The notes under the pieces were generated by a model. The model saw only the letters and a program-made list of their open reading frames with translations, made no database searches and was not told the DNA's origin. Shown here piece by piece: positions 1 to 64,000 of a DNA stretch of 64,000 bases. The stretch is from NCBI RefSeq assembly GCF_002750855.1, contig NZ_NWUC01000001.1:744001-808000 (forward strand). The letters run 5' to 3'. Numbering within the stretch: the stretch's first letter is position 1; each line of letters starts with the position of its first letter. The DNA comes from Neopararhizobium haloflavum (lineage in GTDB: Bacteria; Pseudomonadota; Alphaproteobacteria; Rhizobiales; Rhizobiaceae). The position numbers were made by a program, and so were the translations under genes.

Positions 1-1
1 G

Positions 2-697
2 GGGTTTTTGGGCGTCGACCAACACACCACCGTCGAGCAAAGCATCGTCCAGGGCCAAGCCGAGCGTGCGCCCTGGACCGAGCGTGTCGTGGCGGAACCG
101 TATGAAACGATCCTTGCCGACACAGCGCTGATGCAGACGGTCCGCAGCGCCGGCGGCCAGCTCTTCGGCGACAATTGCGCGGCTTGTCACGGCCGTGACG
201 CAAGCGGCCGGGCGGGCTATCCGGATCTGACCGACGACGACTGGCTGTGGGGCGGCGAGCCGGAGACGATCGAGCAGACCTTACGGCTCGGCATCAATGC
301 CGCGCACCCGGACAGCCGGATCGCGCAGATGCCCGCCTTCGGCCGCGACCAGATGCTTGAACGTACCCAGATCCACGACGTCGCAGCTTTTGTCTTTTCC
401 TTGAGCAACCCTGACTATTCCACCGAGGAGACCGTCGACCGCATCGCCTCTGGCCGCGAAGTGTTCGCGGCGAGCTGCGCCGCCTGCCACGGAGACGCCG
501 GCGAAGGCATCGCCGATATCGGGGCGCCCAATCTGACCGATGATCGCTGGGTCTATGGCGGCGACATGGAAACGATCATCGCCTCCGTCCATGGCGGCCG
601 GCAAGGCCACATGCCGACCTGGGACGAGCGAATGACGGATGCCGAGATTCGCACGCTGTCGCTCTACGTCCACGATCTGGGGATGAGGCGGCCATGA
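2..697 (+). CDS. ccoP: cbb3-type cytochrome c oxidase subunit III (CcoP/FixP), 5' truncated by window start
   Basis: This is the di-haem cytochrome c subunit of the cbb3 oxidase, which passes electrons to the catalytic subunit on the periplasmic side. Two CAACHG haem c motifs are visible, at about residues 55 and 157 of the 231 codons present. Each lies in a typical sequence with 'LTDD.W.(W/Y)GG', and Met ligands follow in 'QMPAF' and 'HMPTW'. The frame is open to the window edge, and its first codons (GFLG) look like the end of the membrane anchor, so roughly the first 60 residues are missing rather than the gene starting here. The stop overlaps the next start (ATGA), as expected for a ccoNOQP operon that continues downstream into accessory genes. 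Confidence 0.93.
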   Translation, partial: GFLGVDQHTTVEQSIVQGQAERAPWTERVVAEPYETILADTALMQTVRSAGGQLFGDNCAACHGRDASGRAGYPDLTDDDWLWGGEPETIEQTLRLGINAAHPDSRIAQMPAFGRDQMLERTQIHDVAAFVFSLSNPDYSTEETVDRIASGREVFAASCAACHGDAGEGIADIGAPNLTDDRWVYGGDMETIIASVHGGRQGHMPTWDERMTDAEIRTLSLYVHDLGMRRP

Positions 698-882
698 ACG
701 CTCAATCTAAGTCCCGAAGATCATGGCTGCTCTGGACGCTGATCCCGGCCGCGCTCGCCGTCTTCGCCGCCGCCAACATCCACCTCGTCTATGTCGCCGT
801 GACGTCACAGCCCGATTGCGTGCCGCATCTGAAGGAAGCGGGCGGGGGCGAGACCTATCGCGCGGCGAAGTCGGCCTGTTGA
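694..882 (+). CDS. small single-pass membrane protein downstream of ccoP
   Basis: A 62-residue protein with a basic N-terminus, one transmembrane segment (about residues 12-34) and a short tail containing two cysteines, one of them the last residue. It starts inside the ccoP stop (ATGA overlap), so it is translationally coupled to the oxidase. I recognise the type as a short protein that often follows ccoP in rhizobia, but I know of no assigned function. Its place suggests a role in cbb3 assembly or anchoring, which is inference. Confidence 0.75.
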   Translation: MNAQSKSRRSWLLWTLIPAALAVFAAANIHLVYVAVTSQPDCVPHLKEAGGGETYRAAKSAC

Positions 883-895
883 AGGGATCTGCGAC

Positions 896-1714
896 ATGAA
901 CGACACCGACCATTCCTACGGGCTCCTCAGCGAAACGTCCGGCATCGGCGAAACGCGTGATCCGCGCCTGCAACGCAACCTGCCGGTCTTTGAGGGACTT
1001 CGCTGGCTCCGCGCCGGCTGGCGCGACTACCGCTCTGCGCCGCTTTCCAGCATTGCCTATGGCGTCGGCATCTTCGTCCTGTCGGTTGCCTTCATCTGGA
1101 CGCTGGTGGCGTTCGGAAGGGACTACATCCTGCTGCCGGCGCTTGGCGGATTCCTGATTGTCGCTCCCTTCCTGGCGATCGGCCTTTACGAAAAGAGCCG
1201 CGCCATCGAGGAAGGCAGGACCGTTACGCTCGGCGACATGCTGCGCATCCGCCCGGCGGCGGGAGCGCAAGTATTCTTCGCCGGACTTCTGCTAATGCTG
1301 CTGGTGCTCCTTTGGAACCGGGCGGCGGTTCTGATCTGGGCACTGTTCTTCGGCGTGACGGCATTTCCGGGTCTCGACCATATCCTCGGTCTTCTCTTCG
1401 GCACGGCCTATGGCTGGACGATGGTGCTGGTCGGCTCAGTGATCGGGGGTCTCTTTGCCGCCTTCGCCTTCGCCATCAGCGTCTTTTCTGTGCCGATGAT
1501 GCTCGACCGGCGCATCGATGCACCGACGGCGATGGGCATGAGCATGAAGCTCGTCTGGAACAATCTGGCGCCGATGATCGCCTGGGGCGCGATGGTGATG
1601 ATCCTGTTCGCCGTCTGCGTGGCGAGCGGCCTTCTCGGCATGATCGTGATCTTCCCGCTGCTCGGCCATGCGACCTGGCATGCCTACCGCGCCGTCGCCG
1701 TTCCGGAGGCGTGA
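896..1714 (+). CDS. DUF2189 integral membrane protein
   Basis: A 272-residue polytopic inner-membrane protein of the DUF2189 type. After about 45 soluble residues comes the family-like '[18 protein letters not shown]' stretch, followed by about six hydrophobic segments. A 13-base gap after the preceding small gene and four bases before ccoI place it in one operon. DUF2189 proteins are common beside cbb3 and cytochrome c genes, but their biochemical role is unknown. GAAGGGATCTGCGAC provides a Shine-Dalgarno-like sequence before the ATG. Confidence 0.85.
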
Positions 1715-1718
1715 GGCG

Positions 1719-3950
1719 ATGAGCTGCTGCGCAACCGGCACGGAGGGCGCGCTGATGCTGGCATCCGGCGCATCCGTCGCGCCCGAGGAAATCCGGCTTG
1801 CCAGCCGCGCGCTCGGTGACGGATACGTCCAGACCGATATCGCGGTCCCGGCAGCGCATTGCGGCGCGTGCATCCTTGCCGTCGAGAACGCCCTGTCGGC
1901 GCTGCCGGGCGTGGTGAGCGCACGTCTCAACCTGACCGCCCGGCGCGCCACGGTCAAATGGCGCGGCGACGGCCCCGTGCCGTCGATGATCGAGGCGCTA
2001 CGCAGGGCCGGCTACGAAGCCAGCATTACCGATCCGTTCGATGATGCGGGCGACGCCGAGATGGGCCGGCTGTTGCGCGCCACGGCCGTCGCCGGTTTCG
2101 CGGCAATGAACATCATGCTCTTGTCGGTCTCGGTCTGGTCCGGCGCCGATGCCGAAACGCGGCACGCGTTCCATCTCGTCTCGGCCGCACTTGCCCTGCC
2201 GACCGTCGCCTATTCCGGCCGGGTGTTCTTCGGCTCCGCATGGAGCGCGCTGAAGGCCGGCCGCACCAATATGGATGTGCCGATCAGTGTCGGCATCCTG
2301 CTCGCCTTCGGCCTCAGCACCTATGATGCATTGACCGGCGGACATCACGCCTATTTCGATGCGGTGACATCGCTCCTGTTCTTCCTTCTGGCAGGGCGCA
2401 CGCTCGACCACGCCATGCGCGGGCGTGCACGCGAGGCGGTGCGCTCGTTGGCGCGCATGATGCCGCGCGGCGCGACCGTCATCGGTGCGGACGGCAGCCG
2501 CGACTATCGCGAAGCGCAAAGCCTCATTCAGGGCGAGATAGTGTTCGTCGCCCCTGGCGACCGCGTGCCGGTGGATGCGACGGTGCTGGAAGGGCAGGGG
2601 CTGCTCGATCTTTCGGTCGTCACCGGCGAAACGGCGCCCGAAACGGTCATGCCGGGGTCGTCGGTCCTGTCCGGCGCGCTCAATCTGGACGCCCCGCTCG
2701 TCATCCGGGTCGATCGACGACCGCAGGATTCGTTCCTCGCCGACATGGTTCGACTGATGGAGGCGGCGGAGGGCGCGCGGGCGCGCTATCGCCGGATCGC
2801 CGACCGCGCGGCGGCGCTCTATTCGCCGGTCGTCCACCTCGTCGCACTGGCGACGCTCGTCGGATGGCTGGCCGCGACCGGCGACTTCCATCGTTCGCTG
2901 ACCGTGGCAATCGCGGTCCTGATCATCACCTGTCCCTGCGCGCTCGGCCTTGCCGTGCCGATGGTGCAGGCGGTCGCCGCACGCCGCCTGTTCGCGATGG
3001 GCGTGACGCTGAAGGATGGCGCGGCGCTGGAGAGGCTGGCCGAGATCGACCATGTGGTGCTCGACAAGACCGGCACTTTGACCACCGGCCGCATGAGCGT
3101 TGCAGCGCATTCGCTGTCGCGGCCGGATCTGGAACTGGCGGCAACGCTGGCAAAGGCGTCGCGCCATCCCGCAGCAGTCGCCATCGCCGCGCTCCAGCCA
3201 AATGCCGACGCAGGGATCCAGGACATTCGCGAGGTTCCGGGCGTCGGCGTCGAGGGGCATCTCGACGGCCGCCTGTGTCGGCTCGGCCGGACATCATGGG
3301 CCGCCCCGGGGGCGGTCGATGAGGGAACGGGCCTTTCGATGGATGGCGTCATGCGCGGCACGTTCCTGGTCGCCGATCAGTTGCGCCCGCAGGCAAGATC
3401 CGCCCTCAACGATTTTCGCAGGCTCGGCTTTGGCGTTGAAATGCTCTCCGGGGATGCGAAGGCGGAAGTGGCACGCGTCGCAGCGATTGTCGGGATCGAT
3501 CGTCATGAAGGCGGAATGCTGCCTGCCGGCAAGGTTGCGCGGCTGGAAAACTTGCGTCAAGGCGGCGCCAAGGTGCTGATGGTCGGTGACGGGCTCAACG
3601 ACGCGCCCGCGCTCGGCGCCGCGCATGTTTCCATGGCGCCGTCCTCGGCTGCCGACATCGGCCGCAACGCCGCCGACCTCGTCTTCATGGGATCGAGCCT
3701 GAAAAGCGTTCCCGAGGCGGTTCGTGTCGCGCGCAAGGCCATTCGCCTCGTGCGCCAGAACATCGGCTTGTCGATCGCTTACAATGCGCTGGCCCTGCCG
3801 CTCGCGATCGCAGGTTATGTGACGCCGCTGATCGCGGCGATCGCCATGTCGACATCGTCGATCCTCGTCGTCGCCAACGCGCTGCGCCTTTCGTCCGGAG
3901 GGCATGCGCGCGAAACCCGGTCGCGCGGCTTGCGCCCGGTGGAAGCATGA
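1719..3950 (+). CDS. ccoI: copper-translocating P1B-type ATPase CcoI/FixI
   Basis: CcoI pumps copper across the membrane for assembly of the CuB centre of cbb3 oxidase. In order, the 743 residues show a Cys-rich start (MSCC), an HMA-like metal-binding motif (HCGACI, about residue 46), membrane segments, the TGE actuator motif, the CPC ion-binding motif in a membrane helix, the DKTGTLT phosphorylation site, the HP motif and [10 protein letters not shown]. The ATG at 1719 was chosen over an in-frame upstream one because GGAGG lies just before it and the upstream start would run far into the DUF2189 gene. The stop overlaps ccoS (ATGA). Neighbouring ccoP and ccoS favour CcoI over a general CopA exporter. 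Confidence 0.95.
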
Positions 3951-4132
3951 GCAGCCTCCTCGCATGGCTGGTTCCGGTCGCGCTAGGCATGGGACTTGTC
4001 GGGCTTTGCGCCTTCCTCTGGTCGATGAAGAATGGCCAGCTCGAGGATCTGGATGGGGCCGGCGAACGCGTGCTCCATCAGCCGGTCGATGCGCCGCTGC
4101 CGGCTGCCCCCGGCGATGACCGCAAGCAATAA
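3947..4132 (+). CDS. ccoS: cbb3 oxidase maturation protein CcoS/FixS
   Basis: A 61-residue protein with one N-terminal transmembrane helix followed by the family-typical '[15 protein letters not shown]', which is diagnostic for CcoS. CcoS is needed for incorporation of redox cofactors into cbb3 oxidase. It overlaps ccoI by four bases and ends the ccoP-to-ccoS run. Length and gene order match the rhizobial fixGHIS arrangement. Confidence 0.95.
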
Positions 4133-4151
4133 ATACCAGGAGGAAACTGCG

Positions 4152-4283
4152 ATGACGCAGACGGCAGACAGGGATTTCGACTGGGTCGCCGCGCTGGCCT
4201 ATGTCTCGGGGATCGCGGTCGTGGTGGCAAGTTTGGCCGCTCTTGCCATCAGCATGATCGCTGTTGCCTCCATCGTGTTTTGA
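4152..4283 (+). CDS. 43-residue single-pass membrane protein
   Basis: A very short gene with a strong ribosome binding site (AGGAGGAAACTGCG before ATG). The product has about 12 polar residues and then one hydrophobic helix reaching the C-terminus. It follows ccoS by 19 bases and probably belongs to the same transcript. I do not recognise a family. Small membrane peptides are common as cbb3 or NnrS accessory subunits, but that is only a contextual guess. Confidence 0.6.
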   Translation: MTQTADRDFDWVAALAYVSGIAVVVASLAALAISMIAVASIVF

Positions 4284-4347
4284 CGCCTCATCACGGCGCG
4301 GCGGTAGAGCGACGCACGCGTGGATCCGCGTCGAGTCATCCTTGGAT

Positions 4348-4361
4348 TTGCGCTGGCGCAA
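4348..4361. promoter_or_regulatory. NnrR/FNR-type operator TTGCG-CTGG-CGCAA
   Basis: A perfect 5+5 dyad with a four-base centre, 54 bases before the start of the DUF6522 gene. The geometry is that of Crp/Fnr-superfamily sites. TTGCG half-sites are typical for NnrR-like nitric-oxide regulators of alphaproteobacteria rather than the TTGAT of FixK. The same half-sites recur at 6194 and 6673. Confidence 0.75.
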
Positions 4362-4414
4362 TTCAGCGGGCGCGGCAAGCGCTACATTTCCCTTCCCACC
4401 GACGGAGGCGAGTG

Positions 4415-5032
4415 ATGCCTGAAGACCAGCGAATGGACGAGCCTCTGGGCGACGTCGAGATCGATGCCGAATTTGCAGCCCGCGCGTTCGGCATTCCCGT
4501 CGCGCAGTTCGTCGTCGAACTGCGCCGGGGCAACATTCATGGTCTCGTGGAAGACGGAACCGGGGACGATGCAGGTCGACGGCGGCTGAGATTGCGCTAT
4601 CGCGGCCGGGAGCTGCGGATCATTCTCGAAGACGGGCGGATCGTGCAAAGCACCCTCGATGAAAATGCGCCGGCACCGGAAAAAGACATCCTGACCGAGC
4701 GTGTGAGGCTGGCGCTCAAGCGCCGCGCGGGCAATGGCGTCCCGGTTGGCATCGCGAGGCTTGCGAGTGAGATCGATCCGCGCGGACGGAAGGTGTCAGT
4801 CATCCGCCAGGCGCTGGACGACATCACGCGTGCGGACGCCGCTGCCGGCCGGCCGCTTCTCGCGACATTGGTGATTGACGATCCACACACCGAACTTCCG
4901 CCGGAAAGCTTTTTCGGGGTCGCACGCGACAATGGGCTCTTCTCCGGTCATCCGAGGGGATTGGAAGCCTATGCTTTCCATGCGCAGCAGTTGCGCCGCG
5001 CCGTAAGCGCTTATGCTCACCCGCAGGGCTGA
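4415..5032 (+). CDS. DUF6522-like protein with an extra C-terminal domain
   Basis: 205 residues. The N-terminal part (about 10-85) has the look of DUF6522 proteins found beside NnrS and denitrification genes ('VEIDA..AA..FG....F', 'GNIHGLVE.GTGDDAGR', 'RYRGRELR'). The C-terminal part (about 90-205) looks like a separate winged-helix-like module ('GIARLASEID', 'DAAAGRPLLATLVI', 'FFGVARD'). The ATG at 4415 has GGAGGCG at proper spacing; an in-frame upstream start would cross the operator at 4348. It runs into nnrS nine bases later, so one operon under the TTGCG dyad is likely. Function unknown. Confidence 0.75.
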   Translation: MPEDQRMDEPLGDVEIDAEFAARAFGIPVAQFVVELRRGNIHGLVEDGTGDDAGRRRLRLRYRGRELRIILEDGRIVQSTLDENAPAPEKDILTERVRLALKRRAGNGVPVGIARLASEIDPRGRKVSVIRQALDDITRADAAAGRPLLATLVIDDPHTELPPESFFGVARDNGLFSGHPRGLEAYAFHAQQLRRAVSAYAHPQG

Positions 5033-5041
5033 ACGCGACCG

Positions 5042-6190
5042 ATGGGACATGTCTTCGATCAGGGCTTCCGCCCCTTTTTCCTGCTCGCCGGACTTTGGGG
5101 TGGCCTCACGGTGCCGCTCTGGCTCGCTGCCCATGGCGGCATTGTCGAGATCGCTCCGGCCTATGGCGATCGCAACTGGCACGCACACGAACTCCTGTTC
5201 GGATATGCGGCGACGGCGGTCGCCGGGTTTCTGCTGACGGCGATCCCGAACTGGACCGGGCGGCTGCCGGTCAGGGGGTGGCCGCTCGCCGCGCTTGCCG
5301 GAACCTGGGTCGCGGGCAGGGTCGCCATGCTGTCCGCCGGGGCGATCGGCCTTGTCGCCGCAGCAATCATCGATCTTGCCTTTCTGGGAACGCTGATCGC
5401 GATCGCGCTTCGCGAAATCATCCGCGGCCGCAACTGGCGCAATCTGGTGGTGATCGGCTTTGTGACCTTGCTGTTCATGGCAAACATGCTCTTCCACGTT
5501 TCCGTTGCCGCAGGGGCCGAGCCCGACCTCGCGCTTCGCATGGCGATTGCGATCCTCATCATGCTCATCGTCCTGATCGGCGGACGCATCGTGCCGAGCT
5601 TCACCCGCAACTGGCTCGCCAAGCGCGGCAGAACGCTGCCGGCAAGCTTCGGACGGACCGACCGGATCGCGATGGCCGCTTCGGCGCTGGCGCTCATTGC
5701 CTGGGTCACCATGCCCTTTTCAGCATTCACTGCGGTTCTCGCCGCCGCGGCGTCGCTGGCGCTCATGTTCAGGTTGGCGCGCTGGCGCGGCTGGGCGACG
5801 TTTCGCGAACCGCTGCTTCTCGTCCTTCATCTCGGCTATCTGTTCGTGCCGCTCGGCTTCCTGGCGATCGCCGCCGGTCCTTGGGTATCGGTGCCGCATG
5901 GCAGTGTCGTTCACCTCTGGACGGTCGGCGCGATCGGCACGATGACGCTCGCCGTGATGACACGGGCCTCGCTCGGCCACACCGGACGCATGTTGACCGC
6001 GTCGCCTGTCACGACCGCCCTCTATGCCGCGATGATCGGTGCGGCACTACTCAGAGCACTGGCGCCGGTCACGCCGGTCCACGCCGAATTGCTCCTGCTC
6101 TCTGCCGCCGCCTGGTCCGCCGCGCTTCTCGGCTTCGCAATCGCCTTCTGGCCCGTCCTCACGGGACCACGCCGGGTGGCGACCGCCTGA
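5042..6190 (+). CDS. nnrS: NnrS family haem-copper membrane protein
   Basis: 382 residues with about twelve transmembrane segments, beginning with the family hallmark 'FDQGFRPFFLLAG' and containing 'WHAHELLFGY', 'GRIVPSFTRNWL' and later 'HLWTVGAIG.M' with conserved histidines. NnrS proteins bind haem and copper and protect against nitric oxide and related stress. They are controlled by NnrR in denitrifiers. The neighbours (nirK, pseudoazurin and the TTGCG dyads) fit that role. Confidence 0.92.
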   Translation: MGHVFDQGFRPFFLLAGLWGGLTVPLWLAAHGGIVEIAPAYGDRNWHAHELLFGYAATAVAGFLLTAIPNWTGRLPVRGWPLAALAGTWVAGRVAMLSAGAIGLVAAAIIDLAFLGTLIAIALREIIRGRNWRNLVVIGFVTLLFMANMLFHVSVAAGAEPDLALRMAIAILIMLIVLIGGRIVPSFTRNWLAKRGRTLPASFGRTDRIAMAASALALIAWVTMPFSAFTAVLAAAASLALMFRLARWRGWATFREPLLLVLHLGYLFVPLGFLAIAAGPWVSVPHGSVVHLWTVGAIGTMTLAVMTRASLGHTGRMLTASPVTTALYAAMIGAALLRALAPVTPVHAELLLLSAAAWSAALLGFAIAFWPVLTGPRRVATA

Positions 6191-6193
6191 TCG

Positions 6194-6207
6194 TTGCGCC
6201 AGCGCAA
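6194..6207. promoter_or_regulatory. NnrR/FNR-type operator TTGCG-CCAG-CGCAA
   Basis: A second perfect TTGCG-N4-CGCAA dyad, starting four bases after the nnrS stop and 58 bases before the DUF1858 gene. Its spacing to the downstream start is close to that of the first site (54 bases), as expected for an activator site near -40 of a short promoter. Confidence 0.75.
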
Positions 6208-6264
6208 GCACGGAAACCGCATTTTGGTCACCCTGTCCGATCTCGTTCGTTTGGAGTTCGTTTC

Positions 6265-6465
6265 ATGCGCCTTGATCCCGACCAGTCCGTCGACGCCGCA
6301 ATCAAGGCCCACCCGGCTCTGATGCATGTCCTGATCCGCGAGCACATGTCGTGCGTCGGATGTCCGCTGGTGACCTTCTGCTCGCTCGACTATGCGGCCG
6401 TCATGCACGGCAAGACACGCGCCGACCTTGATCGGCGGCTGACCACGCAGGGGCAGCCAGCATGA
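6265..6465 (+). CDS. DUF1858 domain protein (CxxC small regulator-like)
   Basis: A 66-residue protein matching the DUF1858 pattern: 'D.SV..AI..HPA', then 'HMSCVGCP' with the CxxC pair and a further cysteine in 'TFCSL'. Family members are small helical proteins found alone or fused to hybrid-cluster and nitrite or nitric-oxide genes, with a suspected redox or Fe-S role. It starts at an ATG placed after GGAG and overlaps the next gene by four bases. Confidence 0.85.
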   Translation: MRLDPDQSVDAAIKAHPALMHVLIREHMSCVGCPLVTFCSLDYAAVMHGKTRADLDRRLTTQGQPA

Positions 6466-6692
6466 ACATGAAGATAGACGAGGATTTGGGCGAGATCACG
6501 ATCGACCCACTGGCTCGCCGGCTCTACGACCGCTGCCATCCCGACGACAGCTTCGACGAGATGAGACAGCGCGCGCGCTTTTCCAAGGAGGATCGCGGGC
6601 TCTTGCGGGACTGGCGTGCCGCAGCGCGGTGTGTCGTGCAGCCGCGGGAAAGTGGCAGTCGGGCACAGGCTTTTGCGGCAGCGCAAAAATGA
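6462..6692 (+). CDS. 76-residue hypothetical protein coupled to the DUF1858 gene
   Basis: Starts in an ATGA overlap with the DUF1858 gene. The product is hydrophilic, rich in charged residues ('DEDLGEITIDPLARRLYDRC'), has two cysteines and no membrane segment. Its last codons overlap the operator at 6671-6688, so it ends where the next promoter begins. I do not recognise a family. The context suggests denitrification. Confidence 0.6.
   Translation: MNMKIDEDLGEITIDPLARRLYDRCHPDDSFDEMRQRARFSKEDRGLLRDWRAAARCVVQPRESGSRAQAFAAAQK
6671..6688. promoter_or_regulatory. NnrR/FNR-type operator, extended dyad TTTTGCG-GCAG-CGCAAAA
   Basis: The longest of the three identical-type sites: seven-base arms with a four-base centre. 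It lies 87 bases before the pseudoazurin gene and inside the last codons of the preceding small gene. It most likely drives the pseudoazurin-nirK transcript. Confidence 0.8.
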
Positions 6693-6774
6693 CAGACCGT
6701 TACCCGCTATCAATGGCTCGCAAGGGCCGCGAACGGTGAACAGCGGTCAGACAAGCGAAGGAAAGGAAAGATCG

Positions 6775-7236
6775 ATGAGACTGCGTCCCGCAACTTTTGC
6801 CGCCGCAACGATGATGGTCGGCCTTCTGGCCGCTCTGCCGGCGTTCGCCGCCGATCACGAGGTCAAGATGCTCAACATGGGCGGCGACGGCCAGCGCATG
6901 GTCTTCGAACCGGCCTATCTGGAGATCGAGCCCGGCGACACGGTGACTTTCGTCGCGACCGATCCCTCGCACAATTCCGAGATCATCGCCGGCATGCTGC
7001 CGGAGGGGGCTGAGGGCTGGAAGGGCCGGATCAACGAGGAATTATCGGTCACCTTCGATCAGGAAGGCGTCTACGGCTACAAGTGCCTGCCACACTACGC
7101 AATGGGGATGGTCGGCGTCATCAAGGTCGGAACGGATGTCGCCAATCTCGAAGAGACGCGGGCCGTCCGTCATCCCGGCCAGGCGGCCAAGCGCATGGCT
7201 GAACTCCTCGACGGAATCGACGTCGCCAGCAACTGA
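6775..7236 (+). CDS. pseudoazurin (type 1 copper electron donor to NirK)
   Basis: 153 residues with a cleavable signal peptide (to about residue 28, AFAAD) and a cupredoxin fold. The type 1 copper ligands are visible: the His in 'DPSHNSE', and Cys, His and Met in 'YKCLPHYAMGM'. Pseudoazurin carries electrons in the periplasm to copper nitrite reductase, whose gene follows 22 bases later. The start at 6775 was picked because it gives a proper signal peptide and has GGAAAGGAAAG upstream. Confidence 0.93.
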   Translation: MRLRPATFAAATMMVGLLAALPAFAADHEVKMLNMGGDGQRMVFEPAYLEIEPGDTVTFVATDPSHNSEIIAGMLPEGAEGWKGRINEELSVTFDQEGVYGYKCLPHYAMGMVGVIKVGTDVANLEETRAVRHPGQAAKRMAELLDGIDVASN

Positions 7237-7258
7237 CCGCACCTGAGAGGCAACGACC

Positions 7259-8404
7259 ATGACCACCACCTGTGAACATGATGGATCCAAGGAAAGCCCT
7301 GAACTGCGAGGCAGCAATCTGACCCGTCGCTCTGTTCTGGCCGGCACAGCAGGACTCACCCTCGGCACGCTGACCATGGCGGGCACCGCCCAGGCCGAGC
7401 ATCCACGCGGCAGTCCCGCCGGCCATTCTGGGGCACACGACAATCCGGGACGCAGTCTGAGCGAACGGGTTTATCCCGTGCCACAGGACGCAGTTGCCGA
7501 TATCGGCCACGATCCGACGGATCTTCCCGGGCCGATTGAGCGGCGCGTGCCTGAGACCGTCCGTGTCGACTTGGAAACCATCGAACTCGAAGCGAAGCTC
7601 GATCGACAGGCGACGTTCCGCTACTGGACGTTCAACGGCACGGTGCCCGGCCCCTTCGTGCGCGTGCGGGTCGGCGATACGGTGGAAGTTCACCTGAAGA
7701 ACCACCCCGAGAGCTGGCACATGCACAATATCGACTTTCACGCCGCGACCGGTCCCGGCGGCGGAGCGGAGGCGACAAGCGCGGCGCCAGGCGAGGAAAA
7801 GGCGTTCCGGTTCAAGGCCCTCAATCCGGGTCTTTATGTCTATCACTGCGCCGTGCCGCCGGTCGCCATGCACGTTGCCAACGGCATGTACGGCTTGATC
7901 CTCGTCGAGCCGGAGGACGGGCTGCCGCCGGTCGACCGCGAATTCTACGTCATGCAGGGCGAGATCTACACGACCGAAGCGTTCGGCACCGCAGGCCTGC
8001 TGACCGAGGACTACGCCAAGCTGCTCGACGAGCGGCCGGAATTCTTCGTTCTCAACGGCCATGTCGGCGCGTTGACGGAGCATTTCCCGCTGAAGGCCAG
8101 TGTCGGCGAGACGATCCGCATTTTCTTCGGCGTCGGCGGGCCAAACTTCACCTCGTCCTTCCATGTCATCGGCGAGATTTTCGACCGCGTCTATGTCAAC
8201 GGCTCGGTGACGAGCACGCCTTTGACCGACGTCCAGACGGTGGTCGTTCCCGCCGGCGGCGCCGTGGTCACGGAAATGAAGCTCGAAGTGCCCGGCCGAT
8301 ATGTGCTGGTCGATCATTCTTTGTCGCGGGTTGAGCGCGGACTGGCCGGCTGGCTGGACGTTGAAGGTGAGGAGAACCCGGAGATCTTCGCGCCGATCGC
8401 ATGA
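7259..8404 (+). CDS. nirK: copper-containing nitrite reductase NirK, class II type
   Basis: NirK reduces nitrite to nitric oxide in the periplasm. The 381 residues begin with a Tat-type signal ('TRRSVLAG', cleavage near residue 44), then two cupredoxin domains. Copper ligands are seen in 'HMHNIDFHA', 'YHCAVPPVAMHVANGMYG' (Cys, His and Met of type 1 plus a type 2 His) and 'SSFHVIGEIFDRVY'. The short linker after YHC is as in class II enzymes rather than the APGGMVPWH form of class I. It is co-transcribed with pseudoazurin and followed by a hairpin terminator. Confidence 0.95.
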   Translation: MTTTCEHDGSKESPELRGSNLTRRSVLAGTAGLTLGTLTMAGTAQAEHPRGSPAGHSGAHDNPGRSLSERVYPVPQDAVADIGHDPTDLPGPIERRVPETVRVDLETIELEAKLDRQATFRYWTFNGTVPGPFVRVRVGDTVEVHLKNHPESWHMHNIDFHAATGPGGGAEATSAAPGEEKAFRFKALNPGLYVYHCAVPPVAMHVANGMYGLILVEPEDGLPPVDREFYVMQGEIYTTEAFGTAGLLTEDYAKLLDERPEFFVLNGHVGALTEHFPLKASVGETIRIFFGVGGPNFTSSFHVIGEIFDRVYVNGSVTSTPLTDVQTVVVPAGGAVVTEMKLEVPGRYVLVDHSLSRVERGLAGWLDVEGEENPEIFAPIA

Positions 8405-8430
8405 TTGCGGCAGGCAAGACCAAGAGAATG

Positions 8431-8452
8431 CGGCCCCCTCGACCGGGGGCCG
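8431..8452 (+). terminator. stem-loop terminator after nirK
   Basis: A perfect eight-base-pair GC stem (CGGCCCCC / GGGGGCCG) with a six-base loop, followed by GTTTGG. It starts 27 bases after the nirK stop. The T tract is short, so it may be a weak or Rho-aided terminator. Confidence 0.65.
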
Positions 8453-8510
8453 TTTGGTCATGTGCTCCAGCCAACCTATAGTGGAGGAAAGCAATAGAGA
8501 ACGTTGCGAG

Positions 8511-9215
8511 ATGACCATGCCCAGGCCGGCCAGACTGACGCCGCCACCCGAAATGAGCGAGACGAGTTTGTTTCAGGGCCTGGGTGCGACCGCCCTGAAA
8601 AGTGTCCTTGCCGCGGCCGTCGAGACGTCGCTGCGTGCCGGCGAGACGCTGTTCCATCAAGGCGACGAGGCAAGCCGTCTCTATCTCGTCGTCAGCGGCG
8701 TGGTGAAGCTGAGCCAGGTCGCCGCCAACGGGACGCAGCATGTCCTGCGCTTGATGTCCGCTGGCGATGTCATCGGCTGCGTGGCGGTCTTCAACCGCTT
8801 TCCCTATCCGGTAACGGCAAGCGTAGAGGAAGACGCCACGCTGATATCCTGGGCCGAGCCGCAGTTCTGGCATCTCATGGAAGATCATCCGGAATTGATG
8901 ACGAATGCGCTGCGGACGGTGGGTCAGCGCACGCAGGAGTTCGTTGCCCGGCTAGGCGAAGTCAACGGCGCCACCGCCGAGCAGAAGGTCGCACGCGCCG
9001 TGCTGCGGCTGGCCCGCCAGGCGGGGATCAAGGAAGCGGACGGCGTGCGCGTCGGCATGACGCGGCAGGACCTCGCCGACATGACTGGCATCACCTATTT
9101 CACGATCAGCCGGATTCTGAGCGACTGGAAACGGCGCGAGTTGGTCGAAGCCGGCCGGCGCGAAATGCTGGTCAGGAACCCGCATGCACTGCTGCTCCTC
9201 TCCGACGGAAGCTGA
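8511..9215 (+). CDS. Crp/Fnr-family transcriptional regulator (NnrR-like)
   Basis: 234 residues with an N-terminal cyclic-nucleotide-binding-like beta barrel ('LRAGETLFHQGDEASRLYLVVSG', 'GDVIG') and a C-terminal winged helix ('MTRQDLADMTG' then recognition helix 'TYFTISRIL'). There is no N-terminal cysteine cluster, so it is not an oxygen-sensing FNR; it fits the NnrR/DnrD class that responds to nitric oxide. Its position directly after nirK and the nearby TTGCG dyads make it the likely regulator of this cluster. An in-frame ATG at 8460 is an alternative start inside the terminator region, which is less likely. The ribosome site is weak. Confidence 0.85.
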   Translation: MTMPRPARLTPPPEMSETSLFQGLGATALKSVLAAAVETSLRAGETLFHQGDEASRLYLVVSGVVKLSQVAANGTQHVLRLMSAGDVIGCVAVFNRFPYPVTASVEEDATLISWAEPQFWHLMEDHPELMTNALRTVGQRTQEFVARLGEVNGATAEQKVARAVLRLARQAGIKEADGVRVGMTRQDLADMTGITYFTISRILSDWKRRELVEAGRREMLVRNPHALLLLSDGS

Positions 9216-9241
9216 TCCGCCGTTGCCAGCATCGGGCACAT

Positions 9242-9255
9242 TTGACCTAGCGCAA
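9242..9255. promoter_or_regulatory. relaxed NnrR/FNR-type site TTGAC-CTAG-CGCAA
   Basis: Same spacing as the three perfect sites, with one half-site changed to TTGAC. It lies between the Crp/Fnr gene and the LysR gene, 27 bases after the former's stop. It could drive the LysR gene or be a leftover of a lost denitrification gene. Confidence 0.4.
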
Positions 9256-9583
9256 AAAGCCGACTGCACCGCGATGTTATCCGACGACACCGGTGGCGGA
9301 CCGGCCAACCGCGCAGAACGCCGCATTTGACCTTGACCACGGCCTAGACGGAAAATCGATACCCTTCTAGCAAATGGTCGATGCGGGCCTACCCGGACAC
9401 GTCGCTCAGACGCCGTCTACCAGTATTTGGCCGGTATCGACCAAGGACGACGGGTTCAGTGCACGTTTTTGCCGGCAATCGCCGATGCTGCAGAAGTCGC
9501 CAGCCGAATTAGATCCAAGGATAGTCGAGGCTTTTGAAGTGGCCTCACATGTGAATGAGGTATCAGCGATCGTGGATTACCAT

Positions 9584-10507
9584 ATGCGGCATCTGCGAAT
9601 CGTGCTGGCCACCGCTGACCATCGGAGCTTTCGTAGAGCTGCTCTTTCCCTTGGACAACATCCGTCCTGTGTGAGCCGTCGCGTAAGAGAGTTGGAAGAT
9701 CACCTCGGTGTCAGCCTTTTTGAACGATGCACGTCTGGCGTTAGTCCGACAATCGCCGGGCAGCGCTTTGTTGAACTCATTCGTCCCGCCGTATTGCGGA
9801 TCGATGAAGCGACACGCGGCGCGGGTTCGGCCGGCAGGGCTGAGATCGGAACGCTACGCATCGGAACCATCGTCACGATCGCCGGTGGGTTCTTGCGGCG
9901 GCTTGTCGAGATCTATTGCGCAAAGTACCCCGATGTCGCGGTCGATATTGTCGACGGCGGGCGAGACGAGCATCTTGCTGCAATTCGAATGCGTGAACTC
10001 GACGTCGCCTTTTTTCCTGCAGCGAACGAGATTAGCGACTGTGAAACAATCGCGTGTTGGTCGGAAAGAGTTCATATCGCCTTGGCTGACGGGCATCCGC
10101 TGTCACGGCGTGCGTCGCTGGACTGGAACGAACTCAAGGACGAAACCTTCATCGTCAGCAAATTCGAACCTGGCCCGGAGGTCCACCAATACATTGTCCG
10201 TCGCTCCAGCGACTATGGCGTTCATCCGCTGATCATTCCGAAGCCCAGTCTGCAGGAAACGCTCATGAACCTCGTCGCGCTCGGGCAGGGGATCACACCG
10301 GTGGTCGCCAGTTGGAGGGCTGTGAGGCTGCCCGGGCTGACACTCCGTCCGCTGCGCGATTGCGCAGACATCGTGCCGTTTCACGGCATTTGGTCACCGG
10401 GAAATGACAATCCTGCGCTCAGGCGGTTCTTGAGCCTGTCTCGCGCGGCAGCGAAGAACAACTCACTGTGCGGCGAGCCTTTGCGAAACCCCGATCCGTG
10501 GCGATGA
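9584..10507 (+). CDS. LysR-family transcriptional regulator with altered C-terminus
   Basis: Starts with a LysR winged helix ('MRHLRIVLATADHRSFRRAA', 'HPSCVSRRVRELEDHLG..LFER') and continues into a periplasmic-binding-like effector domain, about 307 residues. The frame is open further upstream (ATG at 9485, GTG at 9572), but 9584 places the helix where it starts in the family. The last 20 or so codons lie over the 3' end of the opposing DUF2274 gene, so the natural C-terminus has probably been replaced at the ICE boundary. The target is unknown. Confidence 0.8.
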   Translation: MRHLRIVLATADHRSFRRAALSLGQHPSCVSRRVRELEDHLGVSLFERCTSGVSPTIAGQRFVELIRPAVLRIDEATRGAGSAGRAEIGTLRIGTIVTIAGGFLRRLVEIYCAKYPDVAVDIVDGGRDEHLAAIRMRELDVAFFPAANEISDCETIACWSERVHIALADGHPLSRRASLDWNELKDETFIVSKFEPGPEVHQYIVRRSSDYGVHPLIIPKPSLQETLMNLVALGQGITPVVASWRAVRLPGLTLRPLRDCADIVPFHGIWSPGNDNPALRRFLSLSRAAAKNNSLCGEPLRNPDPWR

Positions 10508-10679
10508 ACCTCTCCAGCATCGGCACGATCAGCTTCACTGGATCGGCGACCGGCTGGCCGGTCTCGCGGGCCAGCACCTCGGCATAGGCGACCAGATCGC
10601 GGTGCAGCGGCGCGGGCAGTTCTACGGTGACCTTGACGGGCTTGTCGTCTGGCAGCGGGCCAAGCTTGAGTTTCGTCAT
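10419..10679 (-). CDS. DUF2274 protein at the end of the trb operon
   Basis: 86 residues. The first about 65 are typical DUF2274 ('LKLGPLPDDKPVKVTVELPA', 'AYAEVLARETG', 'LIVPMLERFIATDR.FAKARR'), a short protein that closes trb operons of this ICE class. The last 20 residues read into the opposing LysR gene and do not look like the family, so the original stop has been lost at a junction. It starts two bases after the trbI stop. Function unknown. Confidence 0.8.
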   Translation of the reverse strand: MTKLKLGPLPDDKPVKVTVELPAPLHRDLVAYAEVLARETGQPVADPVKLIVPMLERFIATDRGFAKARRTVSCSSLPRETGSRTA

Positions 10680-10681
10680 GG

Positions 10682-11821
10682 TCAGTCTCCTGCGTTCTCG
10701 AATACGAGGTCACGGGTCACAATGACGCGGACCGGGAAGCCCGGCCGGATGGTGAGGGTGGGCGCGACCTGCAACTGGCGCTGGATGATCTGCTGGCCGG
10801 CCTGGTTGATGGTGTCCTGCGCCCCGTCGCGGATGGCGCTGATCAGCCGGTCCTCGTCGCTGGTCGCCAGCTCCGTGCCAACACCAAGCAAGGTCGAGAG
10901 CCCGGCGGCCTTCATCAGATCCCACCAATGGGAATCGACGCCGTCCTCGAGCCCGGCATAGCCGCTGGCGTCGGCGCCCGGCAGGCGCTCGAGCACGATG
11001 GATCGACCATCGGGCAGGATCAGGCGGTTCCAGACGAGCAGGACACGGCGCTGGCCGAAGCTGACGCCGTCATCGTACTGGCCGATGAGGCGCGTGCCTT
11101 GCGGGATCAGGAGCAGGCTGCCGGTCGGGCTGTCATAGACGTTTTCCGTCACCTGCGCGGTGATCTGGCCGGGCAGATCGGAGCGGATGCCGGTGATCAT
11201 CGCGGCGGGAATGACCGATCCGGCCTGCAGGATATAGGGCGATGCCGGCGGCATGACGCGATCGGCCGAGACGGTCTGGCGGTCGACCGGCGCGCCCAGG
11301 AACGCGGAATGCCTGTCCTGCGTCACCGTCTGGCCGCCAAGGTCGAGACCGGCAAGGCCGGACATGGTCGCGCCGGGGACGGCTCCTCCGCGCGAGCCTG
11401 CTTGGAAGAATACATTGCTCAGGCGCGCGGCTTCTTCCTCCGCGCGCCGGCGTTCCTCGTCGGGATCGACGGCCGGCGTCGCGATAACGGGCGGCGCGAC
11501 CGGCTGGCCTCGGTTCTGCGCGTCGAGAATAGGGCGGCCGAGGTCGCCGGGCAGCGCGGGGCCTAGCACAGTACCGGTATAGTCGCGTGGCAGGCCGGAG
11601 AGCCCGTCCGGCGTGGGCCGGTTCTCGGTCGAATAGAGTTCTCCGCCGCCCGGTCCCGCATCGCGGCTCTGGAGCGCGTAGATCAGCGCGCCGCCGATGC
11701 CGAGCAAGGCGACGGCGCCGACGCCAGCGAGCATCTTTCGGGACAGGCGTGTGACGCGCGGCGGTTCGGCGCGCAGGCGCATGGGTGCAGCGGTGTCCAT
11801 CGTGGCATTGGTGTCGGTCAT
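10682..11821 (-). CDS. trbI: TrbI, VirB10-like T4SS outer-core/inner-membrane spanning protein
   Basis: 379 residues: a cytoplasmic N-terminus, one membrane helix (about 31-50), a Pro-rich periplasmic linker, then a VirB10-like beta barrel ('ILQAGSVIPAAMITGIRSDLPGQITAQV', 'LLIPQGTRLIGQYD', 'LPGADASGYAGLEDGVDSHW'). It joins the inner and outer membrane parts of the mating-pair channel. The start overlaps the trbG stop by four bases. Confidence 0.95.
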   Translation of the reverse strand: MTDTNATMDTAAPMRLRAEPPRVTRLSRKMLAGVGAVALLGIGGALIYALQSRDAGPGGGELYSTENRPTPDGLSGLPRDYTGTVLGPALPGDLGRPILDAQNRGQPVAPPVIATPAVDPDEERRRAEEEAARLSNVFFQAGSRGGAVPGATMSGLAGLDLGGQTVTQDRHSAFLGAPVDRQTVSADRVMPPASPYILQAGSVIPAAMITGIRSDLPGQITAQVTENVYDSPTGSLLLIPQGTRLIGQYDDGVSFGQRRVLLVWNRLILPDGRSIVLERLPGADASGYAGLEDGVDSHWWDLMKAAGLSTLLGVGTELATSDEDRLISAIRDGAQDTINQAGQQIIQRQLQVAPTLTIRPGFPVRVIVTRDLVFENAGD

Positions 11822-12810
11822 GACGGGGCATCTCCGGTCGCTGCGGGTTGCGCGGTTGTTGCTCGCGTCGGGTCGATGCGGACGATCCTGACGATCTGCT
11901 GGCGGTCGCCGCCGCCCAGGCGCAGCTCGGCAGCGCCGAACAGCCGGTCCACGATCAGGACGTTCTGGTGGATACGGGAATTGACGATCTGCGGCTCGCC
12001 GTCCGCGCCGAGCACGAAGATGGGCGGCATCTCGCCTTGCACGATGCCGCGTGGGAAGACGACATAGACGCGGCGGCCATCGTCAAAGACGGAGATCGGC
12101 CGCCATGGCGGGCTGTCGCCAGACAAGCCGTAGCGATAATTGCGCGCGGCTTCGTCCGGAATGCTAGGTGCGGCCGGGACCGTCTGGCGCTGGCTGGCTG
12201 GCGGGGCTGGATAAGCCCAGGCGACGGCCGGCATGTACGGATCGTCGCCAGCGTGCAACTCGATCATGTAGATGCGCCGGTCGGTGGTGACGACGAGATT
12301 GGTGGAGATGTCCGGCCGCGTCGGCTTGACCAGGATATGGGCGCGCCGAGCCGGGCCTGAACCGCTCTCGGTGTCGCCGATGATCCAGCGAGCGGTATCG
12401 CCGGCCGCGATCGGTCCCGCGCCGGTCAGGCTCTCGCCGGGCTCCAGCGCGATCGTCGTGATCTGGCCGGGCGCGGCATAGACCTGATAGAGCGCGCCTT
12501 CCGACCATGGATAGATCTGGATGGCGTTGTGATAGCCCTCGCGGCGCGGCTCGATACGGGCGGCAGTGTTGGCGTTTTCGACACGGCCGGCCGGCGTGTT
12601 GGCGGCCTGTCCGCCGCGTGCGACCGTCCAGGCCGGCGGGGTGTGCAGCGGCCGGGGTGTGTCATCGGTGACGGCCGTCTGCACCACGGGCAGCGGCGGC
12701 ACGTCGGCGTCGTAGCTGAACTGCGGCGGCTTGTAGGTGGCGCAGCCAGCCAGCATGGTCGCCGAAAGCAGTACGGCCGCAACGGCGGGTGTGTGGGTGA
12801 TCGTCTTCAT
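11818..12810 (-). CDS. trbG: TrbG, VirB9-like T4SS lipoprotein
   Basis: 330 residues with a lipoprotein signal (lipobox LAGC, Cys23). The VirB9-like C-terminal part includes 'RRIYMIELHA', 'NYRYGLSGDSPPWRP..VFDDGRRVYVVFP' and 'IHQNVLIVDRLFGAAELRLG'. It forms part of the outer-membrane core of the conjugation channel. The start at 12810 gives the lipoprotein signal and overlaps the trbF stop (ATGA). Confidence 0.95.
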   Translation of the reverse strand: MKTITHTPAVAAVLLSATMLAGCATYKPPQFSYDADVPPLPVVQTAVTDDTPRPLHTPPAWTVARGGQAANTPAGRVENANTAARIEPRREGYHNAIQIYPWSEGALYQVYAAPGQITTIALEPGESLTGAGPIAAGDTARWIIGDTESGSGPARRAHILVKPTRPDISTNLVVTTDRRIYMIELHAGDDPYMPAVAWAYPAPPASQRQTVPAAPSIPDEAARNYRYGLSGDSPPWRPISVFDDGRRVYVVFPRGIVQGEMPPIFVLGADGEPQIVNSRIHQNVLIVDRLFGAAELRLGGGDRQQIVRIVRIDPTRATTAQPAATGDAPS

Positions 12811-13496
12811 TGGCTCATCTCCCGCGACCAGGAAATCGCATTGACGTAGATGCCGAGCGGATTGGCGCGCAGGCGCTCGGCGTCGCGCGGCGCCTGGATC
12901 ACGATGGTCAGGATCGCTGTCCATCGCTCGGTCGTGGAAAGCTGGCCGTTCTCGTAATGGCGCTCCGTCCACGCGACGCGAAAACTGTCGGGCGAGGCCC
13001 GGATGACGCTCGACACCTCGACGGCGATCTGCTGCCGGCCGACCTTGGTGAACGGGTCGTTGGCGCGGGCGTGGTCGTTGAGAGCCGCCGCGCCGCGATC
13101 CGTGGTGAACTCGTAGGCGCGCAGCCAGTTCTGGCGGACAATGATGGCGTCGGCCGGGATCGCGCGGACCTGCTCGATGAAGCGGCCGAGATGCCAGGCG
13201 ACCTGCGGATCGGTCGGGCGATAGTCGGCCACGGCCGGTGCGACGGTCTGTGCCTGGCCGAGATTGTCGACCTGCACGACCCAGGGCACGACCGTCCCGC
13301 GCGCCGATTGCCAAACGAGCGCAGAGGCGAAGCCGGCCGACAGGACCAGCGAACCGAACGCCATCAGCCGCCAGTTCCTCGCCTGGACGCGAGCGGAACC
13401 GATGCGTTCGTCCCAGACTTGAGCGGCCTTCTGGTAGGGCGTCTCGGGTTCGGGCGATTTGCCGTAATGGGTCGCGGGTCGTTTGAAGATGTTCAT
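12807..13496 (-). CDS. trbF: TrbF, VirB8-like T4SS assembly factor
   Basis: 229 residues: a cytoplasmic segment, one transmembrane helix (about 42-63), then a periplasmic VirB8-like domain ('VPWVVQVDNLGQAQ', 'HLGRFIEQVRAIPADAIIVRQNW', 'NPLGIYVNAISWSRE'). It nucleates the inner-membrane complex. Four-base overlaps on both sides show tight translational coupling. Confidence 0.95.
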   Translation of the reverse strand: MNIFKRPATHYGKSPEPETPYQKAAQVWDERIGSARVQARNWRLMAFGSLVLSAGFASALVWQSARGTVVPWVVQVDNLGQAQTVAPAVADYRPTDPQVAWHLGRFIEQVRAIPADAIIVRQNWLRAYEFTTDRGAAALNDHARANDPFTKVGRQQIAVEVSSVIRASPDSFRVAWTERHYENGQLSTTERWTAILTIVIQAPRDAERLRANPLGIYVNAISWSREMSQ

Positions 13497-14836
13497 GAAC
13501 GGTCGCTTTCGGAAAGGTTGATGGAGGAACCGGAGCCGTGGCTGTCGCCGGAACGAACGGCGTGCGCGGCGAGCGTGACGCCCCGGCCCATGGCCTGGGA
13601 GCGCTGCATCCGCTGCGCCCAGGCGGGCTGGCCGTGGGTGAGGGGTGTGGCGGAAGCCGCGCTATCGCCCAGATTGGAAGACGCCGCGCCTTTGACGCCC
13701 ATCACGCTGCGCGCGCCGTCAGAAAAGCTTGACCTGATGCTCTCGCCGGCATTCGACGTTGCGCGCTTCAAGGGTGAGACGGCGGCGGAGCCTGCGGCGC
13801 GGGCGACGCCGCCAAGCCCGGATGCGACGCCGGCGGTGCCGGACTGGCCCATCGCGCCGAGCGTATAGGCGGCGGACACACCGCCTGCGGTAGCGACGCC
13901 GCCCCGTACGACCGCCGCACCGCCGGAAAGCGCAGCCGAACCTCCCTTCGCGGCGAGCATACCCGCTCCTCCGGCCGCGACGGCGGCACCGCCGACCGCA
14001 AGGCCGGTTCCGACTGCGGAGCCGGCGCCGAGCTGCGGCCCGCCGGAGACGATGCCGTTGGCGATGCCGGGACCGAAGATGCCGAGGCCGAGCAGCGACA
14101 GCGCGGCGAGCACGATGGCCATCGCCTCGTCGATCGTCGGGGTCTGACCGCCGAACCCGGCCGTGAACCGATCGAAGAGGGTCGAGCCGATGCCGATGAT
14201 GACGGCGAGCACCAGAACCTTGATGCCGGAGGAGACGACATTGCCGAGCACACGCTCGGCCAGGAAGGCGGTCTTGCCGAACAGACCGAAGGGGATCAGC
14301 ACGAAGCCGGCGAGCGTCGTCAGCTTGAACTCGATCAGCGTCACGAAAAGCTGGATGGCGAGGATGAAGAAGGCCAGCACCACCAGCGCCCAGGCGAACA
14401 GCAGGCAGGCGATTTGGATGAAGTTCTCGAAGAACGCGATCCATCCCATCAGGTCGGAAATGGATTCGATCAGCGGACGGCCGGCGTCGAGCCCGGTCTG
14501 CGCGACGCGGCCGGGTCGCATCAAATCTTCGACGGAAAAGCCCGTGCCGGACGCCATCAGGCCGAGGCCGGCGAACGAATCGAAGACGATCCGGGCGAGG
14601 TTGTTCCAGTTGGAGATGATGTAGGCGAAGACGCCGACGAACAGGGTCTTCTTGACGAGCCGCGCGATGATGTCGTCATCCGCGCCCCAAGCCCAGAACA
14701 AAGCGGCGAGCGTTACGTCGATGACGATCAGCGTCGTGGCAATAAACGCGACCTCGCCGCCGAGCAGGCCGAAACCGCTGTCGATGTAGGAGGTGAAGAC
14801 CCCGAGGAAATCGTCGATGACGCCCGTATCACCCAT
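13493..14836 (-). CDS. trbL: TrbL, VirB6-like polytopic T4SS protein
   Basis: 447 residues. The first about 300 hold six or more membrane helices with family sequence 'DDFLGVFTSYIDSGFGLL', 'IKVLVLAVIIGIGST' and 'IVLAALSLLGLGIFGPGIANG'. The rest is a long Gly/Ala/Ser-rich tail, as in other TrbL. The ATG at 14836 was chosen over an upstream in-frame start that would run through the trbK coding region. It forms part of the inner-membrane channel. Confidence 0.93.
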   Translation of the reverse strand: MGDTGVIDDFLGVFTSYIDSGFGLLGGEVAFIATTLIVIDVTLAALFWAWGADDDIIARLVKKTLFVGVFAYIISNWNNLARIVFDSFAGLGLMASGTGFSVEDLMRPGRVAQTGLDAGRPLIESISDLMGWIAFFENFIQIACLLFAWALVVLAFFILAIQLFVTLIEFKLTTLAGFVLIPFGLFGKTAFLAERVLGNVVSSGIKVLVLAVIIGIGSTLFDRFTAGFGGQTPTIDEAMAIVLAALSLLGLGIFGPGIANGIVSGGPQLGAGSAVGTGLAVGGAAVAAGGAGMLAAKGGSAALSGGAAVVRGGVATAGGVSAAYTLGAMGQSGTAGVASGLGGVARAAGSAAVSPLKRATSNAGESIRSSFSDGARSVMGVKGAASSNLGDSAASATPLTHGQPAWAQRMQRSQAMGRGVTLAAHAVRSGDSHGSGSSINLSESDRS

Positions 14837-14840
14837 GTGC

Positions 14841-15128
14841 CTATCGTCCTTCGCTGGATTGCGGCGCGATGGGAGGAGGTGTGCGGCCGAGGAAGCGGTC
14901 GCGGGTCTCGGCCCAGACGCGCAGGCATTCGGCATCGCCGGCGGCGGCTTCGCCGAGCTGCTGGCAGCGGCGTTGTTCGTCGCGCAGCGGGTCGACGGGC
15001 GGCTCGATCGCCGGCGCTGATCTTGCGACGGGCGCGTCCTCCTGGCGTGTCCTATCGATTGCGGCCACGGTCAGGGCAATCGCGACGAACACCACGGCTC
15101 CGAGCCGGGCCAGCATCTTGCCGTCCAT
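14841..15128 (-). CDS. trbK: TrbK-like entry-exclusion protein
   Basis: 95 residues with an N-terminal membrane helix or uncleaved signal, a Pro-rich linker and two cysteines spaced 'CQQLGEAAAGDAEC'. Its position between trbJ and trbL and its size match TrbK-alt of alphaproteobacterial trb operons, thought to prevent transfer into cells that already carry the element. Confidence 0.8.
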   Translation of the reverse strand: MDGKMLARLGAVVFVAIALTVAAIDRTRQEDAPVARSAPAIEPPVDPLRDEQRRCQQLGEAAAGDAECLRVWAETRDRFLGRTPPPIAPQSSEGR

Positions 15129-15145
15129 CCTGGTGTCCCCCGCGC

Positions 15146-15928
15146 TCAGTTGCCGCTGTTGAACATCCGGGCATTGCCCGGCTGGTAGCCGGCGCCGGGC
15201 GTCAGGAAGCGCTCGCGCTGTATGCGACCCTGCTCGGCGGCCGTCGCGCGCTCGGCCTCGGTCAAGGCGTCGGCGCGGCCATTGACCGAGATCAGTGCGA
15301 CCAGGTCGGACAATTGCTGCGACTGGAGGGCGAGGAGCTGGTTGCCGGCCTGCGTGGCTTGCAACGCGCCGGCAGCATTCTGGCTCTGGCCGACGAGCGT
15401 CGACATCTCGGTGCGGTTGCCGTCGATGTTGCCGACGACGCCGGCCTGGACGCGCATGGCGTCCTGCAAGCCGCCGACGGTGTTCTCCCAGCGCGAACGT
15501 GCACCCGCGACGAGCTGCTGGTCTGTGGCCGACAAAGAGACGTTGCCATATTGGCTCTGGAATGCCTGGTCGATCTGGCCGACCTCGAAGGCGATGTTCT
15601 GCGCCTCGCCCAAAAGCTGCTGCGTGCGCTGGACACTCTGCTGGAGCTGCTGGAGCGAGGAATGCGGCAGGTTTGCTAAATTGCGGGCCTGATTGATGAG
15701 CATCTGCGCCTCGTTCTGGAGCGAGGTGATCTGGTTGTTGATCTGCTCCAGCGTGCGCGCTGCCGTGAGAACGTTTTGCGCATAGTTCGACGGATCATAG
15801 ACGATCCGGCCAAAGCCGAATTGCGCGTGGGTCGGGCTCGCCAGCATGGGCGACAACGCGCTCGCGCCGGCGAGCGCCAGCGCGAAAGCCGAGGCGCTGG
15901 CGAAACGGGAAATACCAATGTTTGTCAT
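15146..15928 (-). CDS. trbJ: TrbJ, VirB5-like T4SS protein
   Basis: 260 residues with a signal peptide (cleavage near 'THAQ') and a long helical, Gln-rich mature part ('DPSNYAQNVLTAARTLEQIN', 'NEAQMLINQARNLANLP', 'AAGALQATQAGNQLLALQ'). VirB5-like proteins sit at the pilus tip and help adhesion. It overlaps the trbE stop by four bases. Confidence 0.95.
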   Translation of the reverse strand: MTNIGISRFASASAFALALAGASALSPMLASPTHAQFGFGRIVYDPSNYAQNVLTAARTLEQINNQITSLQNEAQMLINQARNLANLPHSSLQQLQQSVQRTQQLLGEAQNIAFEVGQIDQAFQSQYGNVSLSATDQQLVAGARSRWENTVGGLQDAMRVQAGVVGNIDGNRTEMSTLVGQSQNAAGALQATQAGNQLLALQSQQLSDLVALISVNGRADALTEAERATAAEQGRIQRERFLTPGAGYQPGNARMFNSGN

Positions 15929-18474
15929 GGAAGGGTCTCCTGTGTTGGCGGGGCCGTATCCGACGCGACCGGCGCGGCGGGTTCCGACCGGTCGGCGAGA
16001 TTGGTGAGGTTGGGGATCAGCTCGGCCGCCCAGGCGACGCCGCGCTCGCGCAGCCAGGCGGCGAGGAAACCATCGCGGCCGTGCTCAGCGACAAGTTGGG
16101 CAATGCGGGTCTGGTCGGTCTTGGAAGATGCAGCGCAGAGCGCGAGCCCGACTTCGGACAGCCCCAGCTCGAACAGGCGGTTGCCGCGCCGCGACTGGCA
16201 GTAATAGTCCCGCTTGGGCGTCGCCCGCGCGAGGATTTCTATCTGCCGGTCGTTGAGACCGAAGCGGCGGTAGATCGCCGTGATCTGCGGCTCGATGGCG
16301 CGCTCGTTTGGCAGCAAGAGCCGCGTCGGGCAGCTCTCGATGATGGCCGGCGCAATGGCGCTGCCGTCGATGTCGGACAGGCTTTGCGTGGCGAAGACGA
16401 CGCTGGCGTTCTTCTTCCTGAGCGTCTTCAGCCATTCACGGAGCTGGCCGGCGAAACCCTCGTCGTCCAGCGCAAGCCAACCCTCGTCGATGATGAGCAG
16501 CGTCGGCCGCCCGTCGAGTCGGTCGCCGATGCGGTGGAAGAGATAAGCGAGCACGGCCGGAGCCGCTCCGGTCCCGACCAGCCCCTCGATCTCGAACGCC
16601 TGCACGTCCGAACTGCCCAGGTACTCGGTCTCGGCGTCAAGCAACCGGCCATAGGCGCCGCCGACGCAATAGGGTCGAAGGGCCTGCTTGAGGTCGTTGG
16701 ATTGCAGGAGGACGGCGAGGCCGGTGATCGTGCGTTCCCCGACCGGCGCGGACGCAAGCGAGGTCAGCGCCGTCCAGATATGCTCCTTCACCTCGGGCGT
16801 GATCGAAACGCCTTCGCGCATGAGGATCGCGACGATCCAATCGGCGGCCCAGGCGCGTTCATGGGTATCCTGGATGCGGGCGAGCGGCTGGAGCGCGACG
16901 CCGTCATAGAGAGGATCGAGCGCGGCCAGCGCGCGGTCGATCGGGTCGGCCTCGTCCACGGGCGGCGCGGCGGCACTGTTGCCGCCCAGATCGTGCCAGT
17001 CGCCGCCCATGGCGAGGGCGGCGGCACGAATGCTGCCGCCGAAATCAAACGCGAAGACCTGGCTGCCCTCGTAGCGGCGAAACTGGAGCGCCATGAGCGC
17101 GAGCAGCACGGACTTGCCGGCGCCGGTCGGGCCGACGACGAGGGTGTGGCCCACATCGCCGACATGCAAAGACAACCGGAACGGGGTTGAGCCTTCGGTC
17201 TTTCCAAAGAGCAGAGAGGGGGCACCGAAATGCTCGTCCCGTTCCGGCCCCGCCCACACCGCCGAAAGCGGGATCATGTGGGCGAGATTCAGTGTGCTGA
17301 TGGGTGGCTGACGGACGTTCGCGTAGGCATGGCCGGGCAGCGAGCCGAGCCAGGCATCCACCGCGTTGACGGTCTCGGCCATGGCGGTGAAGTCGCGACC
17401 CTGGATGATCTTCTCGACCAGCCGCAATTTCTCGTCGGCGATGCGTGGATCGGCGTCCCACACCGTCACCGTGGTGGTGACATAGGCCATGCCCGCCATG
17501 TCGGCGCCGAGTTCCTGCAACGCCATGTCGGCGTCGAGCGCCTTGTTCGCCGCGTCGGTATCGACAAGCACCGATTGCTCGTTGGTCATCACCTCTTTCA
17601 GGATCGCCGCGATGGACTTGCGCTTGGCGAACCACTGCCGCCTGATCCTGGTGAGCAGCCGTGTCGCATCGGTCTTGTCGATGAGGATCGCGCGGGTGCT
17701 CCAGCGATACGGGAACGGCAGCCGGTTCATCTCGTCGAGAAGGCCGGGCGTCGTCGCGGTGGGGAACCCGGTGATGGTGAGGACGCGGAGATGATGGTCG
17801 CCGAGACGCGGCTCCAGCCCGCCTGTCAGCGGCTGGTCGGCAAGCAGCGCGTCGAGGTGCATCGGCACCTCGGGCACCCGCACGCGATGCCGATTGGTCG
17901 AGATAGTGGAATGCAGATAGGTCAGCGTCTCGCCGTCATCGAGCCAGCGGCATTCCGGCATGAAGCCGTCGAGCAGCGCCAGCACGCGGTCGGTGCGATC
18001 CGCAAAGCCGCGCAGGGCTTGCCATGGATCGACGCCGGATTGCTCACGGCCCTCGTAGAGCCAGGATTCCGCACGCGCGGCTTCCTCGGCGGGCGGCAAA
18101 TAGAGCAAAGTGAGAAAATAGCCCGACACGAAATGCGTGCCGGCTTCCTCGAACCCGGCTTTCCGCTCGGCATCGACCAGCGCGGAGGCAGGATCGGGAA
18201 ACACACTGTCGGGATAGGTCGCCGCCTCCGAACGTTGCGCTTCGACGAAGAGCGACCAGCCGGAGCCGAGGCGGCGCACGGCATTGTTGATGCGCCCGGC
18301 GACGGCGACCAGTTCGGCCGCGACGGCGGAATCCAGATCGGGACCACGAAACTTCGCCGTCCTCTGGAACGAGCCGTCCTTGTTCAAGACGACGCCGGAG
18401 CCGACCAGCGCGGCCCAGGGCAGATAGTCGGCGAGACGCGCGGCAGTGCGGCGGTATTCGGACAGGTTCATCAT
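15925..18474 (-). CDS. trbE: TrbE, VirB4-like T4SS ATPase
   Basis: 849 residues. The N-terminal region has 'MNLSEYR..A.RLADYLPWA' and 'GVVLNKDGSFQRT'. The C-terminal motor domain has Walker A 'VGPTGAGKS' (near residue 450), Walker B 'LLIIDEGWLALDD' and 'VFATQSLSDI'. It energises pilus assembly and substrate transfer. The start at 18474 follows TGAGGGCAGAGCG on the coding strand; the in-frame upstream codons overlap trbD and are not family-like. Confidence 0.95.
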   Translation of the reverse strand: MMNLSEYRRTAARLADYLPWAALVGSGVVLNKDGSFQRTAKFRGPDLDSAVAAELVAVAGRINNAVRRLGSGWSLFVEAQRSEAATYPDSVFPDPASALVDAERKAGFEEAGTHFVSGYFLTLLYLPPAEEAARAESWLYEGREQSGVDPWQALRGFADRTDRVLALLDGFMPECRWLDDGETLTYLHSTISTNRHRVRVPEVPMHLDALLADQPLTGGLEPRLGDHHLRVLTITGFPTATTPGLLDEMNRLPFPYRWSTRAILIDKTDATRLLTRIRRQWFAKRKSIAAILKEVMTNEQSVLVDTDAANKALDADMALQELGADMAGMAYVTTTVTVWDADPRIADEKLRLVEKIIQGRDFTAMAETVNAVDAWLGSLPGHAYANVRQPPISTLNLAHMIPLSAVWAGPERDEHFGAPSLLFGKTEGSTPFRLSLHVGDVGHTLVVGPTGAGKSVLLALMALQFRRYEGSQVFAFDFGGSIRAAALAMGGDWHDLGGNSAAAPPVDEADPIDRALAALDPLYDGVALQPLARIQDTHERAWAADWIVAILMREGVSITPEVKEHIWTALTSLASAPVGERTITGLAVLLQSNDLKQALRPYCVGGAYGRLLDAETEYLGSSDVQAFEIEGLVGTGAAPAVLAYLFHRIGDRLDGRPTLLIIDEGWLALDDEGFAGQLREWLKTLRKKNASVVFATQSLSDIDGSAIAPAIIESCPTRLLLPNERAIEPQITAIYRRFGLNDRQIEILARATPKRDYYCQSRRGNRLFELGLSEVGLALCAASSKTDQTRIAQLVAEHGRDGFLAAWLRERGVAWAAELIPNLTNLADRSEPAAPVASDTAPPTQETLP

Positions 18475-18484
18475 CGCTCTGCCC

Positions 18485-18766
18485 TCACACCGACAAATGA
18501 CCGGGGATGCGCAGATGCCGCCGCCCGACCTCGACAAACAGCGGATCGCGCTTCGCCGCCCACACCGCCGCGACATGGCCGATGGCCCAGATGGCGAGGC
18601 CGACCAGCCAGAGGCGCAGGCCGAGGCCCACGGCCCCGGCCAGCGTGCCGTTCAGGATGGCGATGGCGCGCGGCGCGCCGCCGAGCAGGATGTGCTCGGT
18701 CAGCGCCCTGTGGACCGGAACGGTGAAACCCGGCACCGCGTCGAGCTGTTCGAGACCGCCCGCCAT
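18485..18766 (-). CDS. trbD: TrbD, VirB3-like T4SS membrane protein
   Basis: 93 residues with 'VPGFTVPVHRALTEHILLGG.PR' and a membrane hairpin, the usual TrbD pattern. It helps place the trbE ATPase at the membrane. The start overlaps the trbC stop by one base (TGATG) and the stop lies ten bases before trbE. Confidence 0.92.
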   Translation of the reverse strand: MAGGLEQLDAVPGFTVPVHRALTEHILLGGAPRAIAILNGTLAGAVGLGLRLWLVGLAIWAIGHVAAVWAAKRDPLFVEVGRRHLRIPGHLSV

Positions 18767-19098
18767 CAGACGAGCGCCCCGCCGCCGAAGGAGAAGAACG
18801 ACAGGAAGAAGCTCGATGCCGCGAACGCGATGCTGAGTCCGAAGACGATCTGGATCAGCTTGCGGAAACCGCCGCCCGTGTCGCCGAAGGCCAGCGTCAG
18901 GCCGGTGATGATAATGATGATCACGGCCATGATCTTGGCGACCGGTCCCTCGATGGACTGGAGGATTTGTTCCAGCGGCTGTTCCCACGGCATCGACGAC
19001 CCGGATGCGCGGGCAGCGGGCGCGAGCATCAGGCTGATGACGAGGGTGGAGGCGACAGTCGCAATATTGCGCGTGCCGCGCGAGACGATGCGGATCAT
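18766..19098 (-). CDS. trbC: TrbC, VirB2-like conjugative pilin precursor
   Basis: 110 residues: a signal peptide up to about 'ARASG', then a short loop and two hydrophobic helices with 'MPWEQPLEQILQSIEGPVAK' and 'AFGDTGGGFRKLIQIVFG', the hallmarks of TrbC/VirB2 pilins. It is the main pilus subunit and overlaps trbB by four bases. Confidence 0.94.
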   Translation of the reverse strand: MIRIVSRGTRNIATVASTLVISLMLAPAARASGSSMPWEQPLEQILQSIEGPVAKIMAVIIIIITGLTLAFGDTGGGFRKLIQIVFGLSIAFAASSFFLSFFSFGGGALV

Positions 19099-20075
19099 GA
19101 AGGGTCTCCTGTCCTGACAATGGCTGGGATGATGCGGTAGTCGCCGTCCGGGCCGAGCCCTTCGACGCGGGCGAGTTCCACCAATCGGCGCGCGGAGCCA
19201 CGGCCGGCAAGGACGGCGACGAGGTCGATGGTCTCGGCGATCAGCGCGCGCGGGACCGTTACGACGGCTTCCTGGATGAGCTGTTCCAGGCGGCGCAGCG
19301 CGCCGATGCCGGAGCCGGCATGGATGGTGCCAATGCCGCCGGGATGGCCGGTGCCCCAGGCCTTGAGCAGGTCGAGGGCTTCGGGACCGCGCACTTCGCC
19401 GATGGGGATGCGGTCGGGGCGCAGGCGCAGCGACGAGCGGACCAGATCGGAAAGCGTGGCGACGCCATCCTTGGTGCGCATGGCGACGAGATTGGGCGCG
19501 GCGCATTGCAGCTCGCGCGTGTCTTCGATGATGACGACGCGATCGGCCGTCTTCGCCACTTCGGCGAGCAACGCGTTGGTCAGCGTCGTCTTGCCGGTCG
19601 AGGTGCCGCCCGCCACGAGCATGTTGGCGCGGGACGCGACGGCGTCGCGCAGGCTCGACGCCTGATCGCCTGACATGATCCCGGCGGCGATGTAGTCGTC
19701 GAGGGTGAAGACCGCGACGGCCGGTTTGCGGATGGCGAAGGCCGGCGCGGCGACGACGGGTGGCAACAGCCCCTCGAACCGCTCGCCGGTTTCCGGCAAC
19801 TCGGCAGAGACGCGTGGGCTGCGAGCGTGAACCTCCGCGCCGACATGGTGCGCGACGAGGCGCACGATGCGCTCGCCATCGGCGGCGGACAGGCGCTCGC
19901 CCGTATCGGAAAGCCCTTCGGACAGGCGGTCGATCCACAACCGCCCGTCCGGGTTCAGCATCACCTCGACCACGGCCGGGTCTTCGAGAAACCGCGCGAT
20001 GGCCGGACCGAGTGCCGTGCGCAACATGCGTGCGCCGCGCTGGATGGCTGGTGGACTGTGGTGTTTGGCGATCAT
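19095..20075 (-). CDS. trbB: TrbB, VirB11-like T4SS ATPase
   Basis: 326 residues of a hexameric traffic ATPase: an N-terminal domain ('[20 protein letters not shown]'), Walker A '[12 protein letters not shown]' (near residue 150), an Asp box, Walker B-like '[19 protein letters not shown]' and the His box '[10 protein letters not shown]'. It is the first gene of the trb operon. Normally the CopG gene lies just upstream; here a 3-kb insert separates them. Confidence 0.96.
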
Positions 20076-20549
20076 GTCGGCCCCGGCTTCTGGCGGGGAC
20101 GCGACGGTGGATCCCCGGATCGGGATCGATTAAGAGAGGCCGAAGTCCGGCCGTTTCAATAGAAATTCTGAAGCGTAGTAGCGTGGCGTGCAAAGACTGG
20201 AAGGCGGCGGCCTGGCCCGCTTAATCGACCGCTCGAATTGAATCAGCTTGGCGGCCCATTGATCTGCTTTCGACCCCATTGTCGCCGTTTAGCCCTCTGC
20301 GGTCATCGCCCAAAACTTGCCGTTCGTTGCGCATCAATTGCCGTTTGAGCGGGGCCGATATCCGAGTCCACTGCTATCACACGCAACGCTTAAGCAGACA
20401 GTTGGGGAATGCCGCGGCCGGACCATTTGCGGAGCGGATTCTTGGGGGACACTGGGTTCCGGTGAGATTCGATGTTTTGGCTCCGTTCAACCCAGAGATG
20501 CCTTGGCAGGGTTCCCGACATCTGATTTGTAGTCAGAGGGGGAAAGCTG
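20076..20549 (+). other. 474-base region without a gene between trbB and the GHKL ATPase gene
   Basis: No convincing coding frame was seen. It holds a small perfect hairpin (GGCCG-AAGTC-CGGCC, 20138-20152), one arm of an inverted repeat (20238-20251), and probably the trb promoter on the minus side and the promoter of the GHKL gene on the plus side. Composition falls from the GC-rich trb style to an AT-richer style at about 20150-20250, consistent with an insertion junction there. Confidence 0.5.
20238..20251 (+). repeat. left arm of an inverted repeat flanking the GHKL/nuclease insert
   Basis: TTGAATCAGCTTGG here pairs with the reverse complement of the right arm at 23095-23109, TTCAATCAGCTTAGG: one mismatch and one extra base. 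The two arms flank the two-gene insert exactly. Chance occurrence cannot be excluded. Confidence 0.4.
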
Positions 20550-22526
20550 ATGATCGATGACACTACATTCCAGGCGAATCTAATCAGGCGCGTGCATAAT
20601 CTCGCACTCGGACCATCAACCCCATCCAATTCGTTGGTTCCGCTTTGGGAAGCCATCTACAACGCACTTCATGCTATTCAAGATCGCTTCGGCGAAGAAT
20701 GGGCAACCCGCGGCAAGATCAATATTTCGCTTATCGACCTAGAATCGACCAATCCATCCATTGAGATTCGGGACAACGGCATTGGCCTGAACAAGGACAA
20801 TTTCAACTCTTTCAAAACCTATGACAGCGACCACAAGGAATCTCGCGGGGGCAAGGGCCTCGGGCGCCTCTCATGGTTGAAAGTGTTCGCCGAAGCTCAT
20901 GTCGCTAGTCATTACGTGCAGGACGGTGATCTGCTAAGGCGCTCTTTCACGCTTGTACTCGATAATGAGAAGCCCTTGGCAGATTACTCAGTGGAAGTTG
21001 TCAGTGGCATTGATCCCGGTACGACCGTAATCCTTCGGCGCATGAAAGCGGAATATGCCAAGCATTTCCCGACCAAGTTCGACACCATCGTACGCAAGGT
21101 CGTAGCGCACTTTCTTCCCTACCTCATGTCGCCTGTAAGACCTACGATCACTATCGAGGGCGCGGCAGACCTTATTGAGCTTAGCGAATACCTGAAAGAA
21201 AAGGAGCTGGCGCTCAGCTCTATCTCGCTCACCATAAACGACGAAATCACGATTGAGCTGGAACATAATCTGCTTGAGAAGTCGGTCGTCGAGGGCAAGG
21301 CTGCTCACAAAATCTACCTCGCCGCACATGGTCGCGTCGTTACCGAGGTAGATATCGGCTTGGCGCTTGGACTTGTAACCTACATTGATAGAGACAGGCG
21401 CTCCTACGCCTATGCCGGCGTCCTTTCAGGCAAAATCTTCGACGATTCCGTAAATTCTGAGCGGACGGCGTTTGACCTGGATGCCGAGTCGCTTGAGACC
21501 ATTAAACGGAGGACCTTTGAGGTTATCCGTGAGGTACTCTCGGCCCAGATTGACCGGGTGATTCAGAAGCAGGCGGATATCACCAAGTCCGTCATCAAGA
21601 AGTATCCGCGCTACGCATATCTCGTCGATGATCCCAAAGAATTCGTCGTATCGAGCGTGCCACGAAATTTCCGCACTGCCGAGCAGATTTACCAGCATCT
21701 TGCGGTGCTGGATTACCGAGACAATAGGGATATCGAGCGCAAGGTTGAAGTGCTTTCCAAAACCGAGCCCCGGGAGGAAGACCCCGTAGAAACGGGTGTT
21801 GCAGAGTTGCTAGGCCGCCTTACGGAGCATGAATTCTCCGTCCTTGCGGACTACACCGTCCGCCGCAAGATCGTGCTGGACCTTCTCGAAAAGCGCCTTC
21901 AGTACAAGCCCGATGGCACGATGAGGCATCATTCAGAGGAGGCACTCCATAGCTTCATCGTTCCGATGCGCGTAACCAACAAGGAAGTCCACGTCGATAA
22001 ACACAATCTTTGGATTGTGGACGATAAGCTGACCTATTACGAATACTGGGCGTCCGACAAAGCGCTAAAGAAAATCGTCGCCGAGCATACCTCCTCAGAT
22101 CGCCCGGACGTATTGCTTTTTGCAGGGAGGTCGGCCTACCACCGGCCTGGCACTGACCAGCCTGTGGTGATCGTCGAATTCAAAAAGCCGGTGCGTACTG
22201 ATTACGACGAGGAGGAGAACCCCTTCGTTCAGATATACGGCTACATCGAAGATTTGCAGAGCGGTCGCATCCTCGACAAGAACGGCGGCCAGATTCAGGA
22301 AGTTACGCCGAATACGCCCTTCTTCTGCTACATCATAGCCGATTTCACCCCGAACATGCGAAGATGGATTAAGCTCGCGCAGATAAATGTACCGCTTCCG
22401 GGAGGAGGCGGTTTCTATGGCTATAATCCCGACTATCGCTGCTTCGTGCAGGCACTTAGCTACAAATACGTCCTGAAGGATGCACGCCTGCGGAATGAAG
22501 CATTTTTCAAGCAGCTCAAGATATAG
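20550..22526 (+). CDS. GHKL (Bergerat-fold) ATPase with C-terminal PD-(D/E)XK-like domain; candidate defence protein
   Basis: 658 residues. The N-terminus has all Bergerat ATP-binding motifs: N box E34-AIY-N38-ALH, G1 'DNGIG' (75-79) and G2 'GGKGLGR' (100-106), as in MutL/MORC/Hsp90-type ATPases. A middle transducer-like part follows, then a helical linker. The C-terminal 150 residues look like a restriction-type nuclease: 'RPDVLLFAG' then 'PVVIVEFKKP', giving Asp near 520 and E-x-K at 543/545. It carries neither the topoisomerase nor the Hsp90 domain set. The next gene starts eight bases later and is also nuclease-like. Base use is AT-richer than the trb genes. The function is inferred as phage or plasmid defence by ATP-gated DNA cleavage. 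Confidence 0.75.
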   Translation: MIDDTTFQANLIRRVHNLALGPSTPSNSLVPLWEAIYNALHAIQDRFGEEWATRGKINISLIDLESTNPSIEIRDNGIGLNKDNFNSFKTYDSDHKESRGGKGLGRLSWLKVFAEAHVASHYVQDGDLLRRSFTLVLDNEKPLADYSVEVVSGIDPGTTVILRRMKAEYAKHFPTKFDTIVRKVVAHFLPYLMSPVRPTITIEGAADLIELSEYLKEKELALSSISLTINDEITIELEHNLLEKSVVEGKAAHKIYLAAHGRVVTEVDIGLALGLVTYIDRDRRSYAYAGVLSGKIFDDSVNSERTAFDLDAESLETIKRRTFEVIREVLSAQIDRVIQKQADITKSVIKKYPRYAYLVDDPKEFVVSSVPRNFRTAEQIYQHLAVLDYRDNRDIERKVEVLSKTEPREEDPVETGVAELLGRLTEHEFSVLADYTVRRKIVLDLLEKRLQYKPDGTMRHHSEEALHSFIVPMRVTNKEVHVDKHNLWIVDDKLTYYEYWASDKALKKIVAEHTSSDRPDVLLFAGRSAYHRPGTDQPVVIVEFKKPVRTDYDEEENPFVQIYGYIEDLQSGRILDKNGGQIQEVTPNTPFFCYIIADFTPNMRRWIKLAQINVPLPGGGGFYGYNPDYRCFVQALSYKYVLKDARLRNEAFFKQLKI

Positions 22527-22534
22527 GCTGCACC

Positions 22535-23071
22535 ATGGAAGACCGTGAGATTTTGGCCGGTCTGGTGGCTTCCACGATGCCGCTCATGGCCGACGAGCGG
22601 TATGGCCGCTTAAAGATCCGCGAACGTCCTATCATGCATCGGATTGCCGTGAACCTCGAACAATACTTCTCCAACTGGGAGGTGGATACGGAATACAATC
22701 GCCACGGTGACGACGTGAAGCGCCTTCAGCGCCTCAGCGGTGGAACGAAGAACATTGAGCCGGACATCCTCGTCCATATCAAAGGCGAACCCTTGGCCAA
22801 TCTGCTGGCGGTGGAGATAAAGCTCTCGGACAACAATAATATCGATGACGATATTTTTAAGTTGGAGGGCCTTACGCACCCGGATCAAGGCTTTGTTTAC
22901 CCGGTTGGCGTGCTCCTACAGCTCGACTTTGCCGGGAAGGCTGTTCTCATCTGCGACGTGTTCAGGGCCGGGGGACAGAATGAGGAACTAACCGGGTGGC
23001 TCCGCGATGCATTCGAGAAGGCTATCGAAGACTTGAAAAGGCCCTCGAGGGGCTGCGTGAGAGGGACTTAG
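22535..23071 (+). CDS. PD-(D/E)XK-like nuclease partner of the GHKL ATPase
   Basis: 178 residues. The core is 'EPDILVHIKG' (Asp77) followed by 'LLAVEIKLS' (E94-x-K96), the spacing seen in PD-(D/E)XK enzymes, preceded by a helix-rich N-terminus ('RPIMHRIAVNLEQYF'). It lies eight bases after the ATPase stop and clearly shares its transcript. The stop is reached in a less family-like tail. No annotated family comes to mind. A catalytic or a structural role in the two-gene system are both possible. Confidence 0.65.
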   Translation: MEDREILAGLVASTMPLMADERYGRLKIRERPIMHRIAVNLEQYFSNWEVDTEYNRHGDDVKRLQRLSGGTKNIEPDILVHIKGEPLANLLAVEIKLSDNNNIDDDIFKLEGLTHPDQGFVYPVGVLLQLDFAGKAVLICDVFRAGGQNEELTGWLRDAFEKAIEDLKRPSRGCVRGT

Positions 23072-23094
23072 TCCTGTGCGCTGGTTTCAGCCGG

Positions 23095-23109
23095 CCTAAG
23101 CTGATTGAA
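23095..23109 (-). repeat. right arm of an inverted repeat flanking the GHKL/nuclease insert
   Basis: CCTAAGCTGATTGAA, the counterpart of 20238-20251, 23 bases after the stop of the nuclease-like gene. A short hairpin (CCTCC-TTAGCT-GGAGG, 23168-23183) follows at the end of the convergent CopG gene and may act as a weak terminator for either strand. Confidence 0.4.
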
Positions 23110-23189
23110 CGGCGGCTTTCTCGCTCACCCGCTTGAAGGCTGCCATTCCGCTTCCCACCAAAAGCCACCTCCTTAGCTGGAGGAGGACC

Positions 23190-23618
23190 TCAATGGTCAG
23201 ATGGAGCCACATCTTCCGCGATTTCCTGGCTGAGCTTCGGCCCTTTTGCCAGCCTTCGGCCAAGTGCGGTGACGAACCTCTCGTATCGTTCGCCTGCCTT
23301 GGCGCGCGCCGCCTGCGCCGCAGGCTCCGGCAAAGCGGGCGTGGTCGCCAGCCAGAAGCGGATAAACACGGCGAGGCTTTCCACCGAGATGCCGGTATCG
23401 CGTTCCATCCTCGTCATGCGGCGGTCGATCTGGTCGAGGCGCCGAGCGATCGCCGCCTCCCGGCGTTCCTCGCCATCGGGCGACAGAAAGGACGCGAGTG
23501 CGGCTTCCGCCACGAGCGACCGCGACTGACCCCGCCGGGCCGCAAAGTCGGCGAGCATCGCCATGATGTCTGGGTCGAGATAGACGGAAATCTGTGCTTT
23601 CTTCTTTCTCGCCGCCAT
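23190..23618 (-). CDS. CopG-type ribbon-helix-helix regulator of the tra/trb region
   Basis: 142 residues. The N-terminus is a ribbon-helix-helix ('KKAQISVYLDPDIMAMLADFAARRGQSRSLVAEAAL'); the rest is helical with many charges. In this class of ICE the gene sits between traG and trbB, and here it still follows traG by two bases. It probably autoregulates the transfer genes or helps relaxosome-T4SS coupling. Confidence 0.85.
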   Translation of the reverse strand: MAARKKKAQISVYLDPDIMAMLADFAARRGQSRSLVAEAALASFLSPDGEERREAAIARRLDQIDRRMTRMERDTGISVESLAVFIRFWLATTPALPEPAAQAARAKAGERYERFVTALGRRLAKGPKLSQEIAEDVAPSDH

Positions 23619-23620
23619 GG

Positions 23621-25606
23621 TCAGAGGTCCATGCCGTCATTCGGATCGAGCGAGACCTGACGCGCGATGCCCTGCACGACGCGTGAGAGGCGTCGGTTGC
23701 GGATGGCCGCGTCCTCGGTTTCATCGTCCTGCTCGATCTCGAATTCGTTCTCGACCGGTCGAGCATTCTCAACCGCCATGGTACGCCACAATTCAGGCTG
23801 GCGGCGCCGCTCCGATGCGGTCGGATCATCAGCATCCTCTTGGGAGGTGACTGGCGCGGAGTCACCGATCGGGCGCGCAGGGATCGGCAGCACAGTCCAG
23901 TCGTCGGATTGCGGAGTCTCCAAGGCGCAGAGTTTGGGTGGCGGCAGGACACGCTCGCGGAAGCGATCGTCCTCGTAGTAGCGCGCCTTCTTCGCCCGGA
24001 TGGGCGGAGTGCCGGCCGCCAGGACGATCTCGTCGGCTGGCGGGAGTTGCATGATCTCGCCCGGCGTCAGCAGCGGCCGCGCCGTTTCCGACCGAGAGAC
24101 CATGAGGTGTCCCAGCCAGGGAGAGAGGCGATGGCCGGCGTAGTTCTTCATTGCCTTCATTTCGGTCGCGGTGCCCAGCGCATCGGAGACGCGCTTGGCC
24201 GTCCGCTCGTCGTTCGTCGCGAAGCTGACGCGGACGTGGCAGTTGTCGAGGATGGAGTTGTTCGGCCCATACGCCTTCTCGATCTGGTTCAGCGATTGGG
24301 CGATCAGGAAGGCCTTCAGGCCATAGCCGGCCATGAAGGCGAGAGCGCTCTCGAAAAAGTCGAGGCGTCCGAGGGCCGGAAACTCGTCGAGCATCAGGAG
24401 CAGGCGGTGTCGCGCGGTCTTCGCGTCCAGTTCCTCGGTCAGGCGCCGCCCGATCTGATTGAGGATCAGCCGGATCAGCGGCTTGGTGCGGTTGATGTCG
24501 GACGGCGGCACGACGAGGTAGAGCGTGGCTGGCAGCTTTTCGCCGACGATGTCGGCAATCCGCCAATCGCAGCGCCGCGTCACCTCGGCGACGACGGGAT
24601 CGCGATAGAGCCCGAGGAACGACATGGCGGTGGACAGGACGCCCGACCGCTCGTTGTCGGATTTGTTCAAGAGCTCGCGCGCCGCGCTGGCGATAACGGG
24701 ATGCGTTCCGGCATCGCCAAGATGCGCGGTCTTCATCATGGCGGCGAGCGTCGCCTCGATCGGGCGTTTCGGATCGGAGAGAAAGGCGGCGACACCCGCC
24801 AGCGTCTTGTCGGCCTCGGCATAAAGCACGTGCAGGATCGCGCCGACCAGCAGTGAGTGGCTCGTCTTCTCCCAGTGATTGCGCTTCTCCAGAGATCCCT
24901 CGGGATCGACCAGGATGTCGGCGATGTTCTGGACGTCACGCACCTCCCATTCGCCTCGCCGGACTTCCAGCAGCGGATTGTAGGCAGATGATCTGGCGTT
25001 GGTCGGATCGAAGAGCAGGACGCGACCGTGCATCGAGCGGAAGCCGGCGGTGAGCTTCCAGTTCTCGCCCTTGATATCGTGAACAATGGCCGAGCCCGGC
25101 CAGGTGAGCAGCGACGGAACGACCAGGCCGACGCCCTTGCCCGAGCGTGTCGGGGCAAAGCACAGCACGTGCTCCGGCCCGTCATGGCGCAAATAGGAGC
25201 GATCGTATCGGCCGAGCACGACGCCGTCAGTGCCGAGCAGACCCGCGGTCCGCATCTCCTGCCTGTCGGCCCAGCGCGCCGAACCATAGGTGTCGACGCG
25301 CGACGCCTCCCGCGCCCGCAGGACGGACATGGCGATCGCGACGGCGATGGCGATGAACCCACCAGACGCGGCGATGAAGGCGCCGCGCACGAAGATGTCG
25401 GGCGCATAAGCGTCGTAGAAGTACCACCACCAGAAGAAGGCTGGTGGGTGATAGACCGGCCGGCCGGCGAGCATGAACCAGGGTTCGCCGAGTTGCGGCT
25501 GGAAACCGAGCGACCAGGCGACATACTGCGTCGCCCCCCAAATCGTCGCGAGGACGATCAAGAAGACGGTGAGGATCGGACCCCAGAGGATCTTGGTCGA
25601 TGACAT
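23621..25606 (-). CDS. traG: TraG/VirD4-type T4SS coupling protein
   Basis: 661 residues: N-terminal membrane helices ('ILWGPILTVFLIVLATIW', 'AFFWWWYFYDAY'), then the RecA-like motor with Walker A 'APTRSGKGVGLV', Walker B 'LLLMLDEFPALGRL' and 'LIAQSLNQIEKAYG'. It recruits the relaxase-DNA complex to the Trb channel. The ATG at 25606 begins MSSTKIL, as in homologues; the in-frame extension upstream overlaps the relaxase gene's end and was dropped. It lies 22 bases after the relaxase stop. Confidence 0.95.
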   Translation of the reverse strand: MSSTKILWGPILTVFLIVLATIWGATQYVAWSLGFQPQLGEPWFMLAGRPVYHPPAFFWWWYFYDAYAPDIFVRGAFIAASGGFIAIAVAIAMSVLRAREASRVDTYGSARWADRQEMRTAGLLGTDGVVLGRYDRSYLRHDGPEHVLCFAPTRSGKGVGLVVPSLLTWPGSAIVHDIKGENWKLTAGFRSMHGRVLLFDPTNARSSAYNPLLEVRRGEWEVRDVQNIADILVDPEGSLEKRNHWEKTSHSLLVGAILHVLYAEADKTLAGVAAFLSDPKRPIEATLAAMMKTAHLGDAGTHPVIASAARELLNKSDNERSGVLSTAMSFLGLYRDPVVAEVTRRCDWRIADIVGEKLPATLYLVVPPSDINRTKPLIRLILNQIGRRLTEELDAKTARHRLLLMLDEFPALGRLDFFESALAFMAGYGLKAFLIAQSLNQIEKAYGPNNSILDNCHVRVSFATNDERTAKRVSDALGTATEMKAMKNYAGHRLSPWLGHLMVSRSETARPLLTPGEIMQLPPADEIVLAAGTPPIRAKKARYYEDDRFRERVLPPPKLCALETPQSDDWTVLPIPARPIGDSAPVTSQEDADDPTASERRRQPELWRTMAVENARPVENEFEIEQDDETEDAAIRNRRLSRVVQGIARQVSLDPNDGMDL

Positions 25607-25628
25607 GGCAGCGCTCCTGCTCGATTGT

Positions 25629-27368
25629 TTAGAGGCCGAGCCCCCGCTTGCGACCGAAGCTCCAGTCGACGCCGCCATCTCCTCGGGCGACGCCGGAGAC
25701 ATGACGGCCGAGCTGCTTTTCCAGCGAGGGTGACCAGGGCACGAGTTGAAAGCCGAGACCGTCGGCGATCATCGCGAAGCGGCCGGAGGCGAGCGTGAAC
25801 CGCTGGCGGTAGGTGCCGGCGATGAACTCGCCGGTTTCGCCGCGATTGAAGGGTTGGCCGATCTCGCCCGACAGTTTCTCGCCCAGCGCGTCGAGTTCGC
25901 GGCGACGCAAGGTCTCGATCAGCCGGCGGGCGAAGACGACGCGGCGGCCTTGGCGCTCCGCCAGGCCCTCGCCAACCAGATGGTCGGTGCGATCATCCAT
26001 GGCTTGCCGCACCTCGGCGCCGAAGCCGGCCTCCGACAGGGCGGCGGGCTCGCGGGCGATCGCCTGCCGGTCGAGCCAGGTGGCGCCCGATGCGGTGATC
26101 TGTGCAGAGAGGTCGAGATCGGACCGGACGGCGAGCGCTACCCGCCGTTGGCCGCGCGCGTCGTCGAACTTGCGGAGTTCGACGACCGACCCAGGCGCGC
26201 TGTCGCCGGCCGCGTCAAGGTCGGGCAGCTTGATGTGATGGGTGCGGCCGTCCACGCCGTCGATGACGGCATAAGCAGATCCCTTCAACTCGTCGTCGAG
26301 GCCGCGTTCCACCAAGCGCCCGACGATCGGAGCCTCAAGGCTCTCAGCCGCGAGTACATAGCTCGCCGAGCCGCGCTCGATGCCACTTGCCGTAAGCGCG
26401 CGGTGCATGCGCTTGATGATGTCGCCGCGCTCGCCCAGCTCGCGGAGCGTCGCCTCGGCCCTGTCGTCGATCATCCATTGGCCGGGACCGACCTGCTCGG
26501 CGAGGCCGAGCGTCTCGAGCTTGCGTAGGCGTCCGACCTTCTGCGCATGAAACGCGTCGGGCTGCCGGCCGGGCATGGGGGCGGTGTCGATGATCCCGGT
26601 CTCGTGGGCGTCACGGACGAGCTGCCGATCGAGCTGCGTCCAGCGTTCCGCCTGCACCTGCCGTTCGATGGTGCGGCGGATGTCGTGATCGGTCCGCGGC
26701 CCGAGCTCCTGGGTGATGAGGTTGCGGGTGCGATCACGCATCCCGTCCTTGATGTAGTCGCGCGCGATCACGAGGTCCTGCCCGTCGTCGCGCACGCCGC
26801 GCACGATCAGGTGGACGTGGGGATGTTCGGTGTTCCAGTGATCGACGGCCACCCAGTCGAGGCGAGTGCCGAGATCTTTCTCCATCTGGCGGGCGAGGAC
26901 GTTGGTGAAAGACCGCAGGTCTGACATTTCGAACGCGTCGTCGGGCGAGACGATGAAGCGGAAATGATGCCGATCGTCCTCGCACCGCCCGGCGAAGGCC
27001 AAACCGTCCGCATTCTCCACCGCCGGCCCGAACAGCCGCGCCTTCTCTGCATCACGGGTAACGCCCTCGCGGCGCAGATAGGCGAGATGGGTGCCAAGCG
27101 AAACCGAGCGCACCGAATGGCGAACCACGCGGGCCTTGATGACGGCGCCGCGTGAGCGCGCGGTGATAAACCGGTTCGCCTGGATGCTGGCGCGCTGGCC
27201 ATGCCCGAAGCGCGACCGGCCGCCGGAAACGATACGGCCCGATCGTGACACACCGCCGCCTGCCTTCCTGGCTGCTGCAAGTGCCTGCGCGACGAAGGGC
27301 CGGGCCGATTGTGCACGGGAGGAGCGGATGCGGCCCGGCCGGATGGTGAAGTCCCATTCATCGGCCAT
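25629..27368 (-). CDS. relaxase of the RlxS/VirD2-like DUF3363 family
   Basis: 579 residues. The catalytic half has 'RSRGAVIKARVVRHS', 'HLAYLRREGVTRD' and the metal-binding His cluster 'DHWNTEHPHVHLIVRG'. The second half is the DUF3363 region ('FDDARGQRRVALAVRSDLDL', 'ATWLDRQAI'). It nicks oriT and pilots the strand into the recipient. The ATG at 27368 gives MADEWDF; codons upstream overlap the repeat region. Putative oriT repeats lie directly upstream. Confidence 0.92.
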   Translation of the reverse strand: MADEWDFTIRPGRIRSSRAQSARPFVAQALAAARKAGGGVSRSGRIVSGGRSRFGHGQRASIQANRFITARSRGAVIKARVVRHSVRSVSLGTHLAYLRREGVTRDAEKARLFGPAVENADGLAFAGRCEDDRHHFRFIVSPDDAFEMSDLRSFTNVLARQMEKDLGTRLDWVAVDHWNTEHPHVHLIVRGVRDDGQDLVIARDYIKDGMRDRTRNLITQELGPRTDHDIRRTIERQVQAERWTQLDRQLVRDAHETGIIDTAPMPGRQPDAFHAQKVGRLRKLETLGLAEQVGPGQWMIDDRAEATLRELGERGDIIKRMHRALTASGIERGSASYVLAAESLEAPIVGRLVERGLDDELKGSAYAVIDGVDGRTHHIKLPDLDAAGDSAPGSVVELRKFDDARGQRRVALAVRSDLDLSAQITASGATWLDRQAIAREPAALSEAGFGAEVRQAMDDRTDHLVGEGLAERQGRRVVFARRLIETLRRRELDALGEKLSGEIGQPFNRGETGEFIAGTYRQRFTLASGRFAMIADGLGFQLVPWSPSLEKQLGRHVSGVARGDGGVDWSFGRKRGLGL

Positions 27369-27611
27369 GGCACGGCCCCGCAATGTGCGAAAGGGTTCGC
27401 AGATACAGGGGCTTGGACGTTTGGCGCACATTGCGTCCAAAGCCTGCAAAGTGCGCGAAGCGCCAGAAACCTGAGCAAAACCAACCGACCGACCGACGCG
27501 CAATGTGCGCGCTTTTATCCTGCCATCGTGCGGTTGATATGCCTGCTTCCGCCGCTCCTGCACGCCATGATGCGCTGTAGCCCGACAGGATACGGGATCG
27601 GAGAAATGCCG
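27369..27611 (-). other. gene-free region with repeated CGCAATGTGCG motifs; candidate oriT/relaxase operator
   Basis: Between relaxase and transglycosylase genes the motif CGCAATGTGCG occurs three times: direct at 27379-27389 and 27499-27509 and inverted at 27425-27435. The latter two extend to a perfect 12-base inverted repeat, GCGCACATTGCG (27424-27435) / CGCAATGTGCGC (27499-27510). A related AAGTGCGCGAA lies between. Its position upstream of a relaxase gene, with spaced repeats, fits an origin of transfer or a site for an accessory DNA-binding protein. No nic site can be named. Confidence 0.5.
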
Positions 27612-28367
27612 TCATGGCCGGTTTCCATCAACGCTTCGGGGTACGAACAGGGCCTCGGATGCCTGGCTGGCAGCGGGCTCGGAAGTGGCGGTTACGGCCG
27701 GTCGGCGGCCATTCGACGGCACGCCAGCAGCAGTTCGACGGTCGATGATTTGCGCGACAAAAAGTGGTGCGTCGCGCCAGTCGGGCGATGGCGGAGGCGG
27801 GGTCGCCACGGCATTGGCAGGCGCTTTTCCTTCCAACGCTGGCGCAACGAGAGCGACATAGGCACGCGTCTCGGAGGGGAGGGGTGTGCCCGCCGTGAGG
27901 TATTCGTCGTAGCGGCCGGGACCGGCATTGTAGGCGGCGAGCATCGCCGCGACATTGCCGTAGCGGTCGAACATCTCGCGCAGATAGGCCGCCCCCGCGA
28001 GGATGTTGTCGCGCGGGTCGTAAGGATCGCCGCCGAGCCGATGGCGGGCGCGCAACTGACCCCAAGTCGCTGGCATCACCTGCATCAACCCCATCGCACC
28101 GACCGGCGAGGTCGCACGGACATCGCCGGCACTCTCGGCGCGCAGGACGGCGGCAATCCAGTATTCCGGAAGGCCGAAACGGAGCGCGGCTTCGGCGATG
28201 TGGTCGGCGAACGGATGAAACGCCGTCGGGTGCTCGATCGCGAGCCCCTCCGGCATCGCCACGGCATGCGGTACGTTGGTGAAAGCAAGGCCGGAAAGGA
28301 GGAGGACTGCGATGCGGTGGTATCGGTCGCGCCGCCGGATCGCAATGCGCGTGCTGAGGCGTGGCAT
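27612..28367 (-). CDS. VirB1-like lytic transglycosylase
   Basis: 251 residues: an N-terminal signal or anchor, then an SLT domain with the catalytic Glu in 'WIAAVLRAESAGDVRATSPVGAMGLMQVMPATW' (read here as separate motifs: AVLRAESAG and GLMQVMP), 'NILAGAAYLREM' and 'LAAYNAGPGRYDEY'. It opens peptidoglycan for the conjugation machine. The tail is Pro-rich and ends freely. It follows DUF736 by three bases. Confidence 0.92.
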   Translation of the reverse strand: MPRLSTRIAIRRRDRYHRIAVLLLSGLAFTNVPHAVAMPEGLAIEHPTAFHPFADHIAEAALRFGLPEYWIAAVLRAESAGDVRATSPVGAMGLMQVMPATWGQLRARHRLGGDPYDPRDNILAGAAYLREMFDRYGNVAAMLAAYNAGPGRYDEYLTAGTPLPSETRAYVALVAPALEGKAPANAVATPPPPSPDWRDAPLFVAQIIDRRTAAGVPSNGRRPAVTATSEPAASQASEALFVPRSVDGNRP

Positions 28368-28370
28368 GGA

Positions 28371-28706
28371 TCAGTCCTCACCGTCGCGCTTCTTCGGGCG
28401 GGACCAGTGCAGCCCCCAGTCTCGACCCTCGTCGTCCGACTGGAATAGGCGTGCGCGGATCGGCTGCAGGAAAGTCGGATCGTCGAGCACGATAGACACG
28501 AAGGCGCCGGCGCGTTCGCCGGTGTGCTTCGAACCCGCACCGACCTCCGGCCCGTCCTCGTTGTCGAGATGGATGCGATAGTCCGGCGCCTTCTCGACAT
28601 CATTGGCGTCGGCGGATACGAGAGCCAGTTCGACGTCAAGAATGAGTGTGCGAACGTACCCGGCATAGCCTGACGGGGTTCGGGTGAAGTGACCGATCTG
28701 TGCCAT
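28371..28706 (-). CDS. DUF736 protein (copy 1)
   Basis: 111 residues, beginning 'MAQIGHFTRTPSGYAG' and ending 'DEGRDWGLHWSRPKK', the DUF736 pattern found in almost all ICEs of this class. A beta-rich single-domain protein with unknown function. The start was set at the ATG after CAGGAGATTTTTC on the coding strand. A second, divergent copy is at 33029-33355. Confidence 0.9.
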   Translation of the reverse strand: MAQIGHFTRTPSGYAGYVRTLILDVELALVSADANDVEKAPDYRIHLDNEDGPEVGAGSKHTGERAGAFVSIVLDDPTFLQPIRARLFQSDDEGRDWGLHWSRPKKRDGED

Positions 28707-28741
28707 GAAAAATCTCCTGTTGCTGGTGGTTGGAGGGAGGG

Positions 28742-29299
28742 TCATCTGAGCGCGGCGGGCTCGCTGGCGCCCCAGACGAAGCGGCCGTCGCCGGCCTCAT
28801 CGGTCCACAGTGGCGTCACGCGGGCGATGATTGTGTCGGCGGGAAGCGGGCCGAAATAGCGCCCGTCCAGGCTGTCCCGTGCGTTCCAGTTCATGAGGAA
28901 AATTTCGCCGTCGCGCAGGCCCCGGCATCCTTCCCAGACGGGCATCAGGCGACCGAGCCGGTCGCGCTTCAGCGCCTGTCCGTAGACGTGATCGTAGGCA
29001 ACGATGGTTGCGCCGTTTCGGCAGACCGTCGTACCCGCCAGCGCCAGAACACGCTTGATGAGTGGCACCCCGCGGGCCAGGTACCCCCGCTCGGCGAGGA
29101 ATTCCGACAGTTCGTCGGGTGGCATGACGGCGACGAGATCGGCGACCGCGATATGCGTTGGTGGAGAAATGCGATAGAGACCGATCGGCACGCTGGCGGA
29201 TGCATTCCAGATCAGCGCGGGCGGGGAGCTGGAGAGCACCGGGGCAGCGATCAGGACGACGCCGATCGTACCGATTGCTAGGATGAAGCGCCGCCTCAT
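28742..29299 (-). CDS. traF: TraF, S26-type signal peptidase of the conjugation system
   Basis: 185 residues with an N-terminal membrane helix, the Ser box 'ASASVPIGLYRI' and the Lys box 'PLIKRVLALAG', then 'GRLMPVWEGCRGL' and 'YFGPLPADTIIARVTPLW'. TraF peptidases process and cyclise the TrbC pilin. It overlaps the DUF2840 gene by four bases. Confidence 0.93.
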   Translation of the reverse strand: MRRRFILAIGTIGVVLIAAPVLSSSPPALIWNASASVPIGLYRISPPTHIAVADLVAVMPPDELSEFLAERGYLARGVPLIKRVLALAGTTVCRNGATIVAYDHVYGQALKRDRLGRLMPVWEGCRGLRDGEIFLMNWNARDSLDGRYFGPLPADTIIARVTPLWTDEAGDGRFVWGASEPAALR

Positions 29300-29775
29300 T
29301 GCTCAAGGCTCCGGCGCTTGAGCCATGCCTGATGACGATCGGCGGTATAGGCGCGCGGCTCCTGACCCGCGCTCATGCGATGCGCGACATGCCGCCAGTG
29401 ATCCACGGCCACGTCGCAGGCGTCGATGCCGGCGGCCTCGATCGCGTCGATGTGGCGGAGAACTGACTCGACTTTGGGCCAGCCTTCGATCCTGAGCAGA
29501 ATGTCGCCGCCCGGCCGCACGAAGGGCAGCGTCTGATAAGCGTCTCCCGGTTCGACGGCGCGCACGATGTCGATCCGCGAGATGATCGTGCCGTAGTCGT
29601 TGGCGGCCCACCGGACGAAGGCAAAAAGGCTGTCCGGGCGAAACGAAACCACCCGGCGGCGGCGATCGAGGATCTGTTCATGCGCGATGCGACCGAACCT
29701 GATCCAGGACTCGATCTTCTTCTCGATCCAGATCAGTTCGACGCGGGTCAGACGATCTTCGCACATGCCATTCAT
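29296..29775 (-). CDS. DUF2840 protein
   Basis: 159 residues of the DUF2840 type ('LTRVELIWIEKKIE.WIRFG', 'RVVSFRPDSLFAFVRWAAND', 'PFVRPGGDILLRI'), a protein always found between traF and repA in this ICE family. Function unknown. The start at 29775 has AAGGGG upstream on the coding strand and overlaps the repA stop (ATGA). Confidence 0.88.
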   Translation of the reverse strand: MNGMCEDRLTRVELIWIEKKIESWIRFGRIAHEQILDRRRRVVSFRPDSLFAFVRWAANDYGTIISRIDIVRAVEPGDAYQTLPFVRPGGDILLRIEGWPKVESVLRHIDAIEAAGIDACDVAVDHWRHVAHRMSAGQEPRAYTADRHQAWLKRRSLEQ

Positions 29776-30845
29776 CGCGCACACCCCTTCCTGCTCTTGC
29801 CGGAAAGGCGGCGCTGCGGGGTCGGGCTGACGGGGTTTTCCCCGTCGCACGCGCGCTCTTCAAAGTTAGATTCGAGGTTAGAGTCTAAGTTAAGGGGGCG
29901 AATCTTCGCATGGCTGGAGCGACTTAGGTGCGATTTCGGTTCCTGATAGCACGAGCGTCCGGTTCCCGATGGCACGACAGGCCGGGTTCCCGATAGCACG
30001 AGGCCGTTCACAGCCTGTCCACAGGCCGCCGGCTCGAAGGCAAGCAGCACCCGGCCACCGATCTCCACCTCGACGAAAAGAGTGTAGCCTGGCAGCGGCT
30101 GACGCCGGATGATGTCGCGCAGTTCGAAGGCAAAGCGCTTGAATGGCGACAGGCTTCCCGATTTTTGGTGAAGGTGCCGGAAGTCGAAGCGCCATCCCTG
30201 GGGCTGCCGGCCGCCATGCTTGCGCACTATGCGGTATAGCCAGCGCTCCAGACCGCCAGTCAGATCGAAATAGGCGTGATCGATTGTCAGGATGAGCGCG
30301 TCATCCATGACGGCGCGATAGAACCAGTCCGGCACGATCATTTCGATGCCGTCCGGCCTGCCGTTTCCGTCAGTGCGCTCCTGCCATTCATTGATCCAGG
30401 AAAAGCGATGGCGCCGGCCTTCGGCAGGCTGGCGGATCGTCGTGGAAATTGTGGTCGACTGCAGCCGATCAAGCGCGGCTTTCAGACGCTGATAGTCCCG
30501 CGCGGAGGTGCCGCGGCCGACATATCTGAGAATCTCGTAAGGGGTGGCGGCCATCAGCCGCGAGGTGCGCAGGCCAGCGTCGCGCGCTTCGACGATCTGG
30601 CTGGCCGCCCAGATAAGGATGTCCGCGTCCCAGATCGTCGCCATGCCATGGTCCGGTACCGCTTCGACGCGGATGGCCACCTTGCCTGCGTTGAAGTCGA
30701 TCGGCGCGACGCGGTGGGTCTTGGAAAGGGAGAAGAACGGGTAAGCCATGAGATCCTGCACGTCTCGTGGCGCGAAATCGCTGGGGAGCGTTCGAAACAG
30801 GTCGAGTTGTTCACGCTCCGACAGGGATCGTTGTCGCGCCGTCAT
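29772..30845 (-). CDS. repA: replication initiator protein RepA
   Basis: 357 residues ('MAYPFFSLSKTHRVAPIDF', 'IWDADILIWAASQIVEARD', 'TPYEILRYVGRGTSARDYQR', 'QRLKAALDRLQSTTISTTIR'), the RepA type of alphaproteobacterial plasmids and ICEs. Two winged-helix-like halves are typical of such initiators. The start was set at 30845 (MTARQRSLSEREQLDLFR). Near its 3' end the gene contains three direct repeats that probably serve as replication iterons, so the C-terminal tail is low-complexity. It may allow the excised ICE to replicate. Confidence 0.9.
   Translation of the reverse strand: MTARQRSLSEREQLDLFRTLPSDFAPRDVQDLMAYPFFSLSKTHRVAPIDFNAGKVAIRVEAVPDHGMATIWDADILIWAASQIVEARDAGLRTSRLMAATPYEILRYVGRGTSARDYQRLKAALDRLQSTTISTTIRQPAEGRRHRFSWINEWQERTDGNGRPDGIEMIVPDWFYRAVMDDALILTIDHAYFDLTGGLERWLYRIVRKHGGRQPQGWRFDFRHLHQKSGSLSPFKRFAFELRDIIRRQPLPGYTLFVEVEIGGRVLLAFEPAACGQAVNGLVLSGTRPVVPSGTGRSCYQEPKSHLSRSSHAKIRPLNLDSNLESNFEERACDGENPVSPTPQRRLSGKSRKGCAR
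29938..30001 (-). repeat. three 17-base iterons inside repA (GGTTCCYGATRGCACGA)
   Basis: Copies at 29938-29954, 29961-29977 and 29985-30001, with repeat periods of 23 and 24 bases, about two helical turns. Two positions vary. Direct repeats of this size and phasing next to or inside an initiator gene are the classic signature of an iteron origin. An AT-richer stretch lies just beside them at about 29860-29895, a possible melting region. Confidence 0.7.
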
Positions 30846-30865
30846 TGACGGGAAACCGACCGCGG

Positions 30866-31147
30866 TCAGCGCGCGTACCGGCCGGGCTGCGTCGGGATAG
30901 GGGATGCCTGTCGCTTCGCCGGCAGGACGGAACCACGCGGGTCGGATGTCGAGGTGACGGCGCCGCGCGCTACCCATGCCTCAAGATCGTTGATCGAGTA
31001 GACAACGCGTCCGCCCAGTTTGCGGTAAGCGGGTCCGGTTCCGTAGGTCCGGTGTTTCTCCAACGTGCGAGCGGAGAGGCTGAGGAAATGTGCGGCTTCC
31101 TTGGTGCGCAGGTAGCGCGGTGGTAGAGCAGTAGAACCAGATTGCAT
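30866..31147 (-). CDS. helix-turn-helix protein, excisionase/RdfS-like
   Basis: 93 residues with a MerR/AlpA-type winged helix ('RYLRTKEAAHFLSLSARTLEKHRTYGTGPAYRKLGGRVVY' in parts, then 'SINDLEAWVARG'), followed by a basic tail. Small proteins of this fold are recombination directionality factors; in ICEMlSym(R7A) the RdfS protein has this role and is activated by FseA. Here it lies directly downstream of the FseA-like frameshifted gene, which supports that reading. It could instead regulate repA. The start at 31147 is one of two near ATGs. Confidence 0.75.
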   Translation of the reverse strand: MQSGSTALPPRYLRTKEAAHFLSLSARTLEKHRTYGTGPAYRKLGGRVVYSINDLEAWVARGAVTSTSDPRGSVLPAKRQASPIPTQPGRYAR

Positions 31148-31286
31148 CGGGCAGGCCTCCATGTGGGTCGCGGCGTCCGCTGGCGTCGAGCGGCGGATTG
31201 CGACCACGATGGAGGAGCAGGCAAGGCGAGGGGGATGGGAAATCCAAGGGGGCGAAAATCCCCACCCCTGATGCGGCCCACGCTTG

Positions 31287-31856
31287 TCAAGAACGCCTTC
31301 GATGACGAAGCAGCTTGAGATATCCGCCGCCGATCATAGCGGTGGCGCCTTCGACGAGGCCGATAACGGCGTCGCGCAGGGACGATGTTTTCCATGGCTC
31401 AGCAACGATCCGCTGATCGCCATAAAGCGCGATGGCGATTTCGCGATAGCTGGCATTGTCGGTCCGGCCATCGATTGCTTGCATCATGAAGCGCAGGCGT
31501 CGGCGTTGCTGCGGCGTGACGCGCGTATCGGCGGGTACGGGACGACCGCGCCAGGACCGCCAGAAGCGCGTCAGGGCTTCGATGCGCGTCAATGTTTCGG
31601 TGTCCAACGGGATCACCGCGGAAAGCGGCGCGCCATGTGGCGCGGGATCGAGAAACAGGAGTTGAGATCGAACAGCGGCGCAATGAAGCGCATGCACGCC
31701 TTCGGCGGTCTCGCGTCGGCGGTCTGTTTCATCATGAAGCGGCGTCGGCGATGATGCGAGAAACGATGGAGTCGACGCCACGAGAATGATGGCAGGGTTC
31801 ACCTTCGGCGACCAGAGTACGGTTTGGGCCTCCATCGACAGGGACGGTTGCGCAGC
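31287..31856 (-). CDS. DUF2285 half of a frameshifted FseA-like excision activator
   Basis: An open frame of 189 residues with no good start of its own. It carries the DUF2285 features 'LDTETLTRIEALTRFWRSWRG', 'VTPQQRRRLRFMMQAIDG', 'YREIAIALYG', 'AEPWKTSSLRDAVIGLV' and 'GGYLKLLRHRR'. Joined by skipping one base at 31857 to the upstream DUF6499 frame it gives a normal 255-residue protein. An internal ATG at 31835 could also start a shorter protein. See the finding on +1 frameshifting. Confidence 0.8.
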   Translation of the reverse strand, partial: AAQPSLSMEAQTVLWSPKVNPAIILVASTPSFLASSPTPLHDETDRRRETAEGVHALHCAAVRSQLLFLDPAPHGAPLSAVIPLDTETLTRIEALTRFWRSWRGRPVPADTRVTPQQRRRLRFMMQAIDGRTDNASYREIAIALYGDQRIVAEPWKTSSLRDAVIGLVEGATAMIGGGYLKLLRHRRRS

Positions 31857-32055
31857 GAAATCGCAACCCCCAACGCCGCTCCGCCTCAGGCGGCAGCGGC
31901 AGATTCCTGGTCCCAGCGTTCGCGAGCTGTCGATAAAAGGCTTGATAGGGCTTGTCACGGCGCAGGCATTCCCATGCAAGCCCCTCTGCCGGCAAACTGT
32001 CGAAGAAGGCGTAGCGGCGATGATCGCGCCAGTGCGATATATCGGGCTTCATCAA
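31732..32055 (-). CDS. DUF6499 'transcriptional regulator domain' half of the frameshifted FseA-like gene
   Basis: 107 codons. The first 66 ('DISHWRDHRRYAFFDSLP', 'GLAWECLRRDKPYQ', 'ERRWGLRF') match the DUF6499 pattern. After 'RWGLRF' the frame continues for about 40 codons that do not look like any family, while the +1 frame continues as DUF2285. GGAGGCTGGTTTG precedes the start on the coding strand. In ICEMlSym(R7A), two such open frames are fused by programmed +1 frameshifting into the excision activator FseA (established knowledge). Confidence 0.8.
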   Translation of the reverse strand: MMKPDISHWRDHRRYAFFDSLPAEGLAWECLRRDKPYQAFYRQLANAGTRNLPLPPEAERRWGLRFRCATVPVDGGPNRTLVAEGEPCHHSRGVDSIVSRIIADAAS

Positions 32056-32187
32056 ACCAGCCTCCTTGCCAGAACACGCAGGACGAGTGGCGAAGGATTC
32101 CCGGTTGTGCGGGTGCGCGGAAGTCAGTTGGACGGCATCATGCGGTGCCGAGGCGGCATCACAAACCCAATGATCAAGAGTTTCTCG

Positions 32188-32448
32188 TCAATGCTGTGCG
32201 TCCTTGATCAGATGACGATAGCCGCTTTCGATCATCCAGCGGGCGCGAGCGAGGTGGCTGTCATGTACCTGCCGGGCGCGGTCGGGTTCTCGGTTCGGAT
32301 CGATGCCAAATATGATCCACACCGCTTCCGTCCAGTCCGCGTCATCCTCATGGGCGTCGTGGACACGGATGTAGAGCTTTATGTGGGTTCGATCATAGTC
32401 GGTGAGTTCGGAACCCGAGGGTGCGATGTCGTCAAAGAGTTCAATCAT
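32188..32448 (-). CDS. small DUF2285 protein, QseM-like antiactivator
   Basis: 86 residues made of little more than the DUF2285 C-terminal module ('LYIRVHDAHEDDADWTEAVW', 'IFGIDPNREPDRARQVHDSH', 'LARARWMIESGYRHLIK'). In ICEMlSym(R7A) the small DUF2285 protein QseM blocks both TraR and FseA and is transcribed divergently from qseC. Here too a small Xre gene diverges from it, and an FseA-like gene lies just downstream. No Shine-Dalgarno sequence is seen; the start is coupled to a short upstream frame. Confidence 0.78.
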   Translation of the reverse strand: MIELFDDIAPSGSELTDYDRTHIKLYIRVHDAHEDDADWTEAVWIIFGIDPNREPDRARQVHDSHLARARWMIESGYRHLIKDAQH

Positions 32449-32537
32449 TTTGCGCCCGGTCTCTGCAAGCCGGTAAAGGACCGCAGACGTTCTTTGGCGA
32501 TCTCACGAAAGACGTCTGCCAATTGCTCCAATCGCAT
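32445..32537 (-). CDS. possible 30-residue leader peptide before the QseM-like gene
   Basis: An ATG at 32537 opens a 30-codon frame (MRLEQLADVFREIAKERLRS...) whose TGA overlaps the ATG of the QseM-like gene. The peptide would be a charged amphipathic helix. It might be a coupled leader that gives translation to a gene without its own ribosome site, or a chance frame. Confidence 0.3.
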   Translation of the reverse strand: MRLEQLADVFREIAKERLRSFTGLQRPGAK

Positions 32538-32575
32538 CAGCGGGATAACCGAAGACGCTCGTTCTTCATCGGCTC

Positions 32576-32614
32576 ATTTACATACTATAGTTGATAAACT
32601 CAAAGTGTGTAAAT
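32576..32614. promoter_or_regulatory. candidate divergent operator between QseM-like and QseC-like genes
   Basis: An AT-rich island in otherwise GC-rich DNA. It has an outer inverted repeat ATTTACA (32576-32582) / TGTAAAT (32608-32614), a perfect palindrome ACTATAGT (32584-32591) and a related ACT-N3-AGT (32598-32606). The ACT..AGT arms recall controller-protein boxes. The Xre start lies 17 bases downstream, so its transcript would have a very short leader or none. Confidence 0.5.
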
Positions 32615-32630
32615 CGCGATCCTTCAGCGC

Positions 32631-32849
32631 ATGGACATGCGCACACTGGTCGGACGGAACTTTGCCCGCCTACGTCGGGAGAGGGGCCTGACCCAGGAAG
32701 AGGTCGAAGCGCGCTCCGGATTCAGCCAACAGTACATCAGCAGCCTTGAACGCGGCCGGCGTAACCCGACCGTGATCACGCTCTATGAACTGGCCCAGGT
32801 GCTCGGCGTGAGTCACGTGGAATTGGTGACGCCCGAAAAAGAGGGCTGA
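32631..32849 (+). CDS. Xre/Cro-type repressor, QseC-like
   Basis: 72 residues that are almost entirely one helix-turn-helix domain ('LVGRNFARLRRERGLTQEEV', 'SGFSQQYISSLERGRRNPTV', 'LYELAQVLGVSHVELV'). Controller-type proteins of this size regulate divergent genes. The divergent QseM-like gene makes QseC the best comparison. It lacks a Shine-Dalgarno sequence, which agrees with leaderless translation reported for that switch. Confidence 0.8.
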   Translation: MDMRTLVGRNFARLRRERGLTQEEVEARSGFSQQYISSLERGRRNPTVITLYELAQVLGVSHVELVTPEKEG

Positions 32850-32994
32850 TAGATCGCCTGCGATGCTTCGGTGATTTGCAAGGCGGAGAACTGCCGAAAC
32901 AGAAGGAGATGGCGGCAATATTAGATGTGCGACTTGGTCTGGGCATAGTGGCGGTTGGTCGACAATCCTTGAATTGCCATCCTGAGACGGGATG

Positions 32995-33020
32995 AAGGCC
33001 CCGGCTTCCGCCGAGGCCTT
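32995..33020 (-). terminator. hairpin after DUF736 copy 2
   Basis: AAGGCC...GGCCTT arms with an inner CGGC/GCCG pair and a TTCC loop, nine bases beyond the stop of the minus-strand DUF736 gene. The T tract is poor, so strength is uncertain. Confidence 0.45.
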
Positions 33021-33028
33021 TCCCGGAC

Positions 33029-33355
33029 CTAGTCCGCGTTGCGACGGTTGGGACGCGACCAGATCAGGCTGAAGGTGTCGCTGTCTTCATCGTCGAAGAG
33101 GTTGGCGTAGATCGGGGCGGTGAAGCTCGGATCGTCGAGTTTGAGGCCCAGATAGTCGCGGCCCTCGTTGGAGCGCTTTGACCAGGCGGCGCCGATTTCG
33201 GCGCGGCCGACCAGGACGCGGTGGCTGGGGGCGTTCTCGCCGCTGGCGCGCTGGTCGGGGATGATGCGCACGCCCTTGGACTGGAGGTTGAGGGTGACGA
33301 TTTCGCCGGTGAATTCGTTCGAGCCGGTCTTCTTGAAGGTGCCGATGGTCGCCAT
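33029..33355 (-). CDS. DUF736 protein (copy 2)
   Basis: 108 residues: 'MATIGTFKKTGSNEFTGEIV', 'SKRSNEGRDYLGLKLDDPSF', 'DTFSLIWSRPNR', a clear DUF736. It is stand-alone, with its own upstream leader that is shared with the DUF2493 gene (see the repeated leader). Function unknown. Confidence 0.9.
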   Translation of the reverse strand: MATIGTFKKTGSNEFTGEIVTLNLQSKGVRIIPDQRASGENAPSHRVLVGRAEIGAAWSKRSNEGRDYLGLKLDDPSFTAPIYANLFDDEDSDTFSLIWSRPNRRNAD

Positions 33356-33360
33356 GATAA

Positions 33361-33896
33361 GTCTCCGTTTTCCGTTTCGAGCCCGCACCATTGCGGCCTC
33401 GATGGCGATCGACCGGTCGAAGGCAAGCGCCGACACATCGCTTGCGACCGCAGCGCAGCGGAGGATGGCGCCGGCGCGACTTTGTTGTTGCGCGAGGAAT
33501 GACGGCGCAGCCGGCAGGGGAAGAAAGTCGAGACCAGCCGTTGTGGCATAGGGGCTCGAGGCGTAGCCGTCCTTCGGCCAGATCAGGCCATTGAAGAGCC
33601 GTTTTGGAGCGGGACAGAACGGATGGATGGCGGAGATGGTTTGCGGCTCTCGCTTCCGGCATAGAGGACTGACCCGGGATCACTGGCGCACACGCCTTAT
33701 TCCCAGGTCGCGATGAGGCTTTCCAGCTCCGCCCGCCAGCTGCTGGGACCCTCCGATGCCGGAAACCTTTCGGCCGCTGCGGGCGCTGCCGATCCGCACC
33801 GGCGCTCCAACTCGCCGCGACATGAGGCGAAAGACATCCTCCGCCTCTCCACTCCCTAACGGACCTGCCTCACGACATCGACAGCGGTGCCAATCG
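33361..33896 (-). other. 536-base gene-free region; its first 160 bases are a leader repeated at 36365
   Basis: Directly upstream of DUF736 copy 2 lies a GC-rich block that resembles the block upstream of the DUF2493 gene: shared GCGGCCT..ATGGCGA, then CCGCAGCGC(C)AGCGGAGGATGGCG, then TTTGTT..CGCGA.GGAA. Beyond about 33520 no gene or repeat was recognised, only frames without family-like content. Confidence 0.5.
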
Positions 33897-34295
33897 CTAT
33901 CTCGTCCGCTGAACGAACGTTGCGACGTCAGGCGTCGGATAGCTGCCTGCCGAAGAGCTGGATGCCGCCATTCCGGTGATGCGAACGAAGGTGGCTACAC
34001 CGACTGCAAGCGCCCCGACGATCGAGAAGGCGAATTGCCAGCCCTCGGACGGCATGGTGTGCTTCACGATACCATGGGTTGCATGAAAGCCGGCGACCAC
34101 GGCCGGTGCGACGAACGCAGCGGCGATGAGCAGGCGCGCCCAGGTCGGGCGGACCGTGGCAAGCAGGAATTGACCGAAGCCGAAGGTCAATCCGGCTGCC
34201 ACGAAGCCAAAGAGGATGGCGCCGGGCCATCCCGCACCTGTATCGTATGCCCATGTTCCAGCAGTCATGCCTGCGAAAAACGGGAGAGCGTACAC
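33897..34295 (-). CDS. polytopic membrane protein of the ICE, start uncertain
   Basis: From a GTG at 34295 the frame gives 132 residues with about three hydrophobic segments ('GAILFGFVAAGLTFGFGQF', 'LLIAAAFVAPAVVAGFHATHG', 'FAFSIVGALAVGVATFV'). The same frame is open upstream to 34502 and encodes protein-like sequence (APWWWWRRTRLTLYGDTTTI, then another membrane helix) but without ATG, GTG or TTG; the nearest non-standard start is CTG at 34391. Either an unusual start is used or the gene has lost its beginning. I recall similar proteins in related ICEs, of unknown function. Confidence 0.6.
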   Translation of the reverse strand: MYALPFFAGMTAGTWAYDTGAGWPGAILFGFVAAGLTFGFGQFLLATVRPTWARLLIAAAFVAPAVVAGFHATHGIVKHTMPSEGWQFAFSIVGALAVGVATFVRITGMAASSSSAGSYPTPDVATFVQRTR

Positions 34296-34502
34296 GGCAA
34301 GCGTGAAGAGCAGGCAGCAGAGGAATCCGATGGCGGCGAAGCTGAGAAGAATTCCGATGAAGATCGTGGTGGTGTCTCCGTATAGTGTCAGACGGGTGCG
34401 CCTCCACCACCACCATGGCGCGACTACAAGGTTAGCAGAAAGCCCGCCGTCTTGGGAGCGGAAACGCCCCGCGCCCGCCGCTTTGCGCGATTTTGTTAGG
34501 CT

Positions 34503-34670
34503 CTATGATGCAAAGGGGTCGATTTCGCTGACGATGTCGGCTTCGTCGCCGTCATATTCAGCCGCTGGTGTGACTGAGAGCGTGTCGTCGCCGGCGCGGA
34601 AGATGACGATGGCGGTCATCAGGGTGGTGGCGAGGCTGAAGGCAAAGGCGTGTGCGGTTTTGAAGGACAT
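34503..34670 (-). CDS. 55-residue hypothetical protein of the ICE
   Basis: Begins MSFKTAHAFAFSLATTLMTA (one hydrophobic segment) and ends in an acidic tail ('EYDGDEADIVSEIDPFAS'). It lies just upstream of, and in the same frame as, the membrane protein gene, so readthrough or reinitiation could link them. GGAGCCGGGTCG on the coding strand may serve as its ribosome site. Function unknown. Confidence 0.55.
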   Translation of the reverse strand: MSFKTAHAFAFSLATTLMTAIVIFRAGDDTLSVTPAAEYDGDEADIVSEIDPFAS

Positions 34671-34879
34671 CGACCCGGCTCCTGCTTGAGCGGAGGTCCA
34701 TCCCCCGCTGACAGGCGCCCGAAGGGTCCGGCCGTTGGCTGCAATCACCGCGTGAGGCGAAGCCGCAGCGGCGGCATGCGCATGCGTAGTCCGACCCTTT
34801 ACGGGTTGATGGCGTCAGGCCATCGGCCGGACCAAGGATCAGCGTCTCGAGCGGAGGTGGTCGTCCGGTCAGGAGACTG

Positions 34880-35102
34880 TGATGTCAGTTCACCGCAAAT
34901 GCTGTTTGCCGCGTATTGGCCCACGCTGTTGGCCGTTGCGGGATCGTCAGCGTTCCGTTCCCACGGATCGACGACCTCGACGCTGGCGATTGTGAACTCG
35001 ACGGATTGCGCGTTTCATCGGCCCGTTCGAGCCGGGTCCCACGGCAACATCTGGCGCTGGCTCCATCGCCTGGGGCACGACGTCGGTGTCGAGAAGTGTC
35101 AT
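34880..35102 (-). pseudogene. remnant of a VapC/FitB-type PIN toxin
   Basis: The first codons read MTLLDTDVVPQAMEPAPDVAV, the PIN-toxin start with its first catalytic Asp. After about 20 codons the frame loses likeness. Another frame nearer the end reads 'VEFTIASVEVVDPWE', like the usual C-terminus. Only about 200 bases remain of some 420, so the middle is deleted and frames are broken. The ATG overlaps the antitoxin stop (ATGA), the normal operon layout. Boundaries are approximate. Confidence 0.55.
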
Positions 35103-35351
35103 TCAAAGCTCATCGGCCTGATCGGAACCTTGTTGCGGGGCCGGTTGAGGGCGTCGATGTCCTCATTGGTCGGCCGAGGCGGCGGCTGCGTCTGTAAGCG
35201 CGCTGCCAGGCCGGAGGCGTGTGTCAGGGCGGACGGCGACTTCGATGATGTCGCGCAGCTCAGCCTCGGCGCTACAACCGCGCCGCGCCGCGCGGCGCTT
35301 GATGGCGCGGAGGCTCGCGTCGGACAGGTTCCGGATTGTGACTACAGGCAT
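35099..35351 (-). pseudogene. FitA/StbC-type antitoxin with a frameshift
   Basis: A ribbon-helix-helix start 'MPVVTIRNLSDASLRAIKRR' and 'SAEAELRDIIEVAV' is intact, but the frame stops early at 35163. One base away, another frame continues as 'TNEDIDALNRPRNKVPIRPM' 'SFE' and ends in ATGA with the toxin remnant. The antitoxin therefore has lost its toxin-binding tail by a one-base change around 35170-35177. As read directly, a 62-residue protein (35163-35351) is made. Confidence 0.6.
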
Positions 35352-35432
35352 GGCAGCTCCTCCATCGACGTTGCTGGCGGTGATAGCAGAATGGGAATTT
35401 GCCATCATCTTGAAGGTGGATAGTTTTGGCGC

Positions 35433-36359
35433 TTACGCGCCGCCCGAGCCGAACCGATAGACCGGGATGCCCAGCTTGCGGGCCTTGTCGGCCAAATTCT
35501 CCTGGATGCCGGTGCCGGGAAAGATCACCACGCCGATCGGCACGACGGTGAGCATCTGGTCGTTGCGTTTGAAGGGGGCGGCCTTGGCGTCTTTCGTCCA
35601 GTTGGGCTTGAAGGCGACCTGCGGCACCTTGCGGCTGTCGGCCCAGCGGGAGGCGATCTTTTCGGCGCCTTTCGGCGAGCCGCCGTGCAACAGCACCATG
35701 TCCGAGTGCTTGGCGTGGATCTGATCGAGCTTGGCCCATATCTGCTTGTGGTCGGCGGTGTCTCCGCCCGAGAAGGCGATCTTCGGGCCGGCGGGCACGA
35801 GCACCTCGGTCTCGGCGCGGCGCTTGGCCGCGAGGAAATCCCGGCTGTCGATCAGCGACGCGGTGAGGTGGCGATGGTTGACCCGTGATCCGGTCCGTTG
35901 CGACCAGGGCGAGCCTGCGGCGATGCGGTAGCGTTCGGCGGCGGCTTCGCGGAAGGTTTCCAGGCCATCGCGCCGGTCGATCAGGTTCATGCCGATGTCG
36001 AGCAGGCGCTCGAGCTGGAGAGACTTAACCTCCGAGCCATCCTGTTCGCGCTGAAGCTGCTTTTGCGCCTGTTCGTTGTCGTCGAGTTTCCGTTCGATCC
36101 GGTCCACGGCGCGGTGGAATATGTTGACGGTCGACCAGAGGAGATCGGGGAGGTCGAAATCGAGACTCGTGTCGGTGATCGTGGCGACGAGGGCGTCGAA
36201 GATATCGGCGACGGCGCCTTCGATGAAGCGATCTTCCGGAGGAGGACGTTGGTCCAGTTCGTCTTCGGAGGGACGATAGCCGTGGAGCTGCAATTCCTGG
36301 ATCAGGTGGTCGGTCGGGGATGACTCGTGGTGCGGCTCGTAGTCGTCATGCGCGTTCAT
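35433..36359 (-). CDS. DUF2493 protein (SLOG/Rossmann-like)
   Basis: 308 residues. A helical N-terminal half ('HLIQELQLHGYRPSEDE', 'VDRIERKLDDNEQAQKQ') precedes a Rossmann-like DUF2493 domain ('KIAFSGGDTADHKQIWAKLD', 'VLLHGGSPKGAEKIASRWA', 'VVIFPGTGIQENLADKA'). It is a standard ICE accessory gene, probably binding a nucleotide ligand. It has the repeated leader upstream. Confidence 0.88.
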   Translation of the reverse strand: MNAHDDYEPHHESSPTDHLIQELQLHGYRPSEDELDQRPPPEDRFIEGAVADIFDALVATITDTSLDFDLPDLLWSTVNIFHRAVDRIERKLDDNEQAQKQLQREQDGSEVKSLQLERLLDIGMNLIDRRDGLETFREAAAERYRIAAGSPWSQRTGSRVNHRHLTASLIDSRDFLAAKRRAETEVLVPAGPKIAFSGGDTADHKQIWAKLDQIHAKHSDMVLLHGGSPKGAEKIASRWADSRKVPQVAFKPNWTKDAKAAPFKRNDQMLTVVPIGVVIFPGTGIQENLADKARKLGIPVYRFGSGGA

Positions 36360-36364
36360 GGGAT

Positions 36365-36525
36365 GCTCCGTCGGTTTGGACCGCGACCGTCGCGGCCTTC
36401 ATGGCGACGAAGCCGTCAGGCGGGGCGGAGCTGCACCCGGAGCGAAGCGAGAGGGCCGCAGCGCCAGCGGAGGATGGCGAAGGCCGGCGATTTTGTTTCG
36501 CGATGGAAAGGCGCGGCTCCGGGGT
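36365..36525 (-). repeat. second copy of the DUF736/DUF2493 upstream leader
   Basis: Matches the block at 33361-33520 in order and spacing: GCTCCGT, GCGGCCT..ATGGCGA, CCGCAGCGCCAGCGGAGGATGGCG split around one base, and TTTGTTTCGCGA.GGAA. On the coding strand it lies right before the start codon of each gene. It may be a shared promoter or a structured 5' UTR. The remaining stretch up to 36900 holds no gene I can support. Confidence 0.5.
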
Positions 36526-36909
36526 TCCCACGCGGCCTGCCGCGTGGGGTGGAGATGCGCCGCCGGAAAATCGTCGGTCGCAGCGATTGCCGATCCGGCC
36601 TGGCTGATGGCCGATCGCCCTCTCGAAGGCCGAGGCGCGGTCCCCTTCCGATGGGGGGCGCATCCTCGCGGGCATGGCGGCTGCGCGCCGCCCTTCAGTC
36701 CGTTCCGCTACGCCCCAGGATCACGAAGCGACAGGCGCCTTTCAGCGAAGACAGGAAACGCATACCCCCGATGCAGGGCTTCATGGAAGGTGGCCGAAGC
36801 CCTCGCGCGGGATGAGTCTGCTGGGATTCCGCGCAAGGGTTGATTTCCGATGAGAGATACGAATACGCATCATCCACGCATTACGTGATATGAAAAGGGA
36901 TCATCTGGC

Positions 36910-36968
36910 TTGACGCTGTAGGAGAAAATGATATGTTTTCGCGTCGTGCATGACTATGATGATATGTT
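36910..36968 (+). promoter_or_regulatory. hipBA promoter with two direct operator repeats
   Basis: TTGACG (36910-36915), 16 bases, TATGTT (36932-36937) resembles a sigma-70 promoter. The 10-base sequence ATGATATGTT occurs at 36928-36937 and again at 36959-36968, 31 bases apart (three helical turns). This suits cooperative binding of HipB, and the first copy covers the -10 box. Confidence 0.55.
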
Positions 36969-36979
36969 AAGGTATCTCC

Positions 36980-37291
36980 ATGCGATCTGAATCAGAAACG
37001 CTGCATGAGATTGGCAGGCTCTTTAGTCAGGCCCGGACGGCTGCCGGGCTGACGCAGGAGCAGGTCGCCGAACTGGCTGGCATATCCCGGCCGCGCTATC
37101 GCGACATCGAGAAGGGGACGGCGGCCGCGCGCGCCACGACGCTCATGAACATCGCGCGTGCGCTTGGGCTGGAGATGATGCTGGTGCCGCAGACCATGGT
37201 TCCGGCCATCGAGGCGTTGATGCATCCCCATGACGACGATGATCGCCCCGCCTTCGCCGTGCAGGACGAGGAAGATGACGGCCATGGCTGA
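36980..37291 (+). CDS. hipB: HipB-type Xre antitoxin
   Basis: 103 residues with one Xre domain ('IGRLFSQARTAAGLTQEQVA', 'AGISRPRYRDIEKGTAAARA') and an acidic tail. It overlaps hipA by eight bases and would repress the operon and bind HipA. Confidence 0.9.
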   Translation: MRSESETLHEIGRLFSQARTAAGLTQEQVAELAGISRPRYRDIEKGTAAARATTLMNIARALGLEMMLVPQTMVPAIEALMHPHDDDDRPAFAVQDEEDDGHG

Positions 37292-38537
37292 CAAAGTTTT
37301 CACACCCAGAGCCGTCCAGTCGCTGGACGTGTTTCTGAATGCGATAAAGGTCGGCACGATCGTCAGGACGCCGGGCGACTTCAATGCGTTCAGTTTCGAC
37401 GAGGCGTATCGCGCAACGGGCGGTTCTCCGACCTTGAGCCTTTCGTTCCGGGCAGCCACGGGCGGTTTGCGCAAAGACCCCAAGCCTCTGGCGGGTGCGC
37501 TTCCAGCGTTCTTCGCGAATCTGCTGCCGGAGGACAAGCTGCGCGAGGCCATGGAAAAGCACCATGCCGGCGATGTTCATCCGGGAAATGATTTCGACCT
37601 GCTGGCGGCGCTCGGCGCGGATCTGCCGGGCGCGGTGCGGGTCGTGCCCGTCGACGGCATGAACAAGGCACCGCGGGCCGCCGCCCGTGAAAAGCCCAAA
37701 GCGCGCTTTTCTCTCGCCGGCGTGCAGATGAAGCTGTCGGTGATGAAGAACACCGGCAAGGGCGGTGGGCTAACGCTCCCGCTCGACGACGCTGAGGGGC
37801 AATATATTGCCAAGTTCCCGTCTACGGCGTTTCCCGGCGTTTCGGAAAACGAGTTCGCCGCCCTCGCGCTTGCGTCTGCGATTGGCATGGATGTCCCGGC
37901 AAGCGAATTGGTCGCCAAATCGGATTTTGAGGGAATCCCCGAAGAGTTCGACACGCTGGCCGAAGGCCGGGTGCTCCTCATCAGGCGTTTCGACCGCGGG
38001 GCCGACGGGACGCGCATCCACATCGAGGATTTCGCCCAGGTCTTCGGCGTCTATCCGGCCCGTAAATATGAAGGCGCTGCCTATCATGACATTGCCGCGG
38101 CATTGACCGCCGCGATCTCGCCTGCCGCCGCGCTGGAGTTTGTTTGCCGTCTCGCGCTGGCGGTCGTGACGGGCAATGGCGACATGCACCTGAAGAACTG
38201 GTCGCTGATCTATCCGGGCGACGGGGGAACGCCGGCGCTGGCGCCGGTCTATGATCTGCTGTCGACCGTTCCCTATATTCCTGCCGACAACCTGGCACTG
38301 TCGCTGGGCGGAGAGCGATCGTTCAAGGCGCTGTCGGCGCCGCGCTGGAAGGCCTTTGCCAATCGCGCCAGGTTGCCCGAGCCCGCGGTCATGAAGGCGG
38401 TGGTAGAAATCGTCGCCCGCGTCAATCACCATTGGTGGACACTTTCCGAGCGCGATGCCGTGCCCATGCCCGTGCTCGAGCGGATCGACGCGCATGTGAG
38501 GGCGATGACGCCGATCTTGAACAGTTGCGCCGAATAG
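37284..38537 (+). CDS. hipA: HipA-type serine/threonine kinase toxin
   Basis: 417 residues. N-subdomain: 'GGLRKDPKPLAGALPAFFAN', 'LLPEDKLREAM'. The kinase core has 'RFSLAGVQMKLSV', the catalytic loop 'GNGDMHLKNWSL' and the metal site 'VYDLLSTVPY', all intact. HipA phosphorylates glutamyl-tRNA synthetase or related targets and causes dormancy. The ATG at 37284 was chosen; one three codons earlier is possible. It converges on the primase gene with 12 bases between stops. Confidence 0.92.
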   Translation: MADKVFTPRAVQSLDVFLNAIKVGTIVRTPGDFNAFSFDEAYRATGGSPTLSLSFRAATGGLRKDPKPLAGALPAFFANLLPEDKLREAMEKHHAGDVHPGNDFDLLAALGADLPGAVRVVPVDGMNKAPRAAAREKPKARFSLAGVQMKLSVMKNTGKGGGLTLPLDDAEGQYIAKFPSTAFPGVSENEFAALALASAIGMDVPASELVAKSDFEGIPEEFDTLAEGRVLLIRRFDRGADGTRIHIEDFAQVFGVYPARKYEGAAYHDIAAALTAAISPAAALEFVCRLALAVVTGNGDMHLKNWSLIYPGDGGTPALAPVYDLLSTVPYIPADNLALSLGGERSFKALSAPRWKAFANRARLPEPAVMKAVVEIVARVNHHWWTLSERDAVPMPVLERIDAHVRAMTPILNSCAE

Positions 38538-38549
38538 GCGCAGACCAAT

Positions 38550-39614
38550 TCAGCGCCTGCGGGGATTTCCGCCAACCGTCTCGTGGCATCGAAGGAACCT
38601 GGCAACGTCCTCGGGTGCGAGTTGCACCCGAACGCCCGCCCGAAGCGCATCGATGCCGAGCCGCCGAAGATCCTCGTTGAAGTCCCCGAGCGCCGGCGAC
38701 AGCGGGATGGCCTCTATCCCTTCGGCGTTCGCCCTTTCGGTCAGCATGTTCTGCGCGCCGTCGCCTGCCTGATCGTTGTCGCGGACGATGTACAGCCGCC
38801 GCAGAGCCGGCGGGAACCGGATGGCGGCGAGATGCGCCGCGGAGAGAGCGGGCGCCATTGCCATATCGGGTAAGATCTGCCGGAGCGACAGCATGGTCTC
38901 GATGCCTTCGCCTGCGGCCATCACGCTGCCGGGCACGCCGATGCGGACGGCATGACCGAGCAGATCGCCCATCGCCTTGCGCTGCGTGTCGATCGGGGCC
39001 TTGTCCGCGCCGTCCGGCGCGAGCCAGGTGCGGTGCGCGCCCGTGATCCTGGCATCGAGATCGGTGACGGCGGCGATCATCGCGGGCCATGTTTCGGTCG
39101 GGCCATCGTCGGGCCTGTAATAGCAGCGTGGATGGAAACGCAGGCTGCCGGTTCCGTGCAGAAGCGTAATGCCGCGTCCACCAAGATACGTCTCCACGAC
39201 GGTGCCGGCGATCGGCAGCGCCATCGCGAAGAGCCGTCGTGCGGCCTCGGCCGATCCCGATGGGGCTTGAGCAAAACCGCGCCGTGATGCTGCCTGTTCA
39301 GGCTCGGGATGCGGCAGGCTGAGAAAGGCGCGTGCCTCTTCGGCGACATCGGTGAAGTCGAGGAGACCGAGTGATTCACGGATGACGTCGAGAAGATCGC
39401 CATGTTCGCCGGTGGCGGCGTCGGTCCATTTGCCAGCGCGCCCTTTGGGACTGTCCTTGAGCCGGATGAACATCGAGCGGCCCTTGGTGTTGCGGACATC
39501 GCCGACCTGCCAGTAATTGCCTTGGCGCCGACCGTTCGAGAGATAGAGGCGGCAAACCGCCTCGGCCTGTCGGCCGAGACGATGCGCCAGATCGGATGCG
39601 CTGAGACGCGCCAT
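38550..39614 (-). CDS. toprim-domain primase-like protein
   Basis: 354 residues: 'MARLSASDLAHRLGRQAEAV', a segment with 'KGRSMFIRLKDSP', then 'YLGGRGITL', 'SLRFHPRCYYR' and the toprim core 'MAAGEGIETMLSLRQ' with 'LRRLYIVRDNDQAGDGA' (Glu, then D-x-D). This is the usual ICE/plasmid primase-like gene, coupled to the helicase gene by a one-base overlap (TGATG). Confidence 0.9.
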   Translation of the reverse strand: MARLSASDLAHRLGRQAEAVCRLYLSNGRRQGNYWQVGDVRNTKGRSMFIRLKDSPKGRAGKWTDAATGEHGDLLDVIRESLGLLDFTDVAEEARAFLSLPHPEPEQAASRRGFAQAPSGSAEAARRLFAMALPIAGTVVETYLGGRGITLLHGTGSLRFHPRCYYRPDDGPTETWPAMIAAVTDLDARITGAHRTWLAPDGADKAPIDTQRKAMGDLLGHAVRIGVPGSVMAAGEGIETMLSLRQILPDMAMAPALSAAHLAAIRFPPALRRLYIVRDNDQAGDGAQNMLTERANAEGIEAIPLSPALGDFNEDLRRLGIDALRAGVRVQLAPEDVARFLRCHETVGGNPRRR

Positions 39615-42600
39615 CACGCGGCCTCGCGTTCGCTGATGCGCTCGACCGGATAGGCGTCGAGCAGCTTGCCGAGGATGGCCGGACCGGAGGCGTCGACCGG
39701 CACGAAGAAGCGCAGCTTCCACGAGATGATCTCACCGAACAGGCCATAGGCACGCAGCCGGTCGCGCATGGCTTCGGTGAAGCCCGACAGCTCGATACGG
39801 TTCGCCCCCATGACGCGCGCGCGACGAAGCTGGAGCCCTTCGGCAAGGTCGAGGATGGTGCGGCCGTCTACCAGAGCGGCATAGGCGTCCTCGCTGCCGA
39901 GGCTGGTCGTTCCAGTCGAAGTGGCGTTCGCGGCCCAGGCGGGCGAGACGCGGCGGCCAATGACGCGTTCTCCGTCATCGGTCTGAAGCCGATAGACCCG
40001 CGTCGACTCGTTCGGCAGCCGCTTCCATACTGGCAGGAGCAATCCGCTTACCATGTGGATCGTGCCCTCGGTGAAGGCGGGCACCTCGTCGACTTCGCGC
40101 CGCCAGGCGGCCGCGAACGTATCGTGATCCGCTTCCTGCCAATGGCTGTCCGCCATCATGGCGATGGTCGCGTGATGCTGCTCCATCGGCCGTACCAGTC
40201 GAATACGCCGTTCGATCTCGCCATCGTCAAGCATGATGGACGGCGCCGGAGCCTGAACGGCGGCGCGGCCCGAACGTGCGTTGACGAGCAACCGGGCCTG
40301 CGCGTCGTTGAGCCAGCCGAGCGCGGCATCGAGCAGCATCGGACGGTTGCGGCGGCGCTCGGTGATGGTGAGCAGGCGGGTCTGCGCGCCGGTTGCCGGG
40401 TGCGTGTAGATGGTCGCGCGCTCGGTGACGACGAAGCTCTCCGCCGTTAGCGTCTCCAGCCCGACGTCATAGACGCCGCTGGCAATGGCCCCGGCCACCT
40501 TGGCGTCGAGCAGTTGCTCGAAGGCGGTGAAGAGGATGCCTTGCAGCTCGATGGTGAGCGCCAGCAACCTGTTCAGGAAGGTGGTGATCGGCGGCAACTC
40601 GTCCTTGATGCCGCCTGCGTCCATCAGCTTCAGACCGGTCGCTGACTCGAAGCGTTGGAGAGAGCAACCCTCCACCTTGCCGCGCACGATCAGGAGATAG
40701 AGCTGGCGCAGCGCATCGCGGGCGTAGCTCGATTCCAGGTTGTCCTCGGGCCGGAACAGGCCTTGGCCGCCGGTCTGGCGCTGGCCGCGGGTGATCGCGC
40801 CGAGCGTATCGAGCCGGCGTGCGATCGTGGACAGGAAGCGCTTCTCGGCTTTGACGTTCGTGGCGATCGGGCGGAACAGCGGAGGCTGCGCCTGGTTGGT
40901 GCGGTTGGTGCGGCCGAGGCCCTGAATGGCGGCGTCGGCCTTCCATCCCGGTTCCAGCAGGTAATGCACTCGCAGGCGCCGGTTCTTCGCCGACAGCTCG
41001 GCGTGATAGCTGCGGCCGGTGCCGCCGGCGTCGCTGAACACGAGGATGCGCTTCAGGTCGTCCATGAAGGCGGCGGTTTCGGCGAGGTTGGCAGACGGCG
41101 TCCGGTTCTCGACGGCGAAGCGTTCGCCCTTGCGGACGATCCGCCGGGAGCGGCCCGTCACCTCGGCCACCATGTCGGTGCCGAAGCGCTGCACGACCTG
41201 GTCGAGCGCGCCCGGAACCGGCGGCAGGGACGCGAGACGTTCGATCAACTCGTCACGACGCGCGACGGCTTCGCGGCTCTCGACGGGCTGGCCATCACGA
41301 TAGACGGGACTCGACGACAGATTGCCCTCGCCATCCGTGAACGGCTCGTAGAGCTGGACAGGGAAGGAATGGGCCAGATAGTCCAGAACATATTCGCGCG
41401 GCGTGATGTCGACACGAACGTCGTTCCAGTCCTCGGTGGGGATCTCGGCCAGACGACGTTCCATCAGAGCCTCGCCCGTCGAGACGATCTGCACGACGGC
41501 GGCGTGGCCATCCTCGAGATCGCGCTCGATCGAACGGATCAGCGTCGGGGTCTTCATCGAGGTGAGCAGATGGCCAAAGAAGCGCTGCTTGGCGCTCTCG
41601 AAGGCCGAACGGGCAGCGGACTTGGCCTGCCTGTTCAACGTGCCGTCGTTGCCGGTGATGTTGGCGGCTTGCATCGCCGCGTCGAGATGATTGTGGATGA
41701 CGGCGAACGCGCCGGCATAGGCATCGTAGATATCTCGCTGATTATCGGTCAGCGCGTGCTCGATCAGTTCATATTCCACGCCATCGTAGGACAGCGAACG
41801 GGCGGTGTAGAGCCCGAGCGAACGCAGGTCGCGGGCGAGCACCTCCATGGCGGCGACGCCGCCTTCCTCGATCGCCTCCACGAATTCCGCACGAGTGGCG
41901 AAGGGGAAATCCTCGCCGCCCCACATGCCGAGCCGCTGGGCATAGGCGAGATTGTGGACGGTGGTCGCGCCGGTCGCGGAGACATAGATGACGCGCGCGC
42001 TCGGCAGGGCGTGCTGGAGCCGCAGGCCGGCGCGTCCCTGCTGCGAGGCGGCCGCGTCGCCGCGTTCTCCCTTGCCGCCTGCGGCGTTGGCCATGGCGTG
42101 GCTTTCGTCGAAAATGATCACTCCGTCGAAATCGGCGCCCAACCAATCGACGATCTGGCGGACGCGCGAAACCTTCTCACCACGATCGTCGGAGCGCAGC
42201 GTGGCGTAGGTTGCAAATAGCACGCCTTCGGACAGCGTGATCGGCTTGCCCTGCGGGAAGCGCGACAGCGGCGTGACCAGCAGGCGCTCCATGCCAAGCG
42301 CAGACCAATCGCGCTGCGCATCCTCGATCAGCTTGTCGGACTTGCTGATCCAGACCGCTTTGCGGCGCCCACGCAGCCAGTTGTCGAGGATAATGCCGGC
42401 GGACTGACGGCCTTTCCCGGCGCCGGTGCCGTCGCCGAGCATGAAGCCGCGCCGGAAGCGCACGGTGTTCTCGGCGTCGGCCGGGGCCGCCTGCACGAGA
42501 TCGAAGGTGGCATCGACCGTCCACGATCCAGCGAGAAAGTCGCAATGGGCTTCGCCCGCGTAGATGACGGTTTCGAGCTGGGCGTCCGATAGCACGCCGA

Positions 42601-43921
42601 CGATGTTTGTCGGCAGCATCGGCCGATAGGTGGGCCTGGGCGGCGCGATGCTCGCCATGGCCGCCGATTGTACAAGCTTGGTCGGGTGCGCTTGCGCGCC
42701 GGAAATGCGGATCGACTGCAATCCGTATTCTTCATAGATCGCGTCGGTCAGATGCGCGCCCTCGGGCGGCGTCCAGTCCATGGTGTCGTAGGCGAGTTCG
42801 ACGCCCGCCGGGTCGATGGACGAAGGCGCGGCCGGACGCGCGGTTGCCGCCCGCGCGAGATAGCCGCGCACGGTGCGGGGCGCTGAGCGCGAAACAAGTG
42901 GCGTGATGTCGGGCAGAGATACCGGCAGGCGCGGTGGAACCTGAGCCTCGATCCATGCGAGCAGCGTGGCGACGTCGGGCGCGAGGCCGCCGGATGCCGG
43001 GAACATGGCCGGGTCTTCGGCCGGCAGCTTGTCGATAACGGTGAGCCGCGTCTCGATGGTCGTGCCGTGCCTGGCATAAACCGAGCCGTCGATCGTCGCT
43101 GTGAAGACGAGGCGACCGCGCTCCTGAAGCCGGACGAAGGCGTCGCGCCAGGCGGGTTGCTCGGGACCGAAATTCGCCCCGGTGATCGTGACCAGCCGCC
43201 CGCCATTGGCGAGCCGCGCCAGAGCCGAGGCGACATGGCGATGGGCGGCGTCGGCCATCCGGCCGGAGACGTGCGCCATTACCGAGAATGGCGGGTTCAT
43301 CAGGACGACGGAGGGAACGGCGCTGGCGGCGAGGTGATCGTCGATCTGGGCAGCGTCGACGCGCGTGAGGTGACAAGCCGGAAAGAGAGCGGCGAGCAGA
43401 TCGGCGCGGGTTTCGGCCAGCTCGTTGAGAAGGAGCGAACCGCCGGTGATCTCAGCGAGGATCGCAAGGAGGCCCGTGCCGGCTGAAGGCTCCAGTACGA
43501 TGTCGCGCGGCGTGATCGAGGCGGCGGCGATGGCGGCAAGGCTGAGTGGGACCGGCGTCGAGAATTGCTGGAGCGCCTGGCTTTCTTCGGAGCGGCGGGA
43601 GTGCGTCGGCAGGAGGCCGGTGATTTTCGACAGAGCGGCAAGCCGTGCAGCCGGAGTGTCGGCTTTACGGAAAAGCGCACGTCCGTATTTGCGCAGGAAC
43701 AGGACGGTCGCACATTCGCAGGCTTCATAAGCCGACTTCCAGTCCCAGACGCCGGTCGCGTCGGAGGTGCCGAAGGTGATCTCCATGGCGGCGCGGAGAC
43801 TGGCGGCATCGACCCGCTGGCCGCGTTCGAGGAGGGCGAGAAGTCGATGCGCGGCGGCGATGATGGCGGACGCACGAGCGATGGGCGCGGCCGGAACGGC
43901 CACGGGAGACAGGATGTTCAT
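39614..43921 (-). CDS. methylase/strawberry-notch helicase fusion of the ICE
   Basis: 1435 residues. N-terminal third: N6-adenine methylase-like with SAM site 'LEPSAGTG' and catalytic 'NPPFS'. Middle and C-terminal: SF2 helicase of the strawberry-notch type with Walker A 'GDGTGAGKGRQ', Walker B 'IIFDESHAM', 'VYVSATGAT'-like motif III and 'GLGRTNRTNQAQ' motif VI. It is thought to protect or remodel ICE DNA on entry. The ATG at 43921 was chosen because codons further upstream overlap the AGAGTGAGAG leader. Confidence 0.92.
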   Translation of the reverse strand: MNILSPVAVPAAPIARASAIIAAAHRLLALLERGQRVDAASLRAAMEITFGTSDATGVWDWKSAYEACECATVLFLRKYGRALFRKADTPAARLAALSKITGLLPTHSRRSEESQALQQFSTPVPLSLAAIAAASITPRDIVLEPSAGTGLLAILAEITGGSLLLNELAETRADLLAALFPACHLTRVDAAQIDDHLAASAVPSVVLMNPPFSVMAHVSGRMADAAHRHVASALARLANGGRLVTITGANFGPEQPAWRDAFVRLQERGRLVFTATIDGSVYARHGTTIETRLTVIDKLPAEDPAMFPASGGLAPDVATLLAWIEAQVPPRLPVSLPDITPLVSRSAPRTVRGYLARAATARPAAPSSIDPAGVELAYDTMDWTPPEGAHLTDAIYEEYGLQSIRISGAQAHPTKLVQSAAMASIAPPRPTYRPMLPTNIVGVLSDAQLETVIYAGEAHCDFLAGSWTVDATFDLVQAAPADAENTVRFRRGFMLGDGTGAGKGRQSAGIILDNWLRGRRKAVWISKSDKLIEDAQRDWSALGMERLLVTPLSRFPQGKPITLSEGVLFATYATLRSDDRGEKVSRVRQIVDWLGADFDGVIIFDESHAMANAAGGKGERGDAAASQQGRAGLRLQHALPSARVIYVSATGATTVHNLAYAQRLGMWGGEDFPFATRAEFVEAIEEGGVAAMEVLARDLRSLGLYTARSLSYDGVEYELIEHALTDNQRDIYDAYAGAFAVIHNHLDAAMQAANITGNDGTLNRQAKSAARSAFESAKQRFFGHLLTSMKTPTLIRSIERDLEDGHAAVVQIVSTGEALMERRLAEIPTEDWNDVRVDITPREYVLDYLAHSFPVQLYEPFTDGEGNLSSSPVYRDGQPVESREAVARRDELIERLASLPPVPGALDQVVQRFGTDMVAEVTGRSRRIVRKGERFAVENRTPSANLAETAAFMDDLKRILVFSDAGGTGRSYHAELSAKNRRLRVHYLLEPGWKADAAIQGLGRTNRTNQAQPPLFRPIATNVKAEKRFLSTIARRLDTLGAITRGQRQTGGQGLFRPEDNLESSYARDALRQLYLLIVRGKVEGCSLQRFESATGLKLMDAGGIKDELPPITTFLNRLLALTIELQGILFTAFEQLLDAKVAGAIASGVYDVGLETLTAESFVVTERATIYTHPATGAQTRLLTITERRRNRPMLLDAALGWLNDAQARLLVNARSGRAAVQAPAPSIMLDDGEIERRIRLVRPMEQHHATIAMMADSHWQEADHDTFAAAWRREVDEVPAFTEGTIHMVSGLLLPVWKRLPNESTRVYRLQTDDGERVIGRRVSPAWAANATSTGTTSLGSEDAYAALVDGRTILDLAEGLQLRRARVMGANRIELSGFTEAMRDRLRAYGLFGEIISWKLRFFVPVDASGPAILGKLLDAYPVERISEREAA

Positions 43922-44042
43922 GACCTGGAACCTCGGGAGAGCGTGAAGGGGAAGCTCGAACGGCGCTCTCTCTCGACCGCCCGGACACGCCCGTCCCGGC
44001 GACCCTCTCACTCTCGAGACGCCGCTTCCCGGTGGCATGAAA

Positions 44043-44074
44043 AAAGCGCCCCGACCGAGCGGCAGGGGCGCTTT
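44043..44074 (-). terminator. strong intrinsic terminator (minus strand)
   Basis: A perfect ten-base-pair stem AAAGCGCCCC / GGGGCGCTTT with a 12-base loop. On the minus strand it is followed by a run of T (GCGCTTTTTTC). It ends the small-gene operon 45053-44087 before the helicase leader. Confidence 0.8.
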
Positions 44075-44086
44075 GAGACGTCAGTT

Positions 44087-44377
44087 TCAGTGTCCGTCCG
44101 CGATCTCGCTGGCGATGAGCGCGCGGGCCTTGCGGATCAAGTCATTGCCGCTGGCGTCGATGTGGCCGAAGAACCGGACGCGTGCGCCGTTCGCGGTCCA
44201 ATCGGCATAGGCGCAATATTCACGGGCCTCGGACCGGACGGCGCGCATGTCGCTCGCCCAATGGGGTTTGGGCTCGATGACGACGGTGATGCCGTCTCTG
44301 GTCTCGGGCCAGGGCAGCGACCGTTTGGTTGGCGGCTGGTCGCGATCCGCCGCGTAGATGGCGTCGATATCCATCAT
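44087..44377 (-). CDS. 96-residue ICE hypothetical protein
   Basis: Hydrophilic protein ('MDIDAIYAADRDQPPTKRSL', 'GITVVIEPKPHWASDM', 'FFGHIDASGNDLIRKARALI'). It overlaps the DUF6117 gene by four bases and is followed by a strong terminator. Commonly seen in this position in related ICEs; function unknown. Two adjacent ATGs are possible starts. Confidence 0.7.
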   Translation of the reverse strand: MMDIDAIYAADRDQPPTKRSLPWPETRDGITVVIEPKPHWASDMRAVRSEAREYCAYADWTANGARVRFFGHIDASGNDLIRKARALIASEIADGH

Positions 44378-44640
44378 GGCGCTTCTCCCGGTGCGTCCGG
44401 ATGCACGAAGCCGCCAGGATCGTCGGGATCGGGCGGCAGATAGGCGTCATAAGGGTTGCCGTCGGCGAGGTGGCCGAAGGGGGTGAAGACATAATCGCCG
44501 GCGTCCCGCCCCACCGCGCAGATGACGTAGCGCGGAATGCCGGTCGCGACGTCGAGGCACTCCATGAGCGCGAGGTTGCCGTCGCCTGCGGCGCGCAGCA
44601 GGGTCTGGAAATTGGTCCGGGCGAAAGAGGGGATGCTCAT
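44374..44640 (-). CDS. DUF6117 family protein
   Basis: 88 residues: 'FARTNFQTLLRAAGDGNLAL', 'MECLDVATGIPRYVICAVGR' and 'FTPFGHLADGNPYDAY', the DUF6117 pattern. It lies in a three-gene overlapping operon with unknown function. The start has GGAGACCGGAT upstream on the coding strand. Confidence 0.8.
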   Translation of the reverse strand: MSIPSFARTNFQTLLRAAGDGNLALMECLDVATGIPRYVICAVGRDAGDYVFTPFGHLADGNPYDAYLPPDPDDPGGFVHPDAPGEAP

Positions 44641-45053
44641 ATCCGGTCTCCCTCGTCGGCGGTGGTCTCGGCGAGCCAGCCATCGGTGGAGATCCAATCT
44701 ACGGTTTCACCGGTGGCGAGATCGACGACGTACGCGCCGCCGCCGAAGCTGTCGAGCCGGGGTTTCGAGCAGGTATTGGCGTATTGGAAACCCCACGGGC
44801 CGGTCAGTCCGAATTCGGCGGCGCAGCGCTTCACGAACTGGATCAGTCGTTCGGAGTCTCCAGTCTCATCATCTCGCATCCAGAGCTCGGCGCCGCCATG
44901 CTCGGGCTGGATCGAGAGGAGGAAGCCTTCGGAGGGCGATTCCTCCGATACGCCGTCCTCCGACAGGCGATTGTAGAGGTCGAGCGCGCGGGCGGCGTTC
45001 TCGGGCGTGCCGACGTTGAGCAGGCACGAGAAATGGGTGAAATAGTCGGCCAT
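44637..45053 (-). CDS. 138-residue ICE hypothetical protein
   Basis: Starts MADYFTHFSCLLNVGTPENA and continues with 'LWMRDDETGDSERLIQFVKR' and 'VVDLATGETVDWISTDGWLA'. The first part resembles small proteins annotated only as hypothetical in ICEs. It is the first gene of the operon, with CAGGAGCC as ribosome site on the coding strand. No membrane or DNA-binding motif is visible. Confidence 0.75.
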   Translation of the reverse strand: MADYFTHFSCLLNVGTPENAARALDLYNRLSEDGVSEESPSEGFLLSIQPEHGGAELWMRDDETGDSERLIQFVKRCAAEFGLTGPWGFQYANTCSKPRLDSFGGGAYVVDLATGETVDWISTDGWLAETTADEGDRI

Positions 45054-45073
45054 GACAGGCTCCTGAAAACGAA

Positions 45074-45096
45074 AAGCCCGGCGCGGGGCCGGGCTT
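45074..45096 (-). terminator. intrinsic terminator after the 73-residue gene
   Basis: Nine-base-pair stem AAGCCCGGC / GCCGGGCTT with a short loop. On the minus strand it is followed by TTTCGTTTTC. It lies 27 bases beyond the stop of the gene ending at 45123. Confidence 0.75.
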
Positions 45097-45122
45097 GCGG
45101 TGGATAGAAGGAATCGGTCGGA

Positions 45123-45344
45123 TCAATAGCCAAACCGCCACGATGGCCAGGGCTGACCATCGTCGGCTGCGGCAACGGCTGCGGCGAGATAATCCGCGTC
45201 GCCTTCGACGACGGTAGGATCGCGCACGGGCGTCTCGTCGATCACGGTGACACAGGTCACGCGATGATCCTCCACCTCGACGTGAATGGGGACGAGGTAT
45301 TGGAACACGACGCGCCGACCGGCGGAATGTTGATGGATGGTCAT
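45123..45344 (-). CDS. 73-residue ICE hypothetical protein
   Basis: Starts MTIHQHSAGRRVVFQYLVPI and contains 'VTVIDETPVRDPTVVEGDAD'. It lies between parB and a terminator, with CACGGAGATCATC upstream on the coding strand as ribosome site. Function unknown. Confidence 0.65.
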   Translation of the reverse strand: MTIHQHSAGRRVVFQYLVPIHVEVEDHRVTCVTVIDETPVRDPTVVEGDADYLAAAVAAADDGQPWPSWRFGY

Positions 45345-45400
45345 GATGATCTCCGTGGAAAGGTGCGGAGAACAGCCGAAACCGCTCTCCGCCACGTTCG

Positions 45401-47512
45401 TCACTCGGCAGCGACAAGGGCGTGTTCGTCCCGGTCGGCATCGTCATCGTCTTCGGTGAGGAAGTCCGGCAGGGTGGCGTCTTCGCCAGCGTCGGTCTGG
45501 TCATTCGTGATGGGCTGATCCCCATCAAGCGACGCCAGACGCAGCGGTTCGGGGAGCCAGCCGGTTTCCGCCAGGAGGCGCTCGGCTTCCTTGGCCATGT
45601 CGCCCTTCTTCAGGTGATCGATGAGCTGGGCGGCACGCTCGCCAGCACCCTCACGGACGGCTTCGAGAATGCGGGGCTTGGTCACGCGGCCGAGATAGTT
45701 GCCGACCGTGGGCTTCCAGCCTGCCGATACCATGTCGAGCCCGGTCGCCCGCGCGAGACGATCGGCCTGCGCCAGGCGCACGTCGAGACCGTGATGGCTG
45801 ACGCCCGAACCGGAATACGGATTCGGCCGCTCGAACAACGCGTTGACGCCGTAGCTGACGCAAAGGGCCAACAGGTCCATGCGCGTGCCGTCATCGAGAT
45901 CTGTCAGCCAATCCCAGAGCGCCTGATCGTCAGCAGGGACATGATCGCCCCAGCGTTGGTGACGATCGTTGACCGCCTGCGCGGAGGGGCTGTCCTTCAA
46001 CTCCTCGGACTGGGCCGAGAAGTAGGTGTGGCGGACATTGGCCTCGAGGCAGCCGGTCGGGGCGGTATGCCGGAAGGTGTCGCTGACGAGCTTGTGAAGT
46101 AGCATCGTCATGGCGACGTGTGGATTTTCCGCCAGCGCATTGCGCAGCGCCAGGGTGCGATGGGCGGTCAGCTCGATGACGAGACGTTCGGGCAGCGGCT
46201 TGATGCCGTCATCCTCGTCGTCCTCCGGCTCTGCGGGTTTGCCGCCGATGGTGATGACCGCACGCTGGACGACCGGCACATCGGCCTCATCGCCCTCGGA
46301 CGCCTCGGCGTCCGTTTCGGCTGCGTTCTCGTCCTCTGCGCGAACATGGCCACGGTCGATCGATAGCGAGCCGTCTGCGTCGATGCTGACGAAGACGCCG
46401 GCGATGGCGATCTCGGCCGGGTTGTAGCTGACCGGGCGCGTATCGAAGGCTTCGAGGGCGTGCTCGATTTCGCCGAGGCGCTGGTCGATCTCGTCGGGCA
46501 ACTCTTCGGCTTGCGCATATTCGGATTCGATCCGGTCGTATTCCTCGCGCAAAGCCTCGTGGCTCGCGCGTTCATCGTCGGTCATATCGACCGTCGTCCC
46601 GCTGAGTTCACGAAGGCCATGGTTGTGGCCATACGGGAAGCTCACGGCGACCTCGATCCACTTCCAGCCTTCCTCGGCGACCTGGTCGGCGACGGTCTTC
46701 AGCTTCTCAGCCAACATGCGGTCGAGCAGGGCGGGATCCTGTAACCAGCCGCCATCGTCGGACTGGAACAGGTCGCGCAGCACGATGCCGCCGGCTGCCT
46801 CGTAGGTCTCGATGCCGACGAAGACGGCCCGCTTGTCGGAAGCGCGGACTGTGGTCTCGGTCAGCATACGCCGGATCTGGTAGGGTTCCTTCTGCCAGCT
46901 ATCCCTGATCGCTTCCCAGACCTGTTCCTGACGGGCATGGTCGGGGCCAACAGTGAAGGCCATGAGCTGTTCAAGCGTCATGCCGTCGTCGGCATAGATC
47001 TCTAGCAGCGCCGGCGAGACGGAAGCGAGACGCAGGCGCTGCTTTACCACGGTGGTGCTGACGAAGAAGGCGGCGGCGATGGCCTCCTCGGTCATGCCCT
47101 TGTCGTACATGGCCTGAAAAGCGCGGAACTGGTCGAGCGGATGGAGCGGCGCGCGTTCCACGTTCTCTGCCAGCGACACCTCATCAATCAGGATGTCGCT
47201 CGCAGCATCTCCCACGACGCAGGGAACCATAGCGGTCTTGCCCAAACGCTTCTGCTTCACGAGCAGTTCGAGCGCGCGATAGCGGCGACCGCCGGCGGGT
47301 ACCTCGAACATGCCGGTCTCGGCGCCGTCGGCATCGAGGACCGGGCGGATATGCAGGCTCTGGATGAGGCCGCGCCGGGTGATGGATTCGGCCATCTCCT
47401 CGATTGACACGCCGGCCTTGACCCGCCGGACGTTGGACTGGCTCAGCACCAGCTTGTTGAAGGGGATGTCGCGCGCTGACGACAGGGTGATCTTTTGAAC
47501 GGCAGTTGCCAT
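45401..47512 (-). CDS. parB: ParB/Spo0J-type nuclease-domain protein of the ICE
   Basis: 703 residues. The N-terminal ParB domain includes 'NVRRVKAGVSIEEMAESI', 'RGLIQSLHIRPV', 'VPAGGRRYRALELLVKQ' and 'VSLAENVERAPLHPLDQFRA', followed by a helix-turn-helix ('GMTEEAIAAAFFVSTTVVKQ'). The long C-terminal part is helical with an acidic stretch. Such long ParB-like proteins are standard in this ICE class and help stable maintenance, but no parA is nearby. It shares its leader with ardC and the helicase gene. Confidence 0.9.
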   Translation of the reverse strand: MATAVQKITLSSARDIPFNKLVLSQSNVRRVKAGVSIEEMAESITRRGLIQSLHIRPVLDADGAETGMFEVPAGGRRYRALELLVKQKRLGKTAMVPCVVGDAASDILIDEVSLAENVERAPLHPLDQFRAFQAMYDKGMTEEAIAAAFFVSTTVVKQRLRLASVSPALLEIYADDGMTLEQLMAFTVGPDHARQEQVWEAIRDSWQKEPYQIRRMLTETTVRASDKRAVFVGIETYEAAGGIVLRDLFQSDDGGWLQDPALLDRMLAEKLKTVADQVAEEGWKWIEVAVSFPYGHNHGLRELSGTTVDMTDDERASHEALREEYDRIESEYAQAEELPDEIDQRLGEIEHALEAFDTRPVSYNPAEIAIAGVFVSIDADGSLSIDRGHVRAEDENAAETDAEASEGDEADVPVVQRAVITIGGKPAEPEDDEDDGIKPLPERLVIELTAHRTLALRNALAENPHVAMTMLLHKLVSDTFRHTAPTGCLEANVRHTYFSAQSEELKDSPSAQAVNDRHQRWGDHVPADDQALWDWLTDLDDGTRMDLLALCVSYGVNALFERPNPYSGSGVSHHGLDVRLAQADRLARATGLDMVSAGWKPTVGNYLGRVTKPRILEAVREGAGERAAQLIDHLKKGDMAKEAERLLAETGWLPEPLRLASLDGDQPITNDQTDAGEDATLPDFLTEDDDDADRDEHALVAAE

Positions 47513-47520
47513 GACCTTGA

Positions 47521-47593
47521 CTCCGCGACGGGCGCCAAGAGACTCTCTCTCGACCCTGACCCGTCACGAAGCGAAGCGCCGCCCTCTCACTCT
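47521..47593 (-). promoter_or_regulatory. conserved leader upstream of parB
   Basis: On the coding strand, AGAGTGAGAGGG lies 70-81 bases before the start codon and the 16-base block whose plus-strand form is CTCCGCGACGGGCGCC lies 9 bases before it. Both are also present before ardC, and AGAGTGAGAGGG is present before the helicase gene (44003-44014). It probably contains the promoter and ribosome site of a co-regulated set. Confidence 0.6.
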
Positions 47594-47662
47594 AAGAGGG
47601 CAGCGCCACGGAGGCGGAAAGGCGTGAAGCCAGAAACCCTACGTTTTCGGTTTTTGGGAGGA

Positions 47663-48625
47663 TCATGCCGCCTGCCGTTCGTTGTCGGTCATGTCGATGC
47701 CACGACCGAGATCGGAGTCAGGCAGAAAACCGAGCAGCCAATCGGCCGCCTTGCTGGCCTGGGAGGCGGCGCGGACGATGGCGCGATTGTCCTCACGCAG
47801 CACCTCCAGCCAGGAGCCGATATAGTCCGCATGCCGCACCGTGGGCGCGATACCGAGCGAAGCGCAGCAGAAGGCCGCGTTGATCTCGGCCACGAGTTCC
47901 TCGAATGCGTATTTCTTTGTGCCAAAACCGCCGGTCAGGTCGCGGCCGAGCCGGGAGGCATGACCGGTGGCGTGCCCCAGCTCGTGCAGGGCGGTGCGGT
48001 GCCAGTCGATCGGCTCGAAATAGGCCTGGGGCGGTGGAACCTGCACATAGTCGTGCGCCGGGACATAGGAGGCGCGATCGCCGCCGATGCGGAAGTCGAT
48101 GCCCGTCGCCTGGATCAGGGCCTCGACGCGCGGCTCGATCAGGCCGGGAGGAGGGGGCGGGACAATGGCGGTGATGTCCTCCGGCAGACCGTCGCATTGC
48201 GCCGTGTTGAAGACGGTGAAGCGCTTGAGGAACGGGATCGCGGCGGCGTCCTCTCCGGTCTCGCCCGCGCGGCGTTTTTCGTCTTCTGGCGTGAAGCGGT
48301 CGGCATAGACGACGGTGGTGCCGCGTTCGCTTTTGCGGACACTGCCGCCCAGCGACAGCGCCTGGCGAAAGGTGAGCCAGTTCTGGCCGGGGAAACCATG
48401 CTGGATCACCGAGCCCCAAAGGATTAGCACATTGATCCCTGAATAGTGCCGTCCGGTCGCGGCATTTTTTGGCATGGCGAGCGGTGCCTTGACCGAGGCC
48501 GATCCCCACGGCTGGACCCAAGGCGCGCAGCCGGCTTCCAGCTCGGCAATGATCTGGTCAGTGATCTCGGTGTACAAGTTCGTCCGGCCGGAGCTGGCGC
48601 GCGCATTGTGATTTTTCCTGGACAT
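47663..48625 (-). CDS. ardC: ArdC-type antirestriction protein
   Basis: 320 residues. N-terminal ssDNA-binding part ('LYTEITDQIIAELEAG', 'PWGSASVKAPLAMPKNAATG', 'YSGINVLILW') and a C-terminal zincin-like domain with 'HELGHATGHASRLGRDL' and downstream Glu in 'AFEELVAEINAAF'. ArdC protects incoming single-stranded ICE DNA from restriction. It is a single gene with its own leader. Confidence 0.94.
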   Translation of the reverse strand: MSRKNHNARASSGRTNLYTEITDQIIAELEAGCAPWVQPWGSASVKAPLAMPKNAATGRHYSGINVLILWGSVIQHGFPGQNWLTFRQALSLGGSVRKSERGTTVVYADRFTPEDEKRRAGETGEDAAAIPFLKRFTVFNTAQCDGLPEDITAIVPPPPPGLIEPRVEALIQATGIDFRIGGDRASYVPAHDYVQVPPPQAYFEPIDWHRTALHELGHATGHASRLGRDLTGGFGTKKYAFEELVAEINAAFCCASLGIAPTVRHADYIGSWLEVLREDNRAIVRAASQASKAADWLLGFLPDSDLGRGIDMTDNERQAA

Positions 48626-48632
48626 CGCAGTT

Positions 48633-48706
48633 CTCCGCGACGGGCGCCGGAGACCTCTTCTCCAGTCCTCAACCCGTCACGGAAGTCCCGCCCGCACTCT
48701 CACTCT
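48633..48706 (-). promoter_or_regulatory. conserved leader upstream of ardC
   Basis: Contains the same CTCCGCGACGGGCGCC block (48633-48648) and the AGAGTGAGAG element (plus-strand CTCTCACTCT, 48697-48706) at nearly the same distances from the start as before parB. Confidence 0.6.
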
Positions 48707-48820
48707 ATGAAAAACGTTGCGGGGATCTCCGCGCCGAATGGGTCTGATGAGTGCCTTCAGATGGCTTACTCAAAAAGAACGTCAAAAATCCGCATATACT
48801 TCTGAAAGAAAGAAAAGCCG

Positions 48821-49237
48821 ATGACTCGGCTGACAGATTCTGAAGCCCTGCCGAGAACCCGAAGCGAGGAAACGCTGATCCGACGATGTCGGTCGACGGC
48901 TGCCGGAATGGGTCGGGAATATCGTGCAACCGTCGCAGATACACTGGCTGCCGAATGCTTGGCCGTGACGATCGACGGGAAGCGGCTCTTCATCGACTAT
49001 GAGGCGACCGCCACCGAATCGGGTTATGTCTCGGCGAGCGTCATGCTGGATTTCGGCGCGCATTCGACGGGCGGACCGGCGGGTCTGCCCGATGTGGTCT
49101 GCTTTGCGCCCCCATTTCAGTTATTCAGGCGACCAATTTCGTTCGCCAAAACAGACGCTGTCGAGCGCATACTCAAGGCTCTACAGCTCTCTAAAGGACT
49201 GCTGTGCGACTTATCGATCGTCTTGGACGTGCAATAA
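48821..49237 (+). pseudogene. probable remnant of an AbiEii-type nucleotidyltransferase toxin
   Basis: The 138-codon frame contains, at about residues 50-90, 'VTIDGKRLFIDYEATATESG' and 'YVSASVMLDFGAHSTGGPA', which resembles the central strand 'GYV.P.V.LEFGARSTGEP' of AbiEii/AbiGii toxins that often follow ardC in ICEs. No nucleotidyltransferase active-site motif precedes it, and after about 49080 the likeness ends. The gene is thus truncated on both sides, probably by arrival of the CBASS island. A functional small protein cannot be excluded. Confidence 0.4.
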
Positions 49238-49273
49238 GTCCGGCGGATCAGGCTGATAACAATATGTGGTGGC

Positions 49274-50803
49274 TTATGAAAGTGTCTTCGGCAGAGGTAG
49301 AGTGAGGGCCGCAGTATAGGACCGTCCACGCACCCCGTCGAAATCGAACTCGTAAAGCCGGACCGGCCCGAGCGCCGTATGGCGCTGACCGAGAAAGAAG
49401 GTGAAGGCATTAGGCGCCGCGATGAAAAGATGAGCCCGCCCACCGCCGCCAGCCTTCGCGCTTCGCAGCTCATTGCTAGCCGAGTCTGCCAGCTCGAACG
49501 CATGTCGCCCACACATCACCGATTGGGCGCCGGGTCCGGTACTCGGTTTGAGGACCAAAAGCCGGCCGACCGTTGGGAGAGCCGCCTCGCAATGGCGGCG
49601 GACATCGGCTGATACGTCATGCGTCAGGCCTATCGCCACGGCCAGATCCGGCTCGCCCGGCTGCAGTTCGATCGTCTCGGAAACGAGCGACGGCCAGGTT
49701 GGATCGGAGATCGTGTCGTCAGCCGACCATATCATCTGTCCGGTGCCACGCTGCTCGAGTTCCACCTGGCGGCCGGATTTAATGTTGATGACGGATCCCG
49801 CCGCGAAAGCGAGCGTCACATGCGCGTCGAGGGCGAGCAGGAGGCGCGGCTGATCTTTCGCCGCCGCGAGGAGAAATGCCTTGAGCTCAGGATAGAGCTT
49901 CGCCTCCCAATCCGCGTCGCTGCGGATATAGCGCTCGTCGAACGAAGGCACGAAGTCCAGGACGACGTGACATCGTTCCTCGAGCCGATCGAAAGCATGT
50001 TCGAAGGATCTGACTCCATAGACCTTCGGCCCGCCTCGGGCCGATCCGAGGAGGTCCTCGCGGGCGCAGACGGCACGAAAACTGGAGCGGTCGAATTGAA
50101 GTCGCCCCTGCGCCATCCATTGGAAAATGACATCGTCGTAGGGGAAGGCGCTCTGATTCGCCGAAATACGACGCAGGCCGACGAGGCCGAACAAGATGTC
50201 GAGCTGATCGCGCAGGGCATCCAGCGTATCGGTCGCTTCTCCGAATGCAAGTGTGCGCGCGAGAATGCGGAGCTCCTCTTCGTCGATTCCGAGATGCTCC
50301 CGCCACGCCTTGCGCACGGAACCCGCCTTGCTGTTGTCTGTGACCGAGCCATAGAGGCGCTCGAGCCGCATAGCGCCGGAACGCATACCCACCATTTGGC
50401 GTAACGGGTCAGCACGATCGAGACGCCAGTTGGTTACCAGCTTGAAGCGTACACCACTGCCGGCTGGAGCGTAGGCGAGCTGGGCCTCACGCGCCCGCTG
50501 CAGCAGGGAGCGAGCGTTGGCGTTGATGAATTCCGGATCTATAAGGTGCGAATAGCCGTAATTGTCGGGCGTCACATGCCACTTGCACTGCATGTGCTCG
50601 CGCAGCAACGGATCGCCATACTGGTCTGAAGCACCTCGCATGGGGTCGTATTCGACCCAGATGTCATCAAAGCTTTTCGGCCCGCATTCGAATCCGACCC
50701 GCACGACCGGGCTTTCCGGGTCCAGAAGGCGAGCGGCGTGCCACCAAAAGAGGCGCGCCTGGAACGTATCGCCGTCGCGCCGGACAGTCACAGCCTGCGT
50801 CAT
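49274..50803 (-). CDS. CBASS effector: Cap4-like nuclease with SAVED domain
   Basis: 509 residues. The N-terminal domain looks like the Cap4 endonuclease (PD-(D/E)XK variant): 'GFECGPKSFDDIWVEYD' with Asp46/47 and 'MQCKW' with Q72-x-K74. The C-terminal SAVED domain senses a cyclic oligonucleotide: 'LVLKPSTGPGAQSVMCGRHA' region, 'AHLFIAAPNAFTFFLGQRHT' and 'LYEFDF'. On binding the second messenger it would degrade DNA non-specifically. It is the last gene of the CBASS operon, nine bases after cap6. Confidence 0.88.
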   Translation of the reverse strand: MTQAVTVRRDGDTFQARLFWWHAARLLDPESPVVRVGFECGPKSFDDIWVEYDPMRGASDQYGDPLLREHMQCKWHVTPDNYGYSHLIDPEFINANARSLLQRAREAQLAYAPAGSGVRFKLVTNWRLDRADPLRQMVGMRSGAMRLERLYGSVTDNSKAGSVRKAWREHLGIDEEELRILARTLAFGEATDTLDALRDQLDILFGLVGLRRISANQSAFPYDDVIFQWMAQGRLQFDRSSFRAVCAREDLLGSARGGPKVYGVRSFEHAFDRLEERCHVVLDFVPSFDERYIRSDADWEAKLYPELKAFLLAAAKDQPRLLLALDAHVTLAFAAGSVINIKSGRQVELEQRGTGQMIWSADDTISDPTWPSLVSETIELQPGEPDLAVAIGLTHDVSADVRRHCEAALPTVGRLLVLKPSTGPGAQSVMCGRHAFELADSASNELRSAKAGGGGRAHLFIAAPNAFTFFLGQRHTALGPVRLYEFDFDGVRGRSYTAALTLPLPKTLS

Positions 50804-50812
50804 CGTTCCACC

Positions 50813-51760
50813 TCACGCCGTGATTGCGCCATCCCGGAAGGGCGGCGTCGGAACCATAGCCCTGGCGATATCGACAGCGCGGGCGCCATCGATGGGCTTT
50901 GACGGATAGGCATCGAGCACGATCGCGGGAAGCAGCCTCTGTGTGAGGTCCGAAAACGTGAAGCCGTAATCGCGGTGCCCGCGCTGCGGCCCAGTTGCCG
51001 CGACCACCGCCTCGATATGCTGGCGACTGACGCCGATCGGCTCCAGCCTGCTTGCAAGAACGAAGCGACGCTGCTCGTCGGCGGGACGCTCAAAGCTCAA
51101 CACGTCAGCAGCGCGGCGGCGCACTGCCGGGTCGAGCGCGCTGATGCGGTTTGTGCACATCAATAATGCTGCTGGCAGCTTCGCATTTGCAAGACGGTCG
51201 ATGCCGCGAATGAACGCGTTTACCCCTGCCTTGTCCTCATGATGCATTTGCGTTGCCTCGCGAGACTCGGCTAGCGCATCGGCCTCGTCAACAAGCAGGA
51301 TGATCGCACCACGCGCTTTGCCGGAGGCGGATTTGAGTTTGGTTGCCTCCGCCACGGTGTAGTCAAAGGCAGCCGAAATGAGCTGCGTCATTTCACCGAC
51401 CCGGCCCTGGCCACGGGTCGAAAGGCTGAGAGGCAAAAGTGTGATGTCTATCTGCTCCTGCCGGGCGACGGCGTCGCCAATGGTTTCGGCCAGTTCGGTC
51501 TTGCCGGAGCCGACGTCACCGGCAAGCACAACCAGCGGCGGCCGCCGCAGCACCGTGTCGAGAAGCAGGTTGGCGTCGGGATGATGCTGCCGCGCCCAGA
51601 CAGCGAGGCCGGCCGGGTTGACGAGAAGAGCCAGTATCTTCGCCAGGCGGCTTTTCTGATCGTCGAGACCGACCAGGCGCGCAAGCCGCGTCTGCGGGTC
51701 GAAGTCTGGGTAGGTGATGCGTCGCTCGAAGAGCTCGTCGAGAGTGGGTTTGGTGCTCAT
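50813..51760 (-). CDS. cap6: CBASS Cap6, TRIP13/Pch2-like AAA+ ATPase
   Basis: 315 residues with Walker A 'LAGDVGSGKTE' (about 80-89), Walker B 'AIILLVDEADAL' (Asp158, Glu159), sensor 1 'LLMCTNRISALD' and an arginine-finger region 'DPAVRRRAADVLSFERP'. In type III CBASS the TRIP13-like ATPase disassembles the HORMA-CD-NTase complex and resets signalling. It overlaps cap7 by one base (TGATG). Confidence 0.92.
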   Translation of the reverse strand: MSTKPTLDELFERRITYPDFDPQTRLARLVGLDDQKSRLAKILALLVNPAGLAVWARQHHPDANLLLDTVLRRPPLVVLAGDVGSGKTELAETIGDAVARQEQIDITLLPLSLSTRGQGRVGEMTQLISAAFDYTVAEATKLKSASGKARGAIILLVDEADALAESREATQMHHEDKAGVNAFIRGIDRLANAKLPAALLMCTNRISALDPAVRRRAADVLSFERPADEQRRFVLASRLEPIGVSRQHIEAVVAATGPQRGHRDYGFTFSDLTQRLLPAIVLDAYPSKPIDGARAVDIARAMVPTPPFRDGAITA

Positions 51761-52275
51761 CAGAAACTCCTCACAGTGGCGCGGTCGAGGGCCATTCCCC
51801 CGGACGAATAGGTCCGATCACTGGCGAGATAGCCGGTGATACCCGGCTCTGGAGCTCCGCCGCGGGAAAAAGGAAGCCTTCCTGCGAAGCCGGCATGCTC
51901 GGCCCCGGTCAGTTGGAACCAGGCAGACGTGTAGGTCATGTAGCTGTAGAACGAAGCGCCGGTAATGTTGGCGCCCGGTCGCACACGACCAGGATCGTCG
52001 TCATTGGCCGCTGCGCCGGCGAGATCTCGAGCGGTGTAACGCAACGTCGGCTCGATCCAATTGCCGTTTCGCTTGAAGCCGTAGGCGACGGTCTGTAGAT
52101 AGCCAGCTTTCAGCATTTCTGTGGCCTCGGCTTCAAATTCCGCAATCTCGGTGTCAGAGGGACTGCCGTAAAAGCGCTGCATGCGCTTGAGGTCGGTGGC
52201 GACTTTAGCTGCCATCTGACGTGCATGGGTGATGGTGAAGGTCCCACTCTCCGTGTAGCTGTAGCTGGTGGACAT
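51760..52275 (-). CDS. cap7: CBASS Cap7, HORMA-domain activator
   Basis: 171 residues starting MSTSYSYTESGTFTITHARQ, with 'AAKVATDLKRMQRFYGSPSD', 'LKAGYLQTVAYGFKRNGNWI' and 'GASFYSYMTYTSAW', the bacterial HORMA family 1. HORMA binds a peptide signal, then activates the CD-NTase next to it. Its neighbours on both sides confirm type III CBASS. Confidence 0.92.
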   Translation of the reverse strand: MSTSYSYTESGTFTITHARQMAAKVATDLKRMQRFYGSPSDTEIAEFEAEATEMLKAGYLQTVAYGFKRNGNWIEPTLRYTARDLAGAAANDDDPGRVRPGANITGASFYSYMTYTSAWFQLTGAEHAGFAGRLPFSRGGAPEPGITGYLASDRTYSSGGMALDRATVRSF

Positions 52276-52283
52276 GGGTCACC

Positions 52284-53249
52284 TCATACTTGGAAGGAGG
52301 AACCGAAGACCTTCTGCCAGTAGGCGACGGTCAACTGTTTGTTGGGAGCGGCCAGCGCCGCGTCGATGGCATCGCCCGCGTCGAGGGCTGCCTCGACGAT
52401 CGCATCGGCATTTGACGCGGTGTAGAGCCGCGCCACATTGTTGACGGCGTTCACCGGATCGATGATCTGCACCGTGTCTGTGAATGTGCCTACCGACGAC
52501 AAGGGGTAGTAGTCGCCGAACACGATGCGCTGTCGAAAGTCGGTCCGGGCGATGTAGGTGAAGAAGTACTGGAGAGCTTCCGGATAGTCGGAAAATTCGA
52601 GACCATCGTCGCAGAGCTTGGCGAGGATCATTTCGATCATGAAGGACTTGAAGCGGAAGCCGTCGCGTTCTTGCTTCATGCGACGCGCCCAGAATTTGGC
52701 GAGCCGGACGACCTGGGCAAAGTGTTTTTCCTGTGCGCGCTTGCGCTTGGCTGCGAAGTCGAGATGAAGGGGAATGCTCGTTTTCAGGAACGAACCGTCA
52801 TCCTGGCTGACGAGGTTCCCGTACCACTGCACATCACCCTCATAGAGAATTGGCACCACATCGACGTCGAGTCCGCTCCCCCTGAATGAGACCGTCACGG
52901 AATAGGTCTGTGGCTGGACCTGGTCCGGGCTGAAATTCGGGAAAGCCTTGCGAAGCCGCTCCGCGAGATAGTCGAGCAGCGTTTTAATATCCTTCGGCGC
53001 ATCGGCGCCGCTGATGTAGCATGCCACATCGATATCGTTGAGCGAACGTAGCGCAGTGCCTTTCGCCAAGCTGCCCGACAGCATCATCTTTCTCAGCGTG
53101 AAATCCGGGTGTTCGTCGAGGTAGCCTTCCAGCTTCTCGCGCAGGCGCCTCGCCTGGGCTCGGTATTCATCAGCTTTGTCCTTCGGCAGGTTCACCCTTT
53201 CCTGCGCGAAGGTGACGATGTCGTTATGTCCGACGTGCTGCCGTCCCAT
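52284..53249 (-). CDS. CD-NTase (cyclic oligonucleotide synthase) of type III CBASS
   Basis: 321 residues. Nucleotidyltransferase core: 'MLSGSLAKGTALRSLNDIDV' (GS at 59-60, Asp72 and Asp74) and the third Asp in 'GLDVDVVPIL' (about 128-130), with 'SFMIEMILAKL' and the helical OAS-like C-terminus. CdnC or CdnD clades pair with HORMA/TRIP13; the Cap4-like effector makes a cyclic trinucleotide product likely (inference). The ATG at 53249 was chosen; the longer frame upstream overlaps the promoter. Confidence 0.92.
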   Translation of the reverse strand: MGRQHVGHNDIVTFAQERVNLPKDKADEYRAQARRLREKLEGYLDEHPDFTLRKMMLSGSLAKGTALRSLNDIDVACYISGADAPKDIKTLLDYLAERLRKAFPNFSPDQVQPQTYSVTVSFRGSGLDVDVVPILYEGDVQWYGNLVSQDDGSFLKTSIPLHLDFAAKRKRAQEKHFAQVVRLAKFWARRMKQERDGFRFKSFMIEMILAKLCDDGLEFSDYPEALQYFFTYIARTDFRQRIVFGDYYPLSSVGTFTDTVQIIDPVNAVNNVARLYTASNADAIVEAALDAGDAIDAALAAPNKQLTVAYWQKVFGSSFQV

Positions 53250-53298
53250 TGTCCTGCTCCTGGTGGTCGACCCAGAGAGCGCCGACTCGTGTTGTAGA

Positions 53299-53381
53299 GA
53301 TATAATAGCTAAAATTTGGCTATTCAAGGGGTAATGAAATGGCTAATCGGCATTGACAGATTCAAGGGGATTCTCTATATG
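53299..53381. promoter_or_regulatory. divergent promoters of CBASS and the RHH-GNAT-Xre-ImmA operon
   Basis: Rightward: TTGACA (53353-53358), 17 bases, TATATG (53376-53381), a near-consensus sigma-70 promoter 24 bases before the RHH start. Leftward: TTGAAT (53327-53322), 17 bases, TATATC (53304-53299) toward the CD-NTase. A dyad AATAGC-N9-GCTATT (53304-53324) fills the spacer of the leftward promoter, an ideal place for a repressor of CBASS. Confidence 0.65.
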
Positions 53382-53404
53382 CGATCTCAACGACGGAGGA
53401 TGAG

Positions 53405-53617
53405 ATGATGGCTAAGCGAACCATGACGCTAAACCTCACCGACGCCGAGATGCGGGTTCTGGACGACTTGTCGCTCCGGAAGGACATCACCAAGACCGCC
53501 GTGCTCCGGCAGGCCCTGCGCCTTTATCAGACGATCGAGGCGCGTGTCGAAAAGGGCGAAAAGCTCCTGTTCGAAAATGAGGCCACAAAGGAAAAGGCGG
53601 AGCTGATGCTCCTATGA
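53405..53617 (+). CDS. ribbon-helix-helix protein, antitoxin- or regulator-like
   Basis: 70 residues: 'RTMTLNLTDAEMRVLDDLSL', 'TKTAVLRQALRLYQTIEARV', a short CopG-like ribbon-helix-helix with a charged helical tail ('KGEKLLFENEATKEKAELML'). It starts after GGAGG and overlaps the GNAT gene by four bases. RHH-GNAT pairs are a known toxin-antitoxin layout; it could also repress the divergent CBASS promoter. Confidence 0.75.
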   Translation: MMAKRTMTLNLTDAEMRVLDDLSLRKDITKTAVLRQALRLYQTIEARVEKGEKLLFENEATKEKAELMLL

Positions 53618-54228
53618 CGGCCGACGTTTCGACGATCTACCTTCTCGATGTCGCGACCGGAAATAGCGTCGAGGCCGAATTGCGCGATGCGATCGAGCAG
53701 GCGCAGATCGATGATTGGCAAACGAAATGGCAGCCTGCCCTGCTTGGCATATTGCAGGACCTCGCGCGCAATGGCGTACCTATGTCGCAGTGGCCGCAAA
53801 GTTGGCACTGGAACTGGGCACAGAAGACAGCGCGCGTACAGGGCCTGCTGGCGTTTAGGGGCTTCAGCGTCGTCGCACAGGGTGAGACGCAGGGGCTCGT
53901 CCAGGTCGACCTCACGAAAGCGGGCCGAGAGCCTAATCAGGTCCGGAAGCCGCTTGTCTATATCGACTATCTCGAGGTCGCTCCATGGAATCGGCCGGAG
54001 TTCGGCGCGGCGCCTCGATTGCGTGGTGTCGGAACGGCGCTGCTTACCGCAGCCGTCGCCTTGAGTGATGACGAGGGCTTCAAGGGTCGCCTCGGGCTCC
54101 ATTCGCTGCCACAGGCCGATGACTTCTACCGAAAGATCGGAATGACCGACCTAGGACCGGATTCTGCATATCAGAACCTCAGATATTTCGAGATGACTGC
54201 CGAGCAGGCTCGCGCGTTTCTCGAATAG
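53614..54228 (+). CDS. GNAT-family N-acetyltransferase
   Basis: 204 residues. Acetyl-CoA motif A is 'RLRGVGTALLTAAVAL' (near residue 140) preceded by 'YIDYLEVAPWN', and motif B-like 'GRLGLHSLPQADDFYRKIGM' follows. The N-terminal about 60 residues are helical and unlike small GNATs. It is coupled to the RHH gene by ATGA and 10 bases before the Xre gene. Either a toxin acting on aminoacyl-tRNA or a protein modifier inside a defence-linked operon. Confidence 0.78.
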   Translation: MTADVSTIYLLDVATGNSVEAELRDAIEQAQIDDWQTKWQPALLGILQDLARNGVPMSQWPQSWHWNWAQKTARVQGLLAFRGFSVVAQGETQGLVQVDLTKAGREPNQVRKPLVYIDYLEVAPWNRPEFGAAPRLRGVGTALLTAAVALSDDEGFKGRLGLHSLPQADDFYRKIGMTDLGPDSAYQNLRYFEMTAEQARAFLE

Positions 54229-54238
54229 GAGCCAAACA

Positions 54239-54739
54239 ATGAAACTCGGACGGAGCAAGGAATGGTGGATGGCTCGGGCGCGCCGCGAAGGTGACGCCGT
54301 TATCGGCGCTGGTCTTCTCGCGCTTGATCCGAAGCCAGATGAACGGCCTGCCCCATCGCATTCAGCGGCCGGCGAGGACACGCGGATCGCCTTCGGCAAA
54401 TTTGTGAAACTCATGCGCCGCAGACGGGGTTTCTCAATGGAGGAGCTCGCGCAAACCGCGGATCTGGACGCTAGCGAACTGTTGGTGATCGAGGATGATG
54501 TCCATTACGTTCCCGAGCCGCGGACAGTGTTCAAGCTTGCGCAGACTTTCGAGGTGTCACAACGACGTCTCATGCAGCTTGCGGGTTTGGTCGTGGCGAA
54601 CGATGCTGACTTTCGACAGGAAGCGGTTCGATTCGCTGCGCGCTCCGAGGCTGTCCATAAGCTGACGCCCGAGGAGAATTCTGCACTTGAAGCGTTTGTT
54701 GCCATCCTGAGCGAACAGGAGCCCAAGCGAGTGAAGTGA
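54239..54739 (+). CDS. Xre-family regulator, CapH-like
   Basis: 166 residues. A basic N-terminus is followed by a helix-turn-helix ('FGKFVKLMRRRRGFSMEELA', 'TADLDASELLVIEDD') and a helical C-terminus ('VRFAARSEAVHKLTPEENSA'). It overlaps the ImmA/IrrE peptidase gene by four bases. Xre plus metallopeptidase pairs act as damage-responsive switches; CapH/CapP is the known version that controls CBASS (established knowledge). Confidence 0.8.
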   Translation: MKLGRSKEWWMARARREGDAVIGAGLLALDPKPDERPAPSHSAAGEDTRIAFGKFVKLMRRRRGFSMEELAQTADLDASELLVIEDDVHYVPEPRTVFKLAQTFEVSQRRLMQLAGLVVANDADFRQEAVRFAARSEAVHKLTPEENSALEAFVAILSEQEPKRVK

Positions 54740-55674
54740 AGAACGTCAACCTCGGACATCGCACGATCGTCGATATCGACGGCCAGGTTGCTAAGGTCCT
54801 GAAGGGTCTCGGCAATCTGGAGCCGCCGCTTGATCTGCGCGTGGTCCGTGAACTCCTCAAGCTCGACCGAGGCTACTACAGCACGACTGACGACCGCCTG
54901 TTGCGAGAGACGTTCTCGCGGATGAAGGTTGCGGGCAAGCAGGTTCTGCTGCGACCAACACTTCTCCGAGATGCCGTTCGATCACTCAGCCTTAAGGCCC
55001 TTTACCTGCCGGATCAGAAGCGGATTTTGCTCGATAAGAACCTGCCTCCGATCAAACATCGTTGGAACGAAGCGCACGAGATCGGGCACGATCTGATCCC
55101 TTGGCACGCTGATATGATGCTCGGCGACACTGAGCATACGTTGACGCCAGTATGCCACGAGTTGATCGAAGCGGAGGCCAACTACGCTGCCGGACGTATC
55201 CTGTTCCTCGGCGATCGCTTTGCCGCCGAGGCAACGTCATCCTCGCCGAATTTCGATCTTGTCCGGGGCCTGAGTAAGAGGTTCGGCAACACCATGACGT
55301 CAACGCTTTGGCGCTTCGTTGAGCAGGCGCATGCCGGCCGGCCTATGGTGGCTCTGGTCACCGGTCATCCGCATCCAACGCGCAGAAAGCCTGGCTTCGA
55401 TCCCTCCAATCCCTGTCGTTACTGTGTGGAATCCCCACCATTCCGTGAGCGGTTCGGGATGACCCGAGAGGTCGATCTGTTCTCGGCCATTGCCGGCTAT
55501 TGCGGGGCTCAGGGTGGAGGTGTGTTGGGTCAATGCGAGTTGGTTCTGTCAGATCTGAACGGCGACCCACACCTGTTCGACTTCGAGACTTTCTTTAACA
55601 GCCACGAGGCCTTGACGCTGGGCGTGTGGCTGAAGCCGCACGTAAGAACGGCACCTGTCTCGATTTTCCGGTGA
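54736..55674 (+). CDS. ImmA/IrrE-type metallopeptidase, CapP-like
   Basis: 312 residues. Zinc motif 'NEAHEIGHDL' (His114, Glu115, His118) with a later Glu in 'ELIEAEANYAAGRILFLGDR'. The C-terminal about 130 residues contain 'NPCRYCVESPPF' and may sense a signal. It would cleave the partner Xre repressor and so derepress target genes. The divergent type III CBASS makes CapP the closest known analogue (inference). Confidence 0.85.
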   Translation: MKNVNLGHRTIVDIDGQVAKVLKGLGNLEPPLDLRVVRELLKLDRGYYSTTDDRLLRETFSRMKVAGKQVLLRPTLLRDAVRSLSLKALYLPDQKRILLDKNLPPIKHRWNEAHEIGHDLIPWHADMMLGDTEHTLTPVCHELIEAEANYAAGRILFLGDRFAAEATSSSPNFDLVRGLSKRFGNTMTSTLWRFVEQAHAGRPMVALVTGHPHPTRRKPGFDPSNPCRYCVESPPFRERFGMTREVDLFSAIAGYCGAQGGGVLGQCELVLSDLNGDPHLFDFETFFNSHEALTLGVWLKPHVRTAPVSIFR

Positions 55675-55721
55675 CGAAACGATATCGCTCTCTTTCGATT
55701 CATTGTTGAGCAGGAGTGGCC

Positions 55722-56882
55722 ATGCCGAAGAACATCGTCATACTGCTCGATGGAACATCGAATGAAATCTCGGCTGACCGAAGCAATATTCTGCGGCTGT
55801 ACGGAACCCTTGAGAAGAGCGGTCGTCAACTCGTCTATTATGATCCTGGAGTGGGGACCTTTGGAGCCGAGAACGCATGGCTGCGATTTTGGAGAAAGGC
55901 CGTCGAGATCCTGGGTCTGGCCACCGGATGGGGCCTCGATCACAACGTCAAGGAGGCTTACCGGTTTCTGGTAGAGAATTACGATGATGGGCGAAGCGGA
56001 GACGGGGAGACAGGATCCCGCGACAACGTCTACCTGTTTGGCTTCAGCAGGGGCGCCTATACCGCACGCGTGCTGGCAGGGTTCATCCACGCGGTCGGTC
56101 TGATCGAGAAGCGAAATCTGAATCTGCTCGACTACGCCTATCGCGCCTACAAGGGCATCGGAGAGAATGGCGAAGACAAATTTGGTGAAGTCAGGCTTTA
56201 CGAACGCATCCTCGCCCCTGATCGTCCGCCCATACGCCTTCTAGGCCTTTTCGACACTGTCGCTTCCGTCATCGAGCACGGCCGCTATGGACCCCGTTTG
56301 CGATCCCACGCCTATACCAAGCGCAACTGGAGCGTCGAAAGTGTGCGCCACGCCGTTGCGATCGACGAGCGACGTACGATGTTTCGGCCGCAGCTGTGGC
56401 CGGAAGATCAGGAGTATTGGGGCAACCCCTTCAATAAAACCGCCGCCAAACCGCAGGACGCCCGCGAAGCGTGGTTTGCCGGTGTCCACGGTGATGTCGG
56501 TGGCGGTTATCCCGAGGCGGAAAGCGGTCTGGCCAAAGTGGCGCTGGAATGGATGGTCGAGCAGACTCGCCCCCTGGGACTGTTCTACCGAACCCAAGCC
56601 GTCAACGAGCTCGTTTTGGGCCAAAACCCCGACAAGCCGTACATAGCTCCCGATCCACACGCCAAACCGCATGATTCGATGAGTTGGGGTTGGAGTGTAT
56701 TGGAGTTCCTTCCGCAATGGCGACGTAGGCTCGAGGACGGTTCCAAAGGTAGCAGACTGACTATTCCCCTGTTTGCCCGTCGCAAGATTCCGGCCGGCGC
56801 GCGTATTCATCAATCGGTGGCTGATCGCGTCAACGGCGGTGATCATTCACCAAACATGCCAGCGGATTATCTGATAGAGTAG
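55722..56882 (+). CDS. DUF2235 alpha/beta-hydrolase-like protein
   Basis: 386 residues: 'KNIVILLDGTSNEISADRSN' with the oxyanion-side Asp, nucleophile elbow 'VYLFGFSRGAYTARVLAGFI' (GxSxG) and 'WFAGVHGDVGGGYPE'. DUF2235 covers Tle1-type lipases and other hydrolases. It is alone on its transcript within a defence island, without type VI genes nearby, so a defence role is possible but unproven. The ATG after CAGGAG at 55722 is preferred to the GTG six bases upstream. Confidence 0.85.
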   Translation: MPKNIVILLDGTSNEISADRSNILRLYGTLEKSGRQLVYYDPGVGTFGAENAWLRFWRKAVEILGLATGWGLDHNVKEAYRFLVENYDDGRSGDGETGSRDNVYLFGFSRGAYTARVLAGFIHAVGLIEKRNLNLLDYAYRAYKGIGENGEDKFGEVRLYERILAPDRPPIRLLGLFDTVASVIEHGRYGPRLRSHAYTKRNWSVESVRHAVAIDERRTMFRPQLWPEDQEYWGNPFNKTAAKPQDAREAWFAGVHGDVGGGYPEAESGLAKVALEWMVEQTRPLGLFYRTQAVNELVLGQNPDKPYIAPDPHAKPHDSMSWGWSVLEFLPQWRRRLEDGSKGSRLTIPLFARRKIPAGARIHQSVADRVNGGDHSPNMPADYLIE

Positions 56883-56969
56883 CGACGAACAGCAGGTTGG
56901 ACCTGCAGGTAACCGCGGCCCATCTTTTCCGGCGATTTTGCCATCCCTGGACGCTACGAAGATCCAGCA

Positions 56970-58361
56970 ATGTTTTTACGCAGATTGACACTGACCAACA
57001 TCCGCTCAATCGGTTCGCTCTCGATTCATTTTGAAGAGCAATCTGGTAAGTCACGTCCATGGACGTTCTTGCTCGGCGAGAATGGCTCGGGCAAGAGCAC
57101 TGTCCTGCGTACCATCGCATTGGCGTTGGCAGGAAGCGAGGCCTTACCAGAAATCTTGGGCGATCTTGATTGGTGGATCCGGGAAGGACACGATAGCGCT
57201 AGCATCGAGTTGGTACTTGCCACTGCGAACGATGATCTGCGGCGGGTCGAGTTGAAATTCGTGCGTGGGAGCGGCACGTTGCGGTTTCTCACCGACAATC
57301 AGAATACCTTGCGCGAGTTGGATGACGCACTTCGGCACGCAGCGAGAAACTACTTTGTCGTCGGCTACGGCGTGAATCGCCGCGTGACGCTTGACAGTCA
57401 AAGCATCGCACCAACCAGTTCCGCGTACAGAACTAGTCGGTCTCAAAACGTCGCGACCCTGTTCTCCTCGAACTCGGCGCTTGTTTCGCTTGAGCAATGG
57501 GCGATCGACCTCGACTACCGACGCGGCGACAAGGGATTAGACCTTGTTCGCAGTGCCCTGAACAAGCTGCTTCCTGACGTCAAATTTGCCGGCGTTGACA
57601 AGGAGCATAGGCGGTTGAGGTTCAAGACACCGGATGGCACCTTGCCACTCGAACTCCTGAGTGATGGATACCAAGCCATGGCCGCTTGGTGCGGAGATTT
57701 GCTATTCCGCGTCACCGAGACATTCAAGAATTACAAGGACCCACTCAACACCCGAGGGCTACTGCTGATCGATGAACTGGATCTGCATCTCCATCCAGTC
57801 TGGCAAAGGCAGCTTGTGTCCTTTTTGCGAGCTACGTTGCCACGGTTCCAGATTATCGCGACAACACATTCACCTCTGACCGTTCACCAGGCCGGCACCG
57901 AGGAACTGTTTGTATTGAAGCGGGGAGCATCGCCGGACGCCGGAGTGATTGTCGAGAAATTCGCTGGCGCACCTAATAAGCTCACACTCAGTCAACTGAT
58001 CCAAAGCCCAATATTCGGTCTCGACACGCTCGACTCGCCCCAAGTAGCCGAAGTTCGCCGAAATCTAAGGGCGCTGAAAGGCCTTCCCGTAAGTGACCAG
58101 AAGGGGAGGGCTGCGACCGTCAAGCCCGCTTCCACCACAGCTGGCCGTGCCCGGCAGATTCGAGCGCTGGAGGCGAAGCTGGAAGGCGTCCCTGACCGGG
58201 ATCGTGTCCCTGCCTACCTGAGGCCTACCAATCTCTTGCTCGAACGGATCGCCCAGGAACTGCAGGGAAAGCAAAGTAGTGGTGCGGGGGCCTCGGTCCA
58301 AAAAGCTGTAAAGGCTGTGGCCCGAACGAAGGCTCAGCCCTCGACCGGCAAGCTGAAATGA
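56970..58361 (+). CDS. ptuA: Septu ATPase PtuA
   Basis: 463 residues of an ABC/SMC-type ATPase: 'RRLTLTNIRSIGSLSI', Walker A 'LLGENGSGKSTV' (33-43), signature-like 'LELLSDGYQAMAAW', Walker B 'LLLIDELDLHLHPVWQ' and His loop 'QIIATTHSPLTV'. The next gene is an HNH nuclease with an ATGA overlap, the PtuA-PtuB layout of Septu. PtuA forms a hexamer that holds PtuB and releases it on phage signals. Confidence 0.9.
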   Translation: MFLRRLTLTNIRSIGSLSIHFEEQSGKSRPWTFLLGENGSGKSTVLRTIALALAGSEALPEILGDLDWWIREGHDSASIELVLATANDDLRRVELKFVRGSGTLRFLTDNQNTLRELDDALRHAARNYFVVGYGVNRRVTLDSQSIAPTSSAYRTSRSQNVATLFSSNSALVSLEQWAIDLDYRRGDKGLDLVRSALNKLLPDVKFAGVDKEHRRLRFKTPDGTLPLELLSDGYQAMAAWCGDLLFRVTETFKNYKDPLNTRGLLLIDELDLHLHPVWQRQLVSFLRATLPRFQIIATTHSPLTVHQAGTEELFVLKRGASPDAGVIVEKFAGAPNKLTLSQLIQSPIFGLDTLDSPQVAEVRRNLRALKGLPVSDQKGRAATVKPASTTAGRARQIRALEAKLEGVPDRDRVPAYLRPTNLLLERIAQELQGKQSSGAGASVQKAVKAVARTKAQPSTGKLK

Positions 58362-59203
58362 TACGGCTGATCCGGAAGCGCCAGGCCTCCGCATTCCCAA
58401 ATGATTTCCGAGGCGAGAGGCTGAAGGAAAAGCATCTCGATTTGGTAGCGCGCTACTACACGAGCATAGAAAGCGGCAAGCCGATCGCATTTGCCTCTGG
58501 CAAATGGAAATCAGCCAAAACCAAGGTCCGTGCCGACAGTGCGAAGAAATGCGCGTACTGTGAAGCCTCGACTTCCGTTGTTGCGCATGGTGACGTCGAG
58601 CATTTTAGACCAAAGTCGCTCTATTGGTGGCTAGCTTATGACTTCGACAACTATCTTTTCTCGTGCCAAATTTGCAATCAGATCTACAAAAAGGACTTCT
58701 TTCCCGTAACGCCTGAAAACCAGCGCTTGCCGGCCCCAGTGATGCCCGCGGCCAGACCCGTGAATCTCGCTGATCTTGCAGCTTTGTCTGAGGCGCTCGC
58801 GATCGACGGCTCTCTGTCCGATGACGGCGTAGTCAGACAAAGATGGGCAGCGGAGGACGCCAATCTGGTACATCCCTACCTTGAAGATCCGACAACAATT
58901 TTTGACTATGAGGCAGACGATAGCAACGCAGAGGTGTGGGTCCGCCCTGGGGGGCATCCCAAATCGGCTCGCGCCTATGCCGCTGCCGAGAGTTATCTCG
59001 GGCTTAATCGTGAAGAGCTACGAAGGGATCGATATCATCACTACAGTCTTCTCGCGATTATGAAGCTTGCAATGCTGGAGACGGAAATCTCGCAGAACAC
59101 CCATATCCGCATCCTCAAGGAATTCGAACGATTGGCAGACGTGCGGGCACCGTATGCCGGAATGAACCGGTTCTTTCTAAGGATGTGGGATATTATGGGC
59201 TAG
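58358..59203 (+). CDS. ptuB: Septu HNH nuclease PtuB
   Basis: 281 residues with a Cys-Cys-framed HNH core: 'KCAYCEAS' (C65, C68), 'HGDVEHFRPKS' (Asp79-x-Glu81-His82) and 'LFSCQICNQIYKKDFFP' (C103, C106, N107). This zinc-stabilised HNH form is that of PtuB. It overlaps ptuA by four bases, completing the two-gene system. The C-terminal half is helical. Confidence 0.9.
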   Translation: MIRLIRKRQASAFPNDFRGERLKEKHLDLVARYYTSIESGKPIAFASGKWKSAKTKVRADSAKKCAYCEASTSVVAHGDVEHFRPKSLYWWLAYDFDNYLFSCQICNQIYKKDFFPVTPENQRLPAPVMPAARPVNLADLAALSEALAIDGSLSDDGVVRQRWAAEDANLVHPYLEDPTTIFDYEADDSNAEVWVRPGGHPKSARAYAAAESYLGLNREELRRDRYHHYSLLAIMKLAMLETEISQNTHIRILKEFERLADVRAPYAGMNRFFLRMWDIMG

Positions 59204-59460
59204 CTCACGATTAAATGAGAAGCCTTCGAGGTTTTTCGAGGATGCTGCAGGGAATTAGTGCAGTTGATCTGAAAGCCAGAGGGATTTTACATTGTTTTTC
59301 CATGTTTTGTGCTTCGTCTTTGCCTAGAAAGCAATATGAATTTGAATGACTGCTTGGTCACAGGGTATCCCAAAATCGGACAGTCCGCTTCTGATGCGGT
59401 GGACGGCTCTCCTCCCATCCTGCGGTATGGTCGCAGGATCAGAGCTGGAGAAGTGCTACG

Positions 59461-60483
59461 ATGGGAATCATTGCGACGATCGGTTTGGATATTGCGAAGT
59501 CCGTGTTTCAGGTTCACGCAGTGGATGCGGCCGGCGAGGTTGTGGTTCGTCGGAAGCTGACGCGAGGGCGTGTCCTCGCCTTCTTCGCGGGCCTGCCACG
59601 ATGCCTGGTCGGGATCGAGGCCTGCAGCTCCTCGCACTTTTGGGCTCGGGAGCTTACCGCACTTGGACATGATGTGCGGCTGCTGCCAGCTCAGTATGTG
59701 AAGCCCTACCTGAAGCGACAGAAGAACGATGCGGCTGACGCAGAAGCGATCTGCGAGGCCGTGACCCGACCGGCCATGCGCTTCGTGCCGGTGAAGTCGC
59801 CCGAACAGCAGAGCGTGATGATGCTGCACCGGGTCCGGTTGATGCTCAACCGCCAGCGCACTCAGATATCGAATGCTTTGCGATCCCACTTGTCTGAGTT
59901 CGGAGTCGTGGCGCCGATCGGGCGGAATGGAATTGAGCAACTGCTCGTGGTCATCAACGACGAGAACGATACCCGGATACCGGCTGACGCACGGCTTTGC
60001 CTGCGCATGCCGGAGGCCCAGCTCAAGGTCGTGAAGGAACAGATTCTCGAGAACGATCGCCGGGTCCGGGCGAGTGCGCGAGAGACCGAGTTGGGTCGCA
60101 GGTTGATGGAAATCCCGGGCGTCGGCCCGCTGTTGGCGAGTGCGTTCGTTGCGACCGTTGCCGATCCGCACGCATTCAAGTCGGGGCGATGCCTCTCGGC
60201 TTGGATCGGACTTGTTCCCAAGCAGAACTCGAGCGGCGGCAAGGAGAGGCTCGGCAGTATCTCCAAGGCCGGCAATCGCTACCTGCGACAGCTGCTCGTG
60301 GTCGGAGCGATGGCGGTCATCCGCTATGCCGAGCGACATGGAACCAGGCGGCCATGGCTCGTGCAACTCATAGCACGACGAACGACCAAGGTGGCAGCCG
60401 TGGCACTCGCCAATAAGACCGCCCGGATGGTCTGGGCATTGATGACAGGTGGCGAGCGCTACAGGGAGCCGACCATCACATAG
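59461..60483 (+). CDS. IS110-family transposase (DEDD recombinase)
   Basis: 340 residues. The RuvC-like N-terminal half has 'IGLDIAKSVFQVHAVD', 'CLVGIEACSSSHFWA' and 'KRQKNDAADAEAICEA' (DEDD residues). The C-terminal half has 'LMEIPGVGPLLASAFVATV' and 'WIGLVPKQNSSGGKERLGSI' with the conserved Ser. It appears complete and possibly active. It recombines DNA guided, in relatives, by a bridge RNA. Confidence 0.94.
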   Translation: MGIIATIGLDIAKSVFQVHAVDAAGEVVVRRKLTRGRVLAFFAGLPRCLVGIEACSSSHFWARELTALGHDVRLLPAQYVKPYLKRQKNDAADAEAICEAVTRPAMRFVPVKSPEQQSVMMLHRVRLMLNRQRTQISNALRSHLSEFGVVAPIGRNGIEQLLVVINDENDTRIPADARLCLRMPEAQLKVVKEQILENDRRVRASARETELGRRLMEIPGVGPLLASAFVATVADPHAFKSGRCLSAWIGLVPKQNSSGGKERLGSISKAGNRYLRQLLVVGAMAVIRYAERHGTRRPWLVQLIARRTTKVAAVALANKTARMVWALMTGGERYREPTIT

Positions 60484-60732
60484 AACGAGATAAGGCGAGC
60501 GATCGCCGACGAGGTTGGAAAGGGCGGACAGGAGCTAATGCACAAAGCCGGTTGATACCGCCGGATCAGGAGAACCCACTGGGGCCGTGCACCTCGAGTG
60601 CGAGCTTACGATCGGGACCTGAGACGCGCGAATGGCATTATGGCCAGCGGCACATGAAAGGCCGCACCTACAGGTCGGATACATGGTCGCACCAACCAGC
60701 ACCTGCAAAAGCGAAAGAAACCCCTTGCCAAC
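60484..60732 (+). ncRNA. candidate bridge-RNA region of the IS
   Basis: About 250 bases without a gene between transposase stop and right inverted repeat. In IS1111-group elements the bridge RNA is encoded on this side (established for IS110 relatives such as IS621, where it lies on the other end). No structure can be asserted by eye. Confidence 0.35.
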
Positions 60733-60745
60733 GGAGAGCCGTCCA

Positions 60746-60953
60746 TACACGGCCCCAAGCTGACGCGTTGGAGCGCGCGGTAGCACAGCCGCTCTCATCC
60801 AGTTTTGAAAGCGCAACAGTGGGCCGACTTTTTCACTCGGCCATTGCTGCCCTCACAGCGAATTTGCAGAACTCCCTGTACACTACCTCTCGATAGCCTG
60901 CTTGCGACGATCTGGTTCTCGACTTCATTGAGTGGCGGGACTACGATTTCTTG
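60746..60953 (+). other. short gene-free stretch between IS and copper operon
   Basis: Contains a hairpin GGCCGA-N9-TCGGCC (60822-60842) with a T-rich loop and the likely promoter region of the copper genes. No recognised operator could be identified. Confidence 0.4.
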
Positions 60954-61292
60954 ATGGCCAAGCTCGTCCGCCTACTGGCAGTCGTGTTTCTCGCGGTTTT
61001 CGTCGCGAGCACGGCGGCGCATGCGGCCGCTGCCACCGACATGTCCATGAAGATGTCGATGGCCGCCGCGAATGACGGCGGCTTGGCCGATTGCCAGGAC
61101 TGTCCCGGCGACGAAGCTCAGGCATCGATGTGCGACCAGTTCTGCGCGACCACACTGGTCGCGATCTGCCCGCCTAGTGCGGCCGAGCTTCGACATGTTG
61201 CGGGCATTGTTTCTTCACCGCCCGCGGAACCGTCGGATGGCCATACGGGACCACCTGAGCCTGATCCTCCCCGAACTGCCTTCATGAGCTGA
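60954..61292 (+). CDS. exported Met/Cys-containing small protein of the copper operon
   Basis: 112 residues: a signal peptide (cleavage near 'AHAAA'), then a Met-rich stretch 'DMSMKMSMAAAND' and four or more cysteines ('CQDCPGD', 'MCDQFC', 'ICPP'), then a Pro-rich tail. Composition suggests a periplasmic copper-binding or redox protein. Similar unnamed genes precede multicopper oxidases. The start is the ATG one codon after a TTG. Confidence 0.65.
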   Translation: MAKLVRLLAVVFLAVFVASTAAHAAAATDMSMKMSMAAANDGGLADCQDCPGDEAQASMCDQFCATTLVAICPPSAAELRHVAGIVSSPPAEPSDGHTGPPEPDPPRTAFMS

Positions 61293-61386
61293 AGCGGTCG
61301 CGACGGCATCCGCCCGTGGCCGCTCGCCATTGATGCGCCCTCTATGGTCGCGCGTCACACAAGGCTATTTCAGGATAGTTGCTCCC

Positions 61387-62904
61387 ATGTCCAATTTACG
61401 CATCCCGACGCTGACGCGTCGTGCCTTCATCGCATCCGCAACCGCAGTTTCCGCGGGCGCGATGTTTACTTTGGAATCCAATGCTCGCGCTGCAAGCGTT
61501 CGGGAATTCCGACTGCGGGCAGGATTCGGCCGTGCTCAGATCACGCCAGAGCCGCATGGCGACACGGCGGTCTGGTGCTACGATGGAAGCCTTCCCGGTC
61601 CAGAAATCCGCGTCCGCCAAAAAGAACGCCTGCGGATCGTGGTCGAGAACGCGCTCGACGAGGAAACCACGGCGCACTGGCACGGCGTGCGCGTGCCAAA
61701 CGCCATGGACGGCGTGCCGCATCTAACGCAGGCGCCGATCCCGCCTGGCGAGACCTTCACCTACGCTTTCGAGGCCGTCGATGCGGGCACCTTCTGGTAC
61801 CATCCGCATCAACGCAGCTTCGAGCAGGTCGGGCGCGGCCTCTACGGACCCTTGGTCGTCGAGGAAGCCGAACCGATCCGGGTGGACCGCGACGTCACCT
61901 GGATGCTTTCTGATTGGCGGCTGACCGAAACGGCCGAGATGCGGGAAGACTTCGGCAATCTCCACGACGCGATGCACAATGGCCGCGTCGGCAATACGGT
62001 GACAATCAACGGCCGCGTGCCGGATTACTTCCCGGTGCGGAAGGGCGAACGTATCCGCCTGAGACTTATCAACGCCGCCAACGCCCGCATCTTCGGTCTC
62101 GATTTCGCGGACCTTGACCCCGTCGTGATCGCGTTTGACGGACAGCCCGTTGAGCCGCATGTACCGGAGGGCGGGCTGGTGGTGCTCGGACCCGCCATGC
62201 GCGCCGACATTATCCTGGACATGACGGCCGATGCTGGAAACCGCACATCTGTGGTCGACCGTTTCTACGAAGGGCTGGCGTACCGCTTGGTCGATTTCGT
62301 CTATGACGACCAGCCGCTTCGGAAAACTGTCCCGGACTGGCCACTCGTCCTGGCAGCGAATCCGCTGCCCGAGCCGGACGTCGCATCGGCCATCCGCCAC
62401 GAGGTCACTTTCAACGGCGGCATGATGGGCGCGATGGTCATGCAGGAGATGGGCGACATGGACGAGGGGTCATCCGGCGCCATGGGCAACATGACAGGCG
62501 GCATGGGCTCAATGACGGACATGATGCATTCGGGCAAGATCTGGTTCATCAACGGCGTCGCCGCCGAAGGCCATATCATGGATCCGATGCTGACGCTGAC
62601 GCGGGGCAAGAGCCATGTGGTCGCGATGACGAATGCCACCGCCTGGCACCATCCGATGCACCTGCACGGCCATTCCTTCCGGGTGATCTCACGGAACGGC
62701 CAGCCGACGCGCTATCGCGAATGGCAGGACACGGTGCTGATGGCGCCGCGTGAACGCGTGGAGATCGCCTTCGTCGCTGACAATCCCGGCAACTGGATGT
62801 TCCACTGTCACATCCTCGAACACCAGGCCGCCGGAATGATGGGCGTCTTCCGCGTCGCCCGACCTCATCCGCTGAAAGGAGAACCGAAATGCGAACGATC
62901 CTGA
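61387..62904 (+). CDS. multicopper oxidase (CopA/CueO-like)
   Basis: 505 residues with a Tat signal ('LTRRAFIASATAVSAGAMF') and three cupredoxin domains. Copper motifs: 'TAHWHGVRV', 'FWYHPHQRS', 'HHPMHLHGHSFRV' and 'WMFHCHILEHQAAGMMGVF', complete for the type 1 and trinuclear sites. A Met-rich insert ('MGAMVMQEMGDMDEGSSGAM') between domains points to cuprous oxidase activity. It detoxifies copper in the periplasm. The start at 61387 gives the Tat signal. Confidence 0.93.
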   Translation: MSNLRIPTLTRRAFIASATAVSAGAMFTLESNARAASVREFRLRAGFGRAQITPEPHGDTAVWCYDGSLPGPEIRVRQKERLRIVVENALDEETTAHWHGVRVPNAMDGVPHLTQAPIPPGETFTYAFEAVDAGTFWYHPHQRSFEQVGRGLYGPLVVEEAEPIRVDRDVTWMLSDWRLTETAEMREDFGNLHDAMHNGRVGNTVTINGRVPDYFPVRKGERIRLRLINAANARIFGLDFADLDPVVIAFDGQPVEPHVPEGGLVVLGPAMRADIILDMTADAGNRTSVVDRFYEGLAYRLVDFVYDDQPLRKTVPDWPLVLAANPLPEPDVASAIRHEVTFNGGMMGAMVMQEMGDMDEGSSGAMGNMTGGMGSMTDMMHSGKIWFINGVAAEGHIMDPMLTLTRGKSHVVAMTNATAWHHPMHLHGHSFRVISRNGQPTRYREWQDTVLMAPRERVEIAFVADNPGNWMFHCHILEHQAAGMMGVFRVARPHPLKGEPKCERS

Positions 62905-63329
62905 ACATTCTCGCCGTCGTTTCCTTCGTCTGGGCCGCCGGTCCGGCGCTTGCGGGCGACAAGGACGTCACCCTTTACAAGAACCCGCAATGCGACTGCT
63001 GCGAAGGCTATGCCGACTACCTGCGGGAGAACGGCTTCGAGGTCGCGGTGAAGCCCACCCACGACCTCGCGCAGATGGGCCGCGAGGCAGGCATTCCCGA
63101 CAAATTCCAGGGCTGTCACCTCTCCATGATCGACGGATATGTCGTCAGCGGCCATGTCCCGATCGCCACGGTCGAGAAGATGCTGACCGAACGTCCCGAT
63201 ATCGCCGGCGTGACCCTACCCGGCATGCCGATGGGTTCGCCAGGCATGGGCGGGACGAAGGAGGGGCCGTTCGAGATGCTCGAAATCACCAAATCGGGCA
63301 CGATCGGCGGCGTCTATGCGCGCGAATAG
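62889..63329 (+). CDS. DUF411 metal-binding protein
   Basis: 146 residues with a signal peptide (cleavage near 'ALAGD') and the DUF411 core 'VTLYKNPQCDCCEGYADYL', 'GIPDKFQGCHLSMIDGYVV' and 'GHVPIATVEKML'. DUF411 proteins bind copper or similar metals in resistance operons. It overlaps the oxidase gene by 16 bases. A Met/Gly-rich segment near the end may add metal ligands. Confidence 0.92.
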   Translation: MRTILNILAVVSFVWAAGPALAGDKDVTLYKNPQCDCCEGYADYLRENGFEVAVKPTHDLAQMGREAGIPDKFQGCHLSMIDGYVVSGHVPIATVEKMLTERPDIAGVTLPGMPMGSPGMGGTKEGPFEMLEITKSGTIGGVYARE

Positions 63330-63365
63330 CACGCCTGATATTCCCGAACTCGGGAGGATCCGTCC

Positions 63366-63503
63366 ATGATGGATGGCGTAGTGATGGAAGGGATGGGCGC
63401 GATGATGCTCGGCATGGGGCTGGCATGGCTCCTGTTCATCGTCGTGCTGGTCCTCGTGGCCGCGGCCCTGGTGAAGTATCTCTTCTTCAGCGGCCGCAAA
63501 TGA
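63366..63503 (+). CDS. 45-residue Met-rich membrane protein
   Basis: A short gene with a good ribosome site (GGGAGGATCCGTCC). The N-terminus is Met-rich ('MMDGVVMEGMGAMMLGMG') and is followed by one membrane helix and a basic end ('SGRK'). It overlaps the cytochrome gene by four bases. Probably a small copper-operon membrane component; no family name is known to me. Confidence 0.65.
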   Translation: MMDGVVMEGMGAMMLGMGLAWLLFIVVLVLVAAALVKYLFFSGRK

Positions 63504-63955
63504 GAGGCGTCGTGATCGCCGCCGTGGCCGCCGCGCTCGGGGGAGCCGCTGTTCTCGCCTGGGCGTGGCCTTTCGGAGCGAACTCAGGCGAGGCCGCACT
63601 CATTGCCGAGGGGCGGCAGATCTACGCCGGGAACTGCGCCTCCTGCCATGGCGCCGAACTCCAAGGCCAGCCGGACTGGAAGATGCCGCTCCCCTCGGGA
63701 CGCCTGCCGGCCCCGCCGCATGGCGCTTCCGGGCATACTTGGCATCATCCCGACGGCGTCCTTTTTCGGATCATCAAGGAAGGCCCCGCTGCCGTGGTCG
63801 GCGGCGGCTACGAGAGCGACATGCCTGGATTCGCAGAGGTGCTGAGCGACGGCGAGATCCGCGCCGTCCTCACCTTCATCAAGAGTACATGGCCGGAGCG
63901 GGAGCGTGCCTACCATGAAGATATGAGCCGACGCGAGAGGGACAAGAAGGAGTGA
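63500..63955 (+). CDS. class I cytochrome c
   Basis: 151 residues: an N-terminal signal or anchor, then one haem site 'GNCASCHGAELQG' and a Met ligand in 'YESDMPGFAEVLSDGEI'. It probably takes electrons from the multicopper oxidase operon or serves redox balance in the periplasm. The last gene before the window ends; 45 bases of unassigned sequence follow. Confidence 0.9.
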   Translation: MRGVVIAAVAAALGGAAVLAWAWPFGANSGEAALIAEGRQIYAGNCASCHGAELQGQPDWKMPLPSGRLPAPPHGASGHTWHHPDGVLFRIIKEGPAAVVGGGYESDMPGFAEVLSDGEIRAVLTFIKSTWPERERAYHEDMSRRERDKKE

Positions 63956-64000
63956 GGACGTGCCGCGAGCGCCGGCGGTTGCTCGTTTCGGACGCGAGCG

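Follow-up and report, generated by a model that had tools for sequence, protein, structure and literature searches.

A paraMORC3-type GHKL ATPase gene and an optional PD-lambda-3_A-related gene as a probable mobile defence cassette in a conjugation operon

Two adjoining plus-strand genes, designated p1 and p2, interrupt a minus-strand conjugation operon within the window, i.e., the whole stretch of 64,000 nucleotides analyzed, and raise the question of whether they represent a new kind of defence system. A sequence-only reading of the locus had proposed an ATP-gated system with two nuclease modules. Based on the results described below, the locus is probably a mobile anti-phage or anti-plasmid defence cassette composed of a paraMORC3-type protein (p1) and an optional, putative accessory nuclease (p2), defence being its most likely function. 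The pair seems to bring known defence parts together anew and not to be a system of an entirely new kind, since the p1 family is known to stop phages and p2 is related to a known defence component. Novel here are the combination of p1 and p2, present in three distinct genomes, and its position at a site within a conjugation operon that receives cargo.

Two plus-strand open reading frames (ORFs) encoding 658 and 178 residues and separated by eight bases were recovered at the same coordinates as in the sequence-only reading (Table 1). In 200 mononucleotide shuffles of positions 20400-23099, the longest ORF comprised 239 aa, so that p1 is not a chance product; p2 falls within this range and, since an ORF of its length could by itself arise by chance, its reality rests on its homologues. 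The leader of p1 aligns in five genomes, similarity falling off strongly beyond it on the upstream side, and promoter-like boxes (TTGGCA at 20503-20508 and TTTGTA at 20526-20531, 17 bases apart) were read by eye within it. p2 is probably translated from the same message as p1. The pair is AT-richer than its surroundings, as had been noted (GC of 0.52-0.555 compared with about 0.63-0.70 in adjoining DNA), and does split trbB from the CopG-like gene and traG: the corresponding spacing is short and empty in 48 of the 59 related plasmid junctions listed, gene order having been read for two of the 59 and the others being judged from match span. At eight plasmid junctions, homology to the backbone stops at 20159-20218 (at 20040 in one of them) and restarts at 23205 at the earliest. 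No tRNA genes were found within the 64-kb window.

Table 1. Features of the insert and its neighbours (coordinates of the window).
Feature	Position	Strand	Evidence or remark
trbB, left neighbour (backbone)	19095..20075	-	ORF calls and plasmid junction comparison
Insert in the trb/tra backbone, limits approximate	20219..23204	.	Limits of backbone homology
Left arm of 12-base inverted repeat	20238..20249	.	Not considered functional
Cassette in common with Rhizobium vallis, 90.7% DNA identity	20406..23062	+	blastn
p1 leader, conserved, promoter-like	20487..20549	+	Aligned in five genomes
p1, paraMORC3-type GHKL ATPase-nuclease (predicted), 658 aa	20550..22526	+	ORF, HATPase_c, alignments, AF2 model
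p1 residues 6-342, predicted GHKL ATPase and S5/transducer-like middle domain	20565..21575	+	
p1 residues about 455-658, nuclease-like domain, E463, D520, E543-x-K545	21912..22523	+	Invariant residues, helix-strand order of the model
p2, 178-aa homologue of PD-lambda-3_A, small and PD-(D/E)XK-like; E30, D77, E94-x-K96	22535..23071	+	PADLOC, alignment A2, AF2 model, fold comparison
Right arm of 12-base inverted repeat	23098..23109	.	Not considered functional
CopG-like gene, right neighbour (backbone)	23190..23618	-	ORF calls and plasmid junction comparison
traG (backbone)	23621..25702	-	ORF calls and plasmid junction comparison

The Bergerat residues previously read from p1 (E34, N38, D75-N-G-I-G79 and G100-G-K-G-L-G-R106) are all present, as are E543-x-K545 in p1 and D77 and E94-x-K96 in p2. 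Within a 23-row alignment, E34, N38, D75, G77, G79, G103 and G105 are invariant. The Pfam model HATPase_c matched p1 at 1.6e-5 with 25.7 bits, just below the Pfam cut-off of 26.4, and matched 22 of 23 family members at E 0.1. In fold comparison, the alignment of residues 6-342 of the AF2 model (pLDDT 87.2) spans the first two domains of Hsp90, MORC and Topo VI-B, the second of which is of the S5 type. Structure prediction, proposed earlier as a check, agreed with a GHKL fold for this part and was compatible with a PD-(D/E)XK-like fold for p2; for the C-terminal domain of p1 the order of secondary-structure elements is consistent with a restriction-endonuclease fold, the fold lists being taken up by the GHKL part. 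Within that domain, E463, D520, E543 and K545 are invariant in alignments A1 and A4 (23 and 48 rows). Its profile had no match among PDB sequences at E 1, and the predicted nuclease fold therefore rests on the motif and on the secondary structure of the model. Searches with p1 yielded two weak enolase matches from the PDB by sequence (E 0.28 and 0.39) and none from PADLOC at E 1; for other p1 homologues, matches in Pfam and PADLOC beyond GHKL models were weak and scattered. As judged from sequence and model, p1 is a GHKL ATPase joined to a nuclease-like domain.

The suggested relationship to MutL/MORC-type ATPases (Iyer/Aravind) proved to be the right lead. The paraMORC3 family is described as patchily distributed, often encoded by a standalone gene, and composed of an N-terminal GHKL domain, an S5 domain and a C-terminal E-D-ExK signature (Iyer, Abhiman and Aravind 2008; PMC2292703). 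p1 shares the GHKL domain at its N terminus, in which the ATP-binding motifs are intact, the S5-type domain and the C-terminal signature; it differs from the family as described in being followed by p2 in three genomes, and that description names no such partner. Furthermore, VcSduA, reported in 2025 as a type I-D Shedu protein, combines GHKL and PD-(D/E)xK domains and provides single-gene phage defence that requires the ATPase and a nuclease residue, as deduced from mutants (PMC12137116). Compared by description and not by sequence, VcSduA and p1 have this architecture in common, and E27/K557 of VcSduA are numbered nearly as E27/K556 in two Vibrionaceae p1 relatives, which are about 30% identical to p1; unlike the cassette, VcSduA is described without p2. 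Catalytic positions among the homologues are E27/K556 (L034 and L226), E27/K558 (L230) and E25/K550 (L229), compared with E34/K545 in p1. Since paraMORC3 and VcSduA already have such an architecture, p1 alone is not new, and the earlier statement that no named defence system has this composition fails for p1 by itself. Of this architecture, VcSduA is the only protein found to have been tested in the literature consulted, though such proteins are widespread.

Classification of p1 as a plain Shedu protein was set aside: the Pfam model SduA_C (DUF4263, PF14082) did not match p1 at E 1 and matched one of 23 homologues, at E 0.089. An hhalign comparison of p1 with SduA_C, in which the E-x-K stretches lined up, gave a probability of 22% (E 0.00097). 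Shedu structures are absent from the fold list of p1, which covers residues 6-342 only and thus excludes nothing. Proteins combining GHKL and SduA_C (e.g., L244 and L245) share the two-domain idea with p1 but represent a separate family, which the p1 profile misses at E 10; their catalytic residues are spaced by 478 and 477 positions, compared with 501-549 in the p1 family.

p2 had been read as a second nuclease module; it is not an unknown one but a relative of component A of PD-lambda-3, matching the PADLOC model PD-Lambda-3_A (PDLC03986) at 8e-13 over residues 17-114. PD-lambda-3 is a phage defence system of E. coli (Vassallo et al. 2022; PMC9519451), compared here through its PADLOC models. 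It resembles the pair in this component and differs in component B (TIGR02391/Hypoth_ymh), which is absent here; p1 stands in its place and is the sole partner gene of p2, since the CopG-like gene that follows lies on the other strand. In alignment A2, E30, D77 and E94 are conserved in 20 of 20 rows, and position 96 is occupied by K in 14 rows, p2 included, and by R in six. The AF2 model (pLDDT 88.4) suggests a PD-(D/E)XK-like fold, and comparison of the p2 profile with the PDB by sequence gave nothing or little. hhalign comparison of p2 with the Shedu domain gave a probability of 0.5%. Descent of the p1 nuclease domain and p2 from a recent duplication obtained no useful support (hhalign probability 8.3%).

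The p2 family occurs in three different defence-like arrangements, which suggests that nuclease modules are swapped among sensors. One partner is an uncharacterized 229-aa protein that rhizobial plasmids encode next to AbiH or AbiV genes; its interpretation as a form of PD-lambda-3_B was unsupported (BLASTP E 2.4). Among viral contigs, no relative was found with p2 alone as query, alignment A2 recovered one locus and alignment A3 three loci, one of them on the same contig. Within the order, 14 of 20 p2-bearing genomes belong to one genus, five of them with p2 on a single-contig genome; this distribution resembles that of a gene resident on the chromosome more than that of a defence cassette and counts against the defence reading.

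Searching for the gene pair across genomes, as had been recommended, recovered it in the source genome, Rhizobium vallis and Kaistia defluvii. Each site is different, which suggests a mobile cassette; between the 18-kb R. vallis locus and the window, the cassette was the sole blastn match. Relatives of p1 are widespread: 571 of them were confirmed when 84,980 species genomes were scanned by pattern, and a search of phage records with p1 gave one record. The gene adjoining a second paraMORC3 copy had no Pfam match at 0.01. p2 adjoins two of 80 genome relatives of p1 (downstream DNA of 600 bases or more being available for 75) and none of 32 relatives on viral contigs (26 with at least 600 bases downstream). 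Moreover, two p1 genes at 84% identity, from A. tumefaciens and Ciceribacter, are not followed by p2. p2 is therefore an optional add-on, and p1 and p2 are, by this gene-neighbourhood evidence, not an obligate two-gene system. What held of the proposed two-nuclease system is the make-up of p1 and the predicted PD-(D/E)XK-like fold of p2, and both proteins have relatives in proven anti-phage systems.

These counts, together with p2 relatives occurring alone or with other partners, favour a reading in which defence is the work of p1 by itself, p2 being a passenger or a stand-alone defence gene acting independently. It is opposed by the preservation of gene order, strand and short gaps (8, 9 and 24 bases) at three unrelated sites, by the p2 proteins of these genomes being nearest to each other (66-83% identity, compared with at most 40% to 17 other aligned relatives), and by amino-acid-changing changes in p2 being fewer than silent ones. 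We give this reading a little short of an even chance.

For the preferred reading, a defence cassette with an optional p2, sequences and models provide the co-occurrence of the two genes at three unrelated sites, the conservation of active-site residues, the relationships to known families and the predicted GHKL and S5 domains, and a mode of action may be proposed. Two p1 subunits would dimerize via their ATP-bound GHKL domains to form a clamp, which would close on invading DNA and allow the C-terminal PD-(D/E)XK-type domain to cut; p2, as an accessory nuclease of the PD-lambda-3_A family, may add to or widen the attack. A more far-reaching version, in which p1 and p2 form one two-nuclease machine of an ATP-driven paraMORC3 clamp and a swappable PD-lambda-3_A module, is put forward tentatively and may well not apply. 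This module has been combined with three or more partners that seem unrelated to one another, namely the TIGR02391 protein in PD-lambda-3, the 229-aa protein in rhizobial plasmids and paraMORC3 here. On this reading, p2 would be a portable effector for different sensors, and paraMORC3 could act either together with it or on its own. Closely related cassettes that carry or lack p2 offer a direct way to ask what the added nuclease does.

Alternatively, p2 could be a killing effector, released or activated by p1 upon sensing infection and damaging host DNA or RNA in abortive infection. This idea draws on PD-lambda-3, with its p2 homologue, serving as the abortive-infection control in the SNIPE paper, and on WonAB, in which an ABC ATPase is described as controlling a PD-(D/E)xK partner whose overproduction is toxic (PMC12137116). 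WonAB, compared by description only, resembles the pair in comprising two genes for an ATPase and such a partner and differs in that WonA is an ABC ATPase and p1 a GHKL protein. A complete nuclease motif is present in p1 itself, p2 is missing next to most of the p1 relatives examined, and VcSduA was protective at every phage dose tested, which its authors took to mean that it restricts phages directly and spares the host (PMC12137116), all of which makes the killing role rather unlikely.

Location within the trb/tra operon, and the fact that, of 56 plasmid records in which a p1 relative occurs, 29 are typed as conjugative, would be in line with a cassette serving the conjugative element by destroying rival plasmids or further copies of that element entering the cell. 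The 18-kb loci of the nearest copies, in R. vallis and Kaistia, show no tra/trb ORFs by eye, and VcSduA is reported to target phages (PMC12137116), so that such service is considered quite improbable. A role in DNA repair or housekeeping (MutL-like or chromatin function), suggested by the GHKL and nuclease domains of MutL-type repair proteins and by the recurrence of the p2 family in one genus, is very hard to reconcile with the patchy spread of p1 relatives (26 of 397 genomes of the order), their occurrence on plasmids and viral contigs and their restriction and CBASS-type neighbours.

The 12-base inverted repeat TTGAATCAGCTT / AAGCTGATTGAA, in which 11 of 12 bases pair (92%), had been taken as the boundary of the element. 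This role was rejected as unsupported: when the two flanks underwent mononucleotide shuffling, a comparable pair arose in 23 of 300 shuffles, and the 12 related loci examined contained neither arm at up to one mismatch. In literature from 2015 on trbB or integrative-conjugative hotspots, no title or abstract opening concerned the trbB-copG/traG site. This junction is a recurrent cargo site, other cargo comprising PD-T7-3, SoFic and HEPN-AbiV genes, and represents a practical spot for finding more defence genes in conjugative elements.

The two open reading frames (ORFs) read from the window (table below), p1, a paraMORC3-type GHKL ATPase-nuclease, and p2, a small PD-(D/E)XK-like protein homologous to component A of PD-lambda-3, agree in strand, size and spacing with the sequence-only reading. 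The length of p1 is far outside chance, as the longest ORF in 200 shuffles of the region comprised 239 aa (median 118); since shuffles reach up to this length, the reality of p2 rests on its homologues. The pair was also found to be AT-richer, as claimed, with a GC content of 0.52-0.555 vs about 0.63-0.70 on both sides. Furthermore, third-position GC amounts to 0.64 and 0.70 in p1/p2 compared with 0.75-0.84 in trbB, copG and traG, and these low values together suggest a foreign origin of the region. Upstream (5') of p1, about 63 bases are strongly kept in all five genomes compared (window, R. vallis, Kaistia, A. tumefaciens and Ciceribacter), and this stretch includes TTGGCA-N17-TTTGTA, which is promoter-like by eye.

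Genes of the cassette in the window
Gene	Position	Strand	Description
p1	20550..22526	+	ORF, 658 aa
p2	22535..23071	+	ORF, 178 aa; 8 bases 3' of p1

VcSduA, an anti-phage protein described as type I-D Shedu, has the same architecture as p1; according to its authors, similarly organised proteins were formerly named paraMORC3, and its phage protection was abolished in the mutants E27A and K557A (PMC12137116). The matching residues are E27 and K556 in two Vibrionaceae homologues 30% identical to p1, E27/K558 in an Acinetobacter and E25/K550 in a Paraburkholderia homologue. With a catalytic-residue spacing of 530, which fits the 501-549 of the p1 family and not the 478 and 477 of loci L244 and L245, VcSduA probably groups with p1, a likeness judged by residue numbering. 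L244 and L245, which were missed by the p1 profile, combine GHKL with a match to the Pfam Shedu nuclease domain SduA_C (27.5 bits and 22.3 bits, the latter below the cut-off) and represent a second, separate GHKL-nuclease architecture outside the p1 family. An assignment of p1 itself to Shedu was rejected because the SduA_C domain test was negative.

In order to evaluate how often the genes go together, the p2 profile was run over the best 80 of 571 p1 relatives confirmed in a wide scan of genomes. The proposed gene pair recurs in R. vallis and Kaistia defluvii (p1 95% and 86% identical to the window copy), but in only these two of the 80 loci; it was found in none of the 32 viral-contig loci with p1 relatives. 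At least 600 bases downstream of the p1 match were available in 75/80 genome and 26/32 viral loci, the remaining 5 and 6 being too short to show p2 fully. Ciceribacter and the A. tumefaciens plasmid pAt1D1108b carry p1 (84% each) without p2. Across 397 Rhizobiales genomes, p1 relatives occur in 26, p2 relatives in 20 and both in four, vs 1.3 expected if independent, computed with both genome draws taken as one set. They are adjacent in two of the 397, namely the own genome and G244, whose copy is identical to that of Kaistia across both genes. The 56 listed p1 plasmid records and 35 listed p2 records have no accession in common.

The p1 tree of five genomes, ((window, R. vallis), (Kaistia, (A. 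tumefaciens, Ciceribacter))), has branch supports of 94/95, 99/98 and 100/99. Two p2 gains would require as many events as one gain and one loss; the latter history seems to fit best, given that the p2 genes of these genomes (window, R. vallis and Kaistia) are each other's nearest relatives and occupy the same position. Window and R. vallis share a block (20406-23062, 90.7% identity) with no further match outside it, and therefore p1 and p2 moved together.

Both proteins are under constraint (dN/dS ~0.06 for p1 and ~0.27 for p2), occur together at three sites, and p1 has GHKL and S5 domains with invariant residues. ATPase- and nuclease-dependent phage defence is known for the same architecture in VcSduA (PMC12137116). 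It is likely that p1 is an anti-phage or anti-plasmid nuclease. A p1 dimer may act as a clamp, with DNA as its presumed target, and p2 could be an accessory nuclease; the odds that p2 works together with p1 are about even. The earlier statement that no named system has this composition stands for the combination, which is not named in the open-access literature as far as searched (subscription papers and preprints being outside its scope), but not for the parts: p1 belongs to a known family, and p2 is homologous to a component already described. The novelty is consequently a combination of known parts.

In related plasmids, trbB adjoins copG/traG. That the pair parts these genes was corroborated by empty spacing in 48 of 59 related junctions listed (60 of 1371 records were listed, one being the p1 match itself; judged by span); the other 11 hold inserts, six of them distinct, with six rows carrying one and the same. 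Among 20 genome sites examined, of 21 strong ones and with the own site excluded, five junctions are empty, eight are occupied and seven remained unclassed, having no copG within the stretch taken. The junction in the second trb copy of the own genome (contig C20) is empty. Counting once a hydrolase gene found in L190 and L199 (first 120 residues alike, DNA not identical), at least 13 distinct inserts occur besides the p1-p2 cassette, and the junction (window 20159-23212; L188, L189, L207 and others) is a recurrent cargo site. Inserts include PD-T7-3 in A. vitis (5.7e-152), SoFic (2e-103) with PDC-S12 (4e-33) in P. saliphilus, a HEPN_AbiV protein in L207 (9e-8 in Pfam, with PADLOC giving nothing at 0.01), a PIN protein (L210), DUF5946 (L215) and AAA_28 (L192). 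No match was obtained for L193 or for a 219-aa protein encoded in L191 in the insert scan, which left out ORFs of L201, L202, L206 and L212, the hydrolase and the L191 MFS gene, among others. By eye or name, the other inserts appear to be transport, regulatory or unknown genes. Clear defence matches were obtained for 3/13 distinct inserts, an uncontrolled count over the ORFs scanned.

Around p1 relatives, gene names of the restriction, methylase, CBASS-type, Abi, TIR, HEPN or UvrD/AAA kind occur in 9/11 annotated plasmid regions, a hand-picked, uncontrolled set of unequal stretches; L032 and L036 lack such names. On plasmids of V. fluvialis and Salinivibrio, type I restriction genes immediately precede the p1 relative, apart from a Shedu gene that intervenes in V. 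fluvialis. The own genome encodes a second paraMORC3-type gene (G000:C30:327904-329916), 31% identical to p1 and with no p2 in its 5-kb locus, as well as a gene with a clear SduA_C domain (105.6 bits; G000:C32:212046-212558). Moreover, a paraMORC3-type gene related to p1 (97% of p1 covered at 25% identity) lies at 40028-42007 of phage record ON245412.1, overlain by a feature annotated as amidase.

Relatives of p2 have other partners. On rhizobial plasmids, a gene for a second protein comes after the p2 relative (229 aa in L058 and L060, with a shorter annotation in L059), and AbiH (L058, L059) or AbiV (L060) comes next, a possible undescribed defence operon; the L058 copy of the 229-aa protein has no Pfam or PADLOC match, and L040 is arranged alike by eye. 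The E. coli p2 relative is partnered by TIGR02391, component B of PD-lambda-3, and ThiF and Mov34 genes lie near that of Xanthomonas; no named defence partner directly adjoins those of Aurantiacibacter and Photobacterium. Within the order, 14 of the 20 p2-bearing genomes belong to one genus (five being single-contig), in which an M20 peptidase gene adjoins one p2 copy. All six alignment rows with R96 come from this genus, and the exchange of lysine for arginine at the catalytic position perhaps indicates a changed role.
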